Shown here: piece by piece, positions 1 through 54,234 of the stretch | How positions within the stretch are numbered: position 1 is the first letter of the stretch | How the letters are laid out: each line of letters opens with the position of its first letter | Source: Chromatiales bacterium | GTDB lineage: Bacteria > Pseudomonadota > Gammaproteobacteria > Chromatiales > Chromatiaceae | Direction: 5' to 3' | Length of the DNA: 54,234 bases | NCBI GenBank assembly: GCA_030145485.1 | Contig: JAQYVP010000017.1 | Location: 1 to 54,234, forward strand | Translations under genes and position numbers: made by a program | The notes under the pieces: generated by a model | Seen by the model: only the letters and a program-made list of their open reading frames with translations | Told to the model about the DNA's origin: nothing | The model's database searches: none

Positions 1-327
1 TGTATGCTGCCGAATCAAAAAGTCGTGTATGGATATCGCGAGGGTGATGAAAAGGGTGAAAATATCGGTGACTTTACATCCCCACTGAAGATGTTTGAGT
101 ATATGGCTCACAGGAAGCCAATCATAGCCTCAGATCTGGAAGTATTAAAAGAGGTGTTAAATGATGAGATAGCAGTATTTGCTGACCCGGCAGATGAGAA
201 TCAATGGATCGATGCGATTGATCGCTTAACAGATAAAGATCTAAGAGAGACGATATCGCGAAAAGCTCTCGAGGTTTTCAAAAATTACACATGGAAAAAC
301 AGAGCAAACAAGATTCTCAGCTCTTGA
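1..327 (+). CDS. Glycosyltransferase, C-terminal part (truncated by window edge)
   Basis: The reading frame is open from the first base and ends with TGA at 325-327, so only the last ~108 residues are present. The segment has the look of the C-terminal Rossmann half of a GT-B (family 1/4) glycosyltransferase: the stretch SPLKMFEYMAHRKPIIASD near residues 26-45 matches the nucleotide-sugar binding region of that family, in which a proline and a glutamate (here in PLKMFEYMA) contact the donor. It ends in a helical tail typical of these enzymes. It probably adds a sugar to lipopolysaccharide or another glycan, consistent with the ADP-heptose genes next door on the opposite strand. Substrate cannot be told from this fragment. 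Confidence 0.75.
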   Translation, partial: CMLPNQKVVYGYREGDEKGENIGDFTSPLKMFEYMAHRKPIIASDLEVLKEVLNDEIAVFADPADENQWIDAIDRLTDKDLRETISRKALEVFKNYTWKNRANKILSS

Positions 328-337
328 TCAATGAATG

Positions 338-402
338 GTGACTATTCAGGACCTGTGGGATCGTTAGTCATTTGCTCATTTTAGAAGATGCTGAATAGTT
401 AC
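338..402. repeat. Short remnant of the 170-bp MITE family (family 1)
   Basis: The 65-bp segment starts GTGACTATTCAGG and ends AAGATGCTGAATAGTTAC, the same inverted ends as the full elements at 12937, 51661 and 53063, but the interior is deleted. It is flanked by AATGAATG and AATGATAG, an imperfect (6 of 8) target duplication. It sits between the convergent glycosyltransferase and gmhA. Confidence 0.65.
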
Positions 403-412
403 AATGATAGTT

Positions 413-982
413 CTATTGACTGAAATGCCTGTCAATCATCTCGCACAGGATATGCCCGATGAGAATATGCATCTCCTGAATGCGGGGTGTCTCTGTTGAT
501 GGCGCCACGATATTGATATCGCACAGCTGCTGCATGGCGCCGCCGCCGTTTCCGCTTAGGCCGATGGTGGTGCAGTAATCGCCTCCCTGTTCAAGGGCCG
601 CTATGACATTATCGCTGTTACCCGAGGTGGAGATGCCGATCAGCAGGTCACCGGGGGAAGCCAGTGCTTCGACCTGCCTGGAGAACAGCTGCTCGAAACC
701 GAAATCATTACCGATGGATGTCAGCGCAGAGCTGTCAGTGGTCAGTGCAATTGCCGGCAGGCCGCGGCGCGTGTTGCTGTGAAAGCGACCTGTTAGCTCC
801 GCCGCGATGTGCTGAGCATCCGCGGCGCTGCCGCCATTGCCGAATAACAGGATCTTGTTGCCCTTGTCGAGAATACTGATCGCTATTTCGCAGCCTCTTT
901 GAATATCAGGGAGCAGCATCTCTCTGCTCATTTCAACGGTCTGCAGGTGATTCTCGAATACAGTCTCGATCACGGTTTTCAT
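413..982 (-). CDS. gmhA: Phosphoheptose isomerase (sedoheptulose 7-phosphate isomerase)
   Basis: A 189-residue SIS-domain protein. It converts sedoheptulose 7-phosphate to D-glycero-D-manno-heptose 7-phosphate, the first step of ADP-heptose synthesis for the LPS inner core, in the cytoplasm. Visible motifs are the phosphosugar loop [16 protein letters not shown] (residues 47-62), with a His and Glu expected at the metal/catalytic site, and the second loop [10 protein letters not shown] (~116-125); length is normal for GmhA. Its start overlaps the stop of hldE by four bases (ATGA type), so it is the last gene of the heptose operon. The related DnaA-binding protein DiaA has the same fold, but the location next to hldE, hldD and gmhB supports GmhA. 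Confidence 0.92.
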
Positions 983-2397
983 AATGCGCGTATCGTCTCA
1001 ATTGTAGAACTGGTGCTCTTGCCGTCGATAAAGGGCAGCACGATGGTCTCGTCGGCAAACTCACGTCCGACAATCTCCTCAACACTGTAGTCACCACCTT
1101 TGACCAGCAGCTGCGGCGAGATGCTCCTGATGAGGTTATGGGGAGTCTCCTCCTCGAAGATTACCACGTAATCGACAGCCTTGAGGCCGGAGAGCACAAA
1201 TGCACGATCCTGTTCGTTATTGATGGGCCTGTCGTCGCCTTTCAGTTTTCTCACAGATGCATCGGAGTTGAGTCCGATGACCAGGATATCTCCTAGCTCT
1301 CTCGCCTTGCACAGGTAGTGGATATGACCGGCATGGATGATATCAAAGCAGCCGTTGGTGAAAACGATTTTCCTGCCGCGACGTTTTTCAGTCTCCAGGA
1401 TGGGTTGCAGACTGTTGAGGCTGACAATCGATTGCTGACTATTAATCGTAAGCTGTTCACGTGACTGATAGCGTTGAATCTCGTCGATGGTGACTGTGGC
1501 GCTGCCGAGTTTGCCGACAACCACGGCAGCGGCGGCATTCGCCAGTTCGGCAGCCTGCTTGAGTGTACTGCCGCTGGCCAGTGAGTAACCCAGGGTGGCG
1601 AGTACGGTGTCTCCAGCGCCGGTCACATCGAATACCTCGATGGCATGCGCCGGAAACTGCGCGAATTCGTCATCGCTGATCAGCGACATGCCCTTGTCGG
1701 AGAGGGTAATCAGCACATTGTTGATACTGTGTTGGCTGCGCAGCAGTTCACCGGCCTTGCTGATGGTCTGTTCTTCGTCGGGATCGATGCCTGTGGCGTC
1801 CAGTGTCTCGGTCCTGTTGGGTTTGACCAGCCAGGCGCCCGCATATTTTGCGTAGTCGCTCCCCTTGGGATCGACCAGCGCTCTGATGCCGTGACTATTA
1901 CACAGCTCAATGGCCTGTTGAGTAAAAGAGGGAGTCAGCACGCCTTTGGCGTAATCGGAGATGAGGACGATGTCGCAGGCTTCGAGATGCATTTGCAGCG
2001 CAGCCAGCATCAGCTCTTCAGTGGCAGTGCTGACGGGGTCGGTGCTCTCCTGGTCGTAACGCACAATCTGTTGATGTGAGGCTATGACACGGCTTTTGAT
2101 CGAGGTTTGGCGTGTTTCGTCGGCAATGATGCCGCTGGTATCGATGTGCTGATCATGCATCAGCTGTATGAGGGTTTCAGCAGTCTGGTCGTCTCCGCTG
2201 ACGCCAATAACGCTTGCCTTGCAACCGAGAGAGACCAGGTTGTTGATGACATTTCCCGCGCCGCCCAGTGAGCGCGACTCCCTGGTGACATTGACAACCT
2301 GCACAGGCGCTTCGGGTGAAATGCGTTTACACTCGCCCCACAGATAATGGTCCAGCATCAGGTCGCCGATGACGACGATATGTGGCTGCTTCGCCAT
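979..2397 (-). CDS. hldE: Bifunctional heptose 7-phosphate kinase / heptose 1-phosphate adenylyltransferase
   Basis: A 472-residue two-domain enzyme. Residues 1-~320 are a PfkB/ribokinase-type kinase, with the signature [14 protein letters not shown] at 257-270 (catalytic Asp in GAGD); residues ~343-472 are a nucleotidyltransferase with [13 protein letters not shown] (346-358), where HAGH is the HxGH nucleotide-binding motif. The kinase makes heptose 1,7-bisphosphate and, after GmhB removes the 7-phosphate, the second domain makes ADP-heptose. Both domains are full length, so it is the fused enterobacterial-type enzyme. It overlaps hldD by one base upstream and gmhA by four bases downstream, indicating translational coupling. 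Confidence 0.96.
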
Positions 2398-3398
2398 CAG
2401 ATCTGAAACAGGTTGTATTGATGAATGTGGCGGATCTCCTCAGTGTAGGCTTGCACACCCTTCTCTAAAGTGAACCGAGGCTGGTAGCCCAGCTTGTCAG
2501 ATGTCTCGGATATATCCGCCTCGGTATGATTCTGGTAGGCGGCGGTGTAGGGATTGTCGATATACTCAATCTCTGCATCCGTCCCCAGCGAGTTGTTGAG
2601 GCAGGTGACGATATCCTTGAACTGGCGCGCCTTGCCGCTGCCGACATTGAATGTGCCGCTGACGCCGCTCTCCATCGCCAGCAGGTGTGCATTCACGACG
2701 TCATCGATATAGACGAAATCCCGCATCTGCTCGCCATATTTGAACAGGCGTGGCTGCTTGCCATCCAGTATCTGCAATCCAAGCTGCAGGATCATCGAGG
2801 CTGTTTTCCCCTTGTAATTTTCGCCGCTGCCATACACATTGAAGTAGCGAAAGCCGGTGATCTGCAGATGCGGGTTGCTTTGCTTGTAGTGCTCGACATA
2901 GCGGTCCATCATCACTTTGGAGAAGCCGTAGACATTTGCAGGCTGCTCGTTTTCCCCCACACGATTTGGCGCCGGGGTATTGCCGTAGGTGGCGGCGCTG
3001 CTGGCGTAGATCATGGGTGCATTTTTTTCGGCACACAGATCCAGCAGGTCGGTGAAGGCGTTCAGGTTGGTCTGCACCATCAGCAACTCATCGAGTACGG
3101 TGGTGTCTGAAATCGCTGCAAAATGGATCATGTAGTCGAACTCAATCGCCCGCAGACGTTGTATATCATCAGGAGTGTTGATGTCGCCGGCGATGACATG
3201 GCCATGGAAATTGATCAGGTTCTTGAAGTGGCCGAGACTGGTGATGTTGTTGTTTGGAAAGCGTTTGTCATCACGGAAGCGGTCAAACACAATGACATGG
3301 CAAGCGGGGTGCTGCTGTTCGATCGCCAGCGCCAGCTGACTGCCGAGAAATCCAGCGCCACCGGTAATAACGACACTCTTGTTTGTCAGGTCAAGCAT
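2397..3398 (-). CDS. hldD: ADP-L-glycero-D-manno-heptose 6-epimerase
   Basis: A 333-residue extended short-chain dehydrogenase that inverts C6 of ADP-D-glycero-D-manno-heptose. The N-terminal NAD(P) loop is GGAGFLGS (residues 13-20), the Ser before the catalytic Tyr lies in the YASSAATYG stretch (~140-150), and the Tyr-x3-Lys pair is in YGFSK (~170). The motif RYFNVYGSGENYKGKTAS follows the pattern of this family. It lies between gmhB (29 bp upstream) and hldE (1-bp overlap), completing the set needed for ADP-L-heptose. Nothing unusual is seen. Confidence 0.95.
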   Translation of the reverse strand: MLDLTNKSVVITGGAGFLGSQLALAIEQQHPACHVIVFDRFRDDKRFPNNNITSLGHFKNLINFHGHVIAGDINTPDDIQRLRAIEFDYMIHFAAISDTTVLDELLMVQTNLNAFTDLLDLCAEKNAPMIYASSAATYGNTPAPNRVGENEQPANVYGFSKVMMDRYVEHYKQSNPHLQITGFRYFNVYGSGENYKGKTASMILQLGLQILDGKQPRLFKYGEQMRDFVYIDDVVNAHLLAMESGVSGTFNVGSGKARQFKDIVTCLNNSLGTDAEIEYIDNPYTAAYQNHTEADISETSDKLGYQPRFTLEKGVQAYTEEIRHIHQYNLFQI

Positions 3399-3427
3399 GA
3401 TAACTCCTCCTTATTCAGGCTCATTGT

Positions 3428-3940
3428 TCAGCGGAGCAGTGCAGCCAGTTCACCAGGCGAACTGATTTTATGCTGTGCCGTTGTTGTTTTGTTGTTATCT
3501 GGAACGAAGAAAACGGTATGGCCTATGCCGGCTTTCACTGCAGCCTCGATATCGCGTTCACTATCTCCAATCATCCATGAATTGTCGCAGTCTACATCAA
3601 ATTTATCAATTGCCTGCAGAAACAGCTCGGGCTTTGGTTTTCTGCACTCACACTGATCGCTGTCCGTATGCGGACAGTGAAACACAGCATCAATAATGAC
3701 ACCCTGCTGAGCAAGCTCGTTTTTCATCCACTGTGTCAGCTTTTGAAAATCATCCTCTGTGTAGTAGCCACGTCCGATGCCGGACTGGTTGGTGACGATG
3801 ATCAGCAGATATCCCAGTTGCTGCGCATGGCGCATTGCCGGGATGATTTCCTCGACGAATGTGAAATCCTCGATTGTGCCAACATAGCCGGTGTCGATAT
3901 TGATGACGCCGTCGCGGTCAAAAAAAACGGCCCTGTTCAT
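3428..3940 (-). CDS. gmhB: D-glycero-beta-D-manno-heptose-1,7-bisphosphate 7-phosphatase
   Basis: A 170-residue HAD-superfamily phosphatase. The N-terminal DxDx(V/T) motif is FFDRDGVIN (Asp8 nucleophile, Asp10 acid/base), the Thr/Ser motif is VTNQSGIGRG, and the zinc-binding loop CPHTDSDQCECRKPKP is the diagnostic feature separating GmhB from other HAD proteins. The acidic motif IGDSERD near residue 133 binds Mg. It removes the 7-phosphate between the two HldE reactions. It lies 3 bp downstream of metY and upstream of hldD. Confidence 0.94.
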   Translation of the reverse strand: MNRAVFFDRDGVINIDTGYVGTIEDFTFVEEIIPAMRHAQQLGYLLIIVTNQSGIGRGYYTEDDFQKLTQWMKNELAQQGVIIDAVFHCPHTDSDQCECRKPKPELFLQAIDKFDVDCDNSWMIGDSERDIEAAVKAGIGHTVFFVPDNNKTTTAQHKISSPGELAALLR

Positions 3941-3943
3941 GAT

Positions 3944-5218
3944 TCAGGAGACTTGATCGAGAGCCTGGCTGACATCGGCGATGATATCGTCAATATTCTC
4001 GATGCCGGCCGAGATGCGCACCATGTCCGCGCTGACGCCGGCAGCAGTCATTTCCTGCTCATTCAGCTGCCTGTGCGTGGTCGATGCCGGATGACAGGCC
4101 AGGGACTTGGCGTCGCCGATATTGACCAGGCGGAGAATCATCTGCAGGGCATCGATAAACTGCCCGCCGGCTTCAAATCCTCCGTGTATGCCAAAACTCA
4201 GTATTCCGGAAGCTTTGCCACCGGTGAATTTTTTACAAGCCTGGTAGTAGGGGCTGTCAGGCAAAGTTGCATAGTTGACCCAATCGACTTTATCATGGCT
4301 GTCGAGATAGGCAGCGAGTTTTTCTGCATTCTCACAGTGTCTCTCCATGCGCAGACCCAGAGTCTCGAGGCCTTGCAATATTTGAAAAGAGTTAAATGGC
4401 GAGATGGCGGCGCCGGTGTTTCTTAGTGGCGCTACGCGGCAGCGGCCAATGTAGGCGGCAGGCCCCAGTGCTTCTGTGTAGACAACGCCATGGTAGGAGG
4501 GGTCGGGTTCATTCAACATGGCGAACCTCTCCCTGTTGGCGACCCAGTCGAAGTTGCCGGAGTCAATGATGATGCCTCCGATCGAGGTGCCGTGTCCGCC
4601 GATATATTTGGTGAGTGAATGGATGACGATGTCGGCGCCATGATCAATTGGACGGCAGAGATAGGGGGTGGCAACGGTGCTGTCGACGATCAGCGGGACG
4701 CCGTTTCGGTGAGCGATTTCTGCGAGTTTCGCCAGGTCGACAATGTTGCCTGCAGGGTTGCCGATCGATTCACAAAAAACGGCGCGTGTATTCTCGTCGA
4801 TGAATTTTTCAAAGCCGTCGTGATCATCCGCCGACACCATGCGCACCTCGATTCCCTGCCTCGGCAGGGAGTGGGCGAAGAGGTTGTAGGTGCCGCCATA
4901 GAGCTGGCTGGTGCTGACAATATTGGTTCCCGTTTCACAGATGCACTGGATAGCATAGGTGATTGCAGCCATGCCGGAGGCAACGCCCAATCCTGCAATG
5001 CCGCCCTCCATCGCCGCCAGGCGTTGTTCCAGTACATCCGTGGTTGGATTCATGATGCGGGTATAGATGTTGCCCGGAACTTTCAGATCAAAAAGATCTG
5101 CGCCATGTTGTGTGTCGTCGAATGTATAAGAGGTGGTTTGGTAAATTGGAACGGCGGCTGCCTTGGTCGTCGCTTCAGACTCATAGCCATGATGTAATGC
5201 CAGGGTTTCAAGTTTCAT
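3944..5218 (-). CDS. metY: O-acetylhomoserine sulfhydrylase (direct sulfhydrylation)
   Basis: A 424-residue Cys/Met-metabolism PLP enzyme beginning MKLETLALHHGYE. It should condense O-acetylhomoserine with sulfide to give homocysteine. The PLP lysine lies in VIHSLTKYIGGHGTSIGG and the family YxR motif in NIYTRIMNPTTD; the ~425-residue length and internal insert fit MetY rather than MetB/MetZ (~390). I chose the ATG at 5218 because a GGAG sequence precedes it by about 8 bases. The frame stays open upstream to 5425, but that extension lies inside a mobile repeat (5255-5493) and does not resemble the family. Its stop is 3 bp from gmhB, so it appears to lead the heptose operon. A second homologue, metZ, is at 51879. 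Confidence 0.9.
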   Translation of the reverse strand: MKLETLALHHGYESEATTKAAAVPIYQTTSYTFDDTQHGADLFDLKVPGNIYTRIMNPTTDVLEQRLAAMEGGIAGLGVASGMAAITYAIQCICETGTNIVSTSQLYGGTYNLFAHSLPRQGIEVRMVSADDHDGFEKFIDENTRAVFCESIGNPAGNIVDLAKLAEIAHRNGVPLIVDSTVATPYLCRPIDHGADIVIHSLTKYIGGHGTSIGGIIIDSGNFDWVANRERFAMLNEPDPSYHGVVYTEALGPAAYIGRCRVAPLRNTGAAISPFNSFQILQGLETLGLRMERHCENAEKLAAYLDSHDKVDWVNYATLPDSPYYQACKKFTGGKASGILSFGIHGGFEAGGQFIDALQMILRLVNIGDAKSLACHPASTTHRQLNEQEMTAAGVSADMVRISAGIENIDDIIADVSQALDQVS

Positions 5219-5254
5219 GAGGATATTCTCCGGGTGATTATTATGGGTTTTTTT

Positions 5255-5493
5255 GTAACATCTCAATAAGTCCGTGTATTGTTCGAGTATGCGTAGTATC
5301 GGGATCAGCCTTTCAGGGACGCGTGAATACGTCCATGGTCGCTTCCGGCATCCTGCCTCTGGCGACATTAATACATCCATGTATGTCATAAGCTCTGATA
5401 AAACATCCCTGTTTTCGACCGCCATGGAAGGCGGAAAGCCCTGAAAAGCAGACTCCCAATCCTACTGCCTGCACGGTGCTATTGAGATGTTAC
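5255..5493. mobile_element. MITE, 239 bp, family 4 copy a (GTAACATCTCAATA ends)
   Basis: The element begins GTAACATCTCAATAAG and ends CTATTGAGATGTTAC, so the terminal inverted repeats are 13 bases. It is bordered by GTTTTTTT at 5247-5254 and again at 5494-5501, a perfect 8-bp target duplication. It has no open reading frame of its own. Its interior is the reverse complement of copy b (20627-20848), including the module with CATCCATGTATGTCATAA. It lies 36 bp upstream of the metY start and so separates msbA from the heptose genes. GTAA ends and 8-bp duplications are features of IS66-family transposition. Confidence 0.85.
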
Positions 5494-5563
5494 GTTTTTT
5501 TGTGTTCTGATCCTGTTTATTATTATGTCCTGTTTCGGGGTGGAGCGGATAGCTTTACTCCTC

Positions 5564-7345
5564 TCATTTTTCCGGACTGTTTGCGGAAGACTCCAGATTC
5601 CCGGTTTGATAGAGCTGACGATAGAGTTCGGATTCCTCCAGTAACTCTGTATGGGTGCCTATGGAGTAGATCTCGCCATTTCGCATGACATAGATGACAT
5701 CGGCGTTGATGATGGTCGAGAGTCTGTGTGCAATGGTAATCGTGGTCTTGCTGTTTTTCAGCCGCACGAGAGACTCTTCGATCAACTCTTCGGTTTTGGT
5801 GTCCAGGGCCGACGTTGCTTCGTCCAGGATCAGTAACGGCGTATCTTTAAGAAATGCGCGTGCGATGGCCAAACGCTGCCGTTGTCCACCGGAGAGTGTG
5901 GCGCCGTCCTCTCCAAGCTGGGTGTTGACTCCTTCGGCAAGCAGGCTGATAAACTCTTCTGCATTTGCGAGTTTGATCGCCTCTTCGATACGCTCCATGG
6001 TTGGAAGCGGCGACAGGCCGTAGGTGATATTGGCGAGAACAGTGTCGTTGAAAAGGACGATATCCTGACTGACAATAGCAATCTGTTCGCGCAGACTTTT
6101 GAGTTTGATATCACGCAGATCCATGCCGTCCAGGGTAATGGATCCCTGCTCAATGTCGTAGAAGCGAGGGATCAGATTTGCAATGGTTGTCTTGCCGCTG
6201 CCAGAGTGTCCCACCAGCGCAATATTCATCCCCTTCTTCATCTCCAGGTTGATATTTTTCAGGACCTGTTTGTCTGCACCCGGGTAGCTGAAGGAGACAT
6301 TGTGAAACCTGATATCACCTTTCACATTGGTCAGTTCATACTCTCCCTGGTCCTTCTCTCTCTCTACGTCCATCAAATCAAAGATTGACTCGGCAGCCGC
6401 AAGTCCCTTTTGCAACGGCTGCATGACTGAGGCAAGGCGTTTTGCCGGGGCGAGAGTCAATCCCAGGGCGATATAAAAGGCAAACAGATGACCGATTGAT
6501 TGTTGTTCCTGAATGGCGTACAGGGTGCTGAGGACGATGACGACACTGACACTGATTGCAGCGATCAACTCTACCGTGGCGGTATTGCCGGCGCCGGCAA
6601 GGAGAGCTTTTTGTTGATACTGGCGTATGCGGTTGGCGACTTGAAAAAAACGCTGTTTCTCATACTTCCGCCCATCGTGAATCTTGACGATTTTGTGTCC
6701 TTTGATGCTCTCCTGGAGAATATGCGTCATCTCGCCCAGACTGTGCATGTTGACATGACTGAAGCGGCGCACCCGTTTGGAGAATGCTTTTGCGACCAGG
6801 AAGATGGGAGGGAAAATAATAAAAATGCTGAGTGTCAGCTTCCAGTTGAGATAGAGGGCGTAACTTAGCAGCACCACCACCATCACACTATCCTTGATCA
6901 GAGTCATGACGGTGCTGGTTGCCGCAGATGTCACCATGGTGACGTTGTTGGTGACCTTTGACATGATGCTGCCCGAGGAGTATTTGTCGTAATAGTGAGT
7001 CGGCAGATGACACAGTAGATCAAACAGGTTGGTGCGAAGATCCAGCACGATCTTGCCTGAAATCCAACCCATCATCCCCTTTGACAGCAGCATCAATAGA
7101 CCTCGAGAGAAAAACAGCAGTATCAGAAGTCCCAATGTGACCTTCAGGCTGTCCATGTCTTTTGCAACAAAACCGCCATCGAGCAGAGGTTTGGAGAGAG
7201 CGGGGATGCCGGCCTCGGAGAGGCCGAGTAGAATCATTGCGCCAATGGTGATAGCAAACTGTTTCCGATAGGGCTTGAGGTAGCGAAGCAGCCGCAGATA
7301 AGTCGTTTTTGAGCTTGGCTTGTTGTTAGAGGTTGGGGTTTTCAC
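5564..7345 (-). CDS. msbA: Lipid A export ATP-binding/permease protein
   Basis: A ~593-residue ABC half-transporter: six membrane segments in residues ~20-300, then a nucleotide-binding domain with Walker A GHSGSGKT, signature LSGGQRQR and Walker B LLILDEATSALD followed by the His switch in IAHRLSTI. The homodimer flips core-lipid A across the inner membrane. The frame opens at 7402, but I place the start at GTG 7345, giving VKTPTSNNKP and a normal length; this GTG is two bases after the dgkA stop (TAG TT GTG), indicating coupling. MsbA next to dgkA and the heptose genes makes an LPS-envelope neighbourhood. Confidence 0.92.
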   Translation of the reverse strand: MKTPTSNNKPSSKTTYLRLLRYLKPYRKQFAITIGAMILLGLSEAGIPALSKPLLDGGFVAKDMDSLKVTLGLLILLFFSRGLLMLLSKGMMGWISGKIVLDLRTNLFDLLCHLPTHYYDKYSSGSIMSKVTNNVTMVTSAATSTVMTLIKDSVMVVVLLSYALYLNWKLTLSIFIIFPPIFLVAKAFSKRVRRFSHVNMHSLGEMTHILQESIKGHKIVKIHDGRKYEKQRFFQVANRIRQYQQKALLAGAGNTATVELIAAISVSVVIVLSTLYAIQEQQSIGHLFAFYIALGLTLAPAKRLASVMQPLQKGLAAAESIFDLMDVEREKDQGEYELTNVKGDIRFHNVSFSYPGADKQVLKNINLEMKKGMNIALVGHSGSGKTTIANLIPRFYDIEQGSITLDGMDLRDIKLKSLREQIAIVSQDIVLFNDTVLANITYGLSPLPTMERIEEAIKLANAEEFISLLAEGVNTQLGEDGATLSGGQRQRLAIARAFLKDTPLLILDEATSALDTKTEELIEESLVRLKNSKTTITIAHRLSTIINADVIYVMRNGEIYSIGTHTELLEESELYRQLYQTGNLESSANSPEK

Positions 7346-7347
7346 AA

Positions 7348-7728
7348 CTACCAGGATCCTGACAGCCGGGGTAACAATACCAGCAGCCACACACAGGTAC
7401 ATAGCAGCAGCGCAACAAAGACCGCTGCCGAGCCAATGTCCTTTGCGCGGCCTGACAATTCATGCTGTTCCTCCCCGATTCTGTCGATTGCATTTTCAAT
7501 TGCAGAATTCAGCAACTCCACCAGCGGCACCACCAGCCAGCTGCCAAGCAGCAGGGCGCGTTCGACACCGCTATCTCCCGCATAGAGAGCCAGCGGTATC
7601 AGCAGCAGGGAGGCATAGATCTCCTGGCGGAATGCCTCCTCGTGTTTGAAACAGGCGGCAAACCCCTGCATCGAGTAGCCAAAGGCGTTGTTCAGGCGTT
7701 TGATGCCGGTGGCATTCTGATTTCCCAT
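7348..7728 (-). CDS. dgkA: Diacylglycerol kinase
   Basis: A 126-residue integral membrane enzyme with three hydrophobic segments. The family signature VELLNSAIENAIDRIG is intact at ~68-83, containing the conserved Glu and Asn residues of the active site; the N-terminal EEAFRQE motif is also present. It phosphorylates diacylglycerol released during envelope glycan synthesis so that it can re-enter phospholipid synthesis. It is separated by two bases from msbA. Upstream, between it and gcvPB, lies a copy of the CTCTCGC repeat family. Confidence 0.95.
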   Translation of the reverse strand: MGNQNATGIKRLNNAFGYSMQGFAACFKHEEAFRQEIYASLLLIPLALYAGDSGVERALLLGSWLVVPLVELLNSAIENAIDRIGEEQHELSGRAKDIGSAAVFVALLLCTCVWLLVLLPRLSGSW

Positions 7729-7740
7729 AGTTAGGGAGTC

Positions 7741-7943
7741 CCGGTCTCAGACTGACGAGGCATGAAAAAAACATTTTCTCTCGCCAAGGCGCTAAGACCG
7801 TAAAGGTTTTTCTTGGCGAGCTTTGCGCCTTCGCCTGCATGGACGTCAGGTGAGGGGCGTGAGCAGGACGTGGAAGCTTTGCGAGAGTGATTTTTGAAAA
7901 TTGACATATTTGTAAACATGTTAGTCACTCAAGGATTACTAGG
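7741..7943. repeat. Repeat family 2, copy a (CTCTCGC...GCGAGAG)
   Basis: The core at 7778-7887 starts CTCTCGCCAAGGCG and ends GCTTTGCGAGAG; it is flanked by arms GGTCTCAGACTGACGAGG on the left and TTGTAAACATG...AAGGATTACTAG on the right that also occur around copy d (17011-17260). The right arm overlaps the stop codon of gcvPB. It lies in the gap between gcvPB and dgkA. No reading frame is evident. Confidence 0.8.
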
Positions 7944-9393
7944 ATTCTGGTGGCTGCCAGCGCAGGTCCAGTTCACGCGCCGCTTTGACATCGTCGAGGC
8001 GTTTGACCGGCATGCTGTGCGGAGCGGATGTGACGATCTCCGGCTGGTGTTCAGCTTCATGGCGAATTTTTTGCATCACTTCGACAAAGTTGTCCAGCTC
8101 TTCCACAGACTCGGTCTCGGTCGGCTCGATCAGCAGGCATTCTGGAATCAGCAGTGGGAAATAGGTAGTTGGCGCATGCACACCGTAATCGAGCATGCGC
8201 TTGGCAAAATCCATGGTGCTGACACCGAGCTCCTTCGCCTCGTTTTTCAGCGTGATGATGAACTCATGACTGGCTCTGCGTTCGGGATAAGCGGCCTGAA
8301 AGCCTGAATCTATCAGCAGTTTCATCAGGTAGTTGGCATTCAGGGTTGCGTATTCGGCAACACGCACCATGCCCTCGCGTCCGAGCATTTTTGCGTAGAT
8401 GTAGGCGCGCAGCAAAACACCCGAGTTCCCTCCAAAGGCGGTGAGCTGACCGATGGATTGAGGACGCTCTGTTTGCGTCAGCCACTGGTAGCTGTCGCCG
8501 TCATAATCGACCATCGGAACCGGAAGGTAGGGGATCAGGCGTTCACTGACGCCGACAGGGCCGGCGCCGGGTCCGCCGCCTCCATGCGGTGTCGAAAAGG
8601 TCTTGTGCAAATTCATGTGGATGGCGTCAAAGCCCATATCGCCGGGACGCACCTTGCCGAGGATGGCATTGAGATTGGCGCCGTCATAGTAGAGCAGCCC
8701 TCCGGCCTGGTGGACCAGGTTGGAAATTTCACGGATACGGCGTTCAAAGACCCCGACTGTGGATGGGTTGGTGAGCATGATGCCGGCTGTCTGTGGTCCC
8801 AGCACACTTTTCAGGGCGTCGATGTCGATATCGCCATCCTTTTTGGTCGGGATTTCGCGCACCTTGTAACCACACATGACCGCAGTGGCGGGGTTGGTGC
8901 CGTGTGCAGCATCGGGGACGATAATTTCGCTGCGCCCAGTGTCGCCCCTGGCATCATGATAGGCTTTTATCATGGCGATGCCGGTAAATTCTCCCTGAGC
9001 GCCGGCTGCCGGTGTCAGTGAGACTTCGCGCATGCCGGTGACCTCTTTGAGGGTCTCCTGCAACTCGTACATGCAGGCCATGAACCCCTGGCTGTGGCTC
9101 TCCGGTGCATAGGGGTGGCGCGCCAGGAACCCGGGCAGCATCGCGAGCGTGTTGCAGCCGCGCGGATTGTACTTCATGGTGCATGAACCCAGCGGGTAGA
9201 AATTTGTGTCGATGGAGAAGTTGTTGCGCGACAGGCGCGTATAGTGGCGCACTGTCTGCATCTCCGACACTTCCGGCAGGGCGGCAGGCTGTTTGCGCCG
9301 CAGTGATTCCGGAATGGATCCCAGGGAGGCCGGGTTGCCGGGAGCCTGGGCAGTCGCACGTCGTCCGGATTGTGATTGTTCAAATATCAGCAT
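7939..9393 (-). CDS. gcvPB: Glycine dehydrogenase (decarboxylating) subunit 2
   Basis: A 484-residue PLP subunit of the split P-protein of the glycine cleavage system. It carries the PLP lysine in the segment [17 protein letters not shown] (about residues 265-282), the glycine-rich stretch characteristic of the C-terminal half of P-protein. With GcvPA it decarboxylates glycine and passes the aminomethyl group to lipoyl-GcvH. The start [10 protein letters not shown] is typical of the subunit. It is preceded by gcvPA, but 311 bp of repeat DNA separate them. Its TAG stop lies in the arm of a repeat. Confidence 0.96.
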
Positions 9394-9440
9394 GAGGTAA
9401 TGTCTTTTATTTATCTACAAGGTATGAAAGAGACTCTTTT

Positions 9441-9549
9441 CTCTCGCAGAGGCGCAAAGCTTCCGCGTCCTGCTTACGCCCCTGACCTACATCCATGTAG
9501 GCCAAGCTCGCCAAGAAAAACCTTTGCGATCTTGGCGCCTTGGCGAGAG
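9441..9549. repeat. Repeat family 2, copy b
   Basis: This copy begins CTCTCGCAGAGGCGCAAAGC and ends CGCCTTGGCGAGAG. It contains CCTACATCCATGTAGG, a short palindrome also present in modified form in other copies. It lies in the 311-bp gap between gcvPA and gcvPB, together with the 80-bp palindrome at 9571-9650. Confidence 0.8.
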
Positions 9550-9570
9550 TAATTATTAAAATCTGACTTA

Positions 9571-9650
9571 TGAGGTACTTGCAAAACCCCGTCATTCCAG
9601 CATGTTTTTAGCCGGAATGACGAATTTTGGGGTTTTGCAAGAGCCTCTCA
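9571..9650. repeat. 80-bp near-palindrome (CTTGCAAAACCCC ends), MITE-like
   Basis: The left half has CTTGCAAAACCCC then TCATTCC; the right half has GGAATGA then GGGGTTTTGCAAG, with outer ends TGAGG and CCTCTCA. The whole can fold into one long hairpin around the loop ATGTTTTTA. It carries no gene. Whether it is a mobile element or a transcription stop for gcvPA cannot be decided from one copy. Confidence 0.6.
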
Positions 9651-9704
9651 TTTGTGAAGATCTTATCCAATCAATGACTTTAGTATAAGAAGGCAGTCCC
9701 AGGT

Positions 9705-11099
9705 TTAATCAAATTTTGGTGTGACAGGGCATTTCGCCTGGCGATTCATGATGCGATCGAGTTTGTCGCGAAAACCCTCGATCTGCTGTTCGGTGCGCTT
9801 CTCTGTTGCGCATACCAGTATAGCGTCTCCCAACTCCGGATACTCTGCACTCAGATTGTAACCACCGAGTACATTGTGTGCGGCCAGCGAGCGCAGTACA
9901 TTCTCTGCCGGGGCATTGATTTTCAATGCACACTCATGGAAAACAGATGATGAGAACAGTGTGTCGACACCATCGATGCTGCACAATTTTTCAACCAGTG
10001 CCGCTGTATTCGCATGTGCGGCAGCAGCAGTATGCGCCAATCCTTCTCCGCCGAGCAGCGCCATGTAGATGGTTGCGGCCGTCACCATCAATCCCTGGTT
10101 GGTGCAGATATTGGAGGTTGCCTTGGAACGGCGGATATGCTGTTCACGCGCCTGCAGTGTCAGGCTGTAGCCGCGCTTGCCGTCGAGATCCTCGGTGCCG
10201 CCGATAATGCGACCGGGCATCTGGCGTACATGCTGCTGCCGACAGCACATGAATCCCAGGTAGGGGCCGCCGGATGCGAGAGGAATTCCCAGTGGCTGGC
10301 CCTCTCCACAGCAGATATCCACGCCCTTGTCGCCCCATTCACCGGGCGGCTTGAGAATGGCCAGTGCGAGTGGATTGACCACTGCGATGCTGATGGCTCC
10401 ATTGCTCATAGCCCAGTTGGTGAGCGCATCGATATCCTCGAGTACGCCAAAAAAATTGGGCTGGGGAATGACCACTGCGGTTATGTCATCACCGCTGTAG
10501 CTGTCGAGTGCATCGAGATCGGTTTTGCCGCTTGCAGTATCAAAAGGGATCTCGATTAACTCGATTTTCTGATGGCGAACGATCGTCTGTACGGTTTTTC
10601 GATAGGCCGGGTGCAGGCTGCGCGGCAGCAGCACCCGCCTTGATTTTGACTTGCGGTTGGCGCGCACCGCCATCAATATGGACTCTGCTACTGCTGATGC
10701 GCCGTCATAGAGAGAGGCATTGGAGACATCCATGCCTGTCAGTGCGGTCATCATGGATTGATATTCATACAGCAGTTGCAGCGTTCCCTGGCTGGCTTCA
10801 GCCTGATAGGGGGTATAGGCGGTGTAGAATTCACCACGCGTAGCCAGTTCCCACACTGCAGCAGGAATATGGTGATCGTAGGCGCCGGCTCCGATGAAGC
10901 AGGCGGATTGTCCATCCGCTGCTGCCCGCTGATGCATCAGTTCAGTGATCTCCATCTCGCTTATGCCGGCGGGAATGGAATCAAGCTCACCGCATTTCAG
11001 GTCGTCGGGGATTTCATCAAACAGGCTTTCGATACTGTCGACTCCGATGCTCGACAGCATATGCTTGACATCAGCTTCGGTGTGAGGGATGAAAGGCAT
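9705..11099 (-). CDS. gcvPA: Glycine dehydrogenase (decarboxylating) subunit 1
   Basis: A 464-residue N-terminal half of the split P-protein, beginning [15 protein letters not shown]. The segment around [15 protein letters not shown] (residues ~65-80) and the [20 protein letters not shown] stretch (~95-115) are conserved in P-protein. It forms a heterotetramer with GcvPB. The gene starts 63 bp after gcvH. Separate alpha and beta subunits, instead of the single ~950-residue GcvP of enterobacteria, are seen here; this arrangement is known in other bacteria. Confidence 0.96.
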
Positions 11100-11162
11100 T
11101 AAAGGAACCTCTGATTCAGTCCATGGGATGGGGGTTCGGCGGAGGGGTAATCTGCCGGGGCA

Positions 11163-11558
11163 TTAATGCCCCTCATCCTGTGCATGCTTCACATAGGCGT
11201 CTGCATCCAGTAATGTATCCAGTTCGCTGCTATCGGCGAGTTTTAGCGTAAACAGCCAGCCCTCTTCGTAGGGTGAATCGTTGATGCTTTCCGGTGCGTC
11301 AATCAGAACTTCATTGACGCCTAGAACTTTTCCCGACAGCGGGCTGTAGATGTCGGAAGCGGCCTTGACTGATTCAACCACGGCGATTTCGTCACCTGCC
11401 GCTACGTCACTGCCGGCTTCCGGCAACTCGACGAAAACCAGGTCGCCAAGCAGCTCCTGAGCATGATCGCTGATGCCGACAGTAACAGTGCTGTCACCAT
11501 TATCCTTGACCCATTCGTGTGTTTTTGCGTATTTTAGCCCATCGGGGGTATTGCTCAT
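11163..11558 (-). CDS. gcvH: Glycine cleavage system H protein
   Basis: A 131-residue lipoyl carrier. The lipoylated lysine is in [14 protein letters not shown] (Lys ~65), the diagnostic motif, preceded by the expected [10 protein letters not shown] strand. It shuttles the aminomethyl group from P-protein to T-protein and is reoxidised by dihydrolipoyl dehydrogenase, which is not in this window. It lies between gcvT (164 bp upstream, gap filled by a repeat) and gcvPA (63 bp). Confidence 0.97.
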
Positions 11559-11607
11559 GAGAGTGCTCCATGAAGGTCGGTTTTAAGTTTTAAGTCTTAA
11601 ATAAAGT

Positions 11608-11715
11608 CTCTCGCCAGGAACGCCATGATTGCTAAGGTTTTTCTTGGCGAGCTTTGCGTCTTTGCGAGAGAAAATAATTTTTTTCATGCCTTGCCAGTCT
11701 GGGACTTGGTCTCGC
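11608..11715. repeat. Repeat family 2, copy c (short, inverted)
   Basis: The core 11608-11670 runs from CTCTCGCC to TTTGCGAGAG and lacks the central module of the longer copies. Beyond it, CATGCCTTGCCAGTCTGGGA...GGTCTCGCTAG is the reverse complement of the left arm of copies a and d, so this copy is inverted relative to them. It fills the gap between gcvT and gcvH. Confidence 0.75.
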
Positions 11716-11722
11716 TAGGTTA

Positions 11723-12814
11723 TTATAGCTTGGTGGCGAGTTTGCCGTGACGTACAAAAGGATATTTTACAACCTTGACTGGCAGACGTTTGCCGCGCAT
11801 TTCCACATCAAAACCGTGGGGTGAGCCGGTCTCTATGCGGGCGAGCGCGATACTGCGTTCAAGAGTGGGCGAGAAGCCGCCCGAAGTAATCTCGCCTATC
11901 TGCTTGTCTGCATCAAACAGCTTTTGATGACTGCGCAGTATACCCCGTCCTTCGAGGACAAGGCCGACAAGCTGCTGAGTGATGCCTGTTTTTTTCTGCT
12001 TCTCCAGCGCCTCGCGACCGATAAATGCGCGCTCTTCGGGCTCCAATGCGACCGTCCAGCCGAGCCCGGAAACCAGGGGGGTGGTGGTTTCGTCCATATC
12101 CTGGCCATATAGATTCATGCCTGCTTCGAGGCGCAGGGTATCGCGTGAACCCAGGCCGCAGGGACGTACTCCTGCATCGATCAGCTCATTCCACAGGGTG
12201 ACACAGTTACTCTGAGGCAGTAAAATCTCAAATCCATCCTCACCGGTATAACCTGTGCGGGCAACGAACCAGCTTGGATCCCACACGGCTGAAAATGGCT
12301 TCAGTTCTGCGGCAGACTCACGCAACTCATCATTCAGCAACGGCAGTGTTAATTCAATCGCCTTGGGTCCCTGTACGGCAATCATCGCCATGTCGCTGCG
12401 CGGAAGTACTTCGATGCCGAAGACACCAACCTGCTCCATGATCCAGCCAAGGTCTTTTTGCGCTGTGGAGGCATTGACGACAATGCGATACCAGGTTTCA
12501 TCCATGAAATAGACGATCAGGTCATCGATCACCCCGCCCTGTGAATTGAGCATGCAGGAGTAGAGGGCCCGGCCAGTGGATTTGAGTTTCGCCACATCGT
12601 TGGCGAGCAGGTGGCGCAGATAGCGTTTACAGTCACTGCCTTTGAGGTCGATAATCTGCATGTGGGAGACGTCGAACATGCCTGCGTGCTGCCGAATGGC
12701 ATGGTGCTCCTCGATCTGGGAACCGTAATGCACCGGCATTTCCCAGCCGCCGAAAGGTACCATGCGCGCACCCAGATCGTGATGCGTCTGGTTCAGAATC
12801 GTTTTTTTATCCAT
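11723..12814 (-). CDS. gcvT: Aminomethyltransferase (glycine cleavage T protein)
   Basis: A 363-residue tetrahydrofolate-dependent aminomethyltransferase. The N-terminal MVPFGGWEMPVHY motif (residues 18-30), FDVSHM (48-53), VQGPKA and the C-terminal EITSGGFSPTLERSIALA are family marks. It releases ammonia and 5,10-methylene-THF from aminomethyl-GcvH. It is first in the gcv series, preceded by a promoter-like sequence (12894-12922). I saw no glycine riboswitch in the short leader. Confidence 0.96.
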   Translation of the reverse strand: MDKKTILNQTHHDLGARMVPFGGWEMPVHYGSQIEEHHAIRQHAGMFDVSHMQIIDLKGSDCKRYLRHLLANDVAKLKSTGRALYSCMLNSQGGVIDDLIVYFMDETWYRIVVNASTAQKDLGWIMEQVGVFGIEVLPRSDMAMIAVQGPKAIELTLPLLNDELRESAAELKPFSAVWDPSWFVARTGYTGEDGFEILLPQSNCVTLWNELIDAGVRPCGLGSRDTLRLEAGMNLYGQDMDETTTPLVSGLGWTVALEPEERAFIGREALEKQKKTGITQQLVGLVLEGRGILRSHQKLFDADKQIGEITSGGFSPTLERSIALARIETGSPHGFDVEMRGKRLPVKVVKYPFVRHGKLATKL

Positions 12815-12893
12815 AGGGTGGCTCGGTAGTGTCAGGCGTTGGGTTGGCCAGTGATATTCCGATTATTCTCACAGGGGCATGGTTGAACATGAG

Positions 12894-12922
12894 ACTATAG
12901 CTTGAGAGCAGTTTTGGAGCAA
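12894..12922 (-). promoter_or_regulatory. Sigma-70-like promoter for gcvT
   Basis: On the minus strand TTGCTC (12922-12917) and TATAGT (12899-12894) are separated by exactly 17 bases. Transcription would begin near 12887, leaving a leader of about 70 bases before gcvT. The promoter abuts the MITE at 12937. This is pattern matching only. Confidence 0.5.
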
Positions 12923-12936
12923 ATGTAAAAAATTGG

Positions 12937-13108
12937 GCAACTATTCAGCATCTTGTCAGAAAGGCGAACCAAGTCACTGTTTTCGGGTATATCTTCCGGA
13001 AACGTATGAGGCAGGGATGCCGAGTCGAGCCTACAAGGATGTATTCACGGCGTTTTCCGGAAGATATACTTGGAGACAGTGACGGCCTTGCAAGTACTGA
13101 ATAGTTTA
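12937..13108. mobile_element. MITE, ~172 bp, family 1 copy A
   Basis: The ends are GCAACTATTCAGCATCTTG and CAAGTACTGAATAGTTTA. It is over 90% identical by eye to copy B (51661-51832) read in reverse. Long internal arms starting GTCACTG and ending CAGTGAC pair with each other. The 8-bp flanks do not match well (AAAATTGG / AAATTTAT), so this copy looks older. It occupies the gcvT-murJ divergent gap; the rest of this 469-bp gap holds the gcvT promoter and about 175 bp before murJ in which I see only a weak TATACT (-10-like) at 13217. Confidence 0.8.
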
Positions 13109-13283
13109 AAATTTATTTCCCCCGGATGAGTCGACAATGATCCAGGTCAAGCGCATGAAAAATATCCCCTTCCAGGAATTGAGGCGTAGATCCTGCTTCA
13201 TGCGCAAAACGGTCGGATGTATACTACCCGTTTTTCCCCGATCTCTGTAGCGGAGACTGGTTCTGAATCGAAGGTAAAAATCT

Positions 13284-14825
13284 TTGCATCTGATGCATGC
13301 GCTGGCGAAAGTTGGCGGAAATACCACCCTCTCCCGTATTCTTGGATTTGTTCGAGATCTGGTGTTTGCGCGCCTGTTTGGCGCCAACGAGATGACGGAT
13401 GCTTTTTTTGTTGCTTTCAAGATCCCCAACTTTCTGCGCCGCCTGTTTGCAGAAGGCGCCTTCTCTGTTGCTTTTGTGCCGGTGCTTTCCGAATATAAAG
13501 CGACACGTAGTTTTGATGATCTGAAAACCTTTGTTGATCACATCGCCAGTACCCTCGGGCTGGTGCTGCTGATCGTTTCTGTCGTTGGTGTTCTCGCGGC
13601 GCCGCTGCTGATCGCGCTGTTTGCTCCGGGATGGTATTTTGGTGACGGTGGCGATGCAGAGCTTGCAGCGGATATGTTGCGCCTCACCTTTCCCTACCTG
13701 CTGTTTATCTCGCTGACAGCATTTGCCGGCGGCATATTCAATACCCATAACCAGTTCGGTATTCCCTCTTTTACGCCGGTGCTGCTGAATCTGGTGTTGA
13801 TCGCCTGTGCCTACTGGCTGTCGCCTTTTGTCGATCCACCGATCATGTCGTTGGCGTGGGGAGTGCTGATCGCAGGTATTGCTCAATTTACATTCCAGCT
13901 GCCATTTCTCTATCGCCTGAAACTGCTGCCAAAATTTACCACGCCGACTTTCAAAGACGAGGGCATCAGTCGCGTGCTGAAGTTGATGGCCCCGGCAATC
14001 TTCGGCGTCTCTGTCACCCAGTTGAATCTGCTGCTCGACACGCTGATCGCCTCCTTTTTACAGAAGGGAAGCATCTCCTGGCTCTATTACTCTGATCGTC
14101 TGATGGAGTTTCCGGTAGGGATATTGGGGGTGGCGCTGGGAACCGTCATCTTGCCCAATCTCTCCAGAAAGCATGCTGAATCCTCTCCGCGGGAGTTTTC
14201 CGAGATGCTCGACTGGGCCCTGCGCTGGGCGATATTGCTGGGTATTCCGGCAGCGGTAGGTTTGCTGGTGCTGGCCGGTCCGCTGATTGCAACGCTGTTC
14301 CAGTCGGATGTGTTCGATGCGCATGATGTGCAAATGGCGCGTTTGAGTCTCATGGCCTATTCCTGCGGGCTGATTCCCTTCATGGTGATCAAGGTGTTGG
14401 CGCCGGGCTTCTATGCGCGGCAGGATACGAAGACGCCGGTGAAGATAGCGATCGTAGCGATGGTCGTCAATATGGTGATGAATCTCATCTTGATGCAGTT
14501 TTTACAGCATGCAGGTCTGGCACTGGCTACCTCGATCGCCGCGATGGTCAATGCCTTGCTGCTATTTTGGGTCTTGCGTAAAAGAGAGATCTATCAACCG
14601 CCTCCGGGCTGGCCGTTGCTGCTGCTGCGGGCGGCAATAGCAGCAGCAGTGATGGGCGCAATGCTCTACTGGCTGGCAGGTCCTTTGCAGCAGTGGCTGG
14701 TTTCAGACTGGAGATGGCAAACCGGCCATCTTGCCGCCTGGGTGATTATCGGTGTGTTAGTCTATTTCGGCGCTTTGGCTATTGTCGGGGTTCGTGTCAG
14801 GGATTTTCGTGGCCGGAAAGTTTGA
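13284..14825 (+). CDS. murJ: Lipid II flippase MurJ (MviN)
   Basis: A ~513-residue MOP-superfamily membrane protein with about 14 hydrophobic segments. The N-terminal sequence TTLSRILGFVRDLVFARLFGA (split here from residue 14) is the family hallmark, with the conserved Arg residues used in lipid II transport. It flips undecaprenyl-PP-MurNAc(pentapeptide)-GlcNAc to the periplasm. I use the TTG at 13284 because AAGGT lies 8 bases upstream; the first ATG, at 13293, would leave the ribosome site too far away. It ends 177 bp before a convergent oxidase gene. Confidence 0.94.
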   Translation: MHLMHALAKVGGNTTLSRILGFVRDLVFARLFGANEMTDAFFVAFKIPNFLRRLFAEGAFSVAFVPVLSEYKATRSFDDLKTFVDHIASTLGLVLLIVSVVGVLAAPLLIALFAPGWYFGDGGDAELAADMLRLTFPYLLFISLTAFAGGIFNTHNQFGIPSFTPVLLNLVLIACAYWLSPFVDPPIMSLAWGVLIAGIAQFTFQLPFLYRLKLLPKFTTPTFKDEGISRVLKLMAPAIFGVSVTQLNLLLDTLIASFLQKGSISWLYYSDRLMEFPVGILGVALGTVILPNLSRKHAESSPREFSEMLDWALRWAILLGIPAAVGLLVLAGPLIATLFQSDVFDAHDVQMARLSLMAYSCGLIPFMVIKVLAPGFYARQDTKTPVKIAIVAMVVNMVMNLILMQFLQHAGLALATSIAAMVNALLLFWVLRKREIYQPPPGWPLLLLRAAIAAAVMGAMLYWLAGPLQQWLVSDWRWQTGHLAAWVIIGVLVYFGALAIVGVRVRDFRGRKV

Positions 14826-14902
14826 TGGCTGGTGAGTCAAAACTGCAGATTGTAGTTTACTACAGTAGCAATTTTCAATGCGGCAATGCAATAGAGTGTC
14901 GG

Positions 14903-15000
14903 TTTTTTAAAAGACTTTTACCACGAAGCACACGAAGACCACGAAGAATCAATTGGGTAAAAAATATCTTCGTGCTCTTCGTGGTGAGTTTTTCTCTACT
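14903..15000. repeat. CACGAAGA repeat, family 3 copy a
   Basis: The sequence ACTTTTACCACGAAGCACACG, then ACCACGAAGA, followed by TCTTCGTGCTCTTCGTGG forms an inverted repeat of a 9-base unit around an AT-rich centre. It lies between the convergent genes murJ and the FAD oxidase, where the hairpin could act as a two-way terminator. A second copy is at 22622-22732. Confidence 0.75.
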
Positions 15001-15002
15001 AT

Positions 15003-16412
15003 TCAGGATTTCTGCTCCGGCAAGGTCTTGCCAGGGTTCAGGATATTGTTTGGATCGAACTGACGTTTGATTTGATGCATTAACTGCAGCGCAACCGGAT
15101 CCAGTTCCCGTGCGATGTAATCACGTTTTACAATGCCGACGCCATGTTCTCCGGAGAGGGTTCCCTGCAGTTCCAGCACCAGTGAGAAGACATCCGACAG
15201 ACATGCTTCGGCGCGCGCAGTCTCGCCGGGATCATCCGGATTTGTCAGCAGGTTGACGTGGATATTGCCGTTGCCTGCATGGCCGAAATTGACAATCTGT
15301 ATGCGGTGTTGCAGCGACAGTTGTTCCAGCCCCTCGATCAGGCGCGGCAGTTGTGATATTGGTACCACCACATCCTCGTTGATTTTTTTCGGTGCAATGT
15401 TGCGCAGCGCTGGTGATAGCGCCTTGCGTGTCCTCCACAACTGATCCACCTCCTGTTGAGAGGCGGCGATGCGCAGTTCTATGCAGCCATCGACCCTGGC
15501 GGCGGCGGCGACCTGTGCAGCGGCCTCATCAATCGCATGCTCCATGGCATCGACCTCGATCATCAGCACAGCGCCGATATCGCCATCAAGCTGCAAATCC
15601 GAAAAATCCCGTACCATCTGCAATGCGGAATGATCCATAAACTCCAGTGCACAGGGTGTCACAGGCTGTGACATGATTGCGGCTACTGCACGCGCAGCTG
15701 CATGGATATCACGGTAGCTGGCGCGCATGGTGCGCCTGCTTTCGGACTCTGGCGTGAGTTTCAGGGTGGCCTCGGTAATCACCCCGAGGGTTCCTTCCGA
15801 GCCGATCAGGAGGCGTGTCAGATCATAGCCGACGACGCCTTTGGTGGTCAGTGTGCCGGTGTGAAAGCTTTTCGCATCTCCGCTAATGGCTGTCAATGCC
15901 AGAGTATTTTCTCTTGGAGTGCCGTATTTCACGGCTCGGGGACCGGCCGAGTTATAGGCAAGGTTTCCGCCGATAGTGCATACCTCTGCACTGGTCGGAT
16001 CGGGCGGCCAAAAGAACCCGTGTTGCGCTGACTCCCGCTGCAATGCAGCATTGGTAACACCTGGCTGGACGGTGGCGGTACGGTTGACTGGATCGATGCC
16101 GATGATCTTCTGCATGCGTTCAAATGAGAGTACAACAGCATGCTGAAGCGGCACTGTTGCTCCTGTTGTACCAGTGCCACTGCCGCGGCAGACGAGAGGC
16201 ACCCCGGCTTGATTACAGACTTCGATGATGTCCTGGACTTGCGAGTGCGTAGTGGCAAATACAACTGCTCCCGGCTGCGCCTGTAGGCGGCTATTGTCAT
16301 AGCCGTAGGGCCAGCAGTCGGAGGTTTTTGTCAGCAGGCAGTCACTGCCTGCAGCAGCAGCAAGGTTGCGGAAAAATGCTGATGAGATTTTTTTGCTGTC
16401 GATGATTTTCAC
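15003..16412 (-). CDS. FAD-linked oxidase of the GlcD / D-lactate dehydrogenase family
   Basis: A 469-residue flavoprotein. The FAD-binding PCMH-type domain occupies residues ~40-220, with VCRGSGTGTTGATVPL (~83-98) binding the diphosphate and VCTIGGNLAYNSAGPRAVKYG (split over ~145-166) as second FAD contact. The C-terminal FAD-oxidase domain has NFGHAGNGNIHVN (metal-binding histidines) and LSGEHGVGIVKR near the end. Such enzymes oxidise D-2-hydroxy acids (D-lactate, glycolate) and pass electrons to a quinone or partner. No glcE/glcF partner is present, so substrate is open. Its start overlaps the upstream lipoprotein gene by four bases. Confidence 0.85.
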   Translation of the reverse strand: MKIIDSKKISSAFFRNLAAAAGSDCLLTKTSDCWPYGYDNSRLQAQPGAVVFATTHSQVQDIIEVCNQAGVPLVCRGSGTGTTGATVPLQHAVVLSFERMQKIIGIDPVNRTATVQPGVTNAALQRESAQHGFFWPPDPTSAEVCTIGGNLAYNSAGPRAVKYGTPRENTLALTAISGDAKSFHTGTLTTKGVVGYDLTRLLIGSEGTLGVITEATLKLTPESESRRTMRASYRDIHAAARAVAAIMSQPVTPCALEFMDHSALQMVRDFSDLQLDGDIGAVLMIEVDAMEHAIDEAAAQVAAAARVDGCIELRIAASQQEVDQLWRTRKALSPALRNIAPKKINEDVVVPISQLPRLIEGLEQLSLQHRIQIVNFGHAGNGNIHVNLLTNPDDPGETARAEACLSDVFSLVLELQGTLSGEHGVGIVKRDYIARELDPVALQLMHQIKRQFDPNNILNPGKTLPEQKS

Positions 16413-17020
16413 CTTTCAATAAATTCAAAGATCCCGATGACCTTTTTTACGCCACTGATGCCGCGCACCTGTGCGACGATTGCAGGCCCCTCTACGGCAG
16501 TCACCAGGCCGAGTAGATAGACATTTCCCAGCGTGGTGGAGATCTTGACCCGGGTTGGATCGAATCCTTTAATGCTGATCCGCCACAGTGAACCTTTGAT
16601 TTTACTGGTTAGGGCGGCATCCCTGCTGATATCCAGATTGCTTGCACGGGCTCTGATTTCAACTTCATTATAGACGGATTTGAGCTTGGGCTGTGTGCTG
16701 ACAAGATGTGCGAATTGATCTGCCAGTTGCCGGGATTCGGCTTGTCCAAAAATCAATACGCGGCGATTAAAACTGGTGACATGGATGCGTGAGTGTTCGG
16801 AAATTTCAGGATGATTGCTGAGAGTGGCCCTGGCGCGCAGTTTGATCTCCTGATCATCCATGACAGTTGCTGTCGTCCGTCTGTCGTGCATGGTTGAAGC
16901 AACGGTTGCTGTGGTTGCAACGATAGCAGCAGCGCAACTTTCAAGCAGTAGGAGGGAGATGAGTAGGGCGAGGCAGAGGACAAGTTTCCTTGCGAGAATC
17001 ATTCTAGAAATTTGACTCAT
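16409..17020 (-). CDS. BON-domain outer-membrane lipoprotein (DolP/YraP-like)
   Basis: A 203-residue predicted lipoprotein: hydrophobic signal ending LLLLESC (Cys ~29; Glu at -2 is a little unusual) followed by two BON domains, residues ~55-125 and ~130-200. The second ends VRGISGVKKVIGIFEFIE, a typical BON strand-helix. Homologues (DolP) bind anionic phospholipid at the division site and support outer-membrane integrity. The context rsmI / lpoA / yraN / dolP is the conserved enterobacterial order (diaA is missing). The chosen ATG at 17020 lies in the arm of a repeat; ATG 17002 is an alternative; neither has a clear ribosome site. Confidence 0.82.
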   Translation of the reverse strand: MSQISRMILARKLVLCLALLISLLLLESCAAAIVATTATVASTMHDRRTTATVMDDQEIKLRARATLSNHPEISEHSRIHVTSFNRRVLIFGQAESRQLADQFAHLVSTQPKLKSVYNEVEIRARASNLDISRDAALTSKIKGSLWRISIKGFDPTRVKISTTLGNVYLLGLVTAVEGPAIVAQVRGISGVKKVIGIFEFIER

Positions 17021-17260
17021 TTATAAAGATGTTGGCCATTTAAGGATTACTAGCGAGACCGTGTCTCAGACTGACAAGGCATGAAAAAATTATTTCTCTC
17101 GCAAAGCTTTCGCGTCCTGCTCACGCCCCTCACCTACGATCCCTGTAGGCGAAGACGCAAAGCACGCCAAGAAAACCCTTTGCGCTCTTTGCGCCTTGGC
17201 GAGAGATTTTTTTAAAACTTGACTCATTTGTAAACATGTTGGCCTTTCAAGAATTTCTAG
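17011..17260. repeat. Repeat family 2, copy d, with 43-bp direct arms
   Basis: The core 17096-17205 (CTCTCGCAAAGC...CTTGGCGAGAG) includes the central module with CACCTACGATCCCTGTAGG. It is flanked by direct repeats of 43 bp, 17011-17053 and 17218-17260, each running from TTGACTCATTT to TAG and differing at about eight positions. The right arm contains the yraN stop codon and the left arm the dolP start codon. Confidence 0.8.
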
Positions 17261-17613
17261 TACGCTGCTTCAAAGGCATTTTTGATCCACTCGATTTTGA
17301 TTTCCGGCTGGGCTACGATGGCAACGACGTCAAAGCGGCAGGGTTTGTCGGCACCATGTTGTTGCAGATAGAAATTTGCAGTTCGTGTCAGGCGGCTCTG
17401 TTTGGTGCGACTGATGGATGCCGCCGGGGTACCGTAAAGGCTGTTTTTTCGGTAGCGGACCTCGACAAAAACGAGATGATTCCTGTGCAGCATGATCAGG
17501 TCGATTTCACCCATACGGCACAGGAAGTTGCGTGTGACCAGTTTAAGTCCGTGCGATTTTAGATAATCGAGCGCATATTGCTCGGCTCGTCCGCCTGTCT
17601 CCCTGCTGTTCAC
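17257..17613 (-). CDS. yraN: YraN family protein (UPF0102, endonuclease-like fold)
   Basis: A 118-residue protein with the family core: GRAEQYALDYL near the start, GEIDLIMLHRNHLVFVEVRYR (split; ~35-55) with the Asp and Glu-x-Arg of the predicted PD-(D/E)xK nuclease active site, and an ending DVVAI. The function is not established. The start is GTG at 17613 with no strong ribosome site. It lies between lpoA and dolP as in enterobacteria. The stop falls in the arm of repeat family 2. Confidence 0.88.
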   Translation of the reverse strand: MNSRETGGRAEQYALDYLKSHGLKLVTRNFLCRMGEIDLIMLHRNHLVFVEVRYRKNSLYGTPAASISRTKQSRLTRTANFYLQQHGADKPCRFDVVAIVAQPEIKIEWIKNAFEAAY

Positions 17614-17808
17614 TCTGGTATCAGCAGTATGAGGTGTTGGCGGGGGAGTGTCGTTTCGAGTTGGAACTGATGCTCATTCGAGGTGCGTATAAGGGTCTGT
17701 GTAACGGTTTACAATCCGAAATTTATTTGTGCTGGCGGTTTAGGGGCCGGGATGTACCGGATAAAAATGGACAGGGAATCTGCTGCAAAGGAGTTTTTCG
17801 CAAGTCGA

Positions 17809-19104
17809 TTATTTCTTGCTGCCGGGCTGGTGTTGCGTCAGGGCGCCATTATGATAATGCAACCACAGCATATTGCGTCTGATGACGCCATTACTGTCGA
17901 GACCAAGGTCACCGGTTGCTCCCTGCAGGACTTTTCCGCGGCTGATATCCCCGGCATTCAGAGCCAACAGCATGGCGTCGATGCCGAAAGCGTAGAACTT
18001 GGCCAGGCCGGGATTGAAGCTAGGGTCTGATTCAAGCTCCTGATAGGTAGGAATGGATGCTGCTGTGGCTCCCGGCACAGTCCAGCGTAATACCGGTATC
18101 CAGACATTGTCGAAGTTGGCGTCCTTGTGGCCATAAAGGCGTCTGTCATAGGCGGTAGAGGATGCATAAACAGTGGGTTTTTTGTCGCTAGAGAGCAGCA
18201 TTTGAGCGCGGATTTTGCGCGCCTTGCTGGGTTTTGCCGCGATGAAGACGGCATCTGCCGGTGTCTTCATGGCTGAGTCGACGGTGTTAGTGAAACTGCC
18301 GGCGCCCTGCGGGTATCTCACCCTGGCTGTGACAGCACCCCCCAGGGAGTACCAGCGTTGGCGAAAGCCCTTTTCGTAACGGCTTCCCCAGCTGGTATCC
18401 GGGTAGATGATGGATGCAGTACGATGGCCGTCAGCCCAGGCTTTCTCCGCGATTATCTCACCCTCTGCTACGGGGGAGAGACCAAATTGATAGACCCCCC
18501 TGGGTGAATAATTGCTCACCTGGTTGAGAGTGATGGTCGTGGAGTTGATGCCATTGGAGACGACCCGTTGCACCGAAGGCTTGCTGAGTGGCCCGAGGAT
18601 CATTGCCGCCGAGTCTGCCTGAGCGATAGCCTCACCGAGGTTACCGCTGTCAATATAGCGCAGTGTCGGGCGTTTGCCTTCGGGTTGACGTGCATACACT
18701 GACTCGATCCCCTGGCGAACAGCATTGGCGGCATTGGCATAGACACCGGAAGAGGGGAGCAGTACGGCGATTTCACCGGTGGTGACATTTGAAGTAACGA
18801 CTGCTTCGTTTGCAAGCGCCATCCTGATACGCGAAGCGGAGGCATCATCTCCTGTTCTTTCATAATAGTTCAATGCTCTTTGCAGATACTCGGTTCGCTG
18901 CTTGCCTTTGTTTGAGCGTGCCAGGAGCTCATACAAATAGGCGGCGCCGGCATAGTCCCCCTTGTTTGCCAGAGATTCGGCGCGATCTGATCGGGCTTGA
19001 TTGACACCGATGCCAAAGGTGTCCAGGCCTATTGACGCACACCCGGAGAGGGCAAGCGAGAAGACGAGAACGACAGCAGGGAAAAGTCTATTTAGTGGTA
19101 GCAT
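17809..19104 (-). CDS. lpoA: Penicillin-binding protein activator, LpoA-like lipoprotein
   Basis: A 431-residue lipoprotein with signal and lipobox LALSGC (Cys ~22). Residues ~35-110 hold a short TPR-like helical part (ANKGDYAGAAYLYELLARSN), followed by a periplasmic-binding-protein-like domain from ~110 to the end (IAVLLPSSGVYANAANAVRQG). LpoA stimulates the synthase PBP1A from the outer membrane. At 431 residues it is well short of the E. coli protein (~680), mainly in the N-terminal TPR domain. It diverges from rsmI with 58 bases between, the conserved lpoA/rsmI arrangement. Confidence 0.85.
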   Translation of the reverse strand: MLPLNRLFPAVVLVFSLALSGCASIGLDTFGIGVNQARSDRAESLANKGDYAGAAYLYELLARSNKGKQRTEYLQRALNYYERTGDDASASRIRMALANEAVVTSNVTTGEIAVLLPSSGVYANAANAVRQGIESVYARQPEGKRPTLRYIDSGNLGEAIAQADSAAMILGPLSKPSVQRVVSNGINSTTITLNQVSNYSPRGVYQFGLSPVAEGEIIAEKAWADGHRTASIIYPDTSWGSRYEKGFRQRWYSLGGAVTARVRYPQGAGSFTNTVDSAMKTPADAVFIAAKPSKARKIRAQMLLSSDKKPTVYASSTAYDRRLYGHKDANFDNVWIPVLRWTVPGATAASIPTYQELESDPSFNPGLAKFYAFGIDAMLLALNAGDISRGKVLQGATGDLGLDSNGVIRRNMLWLHYHNGALTQHQPGSKK

Positions 19105-19162
19105 AGTATCAGTGACCGCAATTGGTTAAATAACTCTCGCAGTATCCTGAGTGAAGGGCTGG

Positions 19163-19999
19163 ATGTCAATGCAAACAGGCAGGCTTTATATTGTTGCTAC
19201 CCCCATCGGCAATCTCGGGGATATTACCCGGCGGGCTGTCGAGGTGCTGAAACGGGTGGATCTGATTGCTGCCGAAGACACCCGCCACACGGCTGGATTG
19301 CTTTCTCATCTTGGGATCGATACGCGAACACTCTCTTTTCATGAGCATAATGAGCAGCAGCGATCACAGCAACTTGTGGATTTATTACTTGCCGGAGAAG
19401 AGATAGCGCTGGTGAGTGATGCGGGAACACCTCTGATCTGTGATCCTGGTTATCGCATCGTTTGTGCATGCCGGGAGAGAGGCGTGGAGGTCGTACCGTT
19501 GCCCGGAGCAAGCGCCGTTATTGCAGCATTGTCAGCATCAGGATTGCCGACAGATCGTTTTCTGTTTGAGGGATTTCTTCCGCGCACGCAGGAGAAACGT
19601 CTCAAACGTCTGCAGCAGTTGCGCAACTTCCCTTCGACGCTGGTCTTTTATGAATCCACGCACCGTATTCTGCAATGCCTGCAGGATATGCAGGCGCCGT
19701 TTGGCGAAGGTCGACGCGTGGTGGTTGCGCGTGAACTGACCAAGCAATTCGAAACCATTCTCGATCTGCCACTCGCTCAATTACTGCAAACGATGATTGC
19801 TGACACGAATCAGCAACGTGGAGAATTTGTGGTGATGGTTGCGGCAAGTGACAGTACGGTCATGGGGGAAGACTCTGTCGAGAGAGTGCTGCAGGCTCTT
19901 GCAGGCGAAGTGCCTCCCAACCAGGCGGCTAAAATTGCTGCACGCATCTGCAACCGGCCAAAGCGGGAACTTTACCAACTGCTGTTGAAGATGAAGTAG
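19163..19999 (+). CDS. rsmI: 16S rRNA (cytidine1402-2'-O)-methyltransferase
   Basis: A ~278-residue tetrapyrrole-methylase-fold enzyme. It 2'-O-methylates C1402 in the ribosomal P site, together with RsmH encoded at 23916. Marks are GRLYIVATPIGNLGDIT at the start, LIAAEDTRHT, and SDAGTPLICDPG (~80-91) with the SAM-binding loop. The frame opens at GTG 19151, but AAGGG at 19154-19158 points to ATG 19163 (spacing 4) or ATG 19169 (spacing 10). The divergent lpoA supports the assignment. Confidence 0.94.
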   Translation: MSMQTGRLYIVATPIGNLGDITRRAVEVLKRVDLIAAEDTRHTAGLLSHLGIDTRTLSFHEHNEQQRSQQLVDLLLAGEEIALVSDAGTPLICDPGYRIVCACRERGVEVVPLPGASAVIAALSASGLPTDRFLFEGFLPRTQEKRLKRLQQLRNFPSTLVFYESTHRILQCLQDMQAPFGEGRRVVVARELTKQFETILDLPLAQLLQTMIADTNQQRGEFVVMVAASDSTVMGEDSVERVLQALAGEVPPNQAAKIAARICNRPKRELYQLLLKMK

Positions 20000-20117
20000 C
20001 GCAGCATGGCGTTCTTCCTGAATAGATTGATCCTGCTCAAGTGTATTGCTCAATACTCTAAACAGCTGTGAAGGTTCAGAGTAGAATAGATATAAGAGAC
20101 TAAACAAGCGTAGCAAA

Positions 20118-20507
20118 ATGAATAAATTATTGAGTTCTATCAAATCCAGGTTGTTTCACTGTGAGCATAAGGCGAAGTGTTCTAATATGAATGGTTCGTT
20201 GACTGAGCGCGTGGCAGTGCTGATGAAAATTGGCAAGGTTGCACTCGCTAAAAAACGGCTGTCGGAAGAGCATCCTGCGGGGATGGAAGCTTATCTGACA
20301 ATGTTCGACTCTCTGTATGCGGAATTCACGGAGATTATGCAGGCTCGGGAGAAGAATATCCTGAAGTGTCCCTTGAATGATGAACTCAAGGTCTCGCTGG
20401 CTGAACTTCGCTATGTGGTTGTTTCGCTGCAGCGGGATCCCGTTTCGTTGGAATCAATTATAGGCGTCATGGGGGCTGAAGCGGTACATGATACTTCGCT
20501 TGCTTGA
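20118..20507 (+). CDS. Hypothetical protein, 129 residues
   Basis: I do not recognise this protein. It has a basic N-terminus (MNKLLSSIKSRLFHCEHKAK), no signal peptide or membrane segment, and is predicted helical: LTERVAVLMKIGKVALAKKRL, then a long helix from MEAYLTMFDSLYAEFTEIM. Three cysteines (residues 15, 21, 84) form no known motif. Base composition is like its neighbours. It lies 118 bp after rsmI on the same strand and 120 bp before a MITE. No clear ribosome-binding site is seen before the ATG, so the start is uncertain. Confidence 0.55.
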   Translation: MNKLLSSIKSRLFHCEHKAKCSNMNGSLTERVAVLMKIGKVALAKKRLSEEHPAGMEAYLTMFDSLYAEFTEIMQAREKNILKCPLNDELKVSLAELRYVVVSLQRDPVSLESIIGVMGAEAVHDTSLA

Positions 20508-20626
20508 GTTGACGGTAAGGGATGAGTGAAATATCACCGGATCTATTTTCTGTTACTGCTTTTTCTATTGACGCGAACTGCTTTGTGGCATATTTTTCGT
20601 AAAAACAGGTGCATAACCATTTCGGG

Positions 20627-20848
20627 GGCATTTCTCAATAACTCCGTGCAGAAAAGCAGGGTTGGGACTTGCTTTTCAGGGCTGTATAAAACAGAGATGT
20701 TTTATCAGAGTTTATGACATACATGGATGTATTAATGTCGCCAGAGGCAGGATGCCGGAAGCGACCAGGGATGTATTCATGCGTCCCTGAAAGGCTGGTC
20801 CTGACCCTGCGCAAACCCAACTAATGCACGTGACGATTGAGAAGTTAC
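20627..20848. mobile_element. MITE, 222 bp, family 4 copy b
   Basis: The left end TTTCTCAATAACTCCGTGC and right end GATTGAGAAGTTAC are inverted copies (left terminus partly decayed). The flanks ATTTCGGG and ATTTCAGA match at 6 of 8 positions, an aged target duplication. The interior matches copy a (5255-5493) in reverse, including GACATACATGGATGTATTAA and GGCAGGATGCCGGAAGC. It occupies most of the 363-bp gap before the HerA-like gene; the rest shows no other signal. Confidence 0.8.
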
Positions 20849-20870
20849 ATTTCAGACGAGAATTTTAAAC

Positions 20871-22535
20871 ATGTCTAAATCCACACTCCCGGCTATTCAG
20901 ATTGCTACCCTGACCGAGGTCAGGGGGGATGGAATGGAAGCCTGTGTCATTGATGAATATACCAATGATAACCCTCTAATTAATATTGGCAGTGAGACGA
21001 TCCTGGCGGGGCACCTGGGGTCGTATGTGACGATTCGTCAGTCAGATATCACCATCCTGGCGCTGGTCCACAAGATGGCTGAGAGGGATCGTACAGATCA
21101 CAAAGGCAGGATTTATACAGCACGGTATATCTCCCTGGTTCCCGTTGGAGAAATTCAGAAGGGTGGTCTGTTTGTCCGAGGCGTCAGGCATTACCCGACT
21201 CCGGGAGCCAGGGTCTATGCGGTTGGCTACGATGAGATAAATGCAATCTTTTCGACATTCAGCGACTATGGATTCTATATTGGTCAACTGGCGGCAAAAA
21301 CAGATTACCATGTCAGCCTTGATCCCCGCGCCCTGTTCGGCCGCCATTTTGCTATCCTGGGACAGTCCGGTTCCGGAAAAACCTGGACGGTAACCAGCCT
21401 GCTTCAACACACTCTCAAAGCCATGCCAAAATCTCATATGATCATTCTGGATCTGCATGGGGAGTATTGCTGGGAGGATGAGAGAGGCGTCAGGCAGACG
21501 GCTTTTGCGCAAGGCAAGGTGAACTATGTCGATGCTCTCGAGCTTGAGATGCCGTACTGGATGATGAGTTATGCGGAGTTGGTAGACTTGTTTATCGATC
21601 GTTCTGATCCCGGTGCGACGACGCAAATAGCGTTTATGCGCCAGGTGTTGCAAACGCTCAGGGCTAAAGAGGCAAAGGCCATTGGTTTGCAGGGGGCGTC
21701 CGTTGATACCCCCATCTATTTCTCCCTGGCAGACCTCTATCAGATCTTTAAGAGCGCCAATGGTGAAAGGAAGGAGTTTGGTAAAGTCAAGGGGGCTTTG
21801 TTTGGTGAATTTGACGAGCTTTTGGTTCGCATGGAGAGTCGCTTCAATGATGTTCGCTATGATTTTCTCCTCAAGCCAAAAAAACGCACCACTTCGGCAT
21901 CTTTGAGTGAATTATTGCGTGAATTTATCGGTCTGGGCCGCGACAAGGCAAATATTACCATCATCGATTTAAGTTCTGTACCGACCGATATTCGTCCGGC
22001 AATCTCAGCGCAAGTCGGACGCCTGGCTTATGAATTCAACTATTGGAACCCGAAACGGCATGATTTTCCCATCACCCTGATCTGTGAAGAGGCGCACGCC
22101 TATATTCCCCGCGAGAAGGGTGGACAGTTCGAGGGTACCAAAAAAATGATGGAGCGGATTGCCAAGGAGGGACGCAAATATGGTGTCTCCATCGGAGTCG
22201 TCAGCCAGCGTCCGACGGAGCTCTCCGAAACCATGCTTTCCCAGTGCAGTTCGTTTATTTGTCTGCGTACTACAAATCCGGATGACCAGGAGTATATACG
22301 CGCGATGGTGCCGGAAGCAGAGAGTGATTTGACGGATATGCTGGCCTCCCTGGGACGGGGCGAGGCGCTGGTGCTGGGCGAGGCCGCTCCAATGCCAACG
22401 CGTATCCAGGTCTACCGGCCCGACCCGGAACCTAGAAATACTGATGTGGACTATTTTACCAGTTGGCGCGAGGGCCCCGATGACCTGGATGTCGAAGGCA
22501 TCGTCAATCTGTGGCGTACGCAGAACCATAAATAA
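20871..22535 (+). CDS. HerA-type ATPase (DUF87 helicase/translocase)
   Basis: A 554-residue P-loop ATPase of the HerA/FtsK superfamily. Residues ~1-140 form the small beta-barrel (HAS-barrel) domain; the ATPase domain has Walker A GQSGSGKTWTV (~164-174), a DUF87-type LDLHGEYCWED, Walker B LICEEAHAYIPRE (~400-412) and the arginine-rich KEGRKYGVSIGVVSQRP. HerA proteins form hexamers that translocate DNA, in archaea with the NurA nuclease and in bacteria often with defence partners (SIR2, DUF4297). None of these partners is adjacent here. The start has only weak upstream purines (GACGAGAATTTTAAAC). Confidence 0.85.
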   Translation: MSKSTLPAIQIATLTEVRGDGMEACVIDEYTNDNPLINIGSETILAGHLGSYVTIRQSDITILALVHKMAERDRTDHKGRIYTARYISLVPVGEIQKGGLFVRGVRHYPTPGARVYAVGYDEINAIFSTFSDYGFYIGQLAAKTDYHVSLDPRALFGRHFAILGQSGSGKTWTVTSLLQHTLKAMPKSHMIILDLHGEYCWEDERGVRQTAFAQGKVNYVDALELEMPYWMMSYAELVDLFIDRSDPGATTQIAFMRQVLQTLRAKEAKAIGLQGASVDTPIYFSLADLYQIFKSANGERKEFGKVKGALFGEFDELLVRMESRFNDVRYDFLLKPKKRTTSASLSELLREFIGLGRDKANITIIDLSSVPTDIRPAISAQVGRLAYEFNYWNPKRHDFPITLICEEAHAYIPREKGGQFEGTKKMMERIAKEGRKYGVSIGVVSQRPTELSETMLSQCSSFICLRTTNPDDQEYIRAMVPEAESDLTDMLASLGRGEALVLGEAAPMPTRIQVYRPDPEPRNTDVDYFTSWREGPDDLDVEGIVNLWRTQNHK

Positions 22536-22621
22536 ATAAAGTTGGCAGTCGTCAGTTGGCAGTATGTAAAAGAATGTCGGGCGGAGAACGAAGCCACCTA
22601 AAACCTACCTATATAGTGTTG

Positions 22622-22732
22622 ATATTTTAAAAGACTTTTACCACGAAGCTCACGAAGACCACGAAGAATCAACTGGCTACAAAATATCTTCGTGCTCTTC
22701 GTGTCCTTCGTGGTGAGTATCTCTCTGCATTT
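22622..22732. repeat. CACGAAGA repeat, family 3 copy b
   Basis: This copy has the same opening TTTTAAAAGACTTTTACC and CACGAAG units as copy a (14903-15000), but the right arm contains one additional 9-base unit (GTCCTTCGT). It lies between the HerA-like gene and the rnpB promoter. Confidence 0.75.
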
Positions 22733-22772
22733 AGAATTGCCGCCTAAAACCTAAAACCTAACCACTTTTCTC

Positions 22773-22801
22773 TTGCTTTTTGATCTCCAAACAGCTACTT
22801 T
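22773..22801 (+). promoter_or_regulatory. rnpB promoter
   Basis: TTGCTT at 22773-22778 and TACTTT at 22796-22801 are separated by 17 bases, and the expected RNA 5' end (G at 22808) is six bases further. The agreement between promoter and RNA start supports both. Confidence 0.65.
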
Positions 22802-22807
22802 CTTCGT

Positions 22808-23171
22808 GGGAGTCGGCCGGTTAATCGCTGTCAGTTTACTGATGGAGGAAAGTCCGGGCTCCGCAGGGCAGGGTGCCAGGTAACGCCTGGGCGGAGTGAT
22901 CCGACGGCAAGTGCAGCAGAAAATATACCGCCTAAGCAGTCTGTGACTGCCGGTAAGGTTGAAATGGTGCGGTAAGAGCGCACCGCGCTGCTGGCAACAG
23001 CAGTGGCATGGTAAACCCCACCCGGAGCAAGACCAAATAGGGAAGCTTGTGTTCGCACAGCCTGTGGTCCGCAGGTGGCTTCCGGGTAGGTCGCTTGAGA
23101 TATGCGGTGACGCATCATCCAGATGAATGATTAACCACGACAGAACCCGGCTTACAGGCTGGCTCCCACCT
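22808..23171 (+). ncRNA. rnpB: RNase P RNA, bacterial class A
   Basis: The catalytic RNA that trims the 5' leader of tRNA precursors. The P4 and core sequences are nearly those of E. coli: GAGGAAAGTCCGGGCTCC near 22844, CAGGGTGCCAGGTAACGCC, GGTGCGGTAAGAGCGCACCG, CACCCGGAGCAAGACCAAAT, and the 3' ACGACAGAACCCGGCTTA near 23137. The terminal helix P1 pairs GGGAGTCGGCC (22808) with GGCTGGCTCCC (to 23167). Its place just upstream of mraZ is the same as in pseudomonads. Confidence 0.97.
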
Positions 23172-23336
23172 TTCCCCACTCTTCATTCAATTCACCCCAG
23201 CCTCCCTCTTTAATGGGTGATTGCCCTCTATTTCTTCACAAGTAACATTAACTTTACTCTTCATCCGATTGTTATTTATATGGATGGCCCTCTCTATCTA
23301 AGTTATTGTAAATTCTCAATTTTTTCTGTTTTTACC

Positions 23337-23365
23337 TTGACCAAAGTGGGTATAGCATCTATTAT
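23337..23365 (+). promoter_or_regulatory. Promoter of the dcw cluster (mraZ promoter)
   Basis: TTGACC (23337-23342) and TATTAT (23360-23365) are spaced by 17 bases. This is the only strong sigma-70-like promoter I see before mraZ and would drive the long division/cell-wall operon. A TGGG box lies within its spacer. Confidence 0.65.
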
Positions 23366-23390
23366 TCCCATTAAGTGGGGGAAAGTGGGG
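23347..23390 (+). promoter_or_regulatory. MraZ-binding TGGG repeats
   Basis: GTGGG motifs occur with TGGG beginning at 23347, 23376 and 23386. The last two are exactly 10 bases apart, which is the spacing of the TGGGN boxes bound by MraZ in E. coli. The third-from-last is about three helical turns upstream, inside the promoter spacer. Autoregulation of the cluster by MraZ is inferred. Confidence 0.6.
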
Positions 23391-23443
23391 AGTTTAGGTG
23401 CTTCCTGCTTCTTGTTAATAAAAAAGTAGCAACTGAGTCATCC

Positions 23444-23911
23444 ATGTACTTCGGAACCAATCTTGTCAAACTGGATACCAAGGGGCGCGTTGCCATTCCT
23501 GCGCGCCACCGTGAAGGTTTGCGCAGCAGTGGTGGCTCCAGGGTTGCAGTGACGATCCATCCCCAGGGAGAAAAGTGTTTGTGGATGTATCCCTGGGATG
23601 AGTGGGAGAAGACTGCGCTGATGGTCGGGAATCTACCTGCGTTGAACAAGCACTATTCGCAGATCCAGCATATTATTTTTTCAAATCTGCAGGAGATAGA
23701 CCTTGATGGGCAGGGGCGTATTGTGCTGCCGTTGAAACATCGTGAACATGCAGGGCTGGTGGCAGGTGAACAGATTGCCATTATTGGCAAGGGGCGCAGA
23801 CTTGAAATCTGGTCGCAGCAGATGGCGCAGCAAATTGAAGAGGAGAACATGTTGGCCTTGCAGGATCCGGACTCGGAAGTCTCTGCAGAAATAGCAAATC
23901 TGAATCTGTAA
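23444..23911 (+). CDS. mraZ: Transcriptional regulator MraZ
   Basis: A 155-residue protein with two AbrB-like MraZ domains (residues ~1-55 and ~75-130); each carries the DxKGR-type motif, here LDTKGRVAIPARHR and LDGQGRIVLPLKHRE. It represses the dcw operon from its own promoter. The frame is open from 23375, but the start ATG at 23444 (MYFGTNLVKLD) gives the normal family N-terminus. It is the first gene of the cluster and is followed four bases later by rsmH. Confidence 0.95.
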   Translation: MYFGTNLVKLDTKGRVAIPARHREGLRSSGGSRVAVTIHPQGEKCLWMYPWDEWEKTALMVGNLPALNKHYSQIQHIIFSNLQEIDLDGQGRIVLPLKHREHAGLVAGEQIAIIGKGRRLEIWSQQMAQQIEEENMLALQDPDSEVSAEIANLNL

Positions 23912-23915
23912 CAGG

Positions 23916-24854
23916 GTGACAGTATCATTCAATCATCAACCTGTTTTGCTGCATGAGGCAGTGGATGCACTCGCAATCAGGCCGGATGGGATCTACGTGG
24001 ACGCGACCTTCGGCCGTGGCGGGCATAGCGAGTTAATACTAAGGAAGTTGGGCGCCAGTGGGCGTTTGGTGGCGCTGGACCGTGATCCGGATGCAATCAG
24101 GAGTGCAGCAACAGTGATTGGGGATGATCCGCGTTTTTCGATTGTACATACGTCCTTTGACGCGCTTGAGGATGTTGCCGTAAAACTGGGTATCAAGGGT
24201 GAGATCGATGGTGTGCTGCTGGACCTTGGGGTTTCTTCACCACAACTGCAGGATGCACAGCGGGGTTTTAGTTTTATGCACAACGGGCCGCTGGATATGC
24301 GTATGAATCCTGACGATGAGTTGACGGCGGCAGCCTGGTTGGCTGAGGCATCACAGCAGCAGATCAAACAGGTTTTGAGTGAATATGGGGAAGAGCGATT
24401 TTCCGGTCGCATCGCAACGGCAATCGTAGCGCAGCGTCAACAGATGCCGCTGATGACTACATCGCAGCTGGTGGAGTTGATCGAGCGGGCCGTACCGCGA
24501 AAAGATCCGGGCAAGCATCCGGCTACACGCACTTTCCAGGCAATAAGAATTCGCATCAATCAGGAACTGCAGCAGCTCTCGGCCGTACTTGAACAGGCAT
24601 TATCAATACTCGGGAAGGGAGGGCGTTTGTCCGTGATCAGCTTTCATTCGCTGGAGGATAGAATCGTAAAACGTTTCCTGCGAGACCACTCGCGAGTCGA
24701 TACGCTGCCAAAAGGGGTTCCAGTGATGGCGTCCCAATTGCAGCAGCCAATATTGCGTCTTGTGGGTAAGGCGGTAACGCCTTCGCGTGAGGAGATCAGG
24801 GAGAACCCGCGTGCGCGCAGTTCCCGCTTGAGAGTTGCGGAGAAATCCATATGA
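23916..24854 (+). CDS. rsmH: 16S rRNA (cytosine1402-N4)-methyltransferase
   Basis: A 312-residue SAM-dependent methyltransferase (MraW) acting on C1402, the nucleotide also modified by RsmI encoded 4 kb upstream. Motifs: HQPVLLHEAVDAL at the start, YVDATFGRGGHS (SAM loop, ~27-38), DLGVSSPQLQDAQRGFSF (~106-123) and the C-terminal ISFHSLEDRIVKRF. The start is GTG at 23916 (VSFNHQPVL after one residue). It overlaps ftsL by four bases. Confidence 0.96.
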   Translation: MTVSFNHQPVLLHEAVDALAIRPDGIYVDATFGRGGHSELILRKLGASGRLVALDRDPDAIRSAATVIGDDPRFSIVHTSFDALEDVAVKLGIKGEIDGVLLDLGVSSPQLQDAQRGFSFMHNGPLDMRMNPDDELTAAAWLAEASQQQIKQVLSEYGEERFSGRIATAIVAQRQQMPLMTTSQLVELIERAVPRKDPGKHPATRTFQAIRIRINQELQQLSAVLEQALSILGKGGRLSVISFHSLEDRIVKRFLRDHSRVDTLPKGVPVMASQLQQPILRLVGKAVTPSREEIRENPRARSSRLRVAEKSI

Positions 24855-25126
24855 GCGGCAGTCGACTGCTGCTGATCACGGGTATGCTGGTGCTGATTGT
24901 ATGGACGGCATTGAAAGTAGTCGAGGCAAAGCAACAGACGCGCCAGCTGTTTGCGGTGCGTGAGGCCTTGAGAACCGGCGCCGATGAGTTGAGCGTGATA
25001 CAGGGGCAATTACAAGTTGAGTTGGCGACATTTGCCGACTACGAGCGTATCGAAAAAAAGGCGCGCAATAATCTGCACATGCGTACCCCGGATATGCAAG
25101 AGATAGAGGTTTTGGAAACAGAGTAA
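24851..25126 (+). CDS. ftsL: Cell division protein FtsL
   Basis: A 91-residue bitopic membrane protein: short cytoplasmic tail, one membrane helix (LLLITGMLVLIVWTALKVV, residues ~5-23), then a periplasmic coiled-coil segment (residues ~25-80). FtsL joins FtsB and FtsQ in activating FtsWI. Sequence conservation in this family is low, so the call rests on length, topology and position between rsmH and ftsI; both neighbours overlap it (ATGA and TAATG). Confidence 0.92.
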   Translation: MSGSRLLLITGMLVLIVWTALKVVEAKQQTRQLFAVREALRTGADELSVIQGQLQVELATFADYERIEKKARNNLHMRTPDMQEIEVLETE

Positions 25127-26901
25127 TGGCGACAAAACAGCGACATAAAAAAAGCAGGCAGGCGCGGCGCAAGAAAACGGCGGCTGTTCCCTTTTTTGCT
25201 GCGCGCCGCCGTTTGATGCTCGGCGGGCTGTTGTTGGCTGCAGGTTTATTGGTTGCCGGTGCAGGCTATCAGCAAATTTTGCGCACAGATTTTTTGCAGC
25301 AAAAGGGTGAATACAAGCACCTCAGTTATATGGATGTGCCGGCGCGGCGCGGCAGGATCCTTGATCGCAACGAGGAGGTGCTGGCGGTAAGCAACCCGGT
25401 AGACTCTGTATGGGCCGATCCGCGAATTCTTCCCCAGGATAATGAGACTGTCAAAATCCTCGCACAGGCATTAAAAATGAATGCCGATGATCTGTTACAG
25501 AAACTCACGCGCTATCGCAACAAGCATTTTTTCTACCTGGCGCGCTGGATGACTCCTGCTGATGCCCGCAAGGCGATGGCAATATTGAAACGCAACGGGG
25601 TCAAAGGGGTTGGTCTGCAGCGTGAATACCGCCGTTACTATCCGGCAGGTGAATATTTCTCACATGTGATCGGTTTCTCCGGGCGTGACGAAAGGGGATT
25701 GGAGGGGCTGGAGTTTCAATATGATGAAGAGTTGAATGCCGAGGCAGGGCGCAAGTTGGTACTGAAAGACGCCAGGCGGCGTCTGTTGGCGAATGTCGCG
25801 AGTATCCGCGAGCCGCAGGGGGGGGAGGACATAGTGCTGAGCCTGGATCGCCGTTTGCAGTTTTATGCCTATCGGGCGCTGAAAAAAGCCGTTGTCAAAC
25901 ATCAGGCCAGGTCGGCTTCACTGGTGATGCTGGATGTCGACAGCGGAGAGGTGCTGGCGATGGTGAGCCAACCCTCTTATAACCCGAATGCCAGCCGCAG
26001 CAATCTCAATGGACGGGCGCGCAATCGCGCCGTCATCGATACTTTTGAACCCGGTTCGACGATGAAACCGCTGACTCTTGCGGCAGCCATGGAGCTTGGC
26101 TATATTACTGAAAAAACAAAGATTAATACCGGGAAAGGGGTGCTATGGGTAGGCAGGAACAAGGTGAGTGATCCGAAACGCTATGGTGTGCTCGACCCTG
26201 CCGGAGTGCTGCGTCGTTCCAGTAATGTGGGATCAGCAACCATCGCTTTGAAAATGCCGGTAAAGGATCATTGGAAAATGCTGGACAGTTATGGTTTTGG
26301 ACAACCGGTGATGATTGATTTCCCCGGTGAGGCGAGCGGGCTGCTGCGCGATTACGGGTTATGGCAGCGCATCGATCAGGCCACCCTGGCATTTGGGTAT
26401 AGTATCTCCGTATCGACACTGCAACTGGCGCAGGCCTATGCGATTCTTGCTGCAGACGGCATCCGCCGTCCACTCTCTCTGTTGCGCGTTGATAAAGCGG
26501 TCGAAGGAGAGCGGGTGCTTTCCGTCGAGACGGCGAGATCCCTGCGTAAAATGATGGAGGGGGTGGTCTCAGCGCAGGGTACCGCGCCAAAAGCGGCTGT
26601 GAGCGGCTACCGGGTTGCCGGTAAAACCGGAACGGTCATAAAACTGGGGGCGCAGGGTTACAAGGACAAGAAGAAAAAATATCGTGCGTTGTTTGCGGGA
26701 ATGGCGCCGGCGACAGATCCAAAACTGGTGATGGTGATTGTCTTTGATGAGCCGGTAAAAAATGGTCATTACGGAGGTACGGTCGCTGCGCCGGTATTTT
26801 CTGAAGTGATGGGGCATGCGTTGAGGCTGCTGAATGTCGCGCCTGACAACAAACGGCCAAAGAGTGAATTGCAGGTAGCAAGCGCGGGAGCTATGCAATG
26901 A
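25126..26901 (+). CDS. ftsI: Septal peptidoglycan transpeptidase FtsI (PBP3)
   Basis: A 591-residue class B penicillin-binding protein. A basic N-terminus and single membrane helix (~25-45) precede the dimerisation domain (~65-210) and the transpeptidase domain. The active-site motifs are STMK (in EPGSTMKPLTL, about residue 310), SSN (RRSSNVG) and KTGT (VAGKTGTV, ~502). It cross-links septal peptidoglycan with FtsW. It overlaps ftsL by one base and murE by four. Confidence 0.97.
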   Translation: MATKQRHKKSRQARRKKTAAVPFFAARRRLMLGGLLLAAGLLVAGAGYQQILRTDFLQQKGEYKHLSYMDVPARRGRILDRNEEVLAVSNPVDSVWADPRILPQDNETVKILAQALKMNADDLLQKLTRYRNKHFFYLARWMTPADARKAMAILKRNGVKGVGLQREYRRYYPAGEYFSHVIGFSGRDERGLEGLEFQYDEELNAEAGRKLVLKDARRRLLANVASIREPQGGEDIVLSLDRRLQFYAYRALKKAVVKHQARSASLVMLDVDSGEVLAMVSQPSYNPNASRSNLNGRARNRAVIDTFEPGSTMKPLTLAAAMELGYITEKTKINTGKGVLWVGRNKVSDPKRYGVLDPAGVLRRSSNVGSATIALKMPVKDHWKMLDSYGFGQPVMIDFPGEASGLLRDYGLWQRIDQATLAFGYSISVSTLQLAQAYAILAADGIRRPLSLLRVDKAVEGERVLSVETARSLRKMMEGVVSAQGTAPKAAVSGYRVAGKTGTVIKLGAQGYKDKKKKYRALFAGMAPATDPKLVMVIVFDEPVKNGHYGGTVAAPVFSEVMGHALRLLNVAPDNKRPKSELQVASAGAMQ

Positions 26902-28376
26902 TGCCTGCGACACAATTGTCAAATGCGCCGTTGCTTGGAGAACTGCTTGATAAAGCGCCGCCGCAACTTGCACAGCTTGCGATCAGCGCTCTCTCACTGG
27001 ACAGTCGCAGGCTGACATCGGGATCACTGTTTATCGCGCTTCCCGGGACCCGCGGGCATGGGCTTGATTATCTGCAGCAGGCCGTTGATGCAGGATCTGC
27101 TGCTGTTGTTGCTGAAATTGATGATGTGTGGAGTAGAGAGCGCATCGAGGCATTGAATGCATCTATTCCGGTGATTGCTGCCGAGAGGGTCCATGCGGGC
27201 AGCATTGCCGCAAGATTTTACGCAGATCCCTCTGCACAGCTGACGATCATCGGATATACCGGCACCAATGGTAAAACCACCTGTGCCTGGTTGACAGCAG
27301 GGGTACTGGAAAATTGCGCCATGATTGGAACACTCGGCAACGGCGCGCCCGGTTCTCTACAGCAGGCGACGCATACCACGCCGGATGCGATTACCCTGCA
27401 GCAGATGTTTGCAGACTATCTGCAAACGGGTATTAGTGCAGTCGCGATGGAGGTCTCCTCTCATGCACTGGATCAGGAGAGAGTCGATGGTGCGCATATA
27501 GATGTGGCTGTATTCACCAACCTCAGCCGTGATCACCTCGACTACCACAGCACCATGCAGGCGTATGCTGAAGCCAAGCAGAAGTTGTTCCGGCTGCCGG
27601 GTTTGCGTTGTGTGGTGATCAATATGGATGACCCGTACGGGCGGCAAATCAGGGAGAGTGTAGCACCTGAGATGCGCTGTATCACAGTCGGTGTGAATGC
27701 TGCGGATGTGCAACTGCGTGCATCACATATTCGCCAGACGCAGCAGGGGCTCAAAATGATTTTGCACTATGAGCAGCAGCAGGTGGTGCTGGAGTCTCCG
27801 CTGATAGGACGTTTCAATGTCGATAATCTGCTGTCAGTGGCGGGAGCGCTGGTGGCTGCAGGAGTGCCCCTGGTGCAGCTGGTCAAACGCCTCTCGAGTG
27901 TGCCGGCTGTACCGGGGCGTATGGAGCGTTTTGGCGGTGACAAACAACCCCTGGTGGTGATTGATTATGCGCATACCCCGGATGCCCTGAAGAATGCACT
28001 GCTTGCTGCGCGTGAGCATAGCAACGGCGAACTCATGTGTGTGTTTGGTTGTGGTGGTGATCGTGATCCGGGCAAGCGGCCATTGATGGGAACTGTCGCC
28101 GAAGAGCTGGCGGACAGGGTGATTGTGACCGATGACAATCCCCGTAGCGAATCAGGCAGCCTCATTATCGAACAGATTCTGAAAGGCATGAATCATCCGC
28201 CGCGGGTCGTGCGTGATCGCCTGCAGGCGATCTCCTATGCCATCAAACATGCAACTTCAGGGGATCTGGTGCTGGTTGCAGGGAAAGGGCATGAAGAGAT
28301 ACAAATTATTGGTGATCAACGTCATCACTTCAGTGACAGGGAAGTGGTTGAAAAGCTTCTACGGAGCGGACAATGA
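26898..28376 (+). CDS. murE: UDP-MurNAc-L-Ala-D-Glu:meso-DAP ligase
   Basis: A 492-residue Mur ligase that adds the third residue of the stem peptide. ATP loop YTGTNGKTTCAW (~115-126), carbamylated-lysine region YAEAKQKLF, and DDNPRSE (~413-419): the DNPR motif selects meso-diaminopimelate, expected for a Gram-negative. The gene starts inside the ftsI stop (ATGA) and ends in the same manner at murF. Confidence 0.97.
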   Translation: MMPATQLSNAPLLGELLDKAPPQLAQLAISALSLDSRRLTSGSLFIALPGTRGHGLDYLQQAVDAGSAAVVAEIDDVWSRERIEALNASIPVIAAERVHAGSIAARFYADPSAQLTIIGYTGTNGKTTCAWLTAGVLENCAMIGTLGNGAPGSLQQATHTTPDAITLQQMFADYLQTGISAVAMEVSSHALDQERVDGAHIDVAVFTNLSRDHLDYHSTMQAYAEAKQKLFRLPGLRCVVINMDDPYGRQIRESVAPEMRCITVGVNAADVQLRASHIRQTQQGLKMILHYEQQQVVLESPLIGRFNVDNLLSVAGALVAAGVPLVQLVKRLSSVPAVPGRMERFGGDKQPLVVIDYAHTPDALKNALLAAREHSNGELMCVFGCGGDRDPGKRPLMGTVAEELADRVIVTDDNPRSESGSLIIEQILKGMNHPPRVVRDRLQAISYAIKHATSGDLVLVAGKGHEEIQIIGDQRHHFSDREVVEKLLRSGQ

Positions 28377-29746
28377 TCGACTTTTCTGTCAGCGAAGCGG
28401 CATCAATCCTCAGGGGAGAGGCAATTCATGGTGATGCGCGTTTTAATGCAGTAAGTACAGACAGTCGCACGCTCGATGGAGAGGCGCTGTTTGTGGCTAT
28501 TCCCGGTGAGCATTTTGACGGTCATGACTATGTGGCAATAGCAGCCAGGCAGGGAGCGGTAGCTGCATTGGTCGATAGGAAAATCGATGTCGGGATCCCG
28601 CAAATCGTTGTTGACGATGTGCGCATCGCCTTGCTGCAGCTGGCAGCAGCCTGGCGAAGCAAGTCGCATGCAGTGGTGATCGCACTGACCGGCAGTAATG
28701 GAAAAACAACCGTCAAGGAGATGCTGGCGGCAATTTTATCTCTGCAGGGCAGCGTACTCGCAACCAGCGGTAATCTCAACAACGAAATTGGCGTGCCGCT
28801 GACTTTGACGCGCTTGCAGAATGAAGAGTTTGCGGTGATAGAGATGGGTGCGAACCATCAGAGTGAGATCCATCAACTCAGTGTCACCACATCTCCTGAT
28901 GTAGCATTGCTGAATAATGCCGGACGCGCACACCTTGAAGGCTTCGGTTCCATTGAAGGCGTCGCGCGCGCCAAGGGGGAGATTGTTGATGGTCTCTCCA
29001 GTGACGGCATTTTTGTGTGTAACGGGGAGAGTCAATGGCTGGAGCTGTGGCTGGAGCTGGCTGGCGATCATCAGGTCATCACATTCGGTCAGCTGGAGAG
29101 CTGCGACGTACGTTTGGAAAAAAACACATCCAGAACGCTATGGGGAGAGAGTGGTTTTGAACAGCAGTTTGACGTGCATATCGGTACTCAACAGTTTTCG
29201 CTGCAACTACCGTTGGCGGGGGAACACAATCGCATGAACGCACTTGCCGCAGTTGCAGTCTGTGCAGCACTGCGGATTGACCACAGCTTGATTCATGATG
29301 GTCTGAAATCAATCCGGCCTGTGCCCGGGCGGCTTTTTCCCCGCCGCAATGCTGCCGGTGTACGCATTATTGATGATACCTATAATGCCAACCCTGATTC
29401 GGTTGCTGCCGCCATTGCGCTGCTGGAAAATTTTACTGCACGCACTGTGCTGGTGCTTGGCGATCTGGCTGAGTTGGGAGGCGATGTTGAAGCAGTTCAT
29501 GCTGCACTCGGAACAGTGGCGGTGGAATCCGGCATCGACAAGCTCTATACCCTGGGCCCGATGAGCGCCGCAGCTGCTGCCGCATTCGGCAGCAATGGCT
29601 TTGCCTTTGATGACATCGATGCTTTGAATAATGCCCTGCAATTGCAACTGGATGATCAGCATGTCGTGTTGATCAAAGGTTCGCGCGCCGCGCGTATGGA
29701 GCGGGTTGTCGAGGCGCTGACAGCAAATGAGGATATCGGATGCTGA
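28373..29746 (+). CDS. murF: UDP-MurNAc-tripeptide:D-Ala-D-Ala ligase
   Basis: A 457-residue Mur ligase completing the pentapeptide. The ATP loop is [13 protein letters not shown] (~105-117), followed by [10 protein letters not shown] and [13 protein letters not shown]; the C-terminal domain has [10 protein letters not shown] (~326-335), which is characteristic of MurF. It overlaps murE by four bases and mraY by seven. Confidence 0.97.
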
Positions 29747-30819
29747 TCTATCTGGCTAATTATCTGGCGCAATTTGAGAGTGGCTTCAATGTTTTTCAAT
29801 ATCAGACGCTGCGCATCATTCTTAGTGTGCTGACAGCTTTGGTGGTCTCCTTTGTGATCGGGCCGGCGGTGATTCGCAAGCTTGCCACCTTCAAGGGACA
29901 GCCGGTGCGTGATGACGGTCCCAAGAGCCACTTCGCCAAGGCGGGAACACCGACCATGGGCGGCGCTCTGATTCTGATTGCAGTCAGCATCAGCACCCTG
30001 CTGTGGGCGGATCTTGGTAATCGTTATGTGTGGATTGTTTTGCTCACCACGCTGGCATTTGGCAGTATCGGTCTGGTGGATGATTACAAAAAACTGGTCA
30101 AGCAGGACCCCAGGGGCCTGGCCTCCCGCTATAAGTATCTGTGGCAGTCACTGTTTGGCTTCGCTACAGCCATGGCGCTCTACCTGACAGCCGGCGTGCC
30201 TGAGGAGACGCAGCTGTTTGTTCCATTTTTCAAGGATGTGGCATTGAACCTGGGGCTCTGGTATGTGGTGCTCGCCTATTTTGTCATCGTTGGCACATCC
30301 AATGCGGTCAATCTGACCGACGGACTGGATGGCCTGGCGATCGTACCGACAATCCTGGTCGCTGGCGGCTTGATGATTTTTGCCTATCTCTCCGGGAACA
30401 TCAAGTTTGCAGAGTATTTACAGATTCCCTATCTATCAGGAGTGGGCGAAGTGGCGGTCTTTTGTGCGGCGCTGCTGGGCGCCGGTATCGGATTCCTGTG
30501 GTTCAACACCCATCCTGCGATGGTCTTCATGGGTGATGTTGGAGCGCTTGCAATTGGTGCCGCACTGGGTGTGGTCGCGGTGGCGGTGCGTCAGGAGCTG
30601 GTGCTGTTGATCATGGGGGGGATTTTTGTGATCGAAACATTGTCGGTCATCATTCAGGTCGCTTCCTTCAAAATGACAGGCAAGCGGGTATTTCGCATGG
30701 CGCCGCTGCACCATCACTATGAACTCAAAGGCTGGCCGGAGCCGCGTGTCATCGTCCGGTTCTGGATTATCAGTCTTATCCTGGTGTTGATTGGACTCGC
30801 CACATTGAAACTTAGATAA
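29740..30819 (+). CDS. mraY: Phospho-N-acetylmuramoyl-pentapeptide transferase
   Basis: A 359-residue, ten-helix membrane enzyme that makes lipid I. Visible family sequences: [18 protein letters not shown] (~65-82), the Mg-binding DDYKK (~115), [13 protein letters not shown] (~190-202), and [13 protein letters not shown] near the C-terminus. Length is the same as in E. coli (360). Its start overlaps murF by seven bases. The next gene is separated by a short gap, the only such gap between rsmH and ftsA. Confidence 0.98.
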
Positions 30820-30885
30820 CTGACTTTGTTCAAGAGAATGAAACCAGCAGAGAGCAGCAATATCAAGCAGCAGATGGAAGCCCCG

Positions 30886-32205
30886 ATGAACCTGATAGTG
30901 GGTCTCGGGTCTACTGGACTCTCCTGCGTGCGTTTTCTGGCTGGCAGGGATATCCGCCTGGCTGTCATTGATAGTCGTGATCATCCGCCGGGTTTGCAGC
31001 AGCTGCGCGATGAATACCCGCATGTGGCGCTCCATACCGGAGCCTTCACAGCTGATGTGTTTGCGGCTGCAGAGCGTTTGATCGTGAGCCCGGGGGTGTC
31101 ACTGCAAGAGCCGCTGATACAGCAGGCAATTTCACGCGGTGTCGAGGTGATCGGTGATGTCGAGTTGTTTTTGCGAGAAGTGAGTGTGCCGGTGGTGGCC
31201 ATTACCGGTTCCAACGGTAAAAGCACCGTCACCACGCTGCTGGGAGAAATGGCGAAAACAGCTGGCGTTCGCGCCGCTGTCGGAGGTAACCTCGGCATAC
31301 CGGTGCTGGAGCTGCTGGATGAGGAAAATGCGCTCTATATCCTGGAACTCTCCAGTTTTCAGCTGGAGACGATTCACAGCTTACGCGCCAAAGCTGCGGT
31401 GATTCTGAATCTCAGCGCCGATCATCTGGATCGCTACGACTCCTATGATGAGTATGTACAGGCAAAGGCGGTCATTTACCACAATGCTGAAACCGCAGTG
31501 GTGAATCTGGATGACCCTGCCGCCATGCGGCTGGCTGATACTGCCCGTACAGTCAGTTTTAGCATGCGCCCCCCGCAGCCGGACCAATATGGCATTTGCG
31601 AAGTAGAGGGGGTGCAGTGGTTATGCAGAGGAGAGCAGCCTCTGCTGCAAACTTCCGCCATCCCTGCTGCCGGAAAACACAACCAGGCGAATACACTGGC
31701 TGCGCTGGCGCTTGGTGAAGCCGTTGGCTTGCCTATGGATGCCATGCTACAGGCTATCAGGGATTTTCGTGGACTTGCCCACCGTACATGGTTTGTTGCT
31801 GAAATTGATCATGTGCGCTGGTATAACGACTCCAAAGGGACAAATGTCGGTGCCTCTATCGCTGCGCTGGAGGGACTGGATATGGCTGACGAGAGCCGCT
31901 CCATCCTGATTGCGGGGGGGGATTGTAAAGGTGCTGATTTTTCACCGCTTGCCGCTCTGCTGCCTGCCTATGTTCGCGCCCTGGTGCTGCTTGGTCGTGA
32001 TGCGCCGCAAATTGCCAAGGCTGTCGGCGGAGCTGTGCCTGGCGTCAATGCGGCAGATATGAACGAGGCAGTCAGGCTGGCAGCGGATCTTGCCCGTCCT
32101 GGCGACAGGGTATTGTTGTCCCCGGCATGCGCCAGTTTTGATATGTATGAAAATTATATGCAGCGTGGCGAAGCTTTCATGCAAGCGGTCGGGAGGCTCG
32201 GATGA
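30886..32205 (+). CDS. murD: UDP-MurNAc-L-Ala:D-Glu ligase
   Basis: A ~439-residue Mur ligase adding D-Glu. The N-terminal UDP-binding fold begins LIVGLGSTGLSCVRFLAG; the ATP loop is ITGSNGKSTVTTL; LSADHLDRYDS and HRTWFVAEIDHVRWYNDSKGTN (split here) follow the family. The frame is open from 30826 and ATGs exist at 30838 and 30874; I prefer 30886 because GGAAG lies five bases before it and because the UDP-binding fold then starts at once. It ends with ATGA overlap to ftsW. Confidence 0.93.
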   Translation: MNLIVGLGSTGLSCVRFLAGRDIRLAVIDSRDHPPGLQQLRDEYPHVALHTGAFTADVFAAAERLIVSPGVSLQEPLIQQAISRGVEVIGDVELFLREVSVPVVAITGSNGKSTVTTLLGEMAKTAGVRAAVGGNLGIPVLELLDEENALYILELSSFQLETIHSLRAKAAVILNLSADHLDRYDSYDEYVQAKAVIYHNAETAVVNLDDPAAMRLADTARTVSFSMRPPQPDQYGICEVEGVQWLCRGEQPLLQTSAIPAAGKHNQANTLAALALGEAVGLPMDAMLQAIRDFRGLAHRTWFVAEIDHVRWYNDSKGTNVGASIAALEGLDMADESRSILIAGGDCKGADFSPLAALLPAYVRALVLLGRDAPQIAKAVGGAVPGVNAADMNEAVRLAADLARPGDRVLLSPACASFDMYENYMQRGEAFMQAVGRLG

Positions 32206-33359
32206 CGGAAACAGTCATGCAGCGCAGAGAGGGGGAAATACTGAAGATGCCGCAGCTGGATTATCCGTTGCTGGCTGCGGCTCTGGCCTTGCTGCTCATC
32301 GGGGTGGTCATGGTGGGCTCGGCTACCATGCATCGTTTCGCAGAGGCGCCCTACTTTTTCGTCTATCGTCATGTGTTTGCTGTATTGCTGGGCCTGGCAA
32401 CGGCTGCGATCGTCATGCGTATCCAGATTGATCGCTGGGAACGCTGGACGCCCCTGCTTTTTATTGTGGGTATTGTGGTGCTGGTGCTGGTGCTGGTTCC
32501 GGGAGTTGGCCGTAACGTCAATGGTGCGCAGCGCTGGATCTCAATCGGCGGATTTAATCTGCAAAGTTCCGAGTTTATGAAGTTGTTCGTGCTGCTCTAT
32601 CTGGCCAGCTATCTGAATCGAAAGCATGTCGAGGTCACGACCAGTGTGTGGGGTTTCATCAAACCCCTGCTGCCTGTTCTGATTGCAGCCGGATTGATCA
32701 TGCTGCAGCCGGATATGGGGACCACTGTGGTGTTGCTGTTCATCGCTTTTGGCATGCTGTTTCTCGGTGGAGTGCCGATACGCCAGTATCTGGTTCTGTT
32801 TGCAATTGCCATTGTGTCGCTGGCTGTGCTGGTGATCGTAGAACCCTATCGCATGAAACGCGTTACCTCTTTTATGGACCCTTTTGCCGATCCCCTCAAC
32901 AGTGGTTACCAGCTCTCCAATGCATTGATCGCATTTGGACGTGGTGAGTGGAGTGGCGTCGGACTGGGGGAGGGAGTGCAAAAGCTTTTCTATCTTCCGG
33001 AAGCGCACAATGATTTTCTTATTGCAGTGATCGGCGAGGAGTTCGGTCTACTCGGTACGGTGGCGATTATCCTGCTGTTTGCTTTTATCTGCTGGCGTGC
33101 TTTTCGCATTGGCGCCATGGCGGAGAAGCACAGCAGGCGCTTTGCAGTCTATATTGCCTATGGCGGTGGATTGTGGATAGGGTTTCAGGCGTTTATCAAT
33201 ATTGGCGTTAATCTCGGTCTGCTTCCCACCAAAGGTTTGACTTTACCGTTGATGAGCTATGGAGGCAACAGCATCATCGTTACCTGTGTGGTGATTGCGC
33301 TGTTACAGCGCATCTATCTCGAAGTTGTGCCAAAACAATCCAGGCGGAGCAAAAGATGA
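32202..33359 (+). CDS. ftsW: Septal peptidoglycan glycosyltransferase FtsW
   Basis: A 385-residue SEDS polymerase with about ten membrane segments. Family segments seen: NGAQRWISIGGFNLQSSEFMK (split, ~107-127), LQPDMGTTVV (~168-177), FGRGEWSGVGLGEGVQK and EAHNDFLIAVIGEEFGLLG, and the C-terminal PLMSYGGNS (~346-354). It polymerises lipid II at the septum together with FtsI. The start overlaps murD (ATGA) and the stop overlaps murG. Confidence 0.96.
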   Translation: MTETVMQRREGEILKMPQLDYPLLAAALALLLIGVVMVGSATMHRFAEAPYFFVYRHVFAVLLGLATAAIVMRIQIDRWERWTPLLFIVGIVVLVLVLVPGVGRNVNGAQRWISIGGFNLQSSEFMKLFVLLYLASYLNRKHVEVTTSVWGFIKPLLPVLIAAGLIMLQPDMGTTVVLLFIAFGMLFLGGVPIRQYLVLFAIAIVSLAVLVIVEPYRMKRVTSFMDPFADPLNSGYQLSNALIAFGRGEWSGVGLGEGVQKLFYLPEAHNDFLIAVIGEEFGLLGTVAIILLFAFICWRAFRIGAMAEKHSRRFAVYIAYGGGLWIGFQAFINIGVNLGLLPTKGLTLPLMSYGGNSIIVTCVVIALLQRIYLEVVPKQSRRSKR

Positions 33360-34426
33360 GGCACGTCATCATCATGGCTGGCGGAACCGGGGGGCATGTC
33401 TATCCGGCGCTGGCGACTGCAAAAGAGTTGCTGTCCAGAGGCTACACGGTTAGCTGGCTGGGGACTCCGGACAGCTTTGAATCCCGCCTGGTTCCACAGC
33501 ATGAGATCGAGTTCGATGCGGTCAATATCAAGGGGCTGCGGGGAAATGGCGTCAAACGCATGTTGACTGCTCCTCTGCTGTTGTCACAATCGCTGCTACA
33601 GGCGCTGACTGTGATGCGCCGCAGAAAACCGGCGCTGGTCATAGGTATGGGGGGATTTGCTTCCGGTCCGGGAGGCGTAGCTGCTCGCCTGACACGCACC
33701 CCGTTGGTGATTCACGAGCAGAACGCGATCGCCGGAGTCACCAACAGGCTGCTCTCCAAAGTTGCCACGGCTGTGTGTGAGGCGTTTCCTGGAACCTTCA
33801 GGGCGTCAAAAAAAGTAACCACCACGGGGAACCCGGTGCGTGCAGAAATAGCTGCGCTGGCGCCTCCCGCTGAACGCATGTCACAACATAAAGGGCCGGT
33901 GCAGGTGCTGGTTGTTGGAGGGTCTCTCGGCGCAGCAGCACTCAACGAGGTGGTTCCACAGGCGTTGGCGCTCATCGATGAAGAGCAGCGCCCCGCGATC
34001 GGACATCAAGCAGGCCGCAACAAGGAGCAGCAGACGTTGCAGGCTTATGAAGAGGCAGGGGTAAAAGCATGGGTAGTCGAATTTATTGATGATATCGCGG
34101 AAGCCTATGGCTGGGCGGATCTGATGATATGCCGCAGCGGTGCTCTGACCGTTTCCGAGCTTGCAGCCGCTGGTGTCGCCTCGATACTGGTGCCCTATCC
34201 CTTTGCGGTAGATGACCACCAGACACTCAATGCGCGTTATCTGGCTGACCAGGGGGCTGCAATCATCTTACAACAGCGTGACATGAGCGCTGCAGTACTG
34301 GCGCAAAAAATTCGTAATCTTGAGCGTGACAGACTGCTGCAAATGGCGCAAAAGGCGCGCCTGCTCGCAAGGAGTGATGCGACTTCACAGGTTGTCGATA
34401 TTTGCGAAAGGGTGATGATGCGATGA
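33356..34426 (+). CDS. murG: UDP-GlcNAc:lipid I GlcNAc transferase
   Basis: A 356-residue peripheral GT-B enzyme that converts lipid I to lipid II. The N-terminal [14 protein letters not shown] (7-20) and [12 protein letters not shown] are lipid-acceptor loops; [14 protein letters not shown] is a hallmark; the UDP-GlcNAc site has [21 protein letters not shown] and [10 protein letters not shown]. It overlaps ftsW and murC by four bases each. Confidence 0.97.
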
Positions 34427-35856
34427 CCATGCAGGACGCCATTGTTCAGGACCGCGCCATACAGGCGATGCATATGCGCGTATCGCATCTCTACTTTGTC
34501 GGCATCGGCGGCTCAGGTATGAACGGTATCGCCCAGGTGATGATCAATCTCGGCTACAGGGTCTCCGGTTCGGATCTCTCGGACAACGCTGCTGTGCAAC
34601 AGTTGCGTGCTATGGGCGCCACCATCTTTCTCAGCCACGAGGCGAAACAGGTCGAAGGTTGTGATGCGGTGGTTGTCTCCACGGCGATTCGAGATGACAA
34701 CCCGGAGGTGCTTTACGCCAGGGAAAAACGCATCCCGGTGGTGCCGCGTGCCGAAATGCTGGCCGAATTAATGCGTTTTCGATATGGCATCGCGGTAGCA
34801 GGAACCCATGGAAAAACCACCACCACAAGTCTGGTGACCTGCCTGCTTGCCGAGGGAGGACTCGATCCGACCTTCGTTATTGGCGGGCTGTTGAATTCAG
34901 CCGGAGCAAATGCGCAGCTGGGCGCCAGTGATTACCTGGTTGCAGAGGCCGATGAGAGTGATGCCTCGTTTCTCTATCTGCAGCCGATGATCTCGGTGAT
35001 CACGAATGTTGATCATGACCATATGGAAACCTATGGCGGGGATTTCGAGCGGCTGCGCCAGACATTTGTCGAGTTTTTGCATCACTTGCCCTTCTATGGT
35101 CTGGCAGTGATGTGCATCGATGATCCTGAAGTGCGCAACCTGATACCCAGGGTAACGCGTCGGGTGATCACTTACGGGCAGTCGCAGGATGCCGATATAC
35201 GTATTCTCAATATTGATCAGCAGGGTTTGCGCACCAGATTTCAGGTGCAGTGTATCGATGACGGAGTTATCGATATCACTCTTAATATGCCCGGACAGCA
35301 TAATGTATTGAATGCAGTGGCGGCAGTTGCAGTTGCACGTGAACTGGGTGTGAATAATGCGGCTATTCAGCATGCACTGAAAAATTTTGCAGGCATTGGG
35401 CGGCGCTTTCAGAGTCAGGAATTTGAGTGGAAGGATGGCAGGGTCATGCTGGTCGATGATTATGGGCATCATCCGCGTGAAGTGGCTGCAACAATTGATG
35501 CTGTCAGGACAGGCTGGCCACAGCGTCGTTTGCTACTGGTATTTCAGCCGCACCGCTATAGCCGCACCCAGGAGCAGTTTGATGATTTCACAGTGGTTCT
35601 ATCGAGTGCGGATATGCTGCTGTTGAACGAAGTCTATGCGGCCGGAGAGTCACCGATAAGCGGCGCTGACGGGCGCGCACTGGCTGCTGCGATCCGCACT
35701 CGCGGGCAGATAAACCCGATTTTTGTTGAGCAGCTTGAGGAGTTGCCGCAGACATTGGCGGCAGTGCTGGAGCCGGATGACGTGGTGTTGATGATGGGCG
35801 CCGGCAGCATCGGCCAGATTGCGGCGAAGCTGCCTCGGCTGGTGAAGGGGTTGTGA
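34423..35856 (+). CDS. murC: UDP-MurNAc:L-Ala ligase
   Basis: A 477-residue Mur ligase adding the first amino acid. [18 protein letters not shown] (about 20-37), ATP loop [14 protein letters not shown] (~122-135), [23 protein letters not shown], and the C-terminal [14 protein letters not shown] and [10 protein letters not shown] use ATG 34423, which overlaps the murG stop as ATGA; the frame extends a little further upstream within murG. murC is followed by murB with a one-base overlap. Confidence 0.97.
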
Positions 35857-36734
35857 TGCGGCAGCTGCGTGGAGAACTGCTGCAGCAGGAACCGATGGGG
35901 CCTCACTGCAGCTGGCGCACGGGTGGGGTCGTGAAGCAGTTGTTTCGACCGGCGGATATTGATGATCTACAGCAGTTTCTGCAGCAACTTGCCGATGATG
36001 AGCCGCTGCTGTGGGTCGGACTGGGAAGCAATTTGCTGGTGCGAGACGGCGGCTTTGACGGCAGTGTGATTCTTACCAAAGGACGGCTTCAGGAGATTGC
36101 AATCTGTGATGACGAACTCTCTGCACAAGCAGGTGCGAGCTGTGCAAAGGTGGCAAGGGCGAGTGCTAAACAGGGTTACTGTGGTCTTGAATTTTTTGCC
36201 GGTATTCCCGGCACCATTGGCGGCGCGCTGGCCATGAATGCCGGCGCATTCGGCAGCGACACCTGGAGAAATGTAATCAAGGTTGAAACCATTGATCGAC
36301 ACGGCGTCATCAGAACTCGTTTGCCACAGGAGTTTGATGTGCACTACCGTGAAGTGGCCCGGCCTGAGGATGAGTTTTTTGTGCGCGGCTGGTTTCGTCT
36401 GCAAGCTGGTGATGTGAAACAGGCACAGCAACAAATCCGGCAATTGCTGGAGCAGCGCAGCCGCACGCAGCCAACCACGCAGGCAAGCAGCGGATCGACA
36501 TTCCGCAATCCGCAGGATGATTTTGCGGCGCGCCTGATTGAGTCTGCCGGTCTCAAAGGCTACTGTATCGGCGGAGCCTGTGTTTCTGAAAAACATGCAA
36601 ATTTTATTATCAATCGTGGCAGCGCCACGGCAGCGGATATTGAACAGTTGATGGAGTACGTACAACAGCAGGTATTGCAGCAAAGCGGCGCCAGATTGCA
36701 GGCCGAAGTGCATATAGTCGGGGAGGAGGCATGA
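35856..36734 (+). CDS. murB: UDP-N-acetylenolpyruvoylglucosamine reductase
   Basis: A 292-residue FAD enzyme producing UDP-MurNAc with NADPH. FAD segments are LGSNLLVRDGGFDG and EFFAGIPGTIGGALAMNAGA; the proton-donating Ser lies in SSGSTFRNP and the C-terminal EKHANFIIN is typical of the short (type II) MurB. The start ATG overlaps the murC stop (TGATG). E. coli keeps murB outside the dcw cluster; here it is inside, between murC and ddlB. Confidence 0.96.
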   Translation: MRQLRGELLQQEPMGPHCSWRTGGVVKQLFRPADIDDLQQFLQQLADDEPLLWVGLGSNLLVRDGGFDGSVILTKGRLQEIAICDDELSAQAGASCAKVARASAKQGYCGLEFFAGIPGTIGGALAMNAGAFGSDTWRNVIKVETIDRHGVIRTRLPQEFDVHYREVARPEDEFFVRGWFRLQAGDVKQAQQQIRQLLEQRSRTQPTTQASSGSTFRNPQDDFAARLIESAGLKGYCIGGACVSEKHANFIINRGSATAADIEQLMEYVQQQVLQQSGARLQAEVHIVGEEA

Positions 36735-37690
36735 GTGCTGGAGATCGCTTTGGAAAGGTTGCAGTACTGATGGGGGGGACATCTGCCGAGCGTGAAGTCT
36801 CGCTGAACAGTGGTCAGGCTGTTCTCGACGGTTTGCTGCGCGGGGGCGTCAATGCACATGCTGTGGATATCACCACTGCAAAAGATATTGTGGGTCTCTA
36901 TCAGAATCACTTCGAACGTGCATTTATCGTGCTGCACGGCAGGGGCGGTGAAGATGGCCAGATCCAGGGAGCGCTGCAAACTCTGGGAATTCCCTATACC
37001 GGCAGCGGCGTGATGGGATCCGCTATCGCCATGGATAAATACCGCACCAAGTTGCTATGGGAGGGGTGTGGTCAGCCGACGCCCGCCTATCAATTGCTGC
37101 GCAACTCCGATGACCTGGAGTTGGCGGCTGCGCTGGGCTTTCCTCTTATGATCAAACCTGCAAACGAAGGCTCGAGTATCGGTATGTCGCGTGCCACCAC
37201 TGGCGAGGAACTTGTCAGGGCCTGGCAGGTAGCGCGTGAGTATGACTCAATTGTGATTGCAGAACGGTGGATCACGGGAAGTGAATATACGGTCGCTATT
37301 CTGGGGCGTGATGCACTGCCAGTGATTCGTCTGCAGACACCCAATGCATTTTATGATTATGAAGCCAAGTATCAATCGGATGAGACTGGCTATCACATCC
37401 CTTCGGGTCTCGACCCCGTCAAGGAGAAACAGGCGCAGGATCTTGCGCTGGAGGCATTTGATGCTGTAGGAGCCAGCGGCTGGGGACGTGTCGATATGAT
37501 GATCGATGAAGCCGGTGCAATGTGGCTGATCGAGGTCAATACCGTGCCGGGAATGACGGATCACAGCCTGGTGCCGATGGCGGCAGAGGCGCAGGGGATC
37601 GGTTTTGATGCGCTGGTGTGGAAGATCCTTGATCAGACGATTGAACAAACGATGGAACAGACGGCTGAACAGATGATGGAGCATGCTTGA
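36731..37690 (+). CDS. ddlB: D-alanine--D-alanine ligase
   Basis: A 319-residue ATP-grasp enzyme. GTSAEREVSLNSG (~15-27) is the N-terminal D-Ala binding motif, HGRGGEDGQIQG (~64-75), the lid loop KPANEGSSIGMS (~137-148) and the Mg site EVNTVPGMTDHSLVP (~260-274). It supplies D-Ala-D-Ala to MurF. The C-terminal tail has an odd repeated sequence, QTIEQTMEQTAEQMMEHA, from tandem 12-base-like repeats, not conserved in the family. Overlaps: murB four bases, ftsQ one base. Confidence 0.96.
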   Translation: MSAGDRFGKVAVLMGGTSAEREVSLNSGQAVLDGLLRGGVNAHAVDITTAKDIVGLYQNHFERAFIVLHGRGGEDGQIQGALQTLGIPYTGSGVMGSAIAMDKYRTKLLWEGCGQPTPAYQLLRNSDDLELAAALGFPLMIKPANEGSSIGMSRATTGEELVRAWQVAREYDSIVIAERWITGSEYTVAILGRDALPVIRLQTPNAFYDYEAKYQSDETGYHIPSGLDPVKEKQAQDLALEAFDAVGASGWGRVDMMIDEAGAMWLIEVNTVPGMTDHSLVPMAAEAQGIGFDALVWKILDQTIEQTMEQTAEQMMEHA

Positions 37691-38493
37691 TGGCTGCAAA
37701 GAGGAAAGCAAGCGTTAAAAAGCAAGCTGTTTCCCGCACTGATGTGTTGTGGATGCGCTCCGGCGGCACCCTGTTGTTGATCGCCATCATTGCAGTCGCA
37801 GCCTACTGGATCAATGAAAAAACCAAGGATCCGTCACTGATGCCGGTGAAGTCCGTGGTGCTGGATGGGAGTTTTGAGCATGTCAAACGCAGTCAACTGG
37901 AAAGCATAATTTCGGGAGCGATGAGCGGTGGATTCTTCATGCTGGACGTCAACCACATACAGTCTGCTCTCAAGCAACTGCAGTGGGTCTCTGCTGTCAC
38001 TGTACGCAGGGTGTGGCCGGACAGGCTGGTGATCAAAATCGAGGAGCATGTACCATTTGCACGCTGGGGGAGTGCCCAACTCATTAGTCAGCAGGGGGAG
38101 TTGTTTTCACCACAGCTCGAGGAAGCCTTTATGGCTCTTCCTCAGATCGATGCTGAGGCGCGATTTGCAGAAGATGTGATGCAGCATTTCCGCCAGATCA
38201 GAGAGCTCCTGACTGGAGAGACTGTCGTGGCGCGACTACGTCGCAATGCACGCAGTGGCTGGACAGTCTGGCTGGCCTCGGGGGTGCGTATCGAGCTGGG
38301 CAACAGCAGGGTCATGGAACGCTTGGCAAGAGCCGGTTTGATGCTGAATCATTTTGCCGACCACAGAGCCACGCTCGAGGTTATCGATGCGCGTTACTCC
38401 GGAGGAGTGGCAGTGAGAATGAAACAGCTGGATCCTATAGAAAGCGAAAAAACAAAAGCGTTGAAAAAAGAGTCGATTGAGTCACAGATATGA
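37690..38493 (+). CDS. ftsQ: Cell division protein FtsQ
   Basis: A 267-residue bitopic protein: basic cytoplasmic tail (~1-25), one membrane helix (GGTLLLIAIIAVAAYWI, ~26-42), POTRA domain (~52-125, VKSVVLDGSFEHVKRSQLES onward) and FtsQ beta domain to the end (VIDARYSGGVAVRMK). It anchors FtsLB to the divisome. The ATG overlaps the ddlB stop (TGATG); the stop overlaps the ftsA start (ATGA). Confidence 0.95.
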   Translation: MAAKRKASVKKQAVSRTDVLWMRSGGTLLLIAIIAVAAYWINEKTKDPSLMPVKSVVLDGSFEHVKRSQLESIISGAMSGGFFMLDVNHIQSALKQLQWVSAVTVRRVWPDRLVIKIEEHVPFARWGSAQLISQQGELFSPQLEEAFMALPQIDAEARFAEDVMQHFRQIRELLTGETVVARLRRNARSGWTVWLASGVRIELGNSRVMERLARAGLMLNHFADHRATLEVIDARYSGGVAVRMKQLDPIESEKTKALKKESIESQI

Positions 38494-39722
38494 GTGTACA
38501 AGCGGATAAAAATCTCATTGTCGGACTGGATATAGGAACATCCAAGATTGTCTGTCTTGTCGGTGAGATACAGGCGGATGGCGAGATCGAGGTCATCAGC
38601 ATCGGCACGCATCCTTCGACGGGCCTGAAAAAAGGCGTGGTGGTCGATATAAAAGCGACGGTGAGCTCGATTCAGCGTGCTGTCGAGGAGGCGGAGCTGA
38701 TGGCGGGGTGTGAAATCCATTCGGTATTTGCCGGAATTGCAGGCAGCCACATTACGAGCCTCAACTCACACGGTATCGTGGCTATCAAGGATGGCGAGGT
38801 GACGCAGAGTGATGTTGACAGGGTGATTGATGCAGCACAGGCTGTGGCGATCCCGGCGGACCGCAAAATCCTGCATATACTGCCACAGGAATTCATCATT
38901 GATGAGCAGGAGGGGATTCATCAGCCCGTGGGTATGTCCGGTGTGCGTCTCGAAACGCGTGTACATATCGTCACCGGGGCTGTCAGCGCGGCGCAGAACA
39001 TTGACAAGTGTGTGCGTCACTGTGGTTTGGAGGTCAGCGATCTAACCCTGGAACAGCTTGCCTCGAGCTACGCGGTACTCTCGGATGATGAGAAGGAGCT
39101 GGGTGTTTGCCTGGTTGATATTGGCGGCGGCACCACGGATATCGCAGTCTTTACCGATGGTTCGATCCGGCATACAGCGGTGATTCCAATTGCCGGTGAC
39201 CAGGTGACAAACGATATTGCGGTCGCTCTGCGCACACCAACAGTGCATGCCGAGGAGATCAAGATTCGTTATGGATGTGCATTGACGCAGCTGGCGGCTA
39301 CGGAAGAGACCATCGAGGTTGCCAGTATAGGCGATCGCCCCTCCAGAACCCTGTCACGCCAGACACTGGCGGAGGTAATCGAGCCACGTTACGAAGAGTT
39401 GCTGCAGCTGATACACGCAGAATTGAGACGCAGTGGTTTTGAGCATCTTCTGGCTGGCGGCATTGTCATGACCGGTGGGAGTTCAAAGGTGGAAGGCTTG
39501 ATCGATCTGGCGGAAGAGGTGTTCCATATGCCTGTCAGGCTGGGGATCCCGCAGTTAGTCACCGGCATGACCGAAGTCATCAACAATCCGATTCACGCAA
39601 CCGGTGTGGGACTGCTGCTGTTCGGTCTTGAAAATGGAGCAGCCAGTGAACGTGGCCGTGAAAAGGGAAGTTTTCGTGAAATCTGGGGGCGTATGAAGAG
39701 CTGGTTTCAGGGAAATTTCTGA
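38490..39722 (+). CDS. ftsA: Cell division protein FtsA
   Basis: A 410-residue actin-like protein that tethers FtsZ to the membrane. LIVGLDIGTSKIVCLVGE (~9-26) is the phosphate 1 motif, followed by the 1C domain (~85-165), VDIGGGTTDIAVF (phosphate 2), MTGGSSKVEG (adenosine motif) and the amphipathic membrane-targeting C-terminus IWGRMKSWFQGNF. It closes the overlapping chain: a 235-bp gap with hairpins separates it from ftsZ. Confidence 0.97.
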   Translation: MSVQADKNLIVGLDIGTSKIVCLVGEIQADGEIEVISIGTHPSTGLKKGVVVDIKATVSSIQRAVEEAELMAGCEIHSVFAGIAGSHITSLNSHGIVAIKDGEVTQSDVDRVIDAAQAVAIPADRKILHILPQEFIIDEQEGIHQPVGMSGVRLETRVHIVTGAVSAAQNIDKCVRHCGLEVSDLTLEQLASSYAVLSDDEKELGVCLVDIGGGTTDIAVFTDGSIRHTAVIPIAGDQVTNDIAVALRTPTVHAEEIKIRYGCALTQLAATEETIEVASIGDRPSRTLSRQTLAEVIEPRYEELLQLIHAELRRSGFEHLLAGGIVMTGGSSKVEGLIDLAEEVFHMPVRLGIPQLVTGMTEVINNPIHATGVGLLLFGLENGAASERGREKGSFREIWGRMKSWFQGNF

Positions 39723-39816
39723 TGATGGCAGCGAGTATCAGAGCGGATGCAGAGAACACTGAAAAGGACTGGGAGTCAACTGATAATGCATGACAATAGA
39801 ATTGATTGACAAAATT

Positions 39817-39877
39817 TTTTCAATGGCCGGATGCCTACCAGGCCGTTGAAAAGATACCGGATGCATCTGAATCCGGT
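39817..39877 (+). promoter_or_regulatory. Two tandem hairpins between ftsA and ftsZ
   Basis: TTTTCAATGGCC (39817-39828) pairs with GGCCGTTGAAAA (39841-39852), with a single T-G wobble and a 12-base loop; ACCGGAT (39856-39862) pairs with ATCCGGT (39871-39877). Neither is followed by a long T run, so they may be RNA-processing or attenuation structures instead of full terminators. They lie about 80-140 bases before the ftsZ start. Confidence 0.5.
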
Positions 39878-39957
39878 TGGGGATGGCGGGAAGATTTTCT
39901 TCCTGTTTTGGAGGCAATACATAAATGACTAATTTAACTGGGTGCAGGAGATAACTG

Positions 39958-41157
39958 ATGTTTGAAATAATCGATAACTATACACAAGAAGCAGTGATCA
40001 AAGTGATTGGCGTTGGCGGGGGAGGTGGAAATGCCGTCAGCCATATGTTGAGTGAAAGTCTTGAAGGGGTTGACTTTATTTGCGCGAACACTGATGTGCA
40101 GGCTCTCAACAGGAGCGGCGTTCCGGCATTACTGCCAATCGGCTCGGAATTGACCAAGGGGCTCGGCGCCGGAGCGAACCCGCAGGTTGGTCAACAGGCG
40201 GCATTGGAGGATCGTGACCATATCAGAGAGCAACTGCAGGGCGCCGATATGGTTTTTATCACCGCCGGTATGGGAGGTGGAACCGGTACAGGCGCGGCCC
40301 CCGTGGTCGCCGAGATCTCAAAAGAACTCGGAATTCTGACTGTGGCTGTGGTGACCAAGCCATTTCGTTTTGAAGGTGGACGCCGCATGCAGGCAGCCGA
40401 GCTTGGTATCAAGCTGCTGCGCGAATCCGTTGATTCCCTGATTACCATTCCAAACGATAAGCTTGTGCCTGTGCTGGGGTCAAATATGACGCTGCTGGAT
40501 GCCTTTAAAGCTGCCAATGACGTTTTGCTGAATGCTGTGCAGGGTATTTCGGAGCTGATCACCAAGCCTGGTCTGATCAATGTTGACTTTGCCGATGTGC
40601 GTACGGTGATGGCCGAAATGGGCCTTGCGATGATGGGCAGCGGTAGTGCAACAGGTGAGGATCGTGCACGTGAAGCTGCTGAAACCGCATTGCAGAGTCC
40701 GCTGCTGGAAGATGTCAATCTGACCGGCGCCAAGGGGATCCTTGTCAATATTACCGCCGGGATGGATATGTCGATCGGTGAATTTGATGAAGTTGGCACC
40801 ACTGTCAGAGAGTATGCAGATGATGATGCGACTGTCGTTGTCGGCACCGTGATTGATCCGGATATGCATGATGAACTCAAGGTCACCGTTGTTGCGACTG
40901 GAATCGGTGGTGAAGAGGAGCAGAAGCAACCGAAGAGACCCGAAGTGCGTAAACCGGAAATGGAGGTTGTCAAACAGCCGAAGGTGGCTGGCAGCGACGT
41001 CAATCCTGATGCAAATGCCCCTGCCAGTTACGGAGAGTTTGATAACCCAACCATCATCCGCAGAACGACCAAGGTTGCTGCAAAGAGTGAGCCTGCTGCC
41101 AGTGCAGGAATGGATTACCTTGATATTCCTGCTTTTTTGCGCAAACAGAATGATTAA
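39958..41157 (+). CDS. ftsZ: Cell division GTPase FtsZ
   Basis: A 399-residue tubulin homologue. [13 protein letters not shown] (~18-30), the GTP signature [15 protein letters not shown] (~104-118), [11 protein letters not shown] and the T7 loop are intact. After a variable linker (~320-380) comes the conserved C-terminal peptide [12 protein letters not shown], which binds FtsA and ZipA. It is preceded by GCAGGAGATAACTG, a good ribosome site. A separate promoter is likely but not clear. Confidence 0.98.
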
Positions 41158-41198
41158 ATTGCGATAAATCTTGCAGATGTCATCATTTTATAGTTTAA

Positions 41199-41269
41199 TA
41201 TTAGGGAATTCCCTAATAAAGAGGGGAGTGTTGTCTAAAGGAGGGCTCATAAGCACTGTATTTAGACAA
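41199..41269. promoter_or_regulatory. Two perfect dyads between ftsZ and lpxC
   Basis: 41199-41218 is TATTAGGGAATTCCCTAATA, a perfect 20-base palindrome. 41231-41239 (TTGTCTAAA) is exactly inverted at 41261-41269 (TTTAGACAA) around 21 bases. The first looks like an operator or hairpin, the second like a stem-loop ahead of lpxC. Neither has a T run. Confidence 0.55.
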
Positions 41270-41299
41270 TCTTAACCTCGTGATTCAAAGAGATTGCTG

Positions 41300-42214
41300 A
41301 TGATAAAACAGCGCACCCTTAAGAACAGCATCAAGGCGACCGGTGTCGGGCTTCATACCGGCGATAAAGTGTTGTTGACTCTGCGCCCTGCAGCAGCGAA
41401 TACAGGCATAGTATTTCGCCGCATAGATCTTGACACTCCTGTCGAGATTGAAGCCAGGGCGGTAAATGTTGGAGACACCAGTCTCTCGACGACGCTGGAA
41501 AAAGGTGATGTGCGGGTCTCCACGGTGGAACACCTGCTGTCAGCCTTTGCCGGTCTCGGTGTCGATAATGCCTATGTCGATGTCAGTGCGCCTGAAGTGC
41601 CGATCATGGACGGTAGTGCGGCGCCATTTGTTTTTTTGATTCAGTCCGCGGGGATTGTCGAACAAAATGTGGCAAAGCGCTTTGTGCGGATTCTACGGCC
41701 TATCGAGGTCAATGACGGTGATAAAAAAGCCGCATTGACTCCTTTTGATGGCTTCAAAATGAGCTTTGGTATCGAATTTGACCATCCTGCATTCATTGAC
41801 CGGCCAAAAACAGCAATCATCGACTTCTCCTCAACATCTTTTGTGCGCGAAGTGAGCCGCGCGCGAACTTTTGGTTTCCTCAATGAGATTGAAATGCTGC
41901 GCGAAAATAATCTTGCACTGGGGGGGAGTCTGGACAATGCCGTGGTTGTCGATGACTATCGGGTCATGAATGAAGATGGGTTGCGTTATGAGGATGAATT
42001 CGTCAAACACAAGATTCTGGACGCCGTTGGTGACCTCTACCTGCTCGGCCACAGCCTGATAGGCGCTTTTCACGGCTTCAAGTCAGGACATGCGTTGAAC
42101 AACCAGCTGCTACATGCATTGATGGCGGATCAATCCGCATGGGAAGAGGTTGTATTCGATGAACAGGACGGCGCCCCCATCTCCTATATTCAGGCAGCTA
42201 AAGTTACGGCTTGA
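41300..42214 (+). CDS. lpxC: UDP-3-O-acyl-GlcNAc deacetylase
   Basis: A 304-residue zinc deacetylase, the committed step of lipid A synthesis. [20 protein letters not shown] at the N-terminus, [20 protein letters not shown] (zinc His ~78), and [16 protein letters not shown] (zinc His/Asp and catalytic residues, ~235-250) are intact. ATG 41300 is preferred over TTG 41294. It ends 11 bases inside the convergent dciA-like gene. Its position after ftsZ is standard for gammaproteobacteria. Confidence 0.97.
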
Positions 42215-42629
42215 GCGCTTTTGAGAGACGCAGTAAAACGGCTTTCAGATCCTTGTCTGCTGTGCAGGCGGCTGCATCCGATAATATCACTGCGGCCTTG
42301 TCGGAATGACGGGGACGGGTTTTTGTCTCCACCGGTTGTTGCCGGGACTGTGGCGGTGATACCCTGATCTTGACCTCCCTGACCGCAGCGATTTCAGCAA
42401 TTTTCCCACTGAGGTACCTTATCTTACTCGCCCATACCGGCGCATCGACATAGAGTGTCAGGACTTGACTTTTTGTGTGTGCGGCTGTAAGATGGACAGT
42501 TAAATCGCGTGGAAATTGTTGCTGGATTCGCTGTAACAGTTTAGCTTCCTCCCTGTAGGTTTCGTACAGAGAGGAGAAGAAATCGCTATGTTGTAAATAG
42601 CGTGAGACGGTTTGAGAGTGTTTTGCCAT
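42204..42629 (-). CDS. DciA-like protein (DUF721)
   Basis: A 141-residue DUF721 protein. Its helical N-terminus is followed by a KH-like domain (~50-95; [22 protein letters not shown], split) and a basic, Pro/Arg-containing tail. Family members (DciA) load the replicative helicase DnaB in bacteria lacking DnaC/DnaI; whether that is so here is inferred. Convergent with lpxC, sharing 11 bases, and divergent from the M23 peptidase: the same neighbourhood occurs in other gammaproteobacteria. Confidence 0.8.
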
Positions 42630-42678
42630 GTGAATCTCTCTTTGAAAGACCTGCTCCTTATTGTTGAGGAAAAGTTGT

Positions 42679-43593
42679 ATGTTTTCAAGCTCAATAGAGA
42701 AAAAAATCTCCTTGCCAAAGCTGGCAATGCATGTTTCGTTACTGTTTTCTGTGTCGATAGTTGCTGCAGGTATGGCTGGGAAAGTTGGCTATCAGCTTGG
42801 TTATCACAACGCCACTATTCCAGCGGAATCAAAATCTCAGATAGCGTCACTCAAGGAGATGGTGAGCAAAGAGCGTGAGAACCTGCAACAGGTCAAGTTG
42901 AGTACTGATAATAATCTGGATGCCCTGGCCATCAAACTGGGATCGTTGCAGGCGAAACTGATGCGTCTGGAGGCTATTGGAGAGCATCTTGTCTCCGTGG
43001 TTGATGTCGATATCGATAAAGATGTCTTCAAAGAGGCGCCTGCAATGGGTAGCGCCTCGGATGGTGAAGCGGGCCGCACTCAATCCTCGATCGATCTGCT
43101 GATGGGAATCGAACGTTTAAGCGATCAACTGATTTCCCAGGATAAGCAGCTGACCACGCTGGAAAAAGTGCTGGCCGAGCGTGACATAAAAAAAGAGGTC
43201 GTGCCTTCGGGTATGCCGGTACAGGGCTATATCTCATCGGGGTTCGGTGGCAGACTCCATCCGATATCCGGAAAATACAAGGGCCATCAGGGTGTTGATA
43301 TTCCCGGGAAAACCGGCACCAGGATCAAGGCGGTTGCCGGCGGTGTGATCGTCGCTTCGAAGCGGATCTCAGGATATGGGAATATGGTTGAGATCAAGCA
43401 TGCCGATGGTTTCAGCACGCTTTATGCGCACAACAAGAAAAATATCGTAAAAGTGGGCGATATCATTGAAAAAGGTGAGTCTGTCGCACTGCTAGGCAGC
43501 ACCGGGCGTTCAACAGGTCCACATGTCCATTTTGAAGTTCGCAAACATGGAAAGCCCGTCAATCCTATGCGCTATATTAACGCGATCAACTAA
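42679..43593 (+). CDS. M23-family murein endopeptidase with N-terminal anchor
   Basis: A 304-residue envelope protein: a membrane anchor or signal (~20-45), a coiled-coil region (~50-100; LKEMVSKERENLQQV), then a LytM/M23 domain (~195-300). Zinc ligands are seen in SSGFGGRLHPISGKYKGHQGVDI (split: H in GGRLHP, H-x3-D in HQGVD) and in GPHVHFEV. It should cleave peptide cross-bridges in the periplasm. ATG 42679 is chosen with AGGA eight bases upstream; the frame opens at TTG 42661. It ends at a strong two-way hairpin. Confidence 0.9.
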   Translation: MFSSSIEKKISLPKLAMHVSLLFSVSIVAAGMAGKVGYQLGYHNATIPAESKSQIASLKEMVSKERENLQQVKLSTDNNLDALAIKLGSLQAKLMRLEAIGEHLVSVVDVDIDKDVFKEAPAMGSASDGEAGRTQSSIDLLMGIERLSDQLISQDKQLTTLEKVLAERDIKKEVVPSGMPVQGYISSGFGGRLHPISGKYKGHQGVDIPGKTGTRIKAVAGGVIVASKRISGYGNMVEIKHADGFSTLYAHNKKNIVKVGDIIEKGESVALLGSTGRSTGPHVHFEVRKHGKPVNPMRYINAIN

Positions 43594-43643
43594 AAAAGGG
43601 ATGCTCTGTACGACGCGCTTCGTGCACAGCATCCCTTCAGGTT
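43594..43643. terminator. Bidirectional terminator between the M23 gene and bamE
   Basis: AAGGGATGC (from 43597) pairs with GCATCCCTT (ending 43637), with an inner ACGA/TCGT stem. On the minus strand the stem is followed by TTTTTTAG, and on the plus strand by GGTTTTCTT. The two genes are convergent, as expected for a shared terminator. Confidence 0.75.
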
Positions 43644-43752
43644 TTCTTACCGCGCCCCCATCCCGCCGATTCATCAGAGCATCCCTAAAATAAAAATAGT
43701 CCTTTTTTACGTTCGCTGTAGATGAAACCCCGTGGTTCTCTCGGACAGGTTT

Positions 43753-44229
43753 CTAGTCGATGGTGTCGCCTATTTTATCCAGGGTGCGTTGGAAAAACCC
43801 CTTTCCTTGGTTGTCAGGCACTGAAACCACGATGCGCTCATTTTCATCATCGATCTCCTCATCCGGTTCATAGTCCCCGGCTATGCGCTCAAGTATTCCA
43901 TCATTACTGAAATAGAGTGTGAGGTTCATGTGCACAAGTTCCTCGCCGGGGACCTGCAGCCAGTAAAGATAATCCCAGCGCTGCTGATGGAAAACATCGA
44001 CAAAGGAGGGTGTTCCCAGCGCCAGGCGCACCTCTTCTTTAGACATGCCAGGCTCAAGTTTTTCAAGCGCTTCGCTGTTGAGGATATTACCCTGCTGGAT
44101 CGTCTGCTTGTGTACAAAAGAGATTTTCGAAAATGGCTTTTGAGCAACACCTTTGACAATCTTTTCTGAGGTGGCACAGCCACAAGTCAGTAAACTGACC
44201 GTGAGGATGGAAAAGAGATGCCTGTGCAT
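43753..44229 (-). CDS. bamE: Outer membrane assembly lipoprotein BamE
   Basis: A 158-residue lipoprotein; lipobox LLTCGC (Cys ~18). The SmpA/OmlA domain is typical: IQQGNIL (~44-50), GMSKEEVRLALGTPSF (~61-76), and RWDYLYWL. It is a non-essential subunit of the BAM complex that inserts outer-membrane beta-barrels. At 158 residues it carries an acidic tail (EPDEEIDDENE and beyond) longer than E. coli BamE (113). It is divergent from fur, a conserved pairing. Confidence 0.94.
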   Translation of the reverse strand: MHRHLFSILTVSLLTCGCATSEKIVKGVAQKPFSKISFVHKQTIQQGNILNSEALEKLEPGMSKEEVRLALGTPSFVDVFHQQRWDYLYWLQVPGEELVHMNLTLYFSNDGILERIAGDYEPDEEIDDENERIVVSVPDNQGKGFFQRTLDKIGDTID

Positions 44230-44263
44230 ATTTAGCTACTGATTTTTATACGGAAAGGCTGTT

Positions 44264-44287
44264 ATTATACAGCAATCAGAGATTGCT
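44264..44287 (-). promoter_or_regulatory. bamE promoter with a 17-base dyad
   Basis: On the minus strand TATAAT (44269-44264) is a perfect -10. Between it and a possible -35 (TTCCTT) lies AGCAATC-N3-GATTGCT (44271-44287), an exact dyad in the promoter spacer, as expected for a repressor or activator site. It could also act on the divergent fur gene. It does not match the usual Fur box. Confidence 0.5.
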
Positions 44288-44403
44288 AAGGAACATCTGA
44301 ATCAATCTATAGGTGGCGTCGAAAAGCATGGACAAAAAGGCAAGCGAGATTGGTATTTTAATCAATGCATCATCCCTTACCACTAACAGAGAAACAGGAC
44401 CCC

Positions 44404-44844
44404 ATGGATAATAATGATATTCGTCAGGCCGGGCTCAAAGTCACTTTGCCACGCCTCAAAATTCTCGAAATTCTTGAACGTAGTCAATTGCATCATCTCA
44501 GTGCAGAGGATATCTATAAGATTTTACTGAAGAATGATGAGGAGATCGGTCTCGCCACTGTTTACCGTGTCTTGACACAGTTTGAAAGTGCTGGACTCGT
44601 CAAGCGCCAAAATTTTGAAGGCAGTACTTCGGTGTTTGAACTGGATCGTGGCATGCACCATGATCATATTGTTTGTGTTGAGTGCGGGCATGTCGAGGAG
44701 TTTGTCGATGAAACCATCGAGAGGACGCAAAAGAAGATCGCGCAGAAGCTCGGTTTTGAGCTGGCCGAGCACTCCATGGTTCTCTACGGACGCTGTGAAA
44801 ACAGCAGTTGTCCTCATCGCAAGACAAGATCCCGAAAAGTATAA
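44404..44844 (+). CDS. fur: Ferric uptake regulator
   Basis: A 146-residue Fur repressor. Winged helix at ~1-85 (LKVTLPRLKILEIL; SAEDIYKILLKNDEEIGLATVYRVL split) and a dimerisation/metal domain with MHHDHIVCVECGHVEEF (~86-102) and the C-terminal CENSSCPHRK; the CxxC and CxxxxC pairs bind structural zinc. With ferrous iron it represses iron-uptake genes. The frame begins at 44365, but ATG 44404 with CAGGA just upstream gives the normal length. Confidence 0.96.
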   Translation: MDNNDIRQAGLKVTLPRLKILEILERSQLHHLSAEDIYKILLKNDEEIGLATVYRVLTQFESAGLVKRQNFEGSTSVFELDRGMHHDHIVCVECGHVEEFVDETIERTQKKIAQKLGFELAEHSMVLYGRCENSSCPHRKTRSRKV

Positions 44845-44890
44845 CCGGGCCGGTTTCCTTCGTTTGGACAACGTCTTACGTCGATAGCAT

Positions 44891-45110
44891 GTAACTTCTC
44901 AATATGTCCGTGTGTGCAGATAGAGTGACAGCCCTTGCCAAATCGTGGCTAGAAGGCCACTCCTACATCTGACGTCACATAGAGCCGTGGGAGCGGTCTT
45001 CCGGCCGCCATGGATGGTGGAAGTGCCGGCAACGCAGGAGCATTTCCCGGCTGACCGCGATTAAATGCGATAGCATTTTATTCACATACACGGAGTTATT
45101 GAGAAGTTAC
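44891..45110. mobile_element. MITE, 220 bp, family 4 copy c
   Basis: The ends are GTAACTTCTCAATATGTCCG and CGGAGTTATTGAGAAGTTAC; the flanks GATAGCAT (44883-44890) and GATAGCAT (45111-45118) are a perfect 8-bp duplication. Its interior differs from copies a and b: it contains GTGGCTAGAAGGCCACTCC and GGGAGCGGTCTTCCGGCCGC. It was inserted at the very end of recN and now supplies its TAA stop. Confidence 0.88.
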
Positions 45111-46765
45111 GATAGCATCTCCCGAGCGTGTTCGATGGTGCGTTCTGTCATTTCGACGCCTCCCAGCATGCGTGCAACTTCATCGATCCGCTGCCTCTCT
45201 TCAAGAGGGGTGATGCGGGTTTGTGTGGAGTTGCTGTTACGTTGTTTTTCAACAAGCAGGTGATGGTGGGCCTGTGCGGCTACCTGCGGCAGGTGGGTGA
45301 CACACAGGATTTGCCGCTCCTCCCCAAGCCTGCGAAGCAGATTGCCGACTATTTCTGCAACACCGCCGCCAATACCGACATCCACTTCATCGAAGATCAA
45401 TGTCGGGACTTTCCCAAGACCGATTGTGGCGACCTGTATGGCGAGACTGATGCGTGAGAGTTCACCGCCGGAGGCTGCCTTGCTGAGTGGTTGCTGCGGC
45501 TGTCCGGGGTTGGCGCTGAAATAAAAGGCAATCGTTTCGACACCATGTGCCGTCGGTTGCTGCAGTTCGATGGGTTCGAGTCTTACACTGAAACGCCCAT
45601 CCGCTATCGACAGCTGCTGCATGGTTGTGGAAACCTGCGAATCCAGTAATTTTGCAGCCTTGTGCCTTGAACGGCTCAGCCTGCCGGCGAGTTTGTCCCA
45701 CTGCTGCTGATGCTCGTCGATCTGTAGCTGCAAATTATCCAGCTGTTCATCACTGTGCAGCAGTTTTTTCAGTTGTTGTTGCAGAGTGACGAGATGAAGA
45801 GGCAGCCCGGCTGGTTCAAGCTGATGTTTGCGGGCAAGCTGCAGGATACTGCTGAGACGCAGGTCGACGCTGGCGAGCCTTGCCGGGTCGAGCTGGGCAG
45901 CATCAGCGTATTGGTGCAGTGTGTGCGAGCACTCTTCAATTTCAATCATTGCACTTTGCAGCATCTCCAGGCTGTCACCCGGTAGTGTGTCAATTTCACG
46001 CAGCTCCTCGAGGATGGATATGCTGCGTTGCAGCAGTTGTGCGGCGCCATTGTCATGATAGAGAGTGTTGAGCAGCTCTTCGCAGCGTTCACGCAGCAGT
46101 CCGGCATTGCTGAGGCGGCGTTGTTCGGACTCGAGTTGCTGCCACTCATGCTCCTCGACAGCCAGATTCTCAATTTCATCGATTTGAAAGCGTAGCAGCT
46201 CAATTTGAGAACGGCGATCCTGCTGCTTCATTTGCAGGTTGGAAAGCTCCCTGACCACAGTGTTCCATTGCCGCCACTGCTGCTGCAATTTGTTCAGTAG
46301 TGCTGCATTTCCGGCATAGGCATCGAGAAGCTCGCGTTGATAGGGCGCTTTAAGCAGGGATTGATGGGCGTGCTGTCCATGGATGTCGACCAGTTTCTCA
46401 CCCAGTTGGGTGAGAGAGGTGAGCGTTACCGGCGTGTTGTTGATAAAAGCACGGGAGCGTCCTTTGCTTGTAAGAACACGGCGAAGCAGGCAGTCGCTGG
46501 AGTCGTCCAGCAACTCATGCTCACGCAGCCACTGTTTTGCCTCGGCGTTGTCAGTGAGGTCGAAAATGGCAGTAATCTCGGCTTTTTCATGGCCGTTGCG
46601 AATCAGGCTGATATCCGCCTTATTGCCGAGGGCGAGTCCGAGAGAGTCAATCAGGATGGATTTTCCTGCGCCGGTTTCACCGGTGAGAGCGCTCATGCCT
46701 GAATCAAGCTCAAGTGACAGCTCATCGATGGTCACAAGATAACGGATGTGGACGGAGGTCAGCAT
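45107..46765 (-). CDS. recN: DNA repair protein RecN
   Basis: A 552-residue SMC-like ATPase for double-strand break repair. Walker A TGETGAGKSILIDSL (~30-44), long coiled coil (~150-370), and C-terminal signature ASGGELSRISLA followed by Walker B PTLIFDEVDVGIGG (~455-468). The C-terminus EHAREMLS is encoded up to a MITE whose terminal GTAAC provides the stop; the DNA on the far side of the MITE (ATG CTA TCG ACG TAA, read on the minus strand) shows that the gene once ended one residue later. Confidence 0.96.
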   Translation of the reverse strand: MLTSVHIRYLVTIDELSLELDSGMSALTGETGAGKSILIDSLGLALGNKADISLIRNGHEKAEITAIFDLTDNAEAKQWLREHELLDDSSDCLLRRVLTSKGRSRAFINNTPVTLTSLTQLGEKLVDIHGQHAHQSLLKAPYQRELLDAYAGNAALLNKLQQQWRQWNTVVRELSNLQMKQQDRRSQIELLRFQIDEIENLAVEEHEWQQLESEQRRLSNAGLLRERCEELLNTLYHDNGAAQLLQRSISILEELREIDTLPGDSLEMLQSAMIEIEECSHTLHQYADAAQLDPARLASVDLRLSSILQLARKHQLEPAGLPLHLVTLQQQLKKLLHSDEQLDNLQLQIDEHQQQWDKLAGRLSRSRHKAAKLLDSQVSTTMQQLSIADGRFSVRLEPIELQQPTAHGVETIAFYFSANPGQPQQPLSKAASGGELSRISLAIQVATIGLGKVPTLIFDEVDVGIGGGVAEIVGNLLRRLGEERQILCVTHLPQVAAQAHHHLLVEKQRNSNSTQTRITPLEERQRIDEVARMLGGVEMTERTIEHAREMLS

Positions 46766-46812
46766 TTAACGAGAGCAGGTTTGGAACTGATGTCAAAAAA
46801 AGTTCTTGTAGT

Positions 46813-46922
46813 CTCTCGCCAAGACGCGAAGCTCGCCAAGAAAAAATCTTTGCGTCTTTGCGTCTTCGCCTGCATGGATGCAGGTGAGGGGCGTGAGCAG
46901 GGATGCGGAAGCTTTGCGAGAG
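46813..46922. repeat. Repeat family 2, copy e
   Basis: The copy runs CTCTCGCCAAGACGCGAAGC to GCTTTGCGAGAG and includes GCATGGATGCAGGTGAGGGG and GAGCAGGGATGCGGAAGC. It lies in the 248-bp gap upstream of recN; nothing else was seen there except weak AT-rich sequence. Confidence 0.8.
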
Positions 46923-47013
46923 TCATAAATAGAAGTTGATTCATTAGTGCAATTGTAGAATGTTCATGGATTAGTTGGAGCTGTTTACAGTGGCTTTGTA
47001 ATTCTTTATCAGG

Positions 47014-47883
47014 CTAGGTGCGATGACCCCAGTTGAGTTTATTGCGTAAAATCTGGAAATGATCATGGCCGGCAGGATGCAGCAGACGCACATTGTGTTC
47101 GGAGCGGGAAATGACCAGCTGATCCTGGTGACTGATCTCTAGTGTGGTTTGACCGTCACAGGTAATACGCACATTTTCGCTCGCTGTGCGCTCGCACATG
47201 CGAAAACGTATGGTCGAATCTGAACGCAGCATAATCGGCCGGTTGCTCAAAGTGTGCGGGCAGATTGGCACCAGCAGAATGGCATTCAGATCCGGGTAGA
47301 CCAGAGGCCCGCCACCGGAAAGTGCATACGCAGTCGAGCCGGTCGGGGTGGAGACGATGATGCCGTCAGAGCGTTGGGTTTCCACAAAACTGTCATTGAT
47401 CCAGATTTCAAACTCGATCATGCGTGCTGAGAGCCACTTGTGAATCACGACGTCGTTCAGAGCCAGCGATGAGTCCAGGCTGTTGCCATCAGCATCGATG
47501 ATCTCGCTGTGCAGCAAAAAACGTGGATCTTCGCTGTATTGCCCGTCAAGAATCCGGTCGAGGCTCTCCAGCATCTTTTCAGAAGCAATATCCGCAAGAA
47601 ATCCCAGGCGGCCGCGATTGATGCCGACAACCGGGACGTTGTAGGGAGCCAGGATGCGTGCACTGTGCAACAGTGTTCCGTCGCCCCCGATGACGATGAC
47701 CAGATCTGAACTGGCAGCAATGTTTTTCAGGGAAGCCGCTGTGTGACCGGGAAGATACTCTGAGAGGCGCTCATCAAGAATCAGCTGCTTGACCCTGGGA
47801 GCCAGGTGATCAAACAGTGGACGCAGCAGTGATCCAATCGCGGTGTCCGTGGTTTTGCCGGTAATTCCAATTCGAGAGAACAA
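47014..47883 (-). CDS. nadK: NAD kinase
   Basis: A 289-residue kinase making NADP from NAD and ATP. VIVIGGDGTLLHSARIL (about 63-79) is the diagnostic GGDG loop; GINRGRLGFLADI (~88-100), ALNDVVIHK, and DGIIVSTPTGSTAYALSGGGP (split; ~173-193) follow the family. It lies upstream of recN on the same strand, separated by a repeat-filled gap; recN-nadK adjacency is common. Confidence 0.96.
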   Translation of the reverse strand: MFSRIGITGKTTDTAIGSLLRPLFDHLAPRVKQLILDERLSEYLPGHTAASLKNIAASSDLVIVIGGDGTLLHSARILAPYNVPVVGINRGRLGFLADIASEKMLESLDRILDGQYSEDPRFLLHSEIIDADGNSLDSSLALNDVVIHKWLSARMIEFEIWINDSFVETQRSDGIIVSTPTGSTAYALSGGGPLVYPDLNAILLVPICPHTLSNRPIMLRSDSTIRFRMCERTASENVRITCDGQTTLEISHQDQLVISRSEHNVRLLHPAGHDHFQILRNKLNWGHRT

Positions 47884-48000
47884 GCGCTATACCCGATTTG
47901 TTGGGGAGAGTAGATTGTGGTCAGAATAACATGTAGGGGAGAAAGAGTCTCGGGCAGGCTCCCTGGTGAGTAAAACGGAGATGTGAGGTGTATCTCTATA

Positions 48001-48037
48001 TTCAAACTTCTCTGCATGAAGTGCAGAGAAGTTTGAA
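48001..48037. terminator. 16-bp perfect hairpin after soxZ
   Basis: TTCAAACTTCTCTGCA (48001-48016) is exactly inverted at 48022-48037 around TGAAG. It lies 7 bases beyond the soxZ stop. No T run follows on either strand, so it may be a processing or stabilising stem, not a classic terminator. Confidence 0.55.
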
Positions 48038-48043
48038 AATTGG

Positions 48044-48361
48044 CTACTTGATTTTAGACTCTACAGAGTCGCTCTTTCCCTTGTTGTCCTTCCAGTTCAT
48101 GGTGATGGGGTCGCCTGAGGCGCCACCCTTGAACTTGAAGCTGACATAGGGGTTCTTGGAGACGCCGCCGCTCAGTGACGCGCTCAGGCGGGTTTTGCCG
48201 CCATGCTCGCACACCACTTCCGTGATGAAGTGGGCGGGGATTGCCTCGCCGGTTTTTTTGTCCTTGCGGTTGCCGCTCTCCATCGGATGTTTGATGAGCG
48301 CCTTTACCTCGACCACGTCGTCTTTGACCTTGGCTCTGAGTTTAATCGATGATTTTGCCAT
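48044..48361 (-). CDS. soxZ: Thiosulfate oxidation carrier protein SoxZ
   Basis: A 105-residue all-beta partner of SoxY, with no signal peptide; it is exported with SoxY through the Tat signal of that partner. Family marks are IKLRAKVKDDVVEVKALIKHPMESG (split, ~5-29), IPAHFITEVVCEHGGK and the ending WKDNKGKSDSVESKI. The frame opens at 48397, but the ATG at 48361 (MAKSSIKLR) with AGG upstream gives the usual start. It follows soxY after 198 bases holding two stable stems. Confidence 0.95.
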   Translation of the reverse strand: MAKSSIKLRAKVKDDVVEVKALIKHPMESGNRKDKKTGEAIPAHFITEVVCEHGGKTRLSASLSGGVSKNPYVSFKFKGGASGDPITMNWKDNKGKSDSVESKIK

Positions 48362-48443
48362 TATGTTTACCTGTGTTATGTATGTAGTGAAACGCATCCA
48401 AGCTTGTTAGGGATGCACCGAATGAATTGACGGGATGGGGGTT

Positions 48444-48559
48444 TGGGGGAAGGGAAAAGCAAATTCTCGCCAGAACTTACTGATAATTGCCCCTTCCCCC
48501 ATATAAAAACTTGCAAGGGGGTTCTGATAGAAGCGCGAAGCGATTCAATCAGAGCCTCC
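48444..48559 (-). promoter_or_regulatory. Two hairpins in the soxY-soxZ intercistronic region
   Basis: Directly after the soxY stop a stem pairs GGAGGCTCTGATTGAA with TTCTATCAGAACCCCC (48559-48517, minus strand; a few mismatches) and is followed by CTTGCAAGTTTTT. A second, perfect 11-base stem TGGGGGAAGGG/CCCTTCCCCCA spans 48444-48501. They may set the ratio of soxY to soxZ transcript by partial termination or processing. Confidence 0.5.
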
Positions 48560-49036
48560 TTAACCGCCGCAACCGCCGATGGTGACCTTGACGGCCTTCT
48601 TGGCTGTGTAGGTTTTGTCGCCCGCCTTGATCACTGCAACGACATCACCGGTTTTGCCCATCTTGATGTTGGTTCTGGCAAAAGCCAGAGCACCTTCACC
48701 GAGGGTAAAGGCAGCAATCATAGGTACCGGGTTATTCGGCGCCAGGATGAGAATCTGTGTGGTGCCTTCTATATCGCTGGTGATGGATACCGGAACGACA
48801 CCACCGTTTTCGGCGATATCCGGGGCTTTGATATGAATTTTGTCGCTCTCTTCACTGGATTCAGAGCCTGTCATGCCTTTGATAGCGGCAACAACATCTT
48901 TCTCCTTGAAAGCGGCCTCGTTCCATTCTGCAAGCAGCGCCTGCGGTGTCAGCAGGCCAGCTGTAATCGCAGCACCCATGACGCTTGAAGCGGCTGATCC
49001 TTTGAGGAAAATTCGGCGTTTAATATTAGTTTGCAT
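48560..49036 (-). CDS. soxY: Thiosulfate oxidation carrier protein SoxY
   Basis: A 158-residue periplasmic carrier. A Tat signal (KRRIFLKGSAASS, ~6-18) precedes an immunoglobulin-like domain, and the protein ends VTIGGCGG: the C-terminal GGCGG swinging arm, whose cysteine carries the sulfur intermediates in the Sox cycle. The start is ATG 49036 with AGGAG eight bases before it. soxA, soxX and soxB are not in the window, so soxYZ stands apart from them, as in many sulfur-storing gammaproteobacteria. Confidence 0.97.
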   Translation of the reverse strand: MQTNIKRRIFLKGSAASSVMGAAITAGLLTPQALLAEWNEAAFKEKDVVAAIKGMTGSESSEESDKIHIKAPDIAENGGVVPVSITSDIEGTTQILILAPNNPVPMIAAFTLGEGALAFARTNIKMGKTGDVVAVIKAGDKTYTAKKAVKVTIGGCGG

Positions 49037-49621
49037 CAATTGTTCTCCTGATATTACAAGTGGTGGAATGCGTTAACGATCAGAGTGAGCCGCTTGATTC
49101 AAGCTCATTGCATATCGGCATATGATGAGTTGCGTCTTTACGCGAAGGTTTCAGCCAAATGCTCTCCGACTGTGAGTCTTAAATGCATGGACTCCGTTGT
49201 TCAAGAATACCGGAAGAATGCGAATTTGCAATAGTTTAAACTTTTTTAATAAATATTAGAAAGCCCTTACATGCTAATGCTTTGCGAATAATACTCTCTA
49301 ATTTATTGGCGGATAAAAAATATCATTGAAAAAAGTCAATCCGTTTGTTACTGTTGCCGTCCGCGCTCGTGAATAGAGTGTGAAATTACGCAGCTTTGAT
49401 ATAGAATCCTGCCTGAAGGGATGATTCTAAAACTAACGAGTTTTGCAATTTTGGAGGATTGTTACAGTAGATTATTTTCAGGATTGCTTCTGTCATCTGC
49501 TGTGTAAAAATGGATATGATTTTGACGGCGCCACCAGCGCCATTCAGGTGATTTCAGGTGGAATTTTCTGAAGAGACATAAATACCGTCTCACTTTACTA
49601 TCTCAAAAGTACGGAGGAATT
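49037..49621. other. Divergent soxY / fccA intergenic region (585 bp)
   Basis: No gene or repeat family was found. The region is AT-rich near 49230-49330. It has a small stem TAGAATC/GATTCTA near 49402-49430 and a near-tandem TTCAGGTGATTTCAGGTGG at about 49542-49560 before fccA. A ribosome site GGAGGAATT precedes the fccA start. Promoters for both directions must lie here, but no convincing pair of -35/-10 boxes stands out. Confidence 0.6.
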
Positions 49622-50218
49622 ATGGGTACTAAGATAAAAATGATGTCAGCAGCGGTGTTGACAAGTGGATTGCTGCTGAGTGGTGCGGCAACAGCGGCTG
49701 GCGCCAGTGCAGATGCGCTCGGATATACCTGTGCAGGTTGTCATGGCTTTAACGGCAGCAGCAGAGGCCCGGCAACCCCCCATCTCGCCAGCGCATCGCA
49801 GGAGTATGTTGTCGAGATGATGACGGGTTATAAAGACGGCTCGATTGCATCCACGATCATGGGGCGCATCGCCAAGGGTTATAGCGATGAGCAGTTTGCC
49901 TTGATGGGTGAGTTCTTCGCCAAGCAGAAGTTGACGAAACCGAAGCAGGAGTTTGATGCCAAGCTCGCCAAAAAAGGCGCCAAACTGCACGACAAGTATT
50001 GTGAGAAGTGTCACGCAGAGGGCGGTAGCTCCGCCGAGGACGATTCCGGTATTCTGGCGGGCCAATGGGTTCCTTACCTGAAATACACCTTCGCCGATTA
50101 TCATGGTGATGGCCGTAAAATGGGGAAGAAGATGAAGAAGAAGATGAAAAAAATGAATAAAAAAGAGGGTGACGCCGGTATCGAGGCGCTGCTGAATTTC
50201 TACGCAGAGGCGAAGTGA
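49622..50218 (+). CDS. fccA: Flavocytochrome c sulfide dehydrogenase, diheme cytochrome subunit
   Basis: A 198-residue diheme cytochrome c. A Sec signal (residues ~1-26) is followed by two domains with heme sites CAGCH (37-41) and CEKCH (127-131); Met80 in IMGRIAKGY is a probable axial ligand of the first heme. It takes electrons from the FccB flavin during sulfide oxidation in the periplasm. Residues 165-181 form a Lys/Met-rich stretch ([17 protein letters not shown]) before the last helix. The gene is 13 bp upstream of fccB. Confidence 0.93.
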
Positions 50219-50231
50219 GGAGAAGTCAATC

Positions 50232-51527
50232 ATGAGTAAAATTACCCGTAGAAATTTTTTGAAGGTCAGCGGCGCATCCATGGCAATGGCGTCAGCTGCT
50301 GCCTATACGCCATTTGCAATTGGCGGCGCTGCCAAGAAAGTCGTTGTCGTTGGTGGTGGTATGGGCGGCGCTACAGCTGCTAAATATATCCGCCTGATGG
50401 ATCCCAAGGTGGAAGTGACCCTGATCGAGCCCAAGAAGACCTACCACACAGGCTTCATGAGCAACGAAGTCATCAGCGGTGACCGCACGCTCGAATCAAT
50501 TGAGTTTGGCTATGATGGTCTCAAAAAGCATGGCGTGACTGTTGTCACAGACCGTGTCTCGGCAATCGATGCCGGCAAGAAGGTTGTCACCACGGAAGGC
50601 GGCAAGAGCTTTCCTTATGACCGCTGTATCGTCTCCCCCGGTGTCTCTTACAAGTGGGATGCCTATGAAGGTTATGACGAAAGCATCGTCGACAAGATTC
50701 CACATGCATGGGACGGCGGTCCGCAAACAGCAACACTGCGTGATCAGGTTGCCGCGATGCCGGATGGCGGCACTGTCGTCATCGTTCCCCCGCCGAATCC
50801 TTTTCGTTGTCCTCCGGGGCCCTATGAGCGCGCGTCTCAGATCGCGATGTATCTAAAGGCCAACAAGCCCAAGTCCAAGATCATCATCATGGACCAGAAG
50901 GAGAAATTCTCCAAGCAGGGGCTCTTTACCCAGGGCTGGAAGCGTCACTATGGCTACGAGACCGACAACAGCATGATCGAATGGCTCAGCAGCACCACGG
51001 GCGGCAAGGTCTCCGCGATCAGCAAGGCAGACATGACGGTCGAAGGCGAGATGGATACGATCAAGGGTGATGTCATCAATGTCATTCCTCCGCAAATGGC
51101 GGGCGCCATCGCAAAAACAGTCGGGCTGACGAATGACAAGGGCTGGTGTCCTGTTGATGGCAAGACTTTCGAGTCGACCATTCACAAAAATATCCATGTC
51201 ATCGGCGATGCGGCAATTGCCTCTCCACTGCCTAAATCCGGTTATGCGGCAAGCTCTGAAGCCAAGGTTGCTGCAGCGGCTGTGGTTGCACTGCTTGGTG
51301 GTGGCGACGCGCCCCATCCAACTTACGTCAATACCTGCTACAGCGTCATCGCCCCTGGCCATGGCATCTCTGTCGCGATGGTGTATGACTACAAGGATGG
51401 CAAAATCGTCAAGGTCGAGGGTTCAGGTGGTTTGTCACCGATGGATCAAACCGACGAGATGCGAGCGCGTGAAGAGCAGTATGCGCACTCCTGGTTCAAC
51501 AATATCACCAACGATACTTTTGGCTGA
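50232..51527 (+). CDS. fccB: Flavocytochrome c sulfide dehydrogenase, flavoprotein subunit
   Basis: A 431-residue FAD protein that oxidises sulfide to sulfur. A Tat signal ([16 protein letters not shown], ~4-19) precedes the FAD loop [17 protein letters not shown] (~36-52). The redox cysteines expected in this family are visible in [10 protein letters not shown] (~196) and in [10 protein letters not shown] (~372); [19 protein letters not shown] is the second FAD segment. FccA uses Sec and FccB Tat, so the complex assembles in the periplasm. A strong terminator follows the stop. Confidence 0.95.
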
Positions 51528-51559
51528 GTGTTGCACCGATTTCCCGTTGTTGTGACGGG

Positions 51560-51600
51560 ATAGCACAAAAAAGCACCGTTCGCGGTGCTTTTTTGTGTCT
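51560..51600 (+). terminator. Strong intrinsic terminator after fccB
   Basis: CACAAAAAAGCACCG (51564-51578), loop TTCG, and CGGTGCTTTTTTGTG (51583-51597) form a perfect 15-base stem with T and A tracts within it, so it can stop transcription in both directions. It closes the fccA-fccB unit. Confidence 0.9.
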
Positions 51601-51660
51601 GTGCTTGATAGTGATTGATGATTGACGGATTCTGCAGTAAGGTTTTAGATTACTTTATTT

Positions 51661-51832
51661 GTAACTATTCAGTACTTGCAAGATCGTCACTGTCTCCAGG
51701 CATATCTTCCGGAAAACGCCGTGAATACATCCATGTAGGCTCGACTCGGCATCCCTGCCTCATACGTTTCCGGCAGATATACCCGAAAACAGTGACTTGG
51801 TTCACCTCTCTGACAAGATGCTGAATAGTTAC
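51661..51832. mobile_element. MITE, 172 bp, family 1 copy B
   Basis: The ends are GTAACTATTCAG and CTGAATAGTTAC, a perfect 12-base inverted repeat. The flanks CTTTATTT (51653-51660) and CTTTATTT (51833-51840) are an exact 8-bp duplication. It is inverted relative to copies A and C and nearly identical to A. It lies between the fccB terminator and metZ. Confidence 0.9.
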
Positions 51833-51878
51833 CTTTATTTTTGTTAGTTATCCTCGATAAATGATGAGGGAGATTTTG

Positions 51879-53060
51879 ATGACAGACCATCCGCAATGGG
51901 GTCAGGCAACCCTGGCGATACGTACCGGCCATCAGCGTACGGCTGAAGGCGAACACTCGGAGCCGATATTCCCCACCTCGAGCTTTGTCTTCGATAGTGC
52001 GCAGGAGGCTGCTGCACGTTTTTCAGGAGATGAGCCTGGCAACATCTATTCACGCTTTACAAATCCTACGGTCGCAGTTTTTGAGCAGCGTCTTGCGGCG
52101 ATGGAGGGTGGTGAATCTTGCGTCGCAACAGCGTCAGGCATGGCGGCGATTCTCGCTACCTGCATGGGGCTTCTCGAGCACGGAGATCATATTGTCAGCT
52201 CCCGCAGTATATTTGGCTCCACGAATATACTCTTCAGTAAATATCTCGAACGTTTTGGTATTACAACCACTTATGTGGATTTGAAAGAGGCGGCGGCCTG
52301 GAACGAGGCGATTCGCCCGAATACCAGGATGCTGTTTCTGGAAACACCATCCAATCCGATGACTGAAGTTGGCGATATTGCTGCGCTTTCTGTAATTGCG
52401 CACCAAAGTAACGCCATACTCGTTGTCGATAACTGCTTTTGCACACCGGTGCTGCAGCGTCCTCTGGAATTGGGTGCAGATGTGGTGGTGCATTCGGCGA
52501 CAAAATATATCGATGGCCAGGGGCGCTGCATGGGTGGCGCTGTTGTTGGTGACAAGCAGCTTGTCGGGGAGGAGGTATATGGCGTATTGCGCACTGCCGG
52601 ACCGACCATGAGCGCCTTCAATGCATGGGTATTTCTCAAGGGTCTTGAAACACTGCAGTTGCGCATGCGTCAGCATTGCGAAAATGCACAAAAACTCGCC
52701 GGGTGGCTCGAGAGGCATCCCCGTATCGAGCATGTCTACTATCCGGGGCTGGATTCACACCCGCAGAAGGCGCTGATGCAGCAGCAGCAGACAGCGGCGG
52801 GAGGGATACTGTCGTTTGAGCCTGTCGGTGGACAGCAGGCGGCGTGGCGTATCATGGATAATCAACAGTTGATGTCGATAACAGCCAACCTGGGTGATAC
52901 AAAAACGACCATCACACACCCCGGTTCGACAACACATGCACGTCTTACGGATGAGGAGCGCGTGGTTGCTGGAATCACTCCCGGGCTAGTGCGTATCGGG
53001 GTAGGTCTGGAGAATGTGGAGGACCTGATTGCGGATCTGGACGTGGCTCTAAAAAAATAA
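51879..53060 (+). CDS. metZ: O-succinylhomoserine sulfhydrylase
   Basis: A 393-residue Cys/Met-metabolism PLP enzyme. NIYSRFTNPTVAVFEQRLAA (55-74 or so), the PLP lysine in VVHSATKYIDGQGR (Lys ~208) and TLGDTKTTITHPGSTTHARL-like C-terminal segments (read here as LGDTKTTITHPGSTTH) are present. The KYIDGQGRCMGG sequence is characteristic of MetZ, which uses sulfide directly to make homocysteine. ATG 51879 is chosen with AGGGAG seven bases upstream; the frame begins at 51861. MITEs in opposite orientation lie on each side, the right one starting two bases after the stop codon. Confidence 0.93.
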   Translation: MTDHPQWGQATLAIRTGHQRTAEGEHSEPIFPTSSFVFDSAQEAAARFSGDEPGNIYSRFTNPTVAVFEQRLAAMEGGESCVATASGMAAILATCMGLLEHGDHIVSSRSIFGSTNILFSKYLERFGITTTYVDLKEAAAWNEAIRPNTRMLFLETPSNPMTEVGDIAALSVIAHQSNAILVVDNCFCTPVLQRPLELGADVVVHSATKYIDGQGRCMGGAVVGDKQLVGEEVYGVLRTAGPTMSAFNAWVFLKGLETLQLRMRQHCENAQKLAGWLERHPRIEHVYYPGLDSHPQKALMQQQQTAAGGILSFEPVGGQQAAWRIMDNQQLMSITANLGDTKTTITHPGSTTHARLTDEERVVAGITPGLVRIGVGLENVEDLIADLDVALKK

Positions 53061-53062
53061 AA

Positions 53063-53233
53063 GAAACTATTCAACATCTTCTTAAACCAGCGAAATAAGT
53101 CACTGCTATCGGGTGTATCTGGAGGAAACGTCGGAGGCAGGGATGCCGAAGCGAGCCTACAGGGATGTATTCACGGCATTTTCCGGAAGATATGCCCGAT
53201 AGCAGTGACGACCCCGTAGGTGCTGCATATTAC
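53063..53233. mobile_element. MITE, 171 bp, family 1 copy C
   Basis: The ends are GAAACTATTCAACATCTTC and GGTGCTGCATATTAC (more diverged). The flanks AAATAAAA (53055-53062) and AAATAAAA (53234-53241) are an exact duplication; the left one includes the metZ stop. The internal stem GTCACTGCTATCGGG / CCCGATAGCAGTGAC is perfect. It lies directly upstream of the rRNA promoter. Confidence 0.88.
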
Positions 53234-53252
53234 AAATAAAAGTACAAAGCGG

Positions 53253-53280
53253 TTGACGGCTTCTGAAAAGTCCCTATAAT
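53253..53280 (+). promoter_or_regulatory. rRNA operon promoter P1
   Basis: TTGACG (53253-53258) and TATAAT (53275-53280) are separated by 16 bases, followed by the GC-rich discriminator ACGCCGCTCGC, typical of stringently controlled rRNA promoters. Confidence 0.8.
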
Positions 53281-53393
53281 ACGCCGCTCGCATCACATTG
53301 CAGTTGCTCAAGAGGCGCTGAAATGCGGGGTCATCAAAAAATATCGATGGCTGTTAAATGCATCTTTTTTATGTCAGATAATGAAATTAGATG

Positions 53394-53421
53394 TTGACTG
53401 TGAGAGGGGTGGGGTATACAA
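53394..53421 (+). promoter_or_regulatory. rRNA operon promoter P2 (probable)
   Basis: TTGACT (53394-53399) and TACAAT (53416-53421) are separated by 16 bases. It lies about 140 bases after P1, the spacing of tandem rRNA promoters. Confidence 0.6.
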
Positions 53422-53449
53422 TTCCGCTTCTTTGTCGCACGGTGTGCGG

Positions 53450-53467
53450 CGAGCTCTTTAACAATTT
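53450..53467 (+). promoter_or_regulatory. boxA antitermination sequence in rRNA leader
   Basis: GCTCTTTAACAATTTA matches the boxA consensus (TGCTCTTTAACA) used by Nus factors for rRNA antitermination. It lies in the leader between P2 and the 16S gene. Confidence 0.75.
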
Positions 53468-53605
53468 AATCAGATAACTTGTGTGGGTGCTCTGTTGCTT
53501 TTGGCGAAGGCCAAGAGATATCGAAGAGCATTCAAATGAAGTCAATTCAACTGAAAGCAATTCGAGCAAGGACTTGGTAAGCCCTAAGCTTACTATCAAA
53601 AACTT

Positions 53606-54234
<629 letters not shown>

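Follow-up and report, generated by a model that had tools for sequence, protein, structure and literature searches.

A transposable repeat with IS66-type ends carries a strand-specific three-way-junction tip with CsrA-like loops that recurs across Gammaproteobacteria

The Yersinia palindromic sequences YPAL, or RU-2, were reportedly described by De Gregorio et al. in 2006 and by Delihas in 2007, and bacterial short palindromic repeats are usually treated genus by genus, as DNA oddities. PMC2229807 reports that YPAL elements are co-transcribed and possibly affect RNA stability, and gives them duplications of 3–26 bp and internal inverted repeats. The TIR repeats of Stenotrophomonas maltophilia are, according to Di Nocera et al. 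2013 (PMC3733652), self-complementary and found in dimers. The 54,234-nucleotide stretch of DNA analysed here (the window) corresponds to contig C32 in a draft genome of 3.02 Mb and contains three copies of a ~172-bp hairpin element, of which the genome has ~22 more or less complete copies. YPAL/RU-2 (~168 bp) resembles this element in being palindromic, intergenic and mobile, and its sequence (agcctacatggatgtatttacggcgtc in Table 1b of PMC2759123) contains the tip that also caps the hairpin of the window element; its stem sequence is unrelated, and its duplications and internal inverted repeats differ from the 8-bp duplications and IS66-type ends of the latter. REP/BIME sequences and the S. 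maltophilia TIR repeats resemble the tip hairpins described below in being abundant intergenic palindromes that often lie in inverted pairs; the tip hairpins are much longer than REPs, and the likeness to the S. maltophilia TIR family is drawn from its published description.

The 172-bp element is a non-autonomous transposable element, that is, a miniature inverted-repeat transposable element (MITE). The aligned copies (53 sequences from this genome and its relatives) span GTAACTATTCAG to CTGAATAGTTAC, with 12-bp ends and without coding sequence, and among the 44 copies with both ends, an 8-bp target duplication was perfect in 21 and matched at 7 or more of the 8 bases in 30, compared with an expected 1.3 when flanks were randomly re-paired. 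Insertion targets are AT-rich. The IS66 family typically has ends that start with GTAA and duplicates 8 bp of target, and the ends are common to IS66 transposase genes as well: in the same genome, an IS66 transposase C terminus (PF03050, 26.3 bits, above cut-off) ends ~30 bp before CTGAATAGTTAC; in two relatives (G019 and G020), ~1.5-kb elements of the IS66 family are bounded by GTAACTATTCA[G/C], with perfect 8-bp duplications CCTGCGAC and TCGTCATC at L329 and L340; and in a relative's IS66-family element (L331), an open frame of 488 amino acids is flanked by two GTAACTATTCAG ends. A Pfam search of a decayed IS66 remnant in G017 gave no match. On the strength of the common ends and the 8-bp duplications, we infer that an IS66-family transposase probably mobilises the MITE in trans. 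Compared with IS66-family transposons and their MITEs, the window element lacks a transposase and bears a structured, RNA-like cargo. That cargo can be lost, as a 65-bp deletion derivative at 338–402 (minus strand; flanking 8-mers 6/8 identical) keeps both IS66-type ends while the hairpin is gone, and further closely spaced end pairs occur in contigs C106 and C154, indicating that the hairpin is dispensable for recognisable ends.

Some further repeats were noted alongside. In G020, repeated IS66-family copies with the common ends GTAACTATTCA[G/C] (L329, L335 and L342) include several that lie 838 bp apart and have the same flank GTGCACGC. The window also contains another hairpin MITE at 44891–45110 (44883–45118 with its flanks), with the ends GTAACTTCTCAATA/TATTGAGAAGTTAC, a perfect 8-bp duplication GATAGCAT and a predicted fold of −101 kcal/mol (z = −8); a dispersed repeat family of TTTGCGCCTTGGCGAGAG-type units in both orientations (7732–7949, 9418–9575, 11621–11718, 16977–17267 and 46812–46948); and a repeat containing ACCACGAAG-type units, whose copies at 14891–14997 and 22611–22726 are 91% identical.

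Copy A of the MITE occupies 12937–13108 of the window, with the ends GCAACTATTCAG and CTGAATAGTTTA, an IS66-type left terminal inverted repeat at 12937–12948 (plus strand, consensus GTAACTATTCAG) and its right counterpart at 13097–13108 (minus strand); the flanking 8-mers AAAATTGG and AAATTTAT are 5/8 identical, a decayed target duplication. We refer to the strand that carries GGAUG, which in copy A is the plus strand, as T′, and to the opposite strand as T. On T′ the arms of the long stem P1, each of 30 nucleotides, lie at 12973–13002 and 13054–13083 and form 26 Watson-Crick and 4 G-U pairs. Copy B (51661–51832, minus strand) has a perfect 8-bp target duplication CTTTATTT (51653–51660 and 51833–51840) and is antisense to both flanking genes. 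Copy C (53063–53233, plus strand; target duplication AAATAAAA at 53055–53062 and 53234–53241) lies in sense directly behind the stop codon of the gene at 51861–53060. The initial annotation of this DNA had described stems whose mismatches were all G-U wobbles on one strand. A base-by-base check shows that this is literally so for copy A, where the four differences between the arms (pairs 9, 11, 13 and 14) are each G-U or U-G on the plus strand and A-C on the minus strand. Copy B does have its wobbles in the claimed element sense (pairs 9, 11, 13 and 16) but also one extra non-wobble mismatch (pair 23), and copy C, in which CTATCGGG and CCCGATAG form the Watson-Crick replacement that had been claimed, has in addition two wobbles (pairs 16 and 17) and a 3-bp internal loop (pairs 23–25), so that the "all" has to be confined to copy A. 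Predicted RNA folding favoured the GGAUG strand over the other strand in all three copies (−78.7 against −69.5 kcal/mol for A, −80.2 against −64.2 for B and −63.6 against −55.6 for C), and so did folding with DNA parameters (−40.6 against −37.7, −39.2 against −33.4 and −33.9 against −28.9, respectively). The hairpin fold has a z score of −9.8 relative to dinucleotide shuffles and is thus not due to chance.

The interior of the MITE is a long stem capped by a ~64-nucleotide tip that forms a three-way junction. Read 5′ to 3′ on T′, the variable long stem P1 is outermost and is followed by the hairpin P2, a short junction, the hairpin P3 and the return to P1. P2 consists of YG, a U-N mismatch, a variable helix of ~7 bp and an ANGGAN loop with a C-G closing pair, and P3 of GCC, a variable 3-bp helix and a second ANGGAN loop with a C-G closing pair, followed by UUYAC and GGC. 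We built a covariance model, R1, from 53 tips picked for differing stems; it places the tip of copy A at 12997–13059 of the plus strand (70.4 bits, E = 5e-15). Among the tips, 94.7% of 1109 cells are paired, and columns 7 (C/U) and 34 (G/A) covary without exception (36 CG and 17 UA). Double changes occur at 17 of the 21 pairs, amounting to 290 cells compared with 34–71 in slid-partner controls. The loops are the most conserved part of the tip, and their sequences, together with the junction, are kept across the class.

The central ~45 nucleotides of the tip are also found alone in relatives, without IS66-type ends and on stems unrelated in sequence. A pattern scan of named genomes located the tip in Stenotrophomonas, Xanthomonas, Rheinheimera, Marinobacter, Microbulbifer and Methylomicrobium and further in Yersinia, Sodalis, Moritella, Ectothiorhodospira, Alcanivorax, Shewanella and many uncultured Gammaproteobacteria. 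R1 matched in 74 of 370 sampled Gammaproteobacteria genomes, from 63 genera, and when 249 genomes were drawn from the whole phylum, all 17 hits fell in Gammaproteobacteria. Copy numbers can be high: S. maltophilia D457 has 106 tips, Methylomicrobium sp. wino1 has 124 and another genome has at least 150. In S. maltophilia D457 (L308–L321), the tip hairpins occur as inverted dimers ~250–350 bp apart in which T′ always faces outward; as a side observation, the spacers of these dimers are variable and often have terminator-like hairpins and CTGTCGAA/TTCGACAG borders.

In Yersinia and Sodalis (L093, L192 and L185), R1 matches score 68.7–76.4 bits and have the same tip structure; YPAL is a described member of a wider tip-bearing group. 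The sole overlapping Rfam family is Ysr224 (RF02770), which covers the tip in Yersinia and Sodalis, where three copies reach the gathering score; the window copies fall below it, and an Rfam scan of the window at gathering thresholds returned 16S rRNA and RNase P only. Ysr224 is annotated as a Yersinia small RNA on the T strand, opposite to the strand whose fold is selected (see below). Two other candidate identities were set aside: the TwoAYGGAY RNA motif gave no Rfam match at E ≤ 1 in 16 loci, most of which have a tip, and, for a REP/RAYT (Y1 transposase) or TIR-of-Y1 system, only 1 of 30 Y1 loci in tip-bearing genomes has a tip nearby, the tip hairpins being away from the Y1 transposase in the other 29.

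Next, we consider the strand on which the stem folds. For the window family, we tabulated 47 copies, from the same genome and relatives, by 30 stem pairs, and read on T′, the resulting 1410 cells comprise 1172 Watson-Crick pairs, 133 G-U pairs, 8 A-C mismatches and 97 others. Pair 4 (AT in 29 copies, GC in 12, GT in 4 and A-C in none) covaries through a G-U intermediate, and several pairs have shifted from A-U to G-C or from C-G to U-A by way of G-U, with A-C hardly ever as the intermediate. The bias extends beyond this family, as the stem bodies of 131 hairpins found via the tip, many of them with unrelated stems, have 151 G-U pairs and 24 A-C mismatches on T′; with one representative for each of 65 stem clusters, the ratio is 81 to 10, and T′ is favoured in 41 clusters compared with 5 that favour T (sign test, p = 4e-8). 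The G-U excess spans the stem, from roughly 2 to 28 bp from the tip, and falls to ~1:1 past the stem ends, where the alignment is noise; this provides an internal control for the polarity. The initial annotation had suggested that the folded form of one strand, as RNA or as single-stranded DNA, was under selection and had named, as its tests, covariation in a larger alignment and a difference in wobble frequency between the strands. Covariation is present, both in the double changes of the tip and at stem pair 4, and the wobbles are unequal between the two senses in all three comparisons (133:8, 151:24 and 81:10). Because strand-specific wobbles and covariation together indicate selection for folding of T′, we conclude that the folded T′ strand has been under selection, as had been suggested.

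The two loops of the tip resemble binding sites of the global regulator CsrA/RsmA. The SELEX consensus of CsrA, as quoted in PMC7652899, is RUACARGGAUGU; RsmE/CsrA requires an ANGGAN hexaloop, and a CsrA dimer bridges sites 10–63 nucleotides apart, with an optimum above 18 (PMC7652899). The tip matches these sequence features, as GGA is presented in a hairpin loop, as an ANGGAN hexaloop in both hairpins, and the two sites lie within 10–63 nucleotides of one another. In copy A, the P2 hexaloop AGGGAU is at 13013–13018 (GGA at 13015–13017) and the P3 hexaloop AAGGAU at 13035–13040 (GGA at 13037–13039, 22 nucleotides from the former), both on the plus strand, and UACAAGGAUGU agrees with the SELEX consensus at 11 of 12 positions. 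Across the 53 tips used for R1, GGA is present in both loops of every one, and the loop A in 53/53 for P3 and 44/53 for P2; the closing C-G is nearly invariant in both loops, and the two N positions are free. As the A and GGA of the first loop were largely fixed by our search pattern, the second loop, outside that pattern, is the unbiased sample, and it has GGA in 136 and the full CAnGGAnG in 100 of 137 tips. The two GGA motifs lie 23 nucleotides apart in 90 of 125 tips and 22–24 in 114. Further, csrA was found in 73 of the 74 tip-bearing genomes and in 251 of the 296 others (p = 3e-4), an association confounded by lineage and genome size. We also note that the genome of the window (G000, 3 Mb) has ten CsrA (PF02599) matches, compared with one or two in most genomes of the class. 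Compared with CsrA/RsmA-binding RNAs of the CsrB/RsmZ type, the tips are alike in having GGA in the loops of short hairpins, the C[ANGGAN]G hexaloop and the bridging distance; they differ in that binding is here predicted and in that they sit on dispersed mobile repeats with a long stem, not in one small RNA gene. Among the open-access papers searched, we found none that connects CsrA to palindromic repeats, to MITEs or to YPAL.

A second repeat family has more such loops. Family 2 is present in dozens of copies in the same genome, with IS66-like ends (GTAACTTCTCAA/TTGAGAAGTTAC), and has two copies in the window: one at 5255–5450 (minus strand; outer limit approximate), which has an end GTAACATCTCAATA and, on the minus strand, four C[A(N)GGAN]G hairpins, and one at 20671–20849 (plus strand), where the limits are those of the alignment. 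Its loops follow one another as AAAAC[AGGGAU]GUUUU, UAC[AUGGAU]GUA, GGC[AGGAU]GCC and C[ANGGAN]G. With four sites, compared with two in the MITE (family 1) and several in CsrB/RsmZ-type RNAs, the family-2 array looks, by analogy, rather like a small CsrB/RsmZ.

We favour, with moderate confidence, the reading that the element is a MITE carrying a strand-specific structured module, for which a dual CsrA/RsmA binding site, predicted from the loops, is the most likely identity. In this scheme, an IS66-family transposase would cross-mobilise the MITE in trans, and the cargo would be a long, freely drifting but compensated stem that displays the conserved three-way-junction tip. The tip would be read on T′ only, as two C[ANGGAN]G hairpin loops ~23 nucleotides apart; T′ RNA would arise by read-through transcription or from other promoters, and a CsrA/RsmA dimer could bridge its two loops. 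Its effect may be that of a dispersed CsrA/Rsm decoy or, when the element lies inside a transcript, of a CsrA-responsive switch; we propose both from sequence features. We hold more tentatively the broader idea that unrelated transposable repeats converged on, or inherited, one CsrA/RsmA-docking RNA module, so that mobile hairpins numbering from tens to over a hundred per gammaproteobacterial genome would tap the Csr network and make up a dispersed, transposon-borne Csr decoy system.

Several observations count against the CsrA reading. Tip elements have no orientation bias to genes (by simple ORF calls, 23 tandem sense, 24 antisense, 18 convergent and 10 divergent); copies with T′ antisense to the upstream gene (36:4) have the same wobble bias as those with T′ in sense (30:5); changes private to a single copy in the window family, few as they are, are unbiased (4 G-U and 3 A-C); Ysr224 is annotated on T; and no promoter was identified inside the element. 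Since the polarity is independent of the orientation of the neighbouring gene, it is not simply that of a hairpin in the local gene's mRNA, and so the selecting event would involve either RNA made from promoters other than that of the gene or a process linked to the element's propagation. The unbiased private changes likewise fit selection on propagating copies better than selection on each resident copy.

The foremost alternative, which we regard as unlikely but ahead of the remaining two, is that T′ was selected as a single-stranded DNA hairpin recognised by a transposase or recombinase that acts on single strands, HUH-type or otherwise, as in REP/RAYT systems. DNA hairpins tolerate G-T but not A-C mismatches, so that the polarity would reflect which DNA strand is recognised; this accommodates a polarity that does not depend on local transcription, the same strand preference under DNA fold parameters, and private changes that are unbiased as if folding counted for propagation, and the outward-facing inverted dimers of S. 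maltophilia resemble REP/REPIN arrangements. Yet a tip is near just one of the 30 Y1 transposase loci, the 8-bp duplication of the window family points to movement of double-stranded DNA by a DDE enzyme, and this alternative gives no reason for two ANGGAN loops at a fixed spacing with free N positions. It is on account of the loop sequences that we take the polymer under selection to be probably RNA rather than single-stranded DNA.

We give a lower probability still to a cis-acting mRNA element, in which a long hairpin in the 3′ or 5′ UTR would stabilise, process or attenuate the host transcript and the loops would have no particular significance. The elements are intergenic, copy C lies in sense right behind a stop codon, and the co-transcription and possible RNA-stability effect reported for YPAL in PMC2229807 would suit such a role; against this stand the unbiased orientation to genes, the equal wobble polarity in antisense copies, the position of copy B antisense to both neighbours and the fact that the loops are the most conserved part. 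Finally, palindromes can correct themselves during replication, and deletion derivatives such as that at 338–402 do occur, but a neutral palindrome in the DNA, maintained in perfect form by template switching, with wobbles from strand-biased mutation, is disfavoured and very improbable, as random orientation relative to genes removes any transcription-linked bias, the 6- to 17-fold asymmetry is far above usual strand biases and stops at the stem ends, and the loop sequences and the junction show class-wide conservation.

Returning to the preferred reading, a MITE with a probable dual CsrA/RsmA binding site, we note that the individual repeat families are partly known, while the common tip, its polarity and its CsrA-type loops appear to be undescribed in the literature searched. 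One tip structure is common to Yersinia YPAL, to repeats in Stenotrophomonas, Rheinheimera, Methylomicrobium and others, and to the IS66-type MITE of the window. For bacterial hairpin repeats, the per-strand G-U:A-C ratio offers a simple and general test of function. If CsrA/RsmA binds the tip, a global regulator would receive genome-wide input from mobile elements, and Csr buffering would differ between species that are a hundred copies apart.
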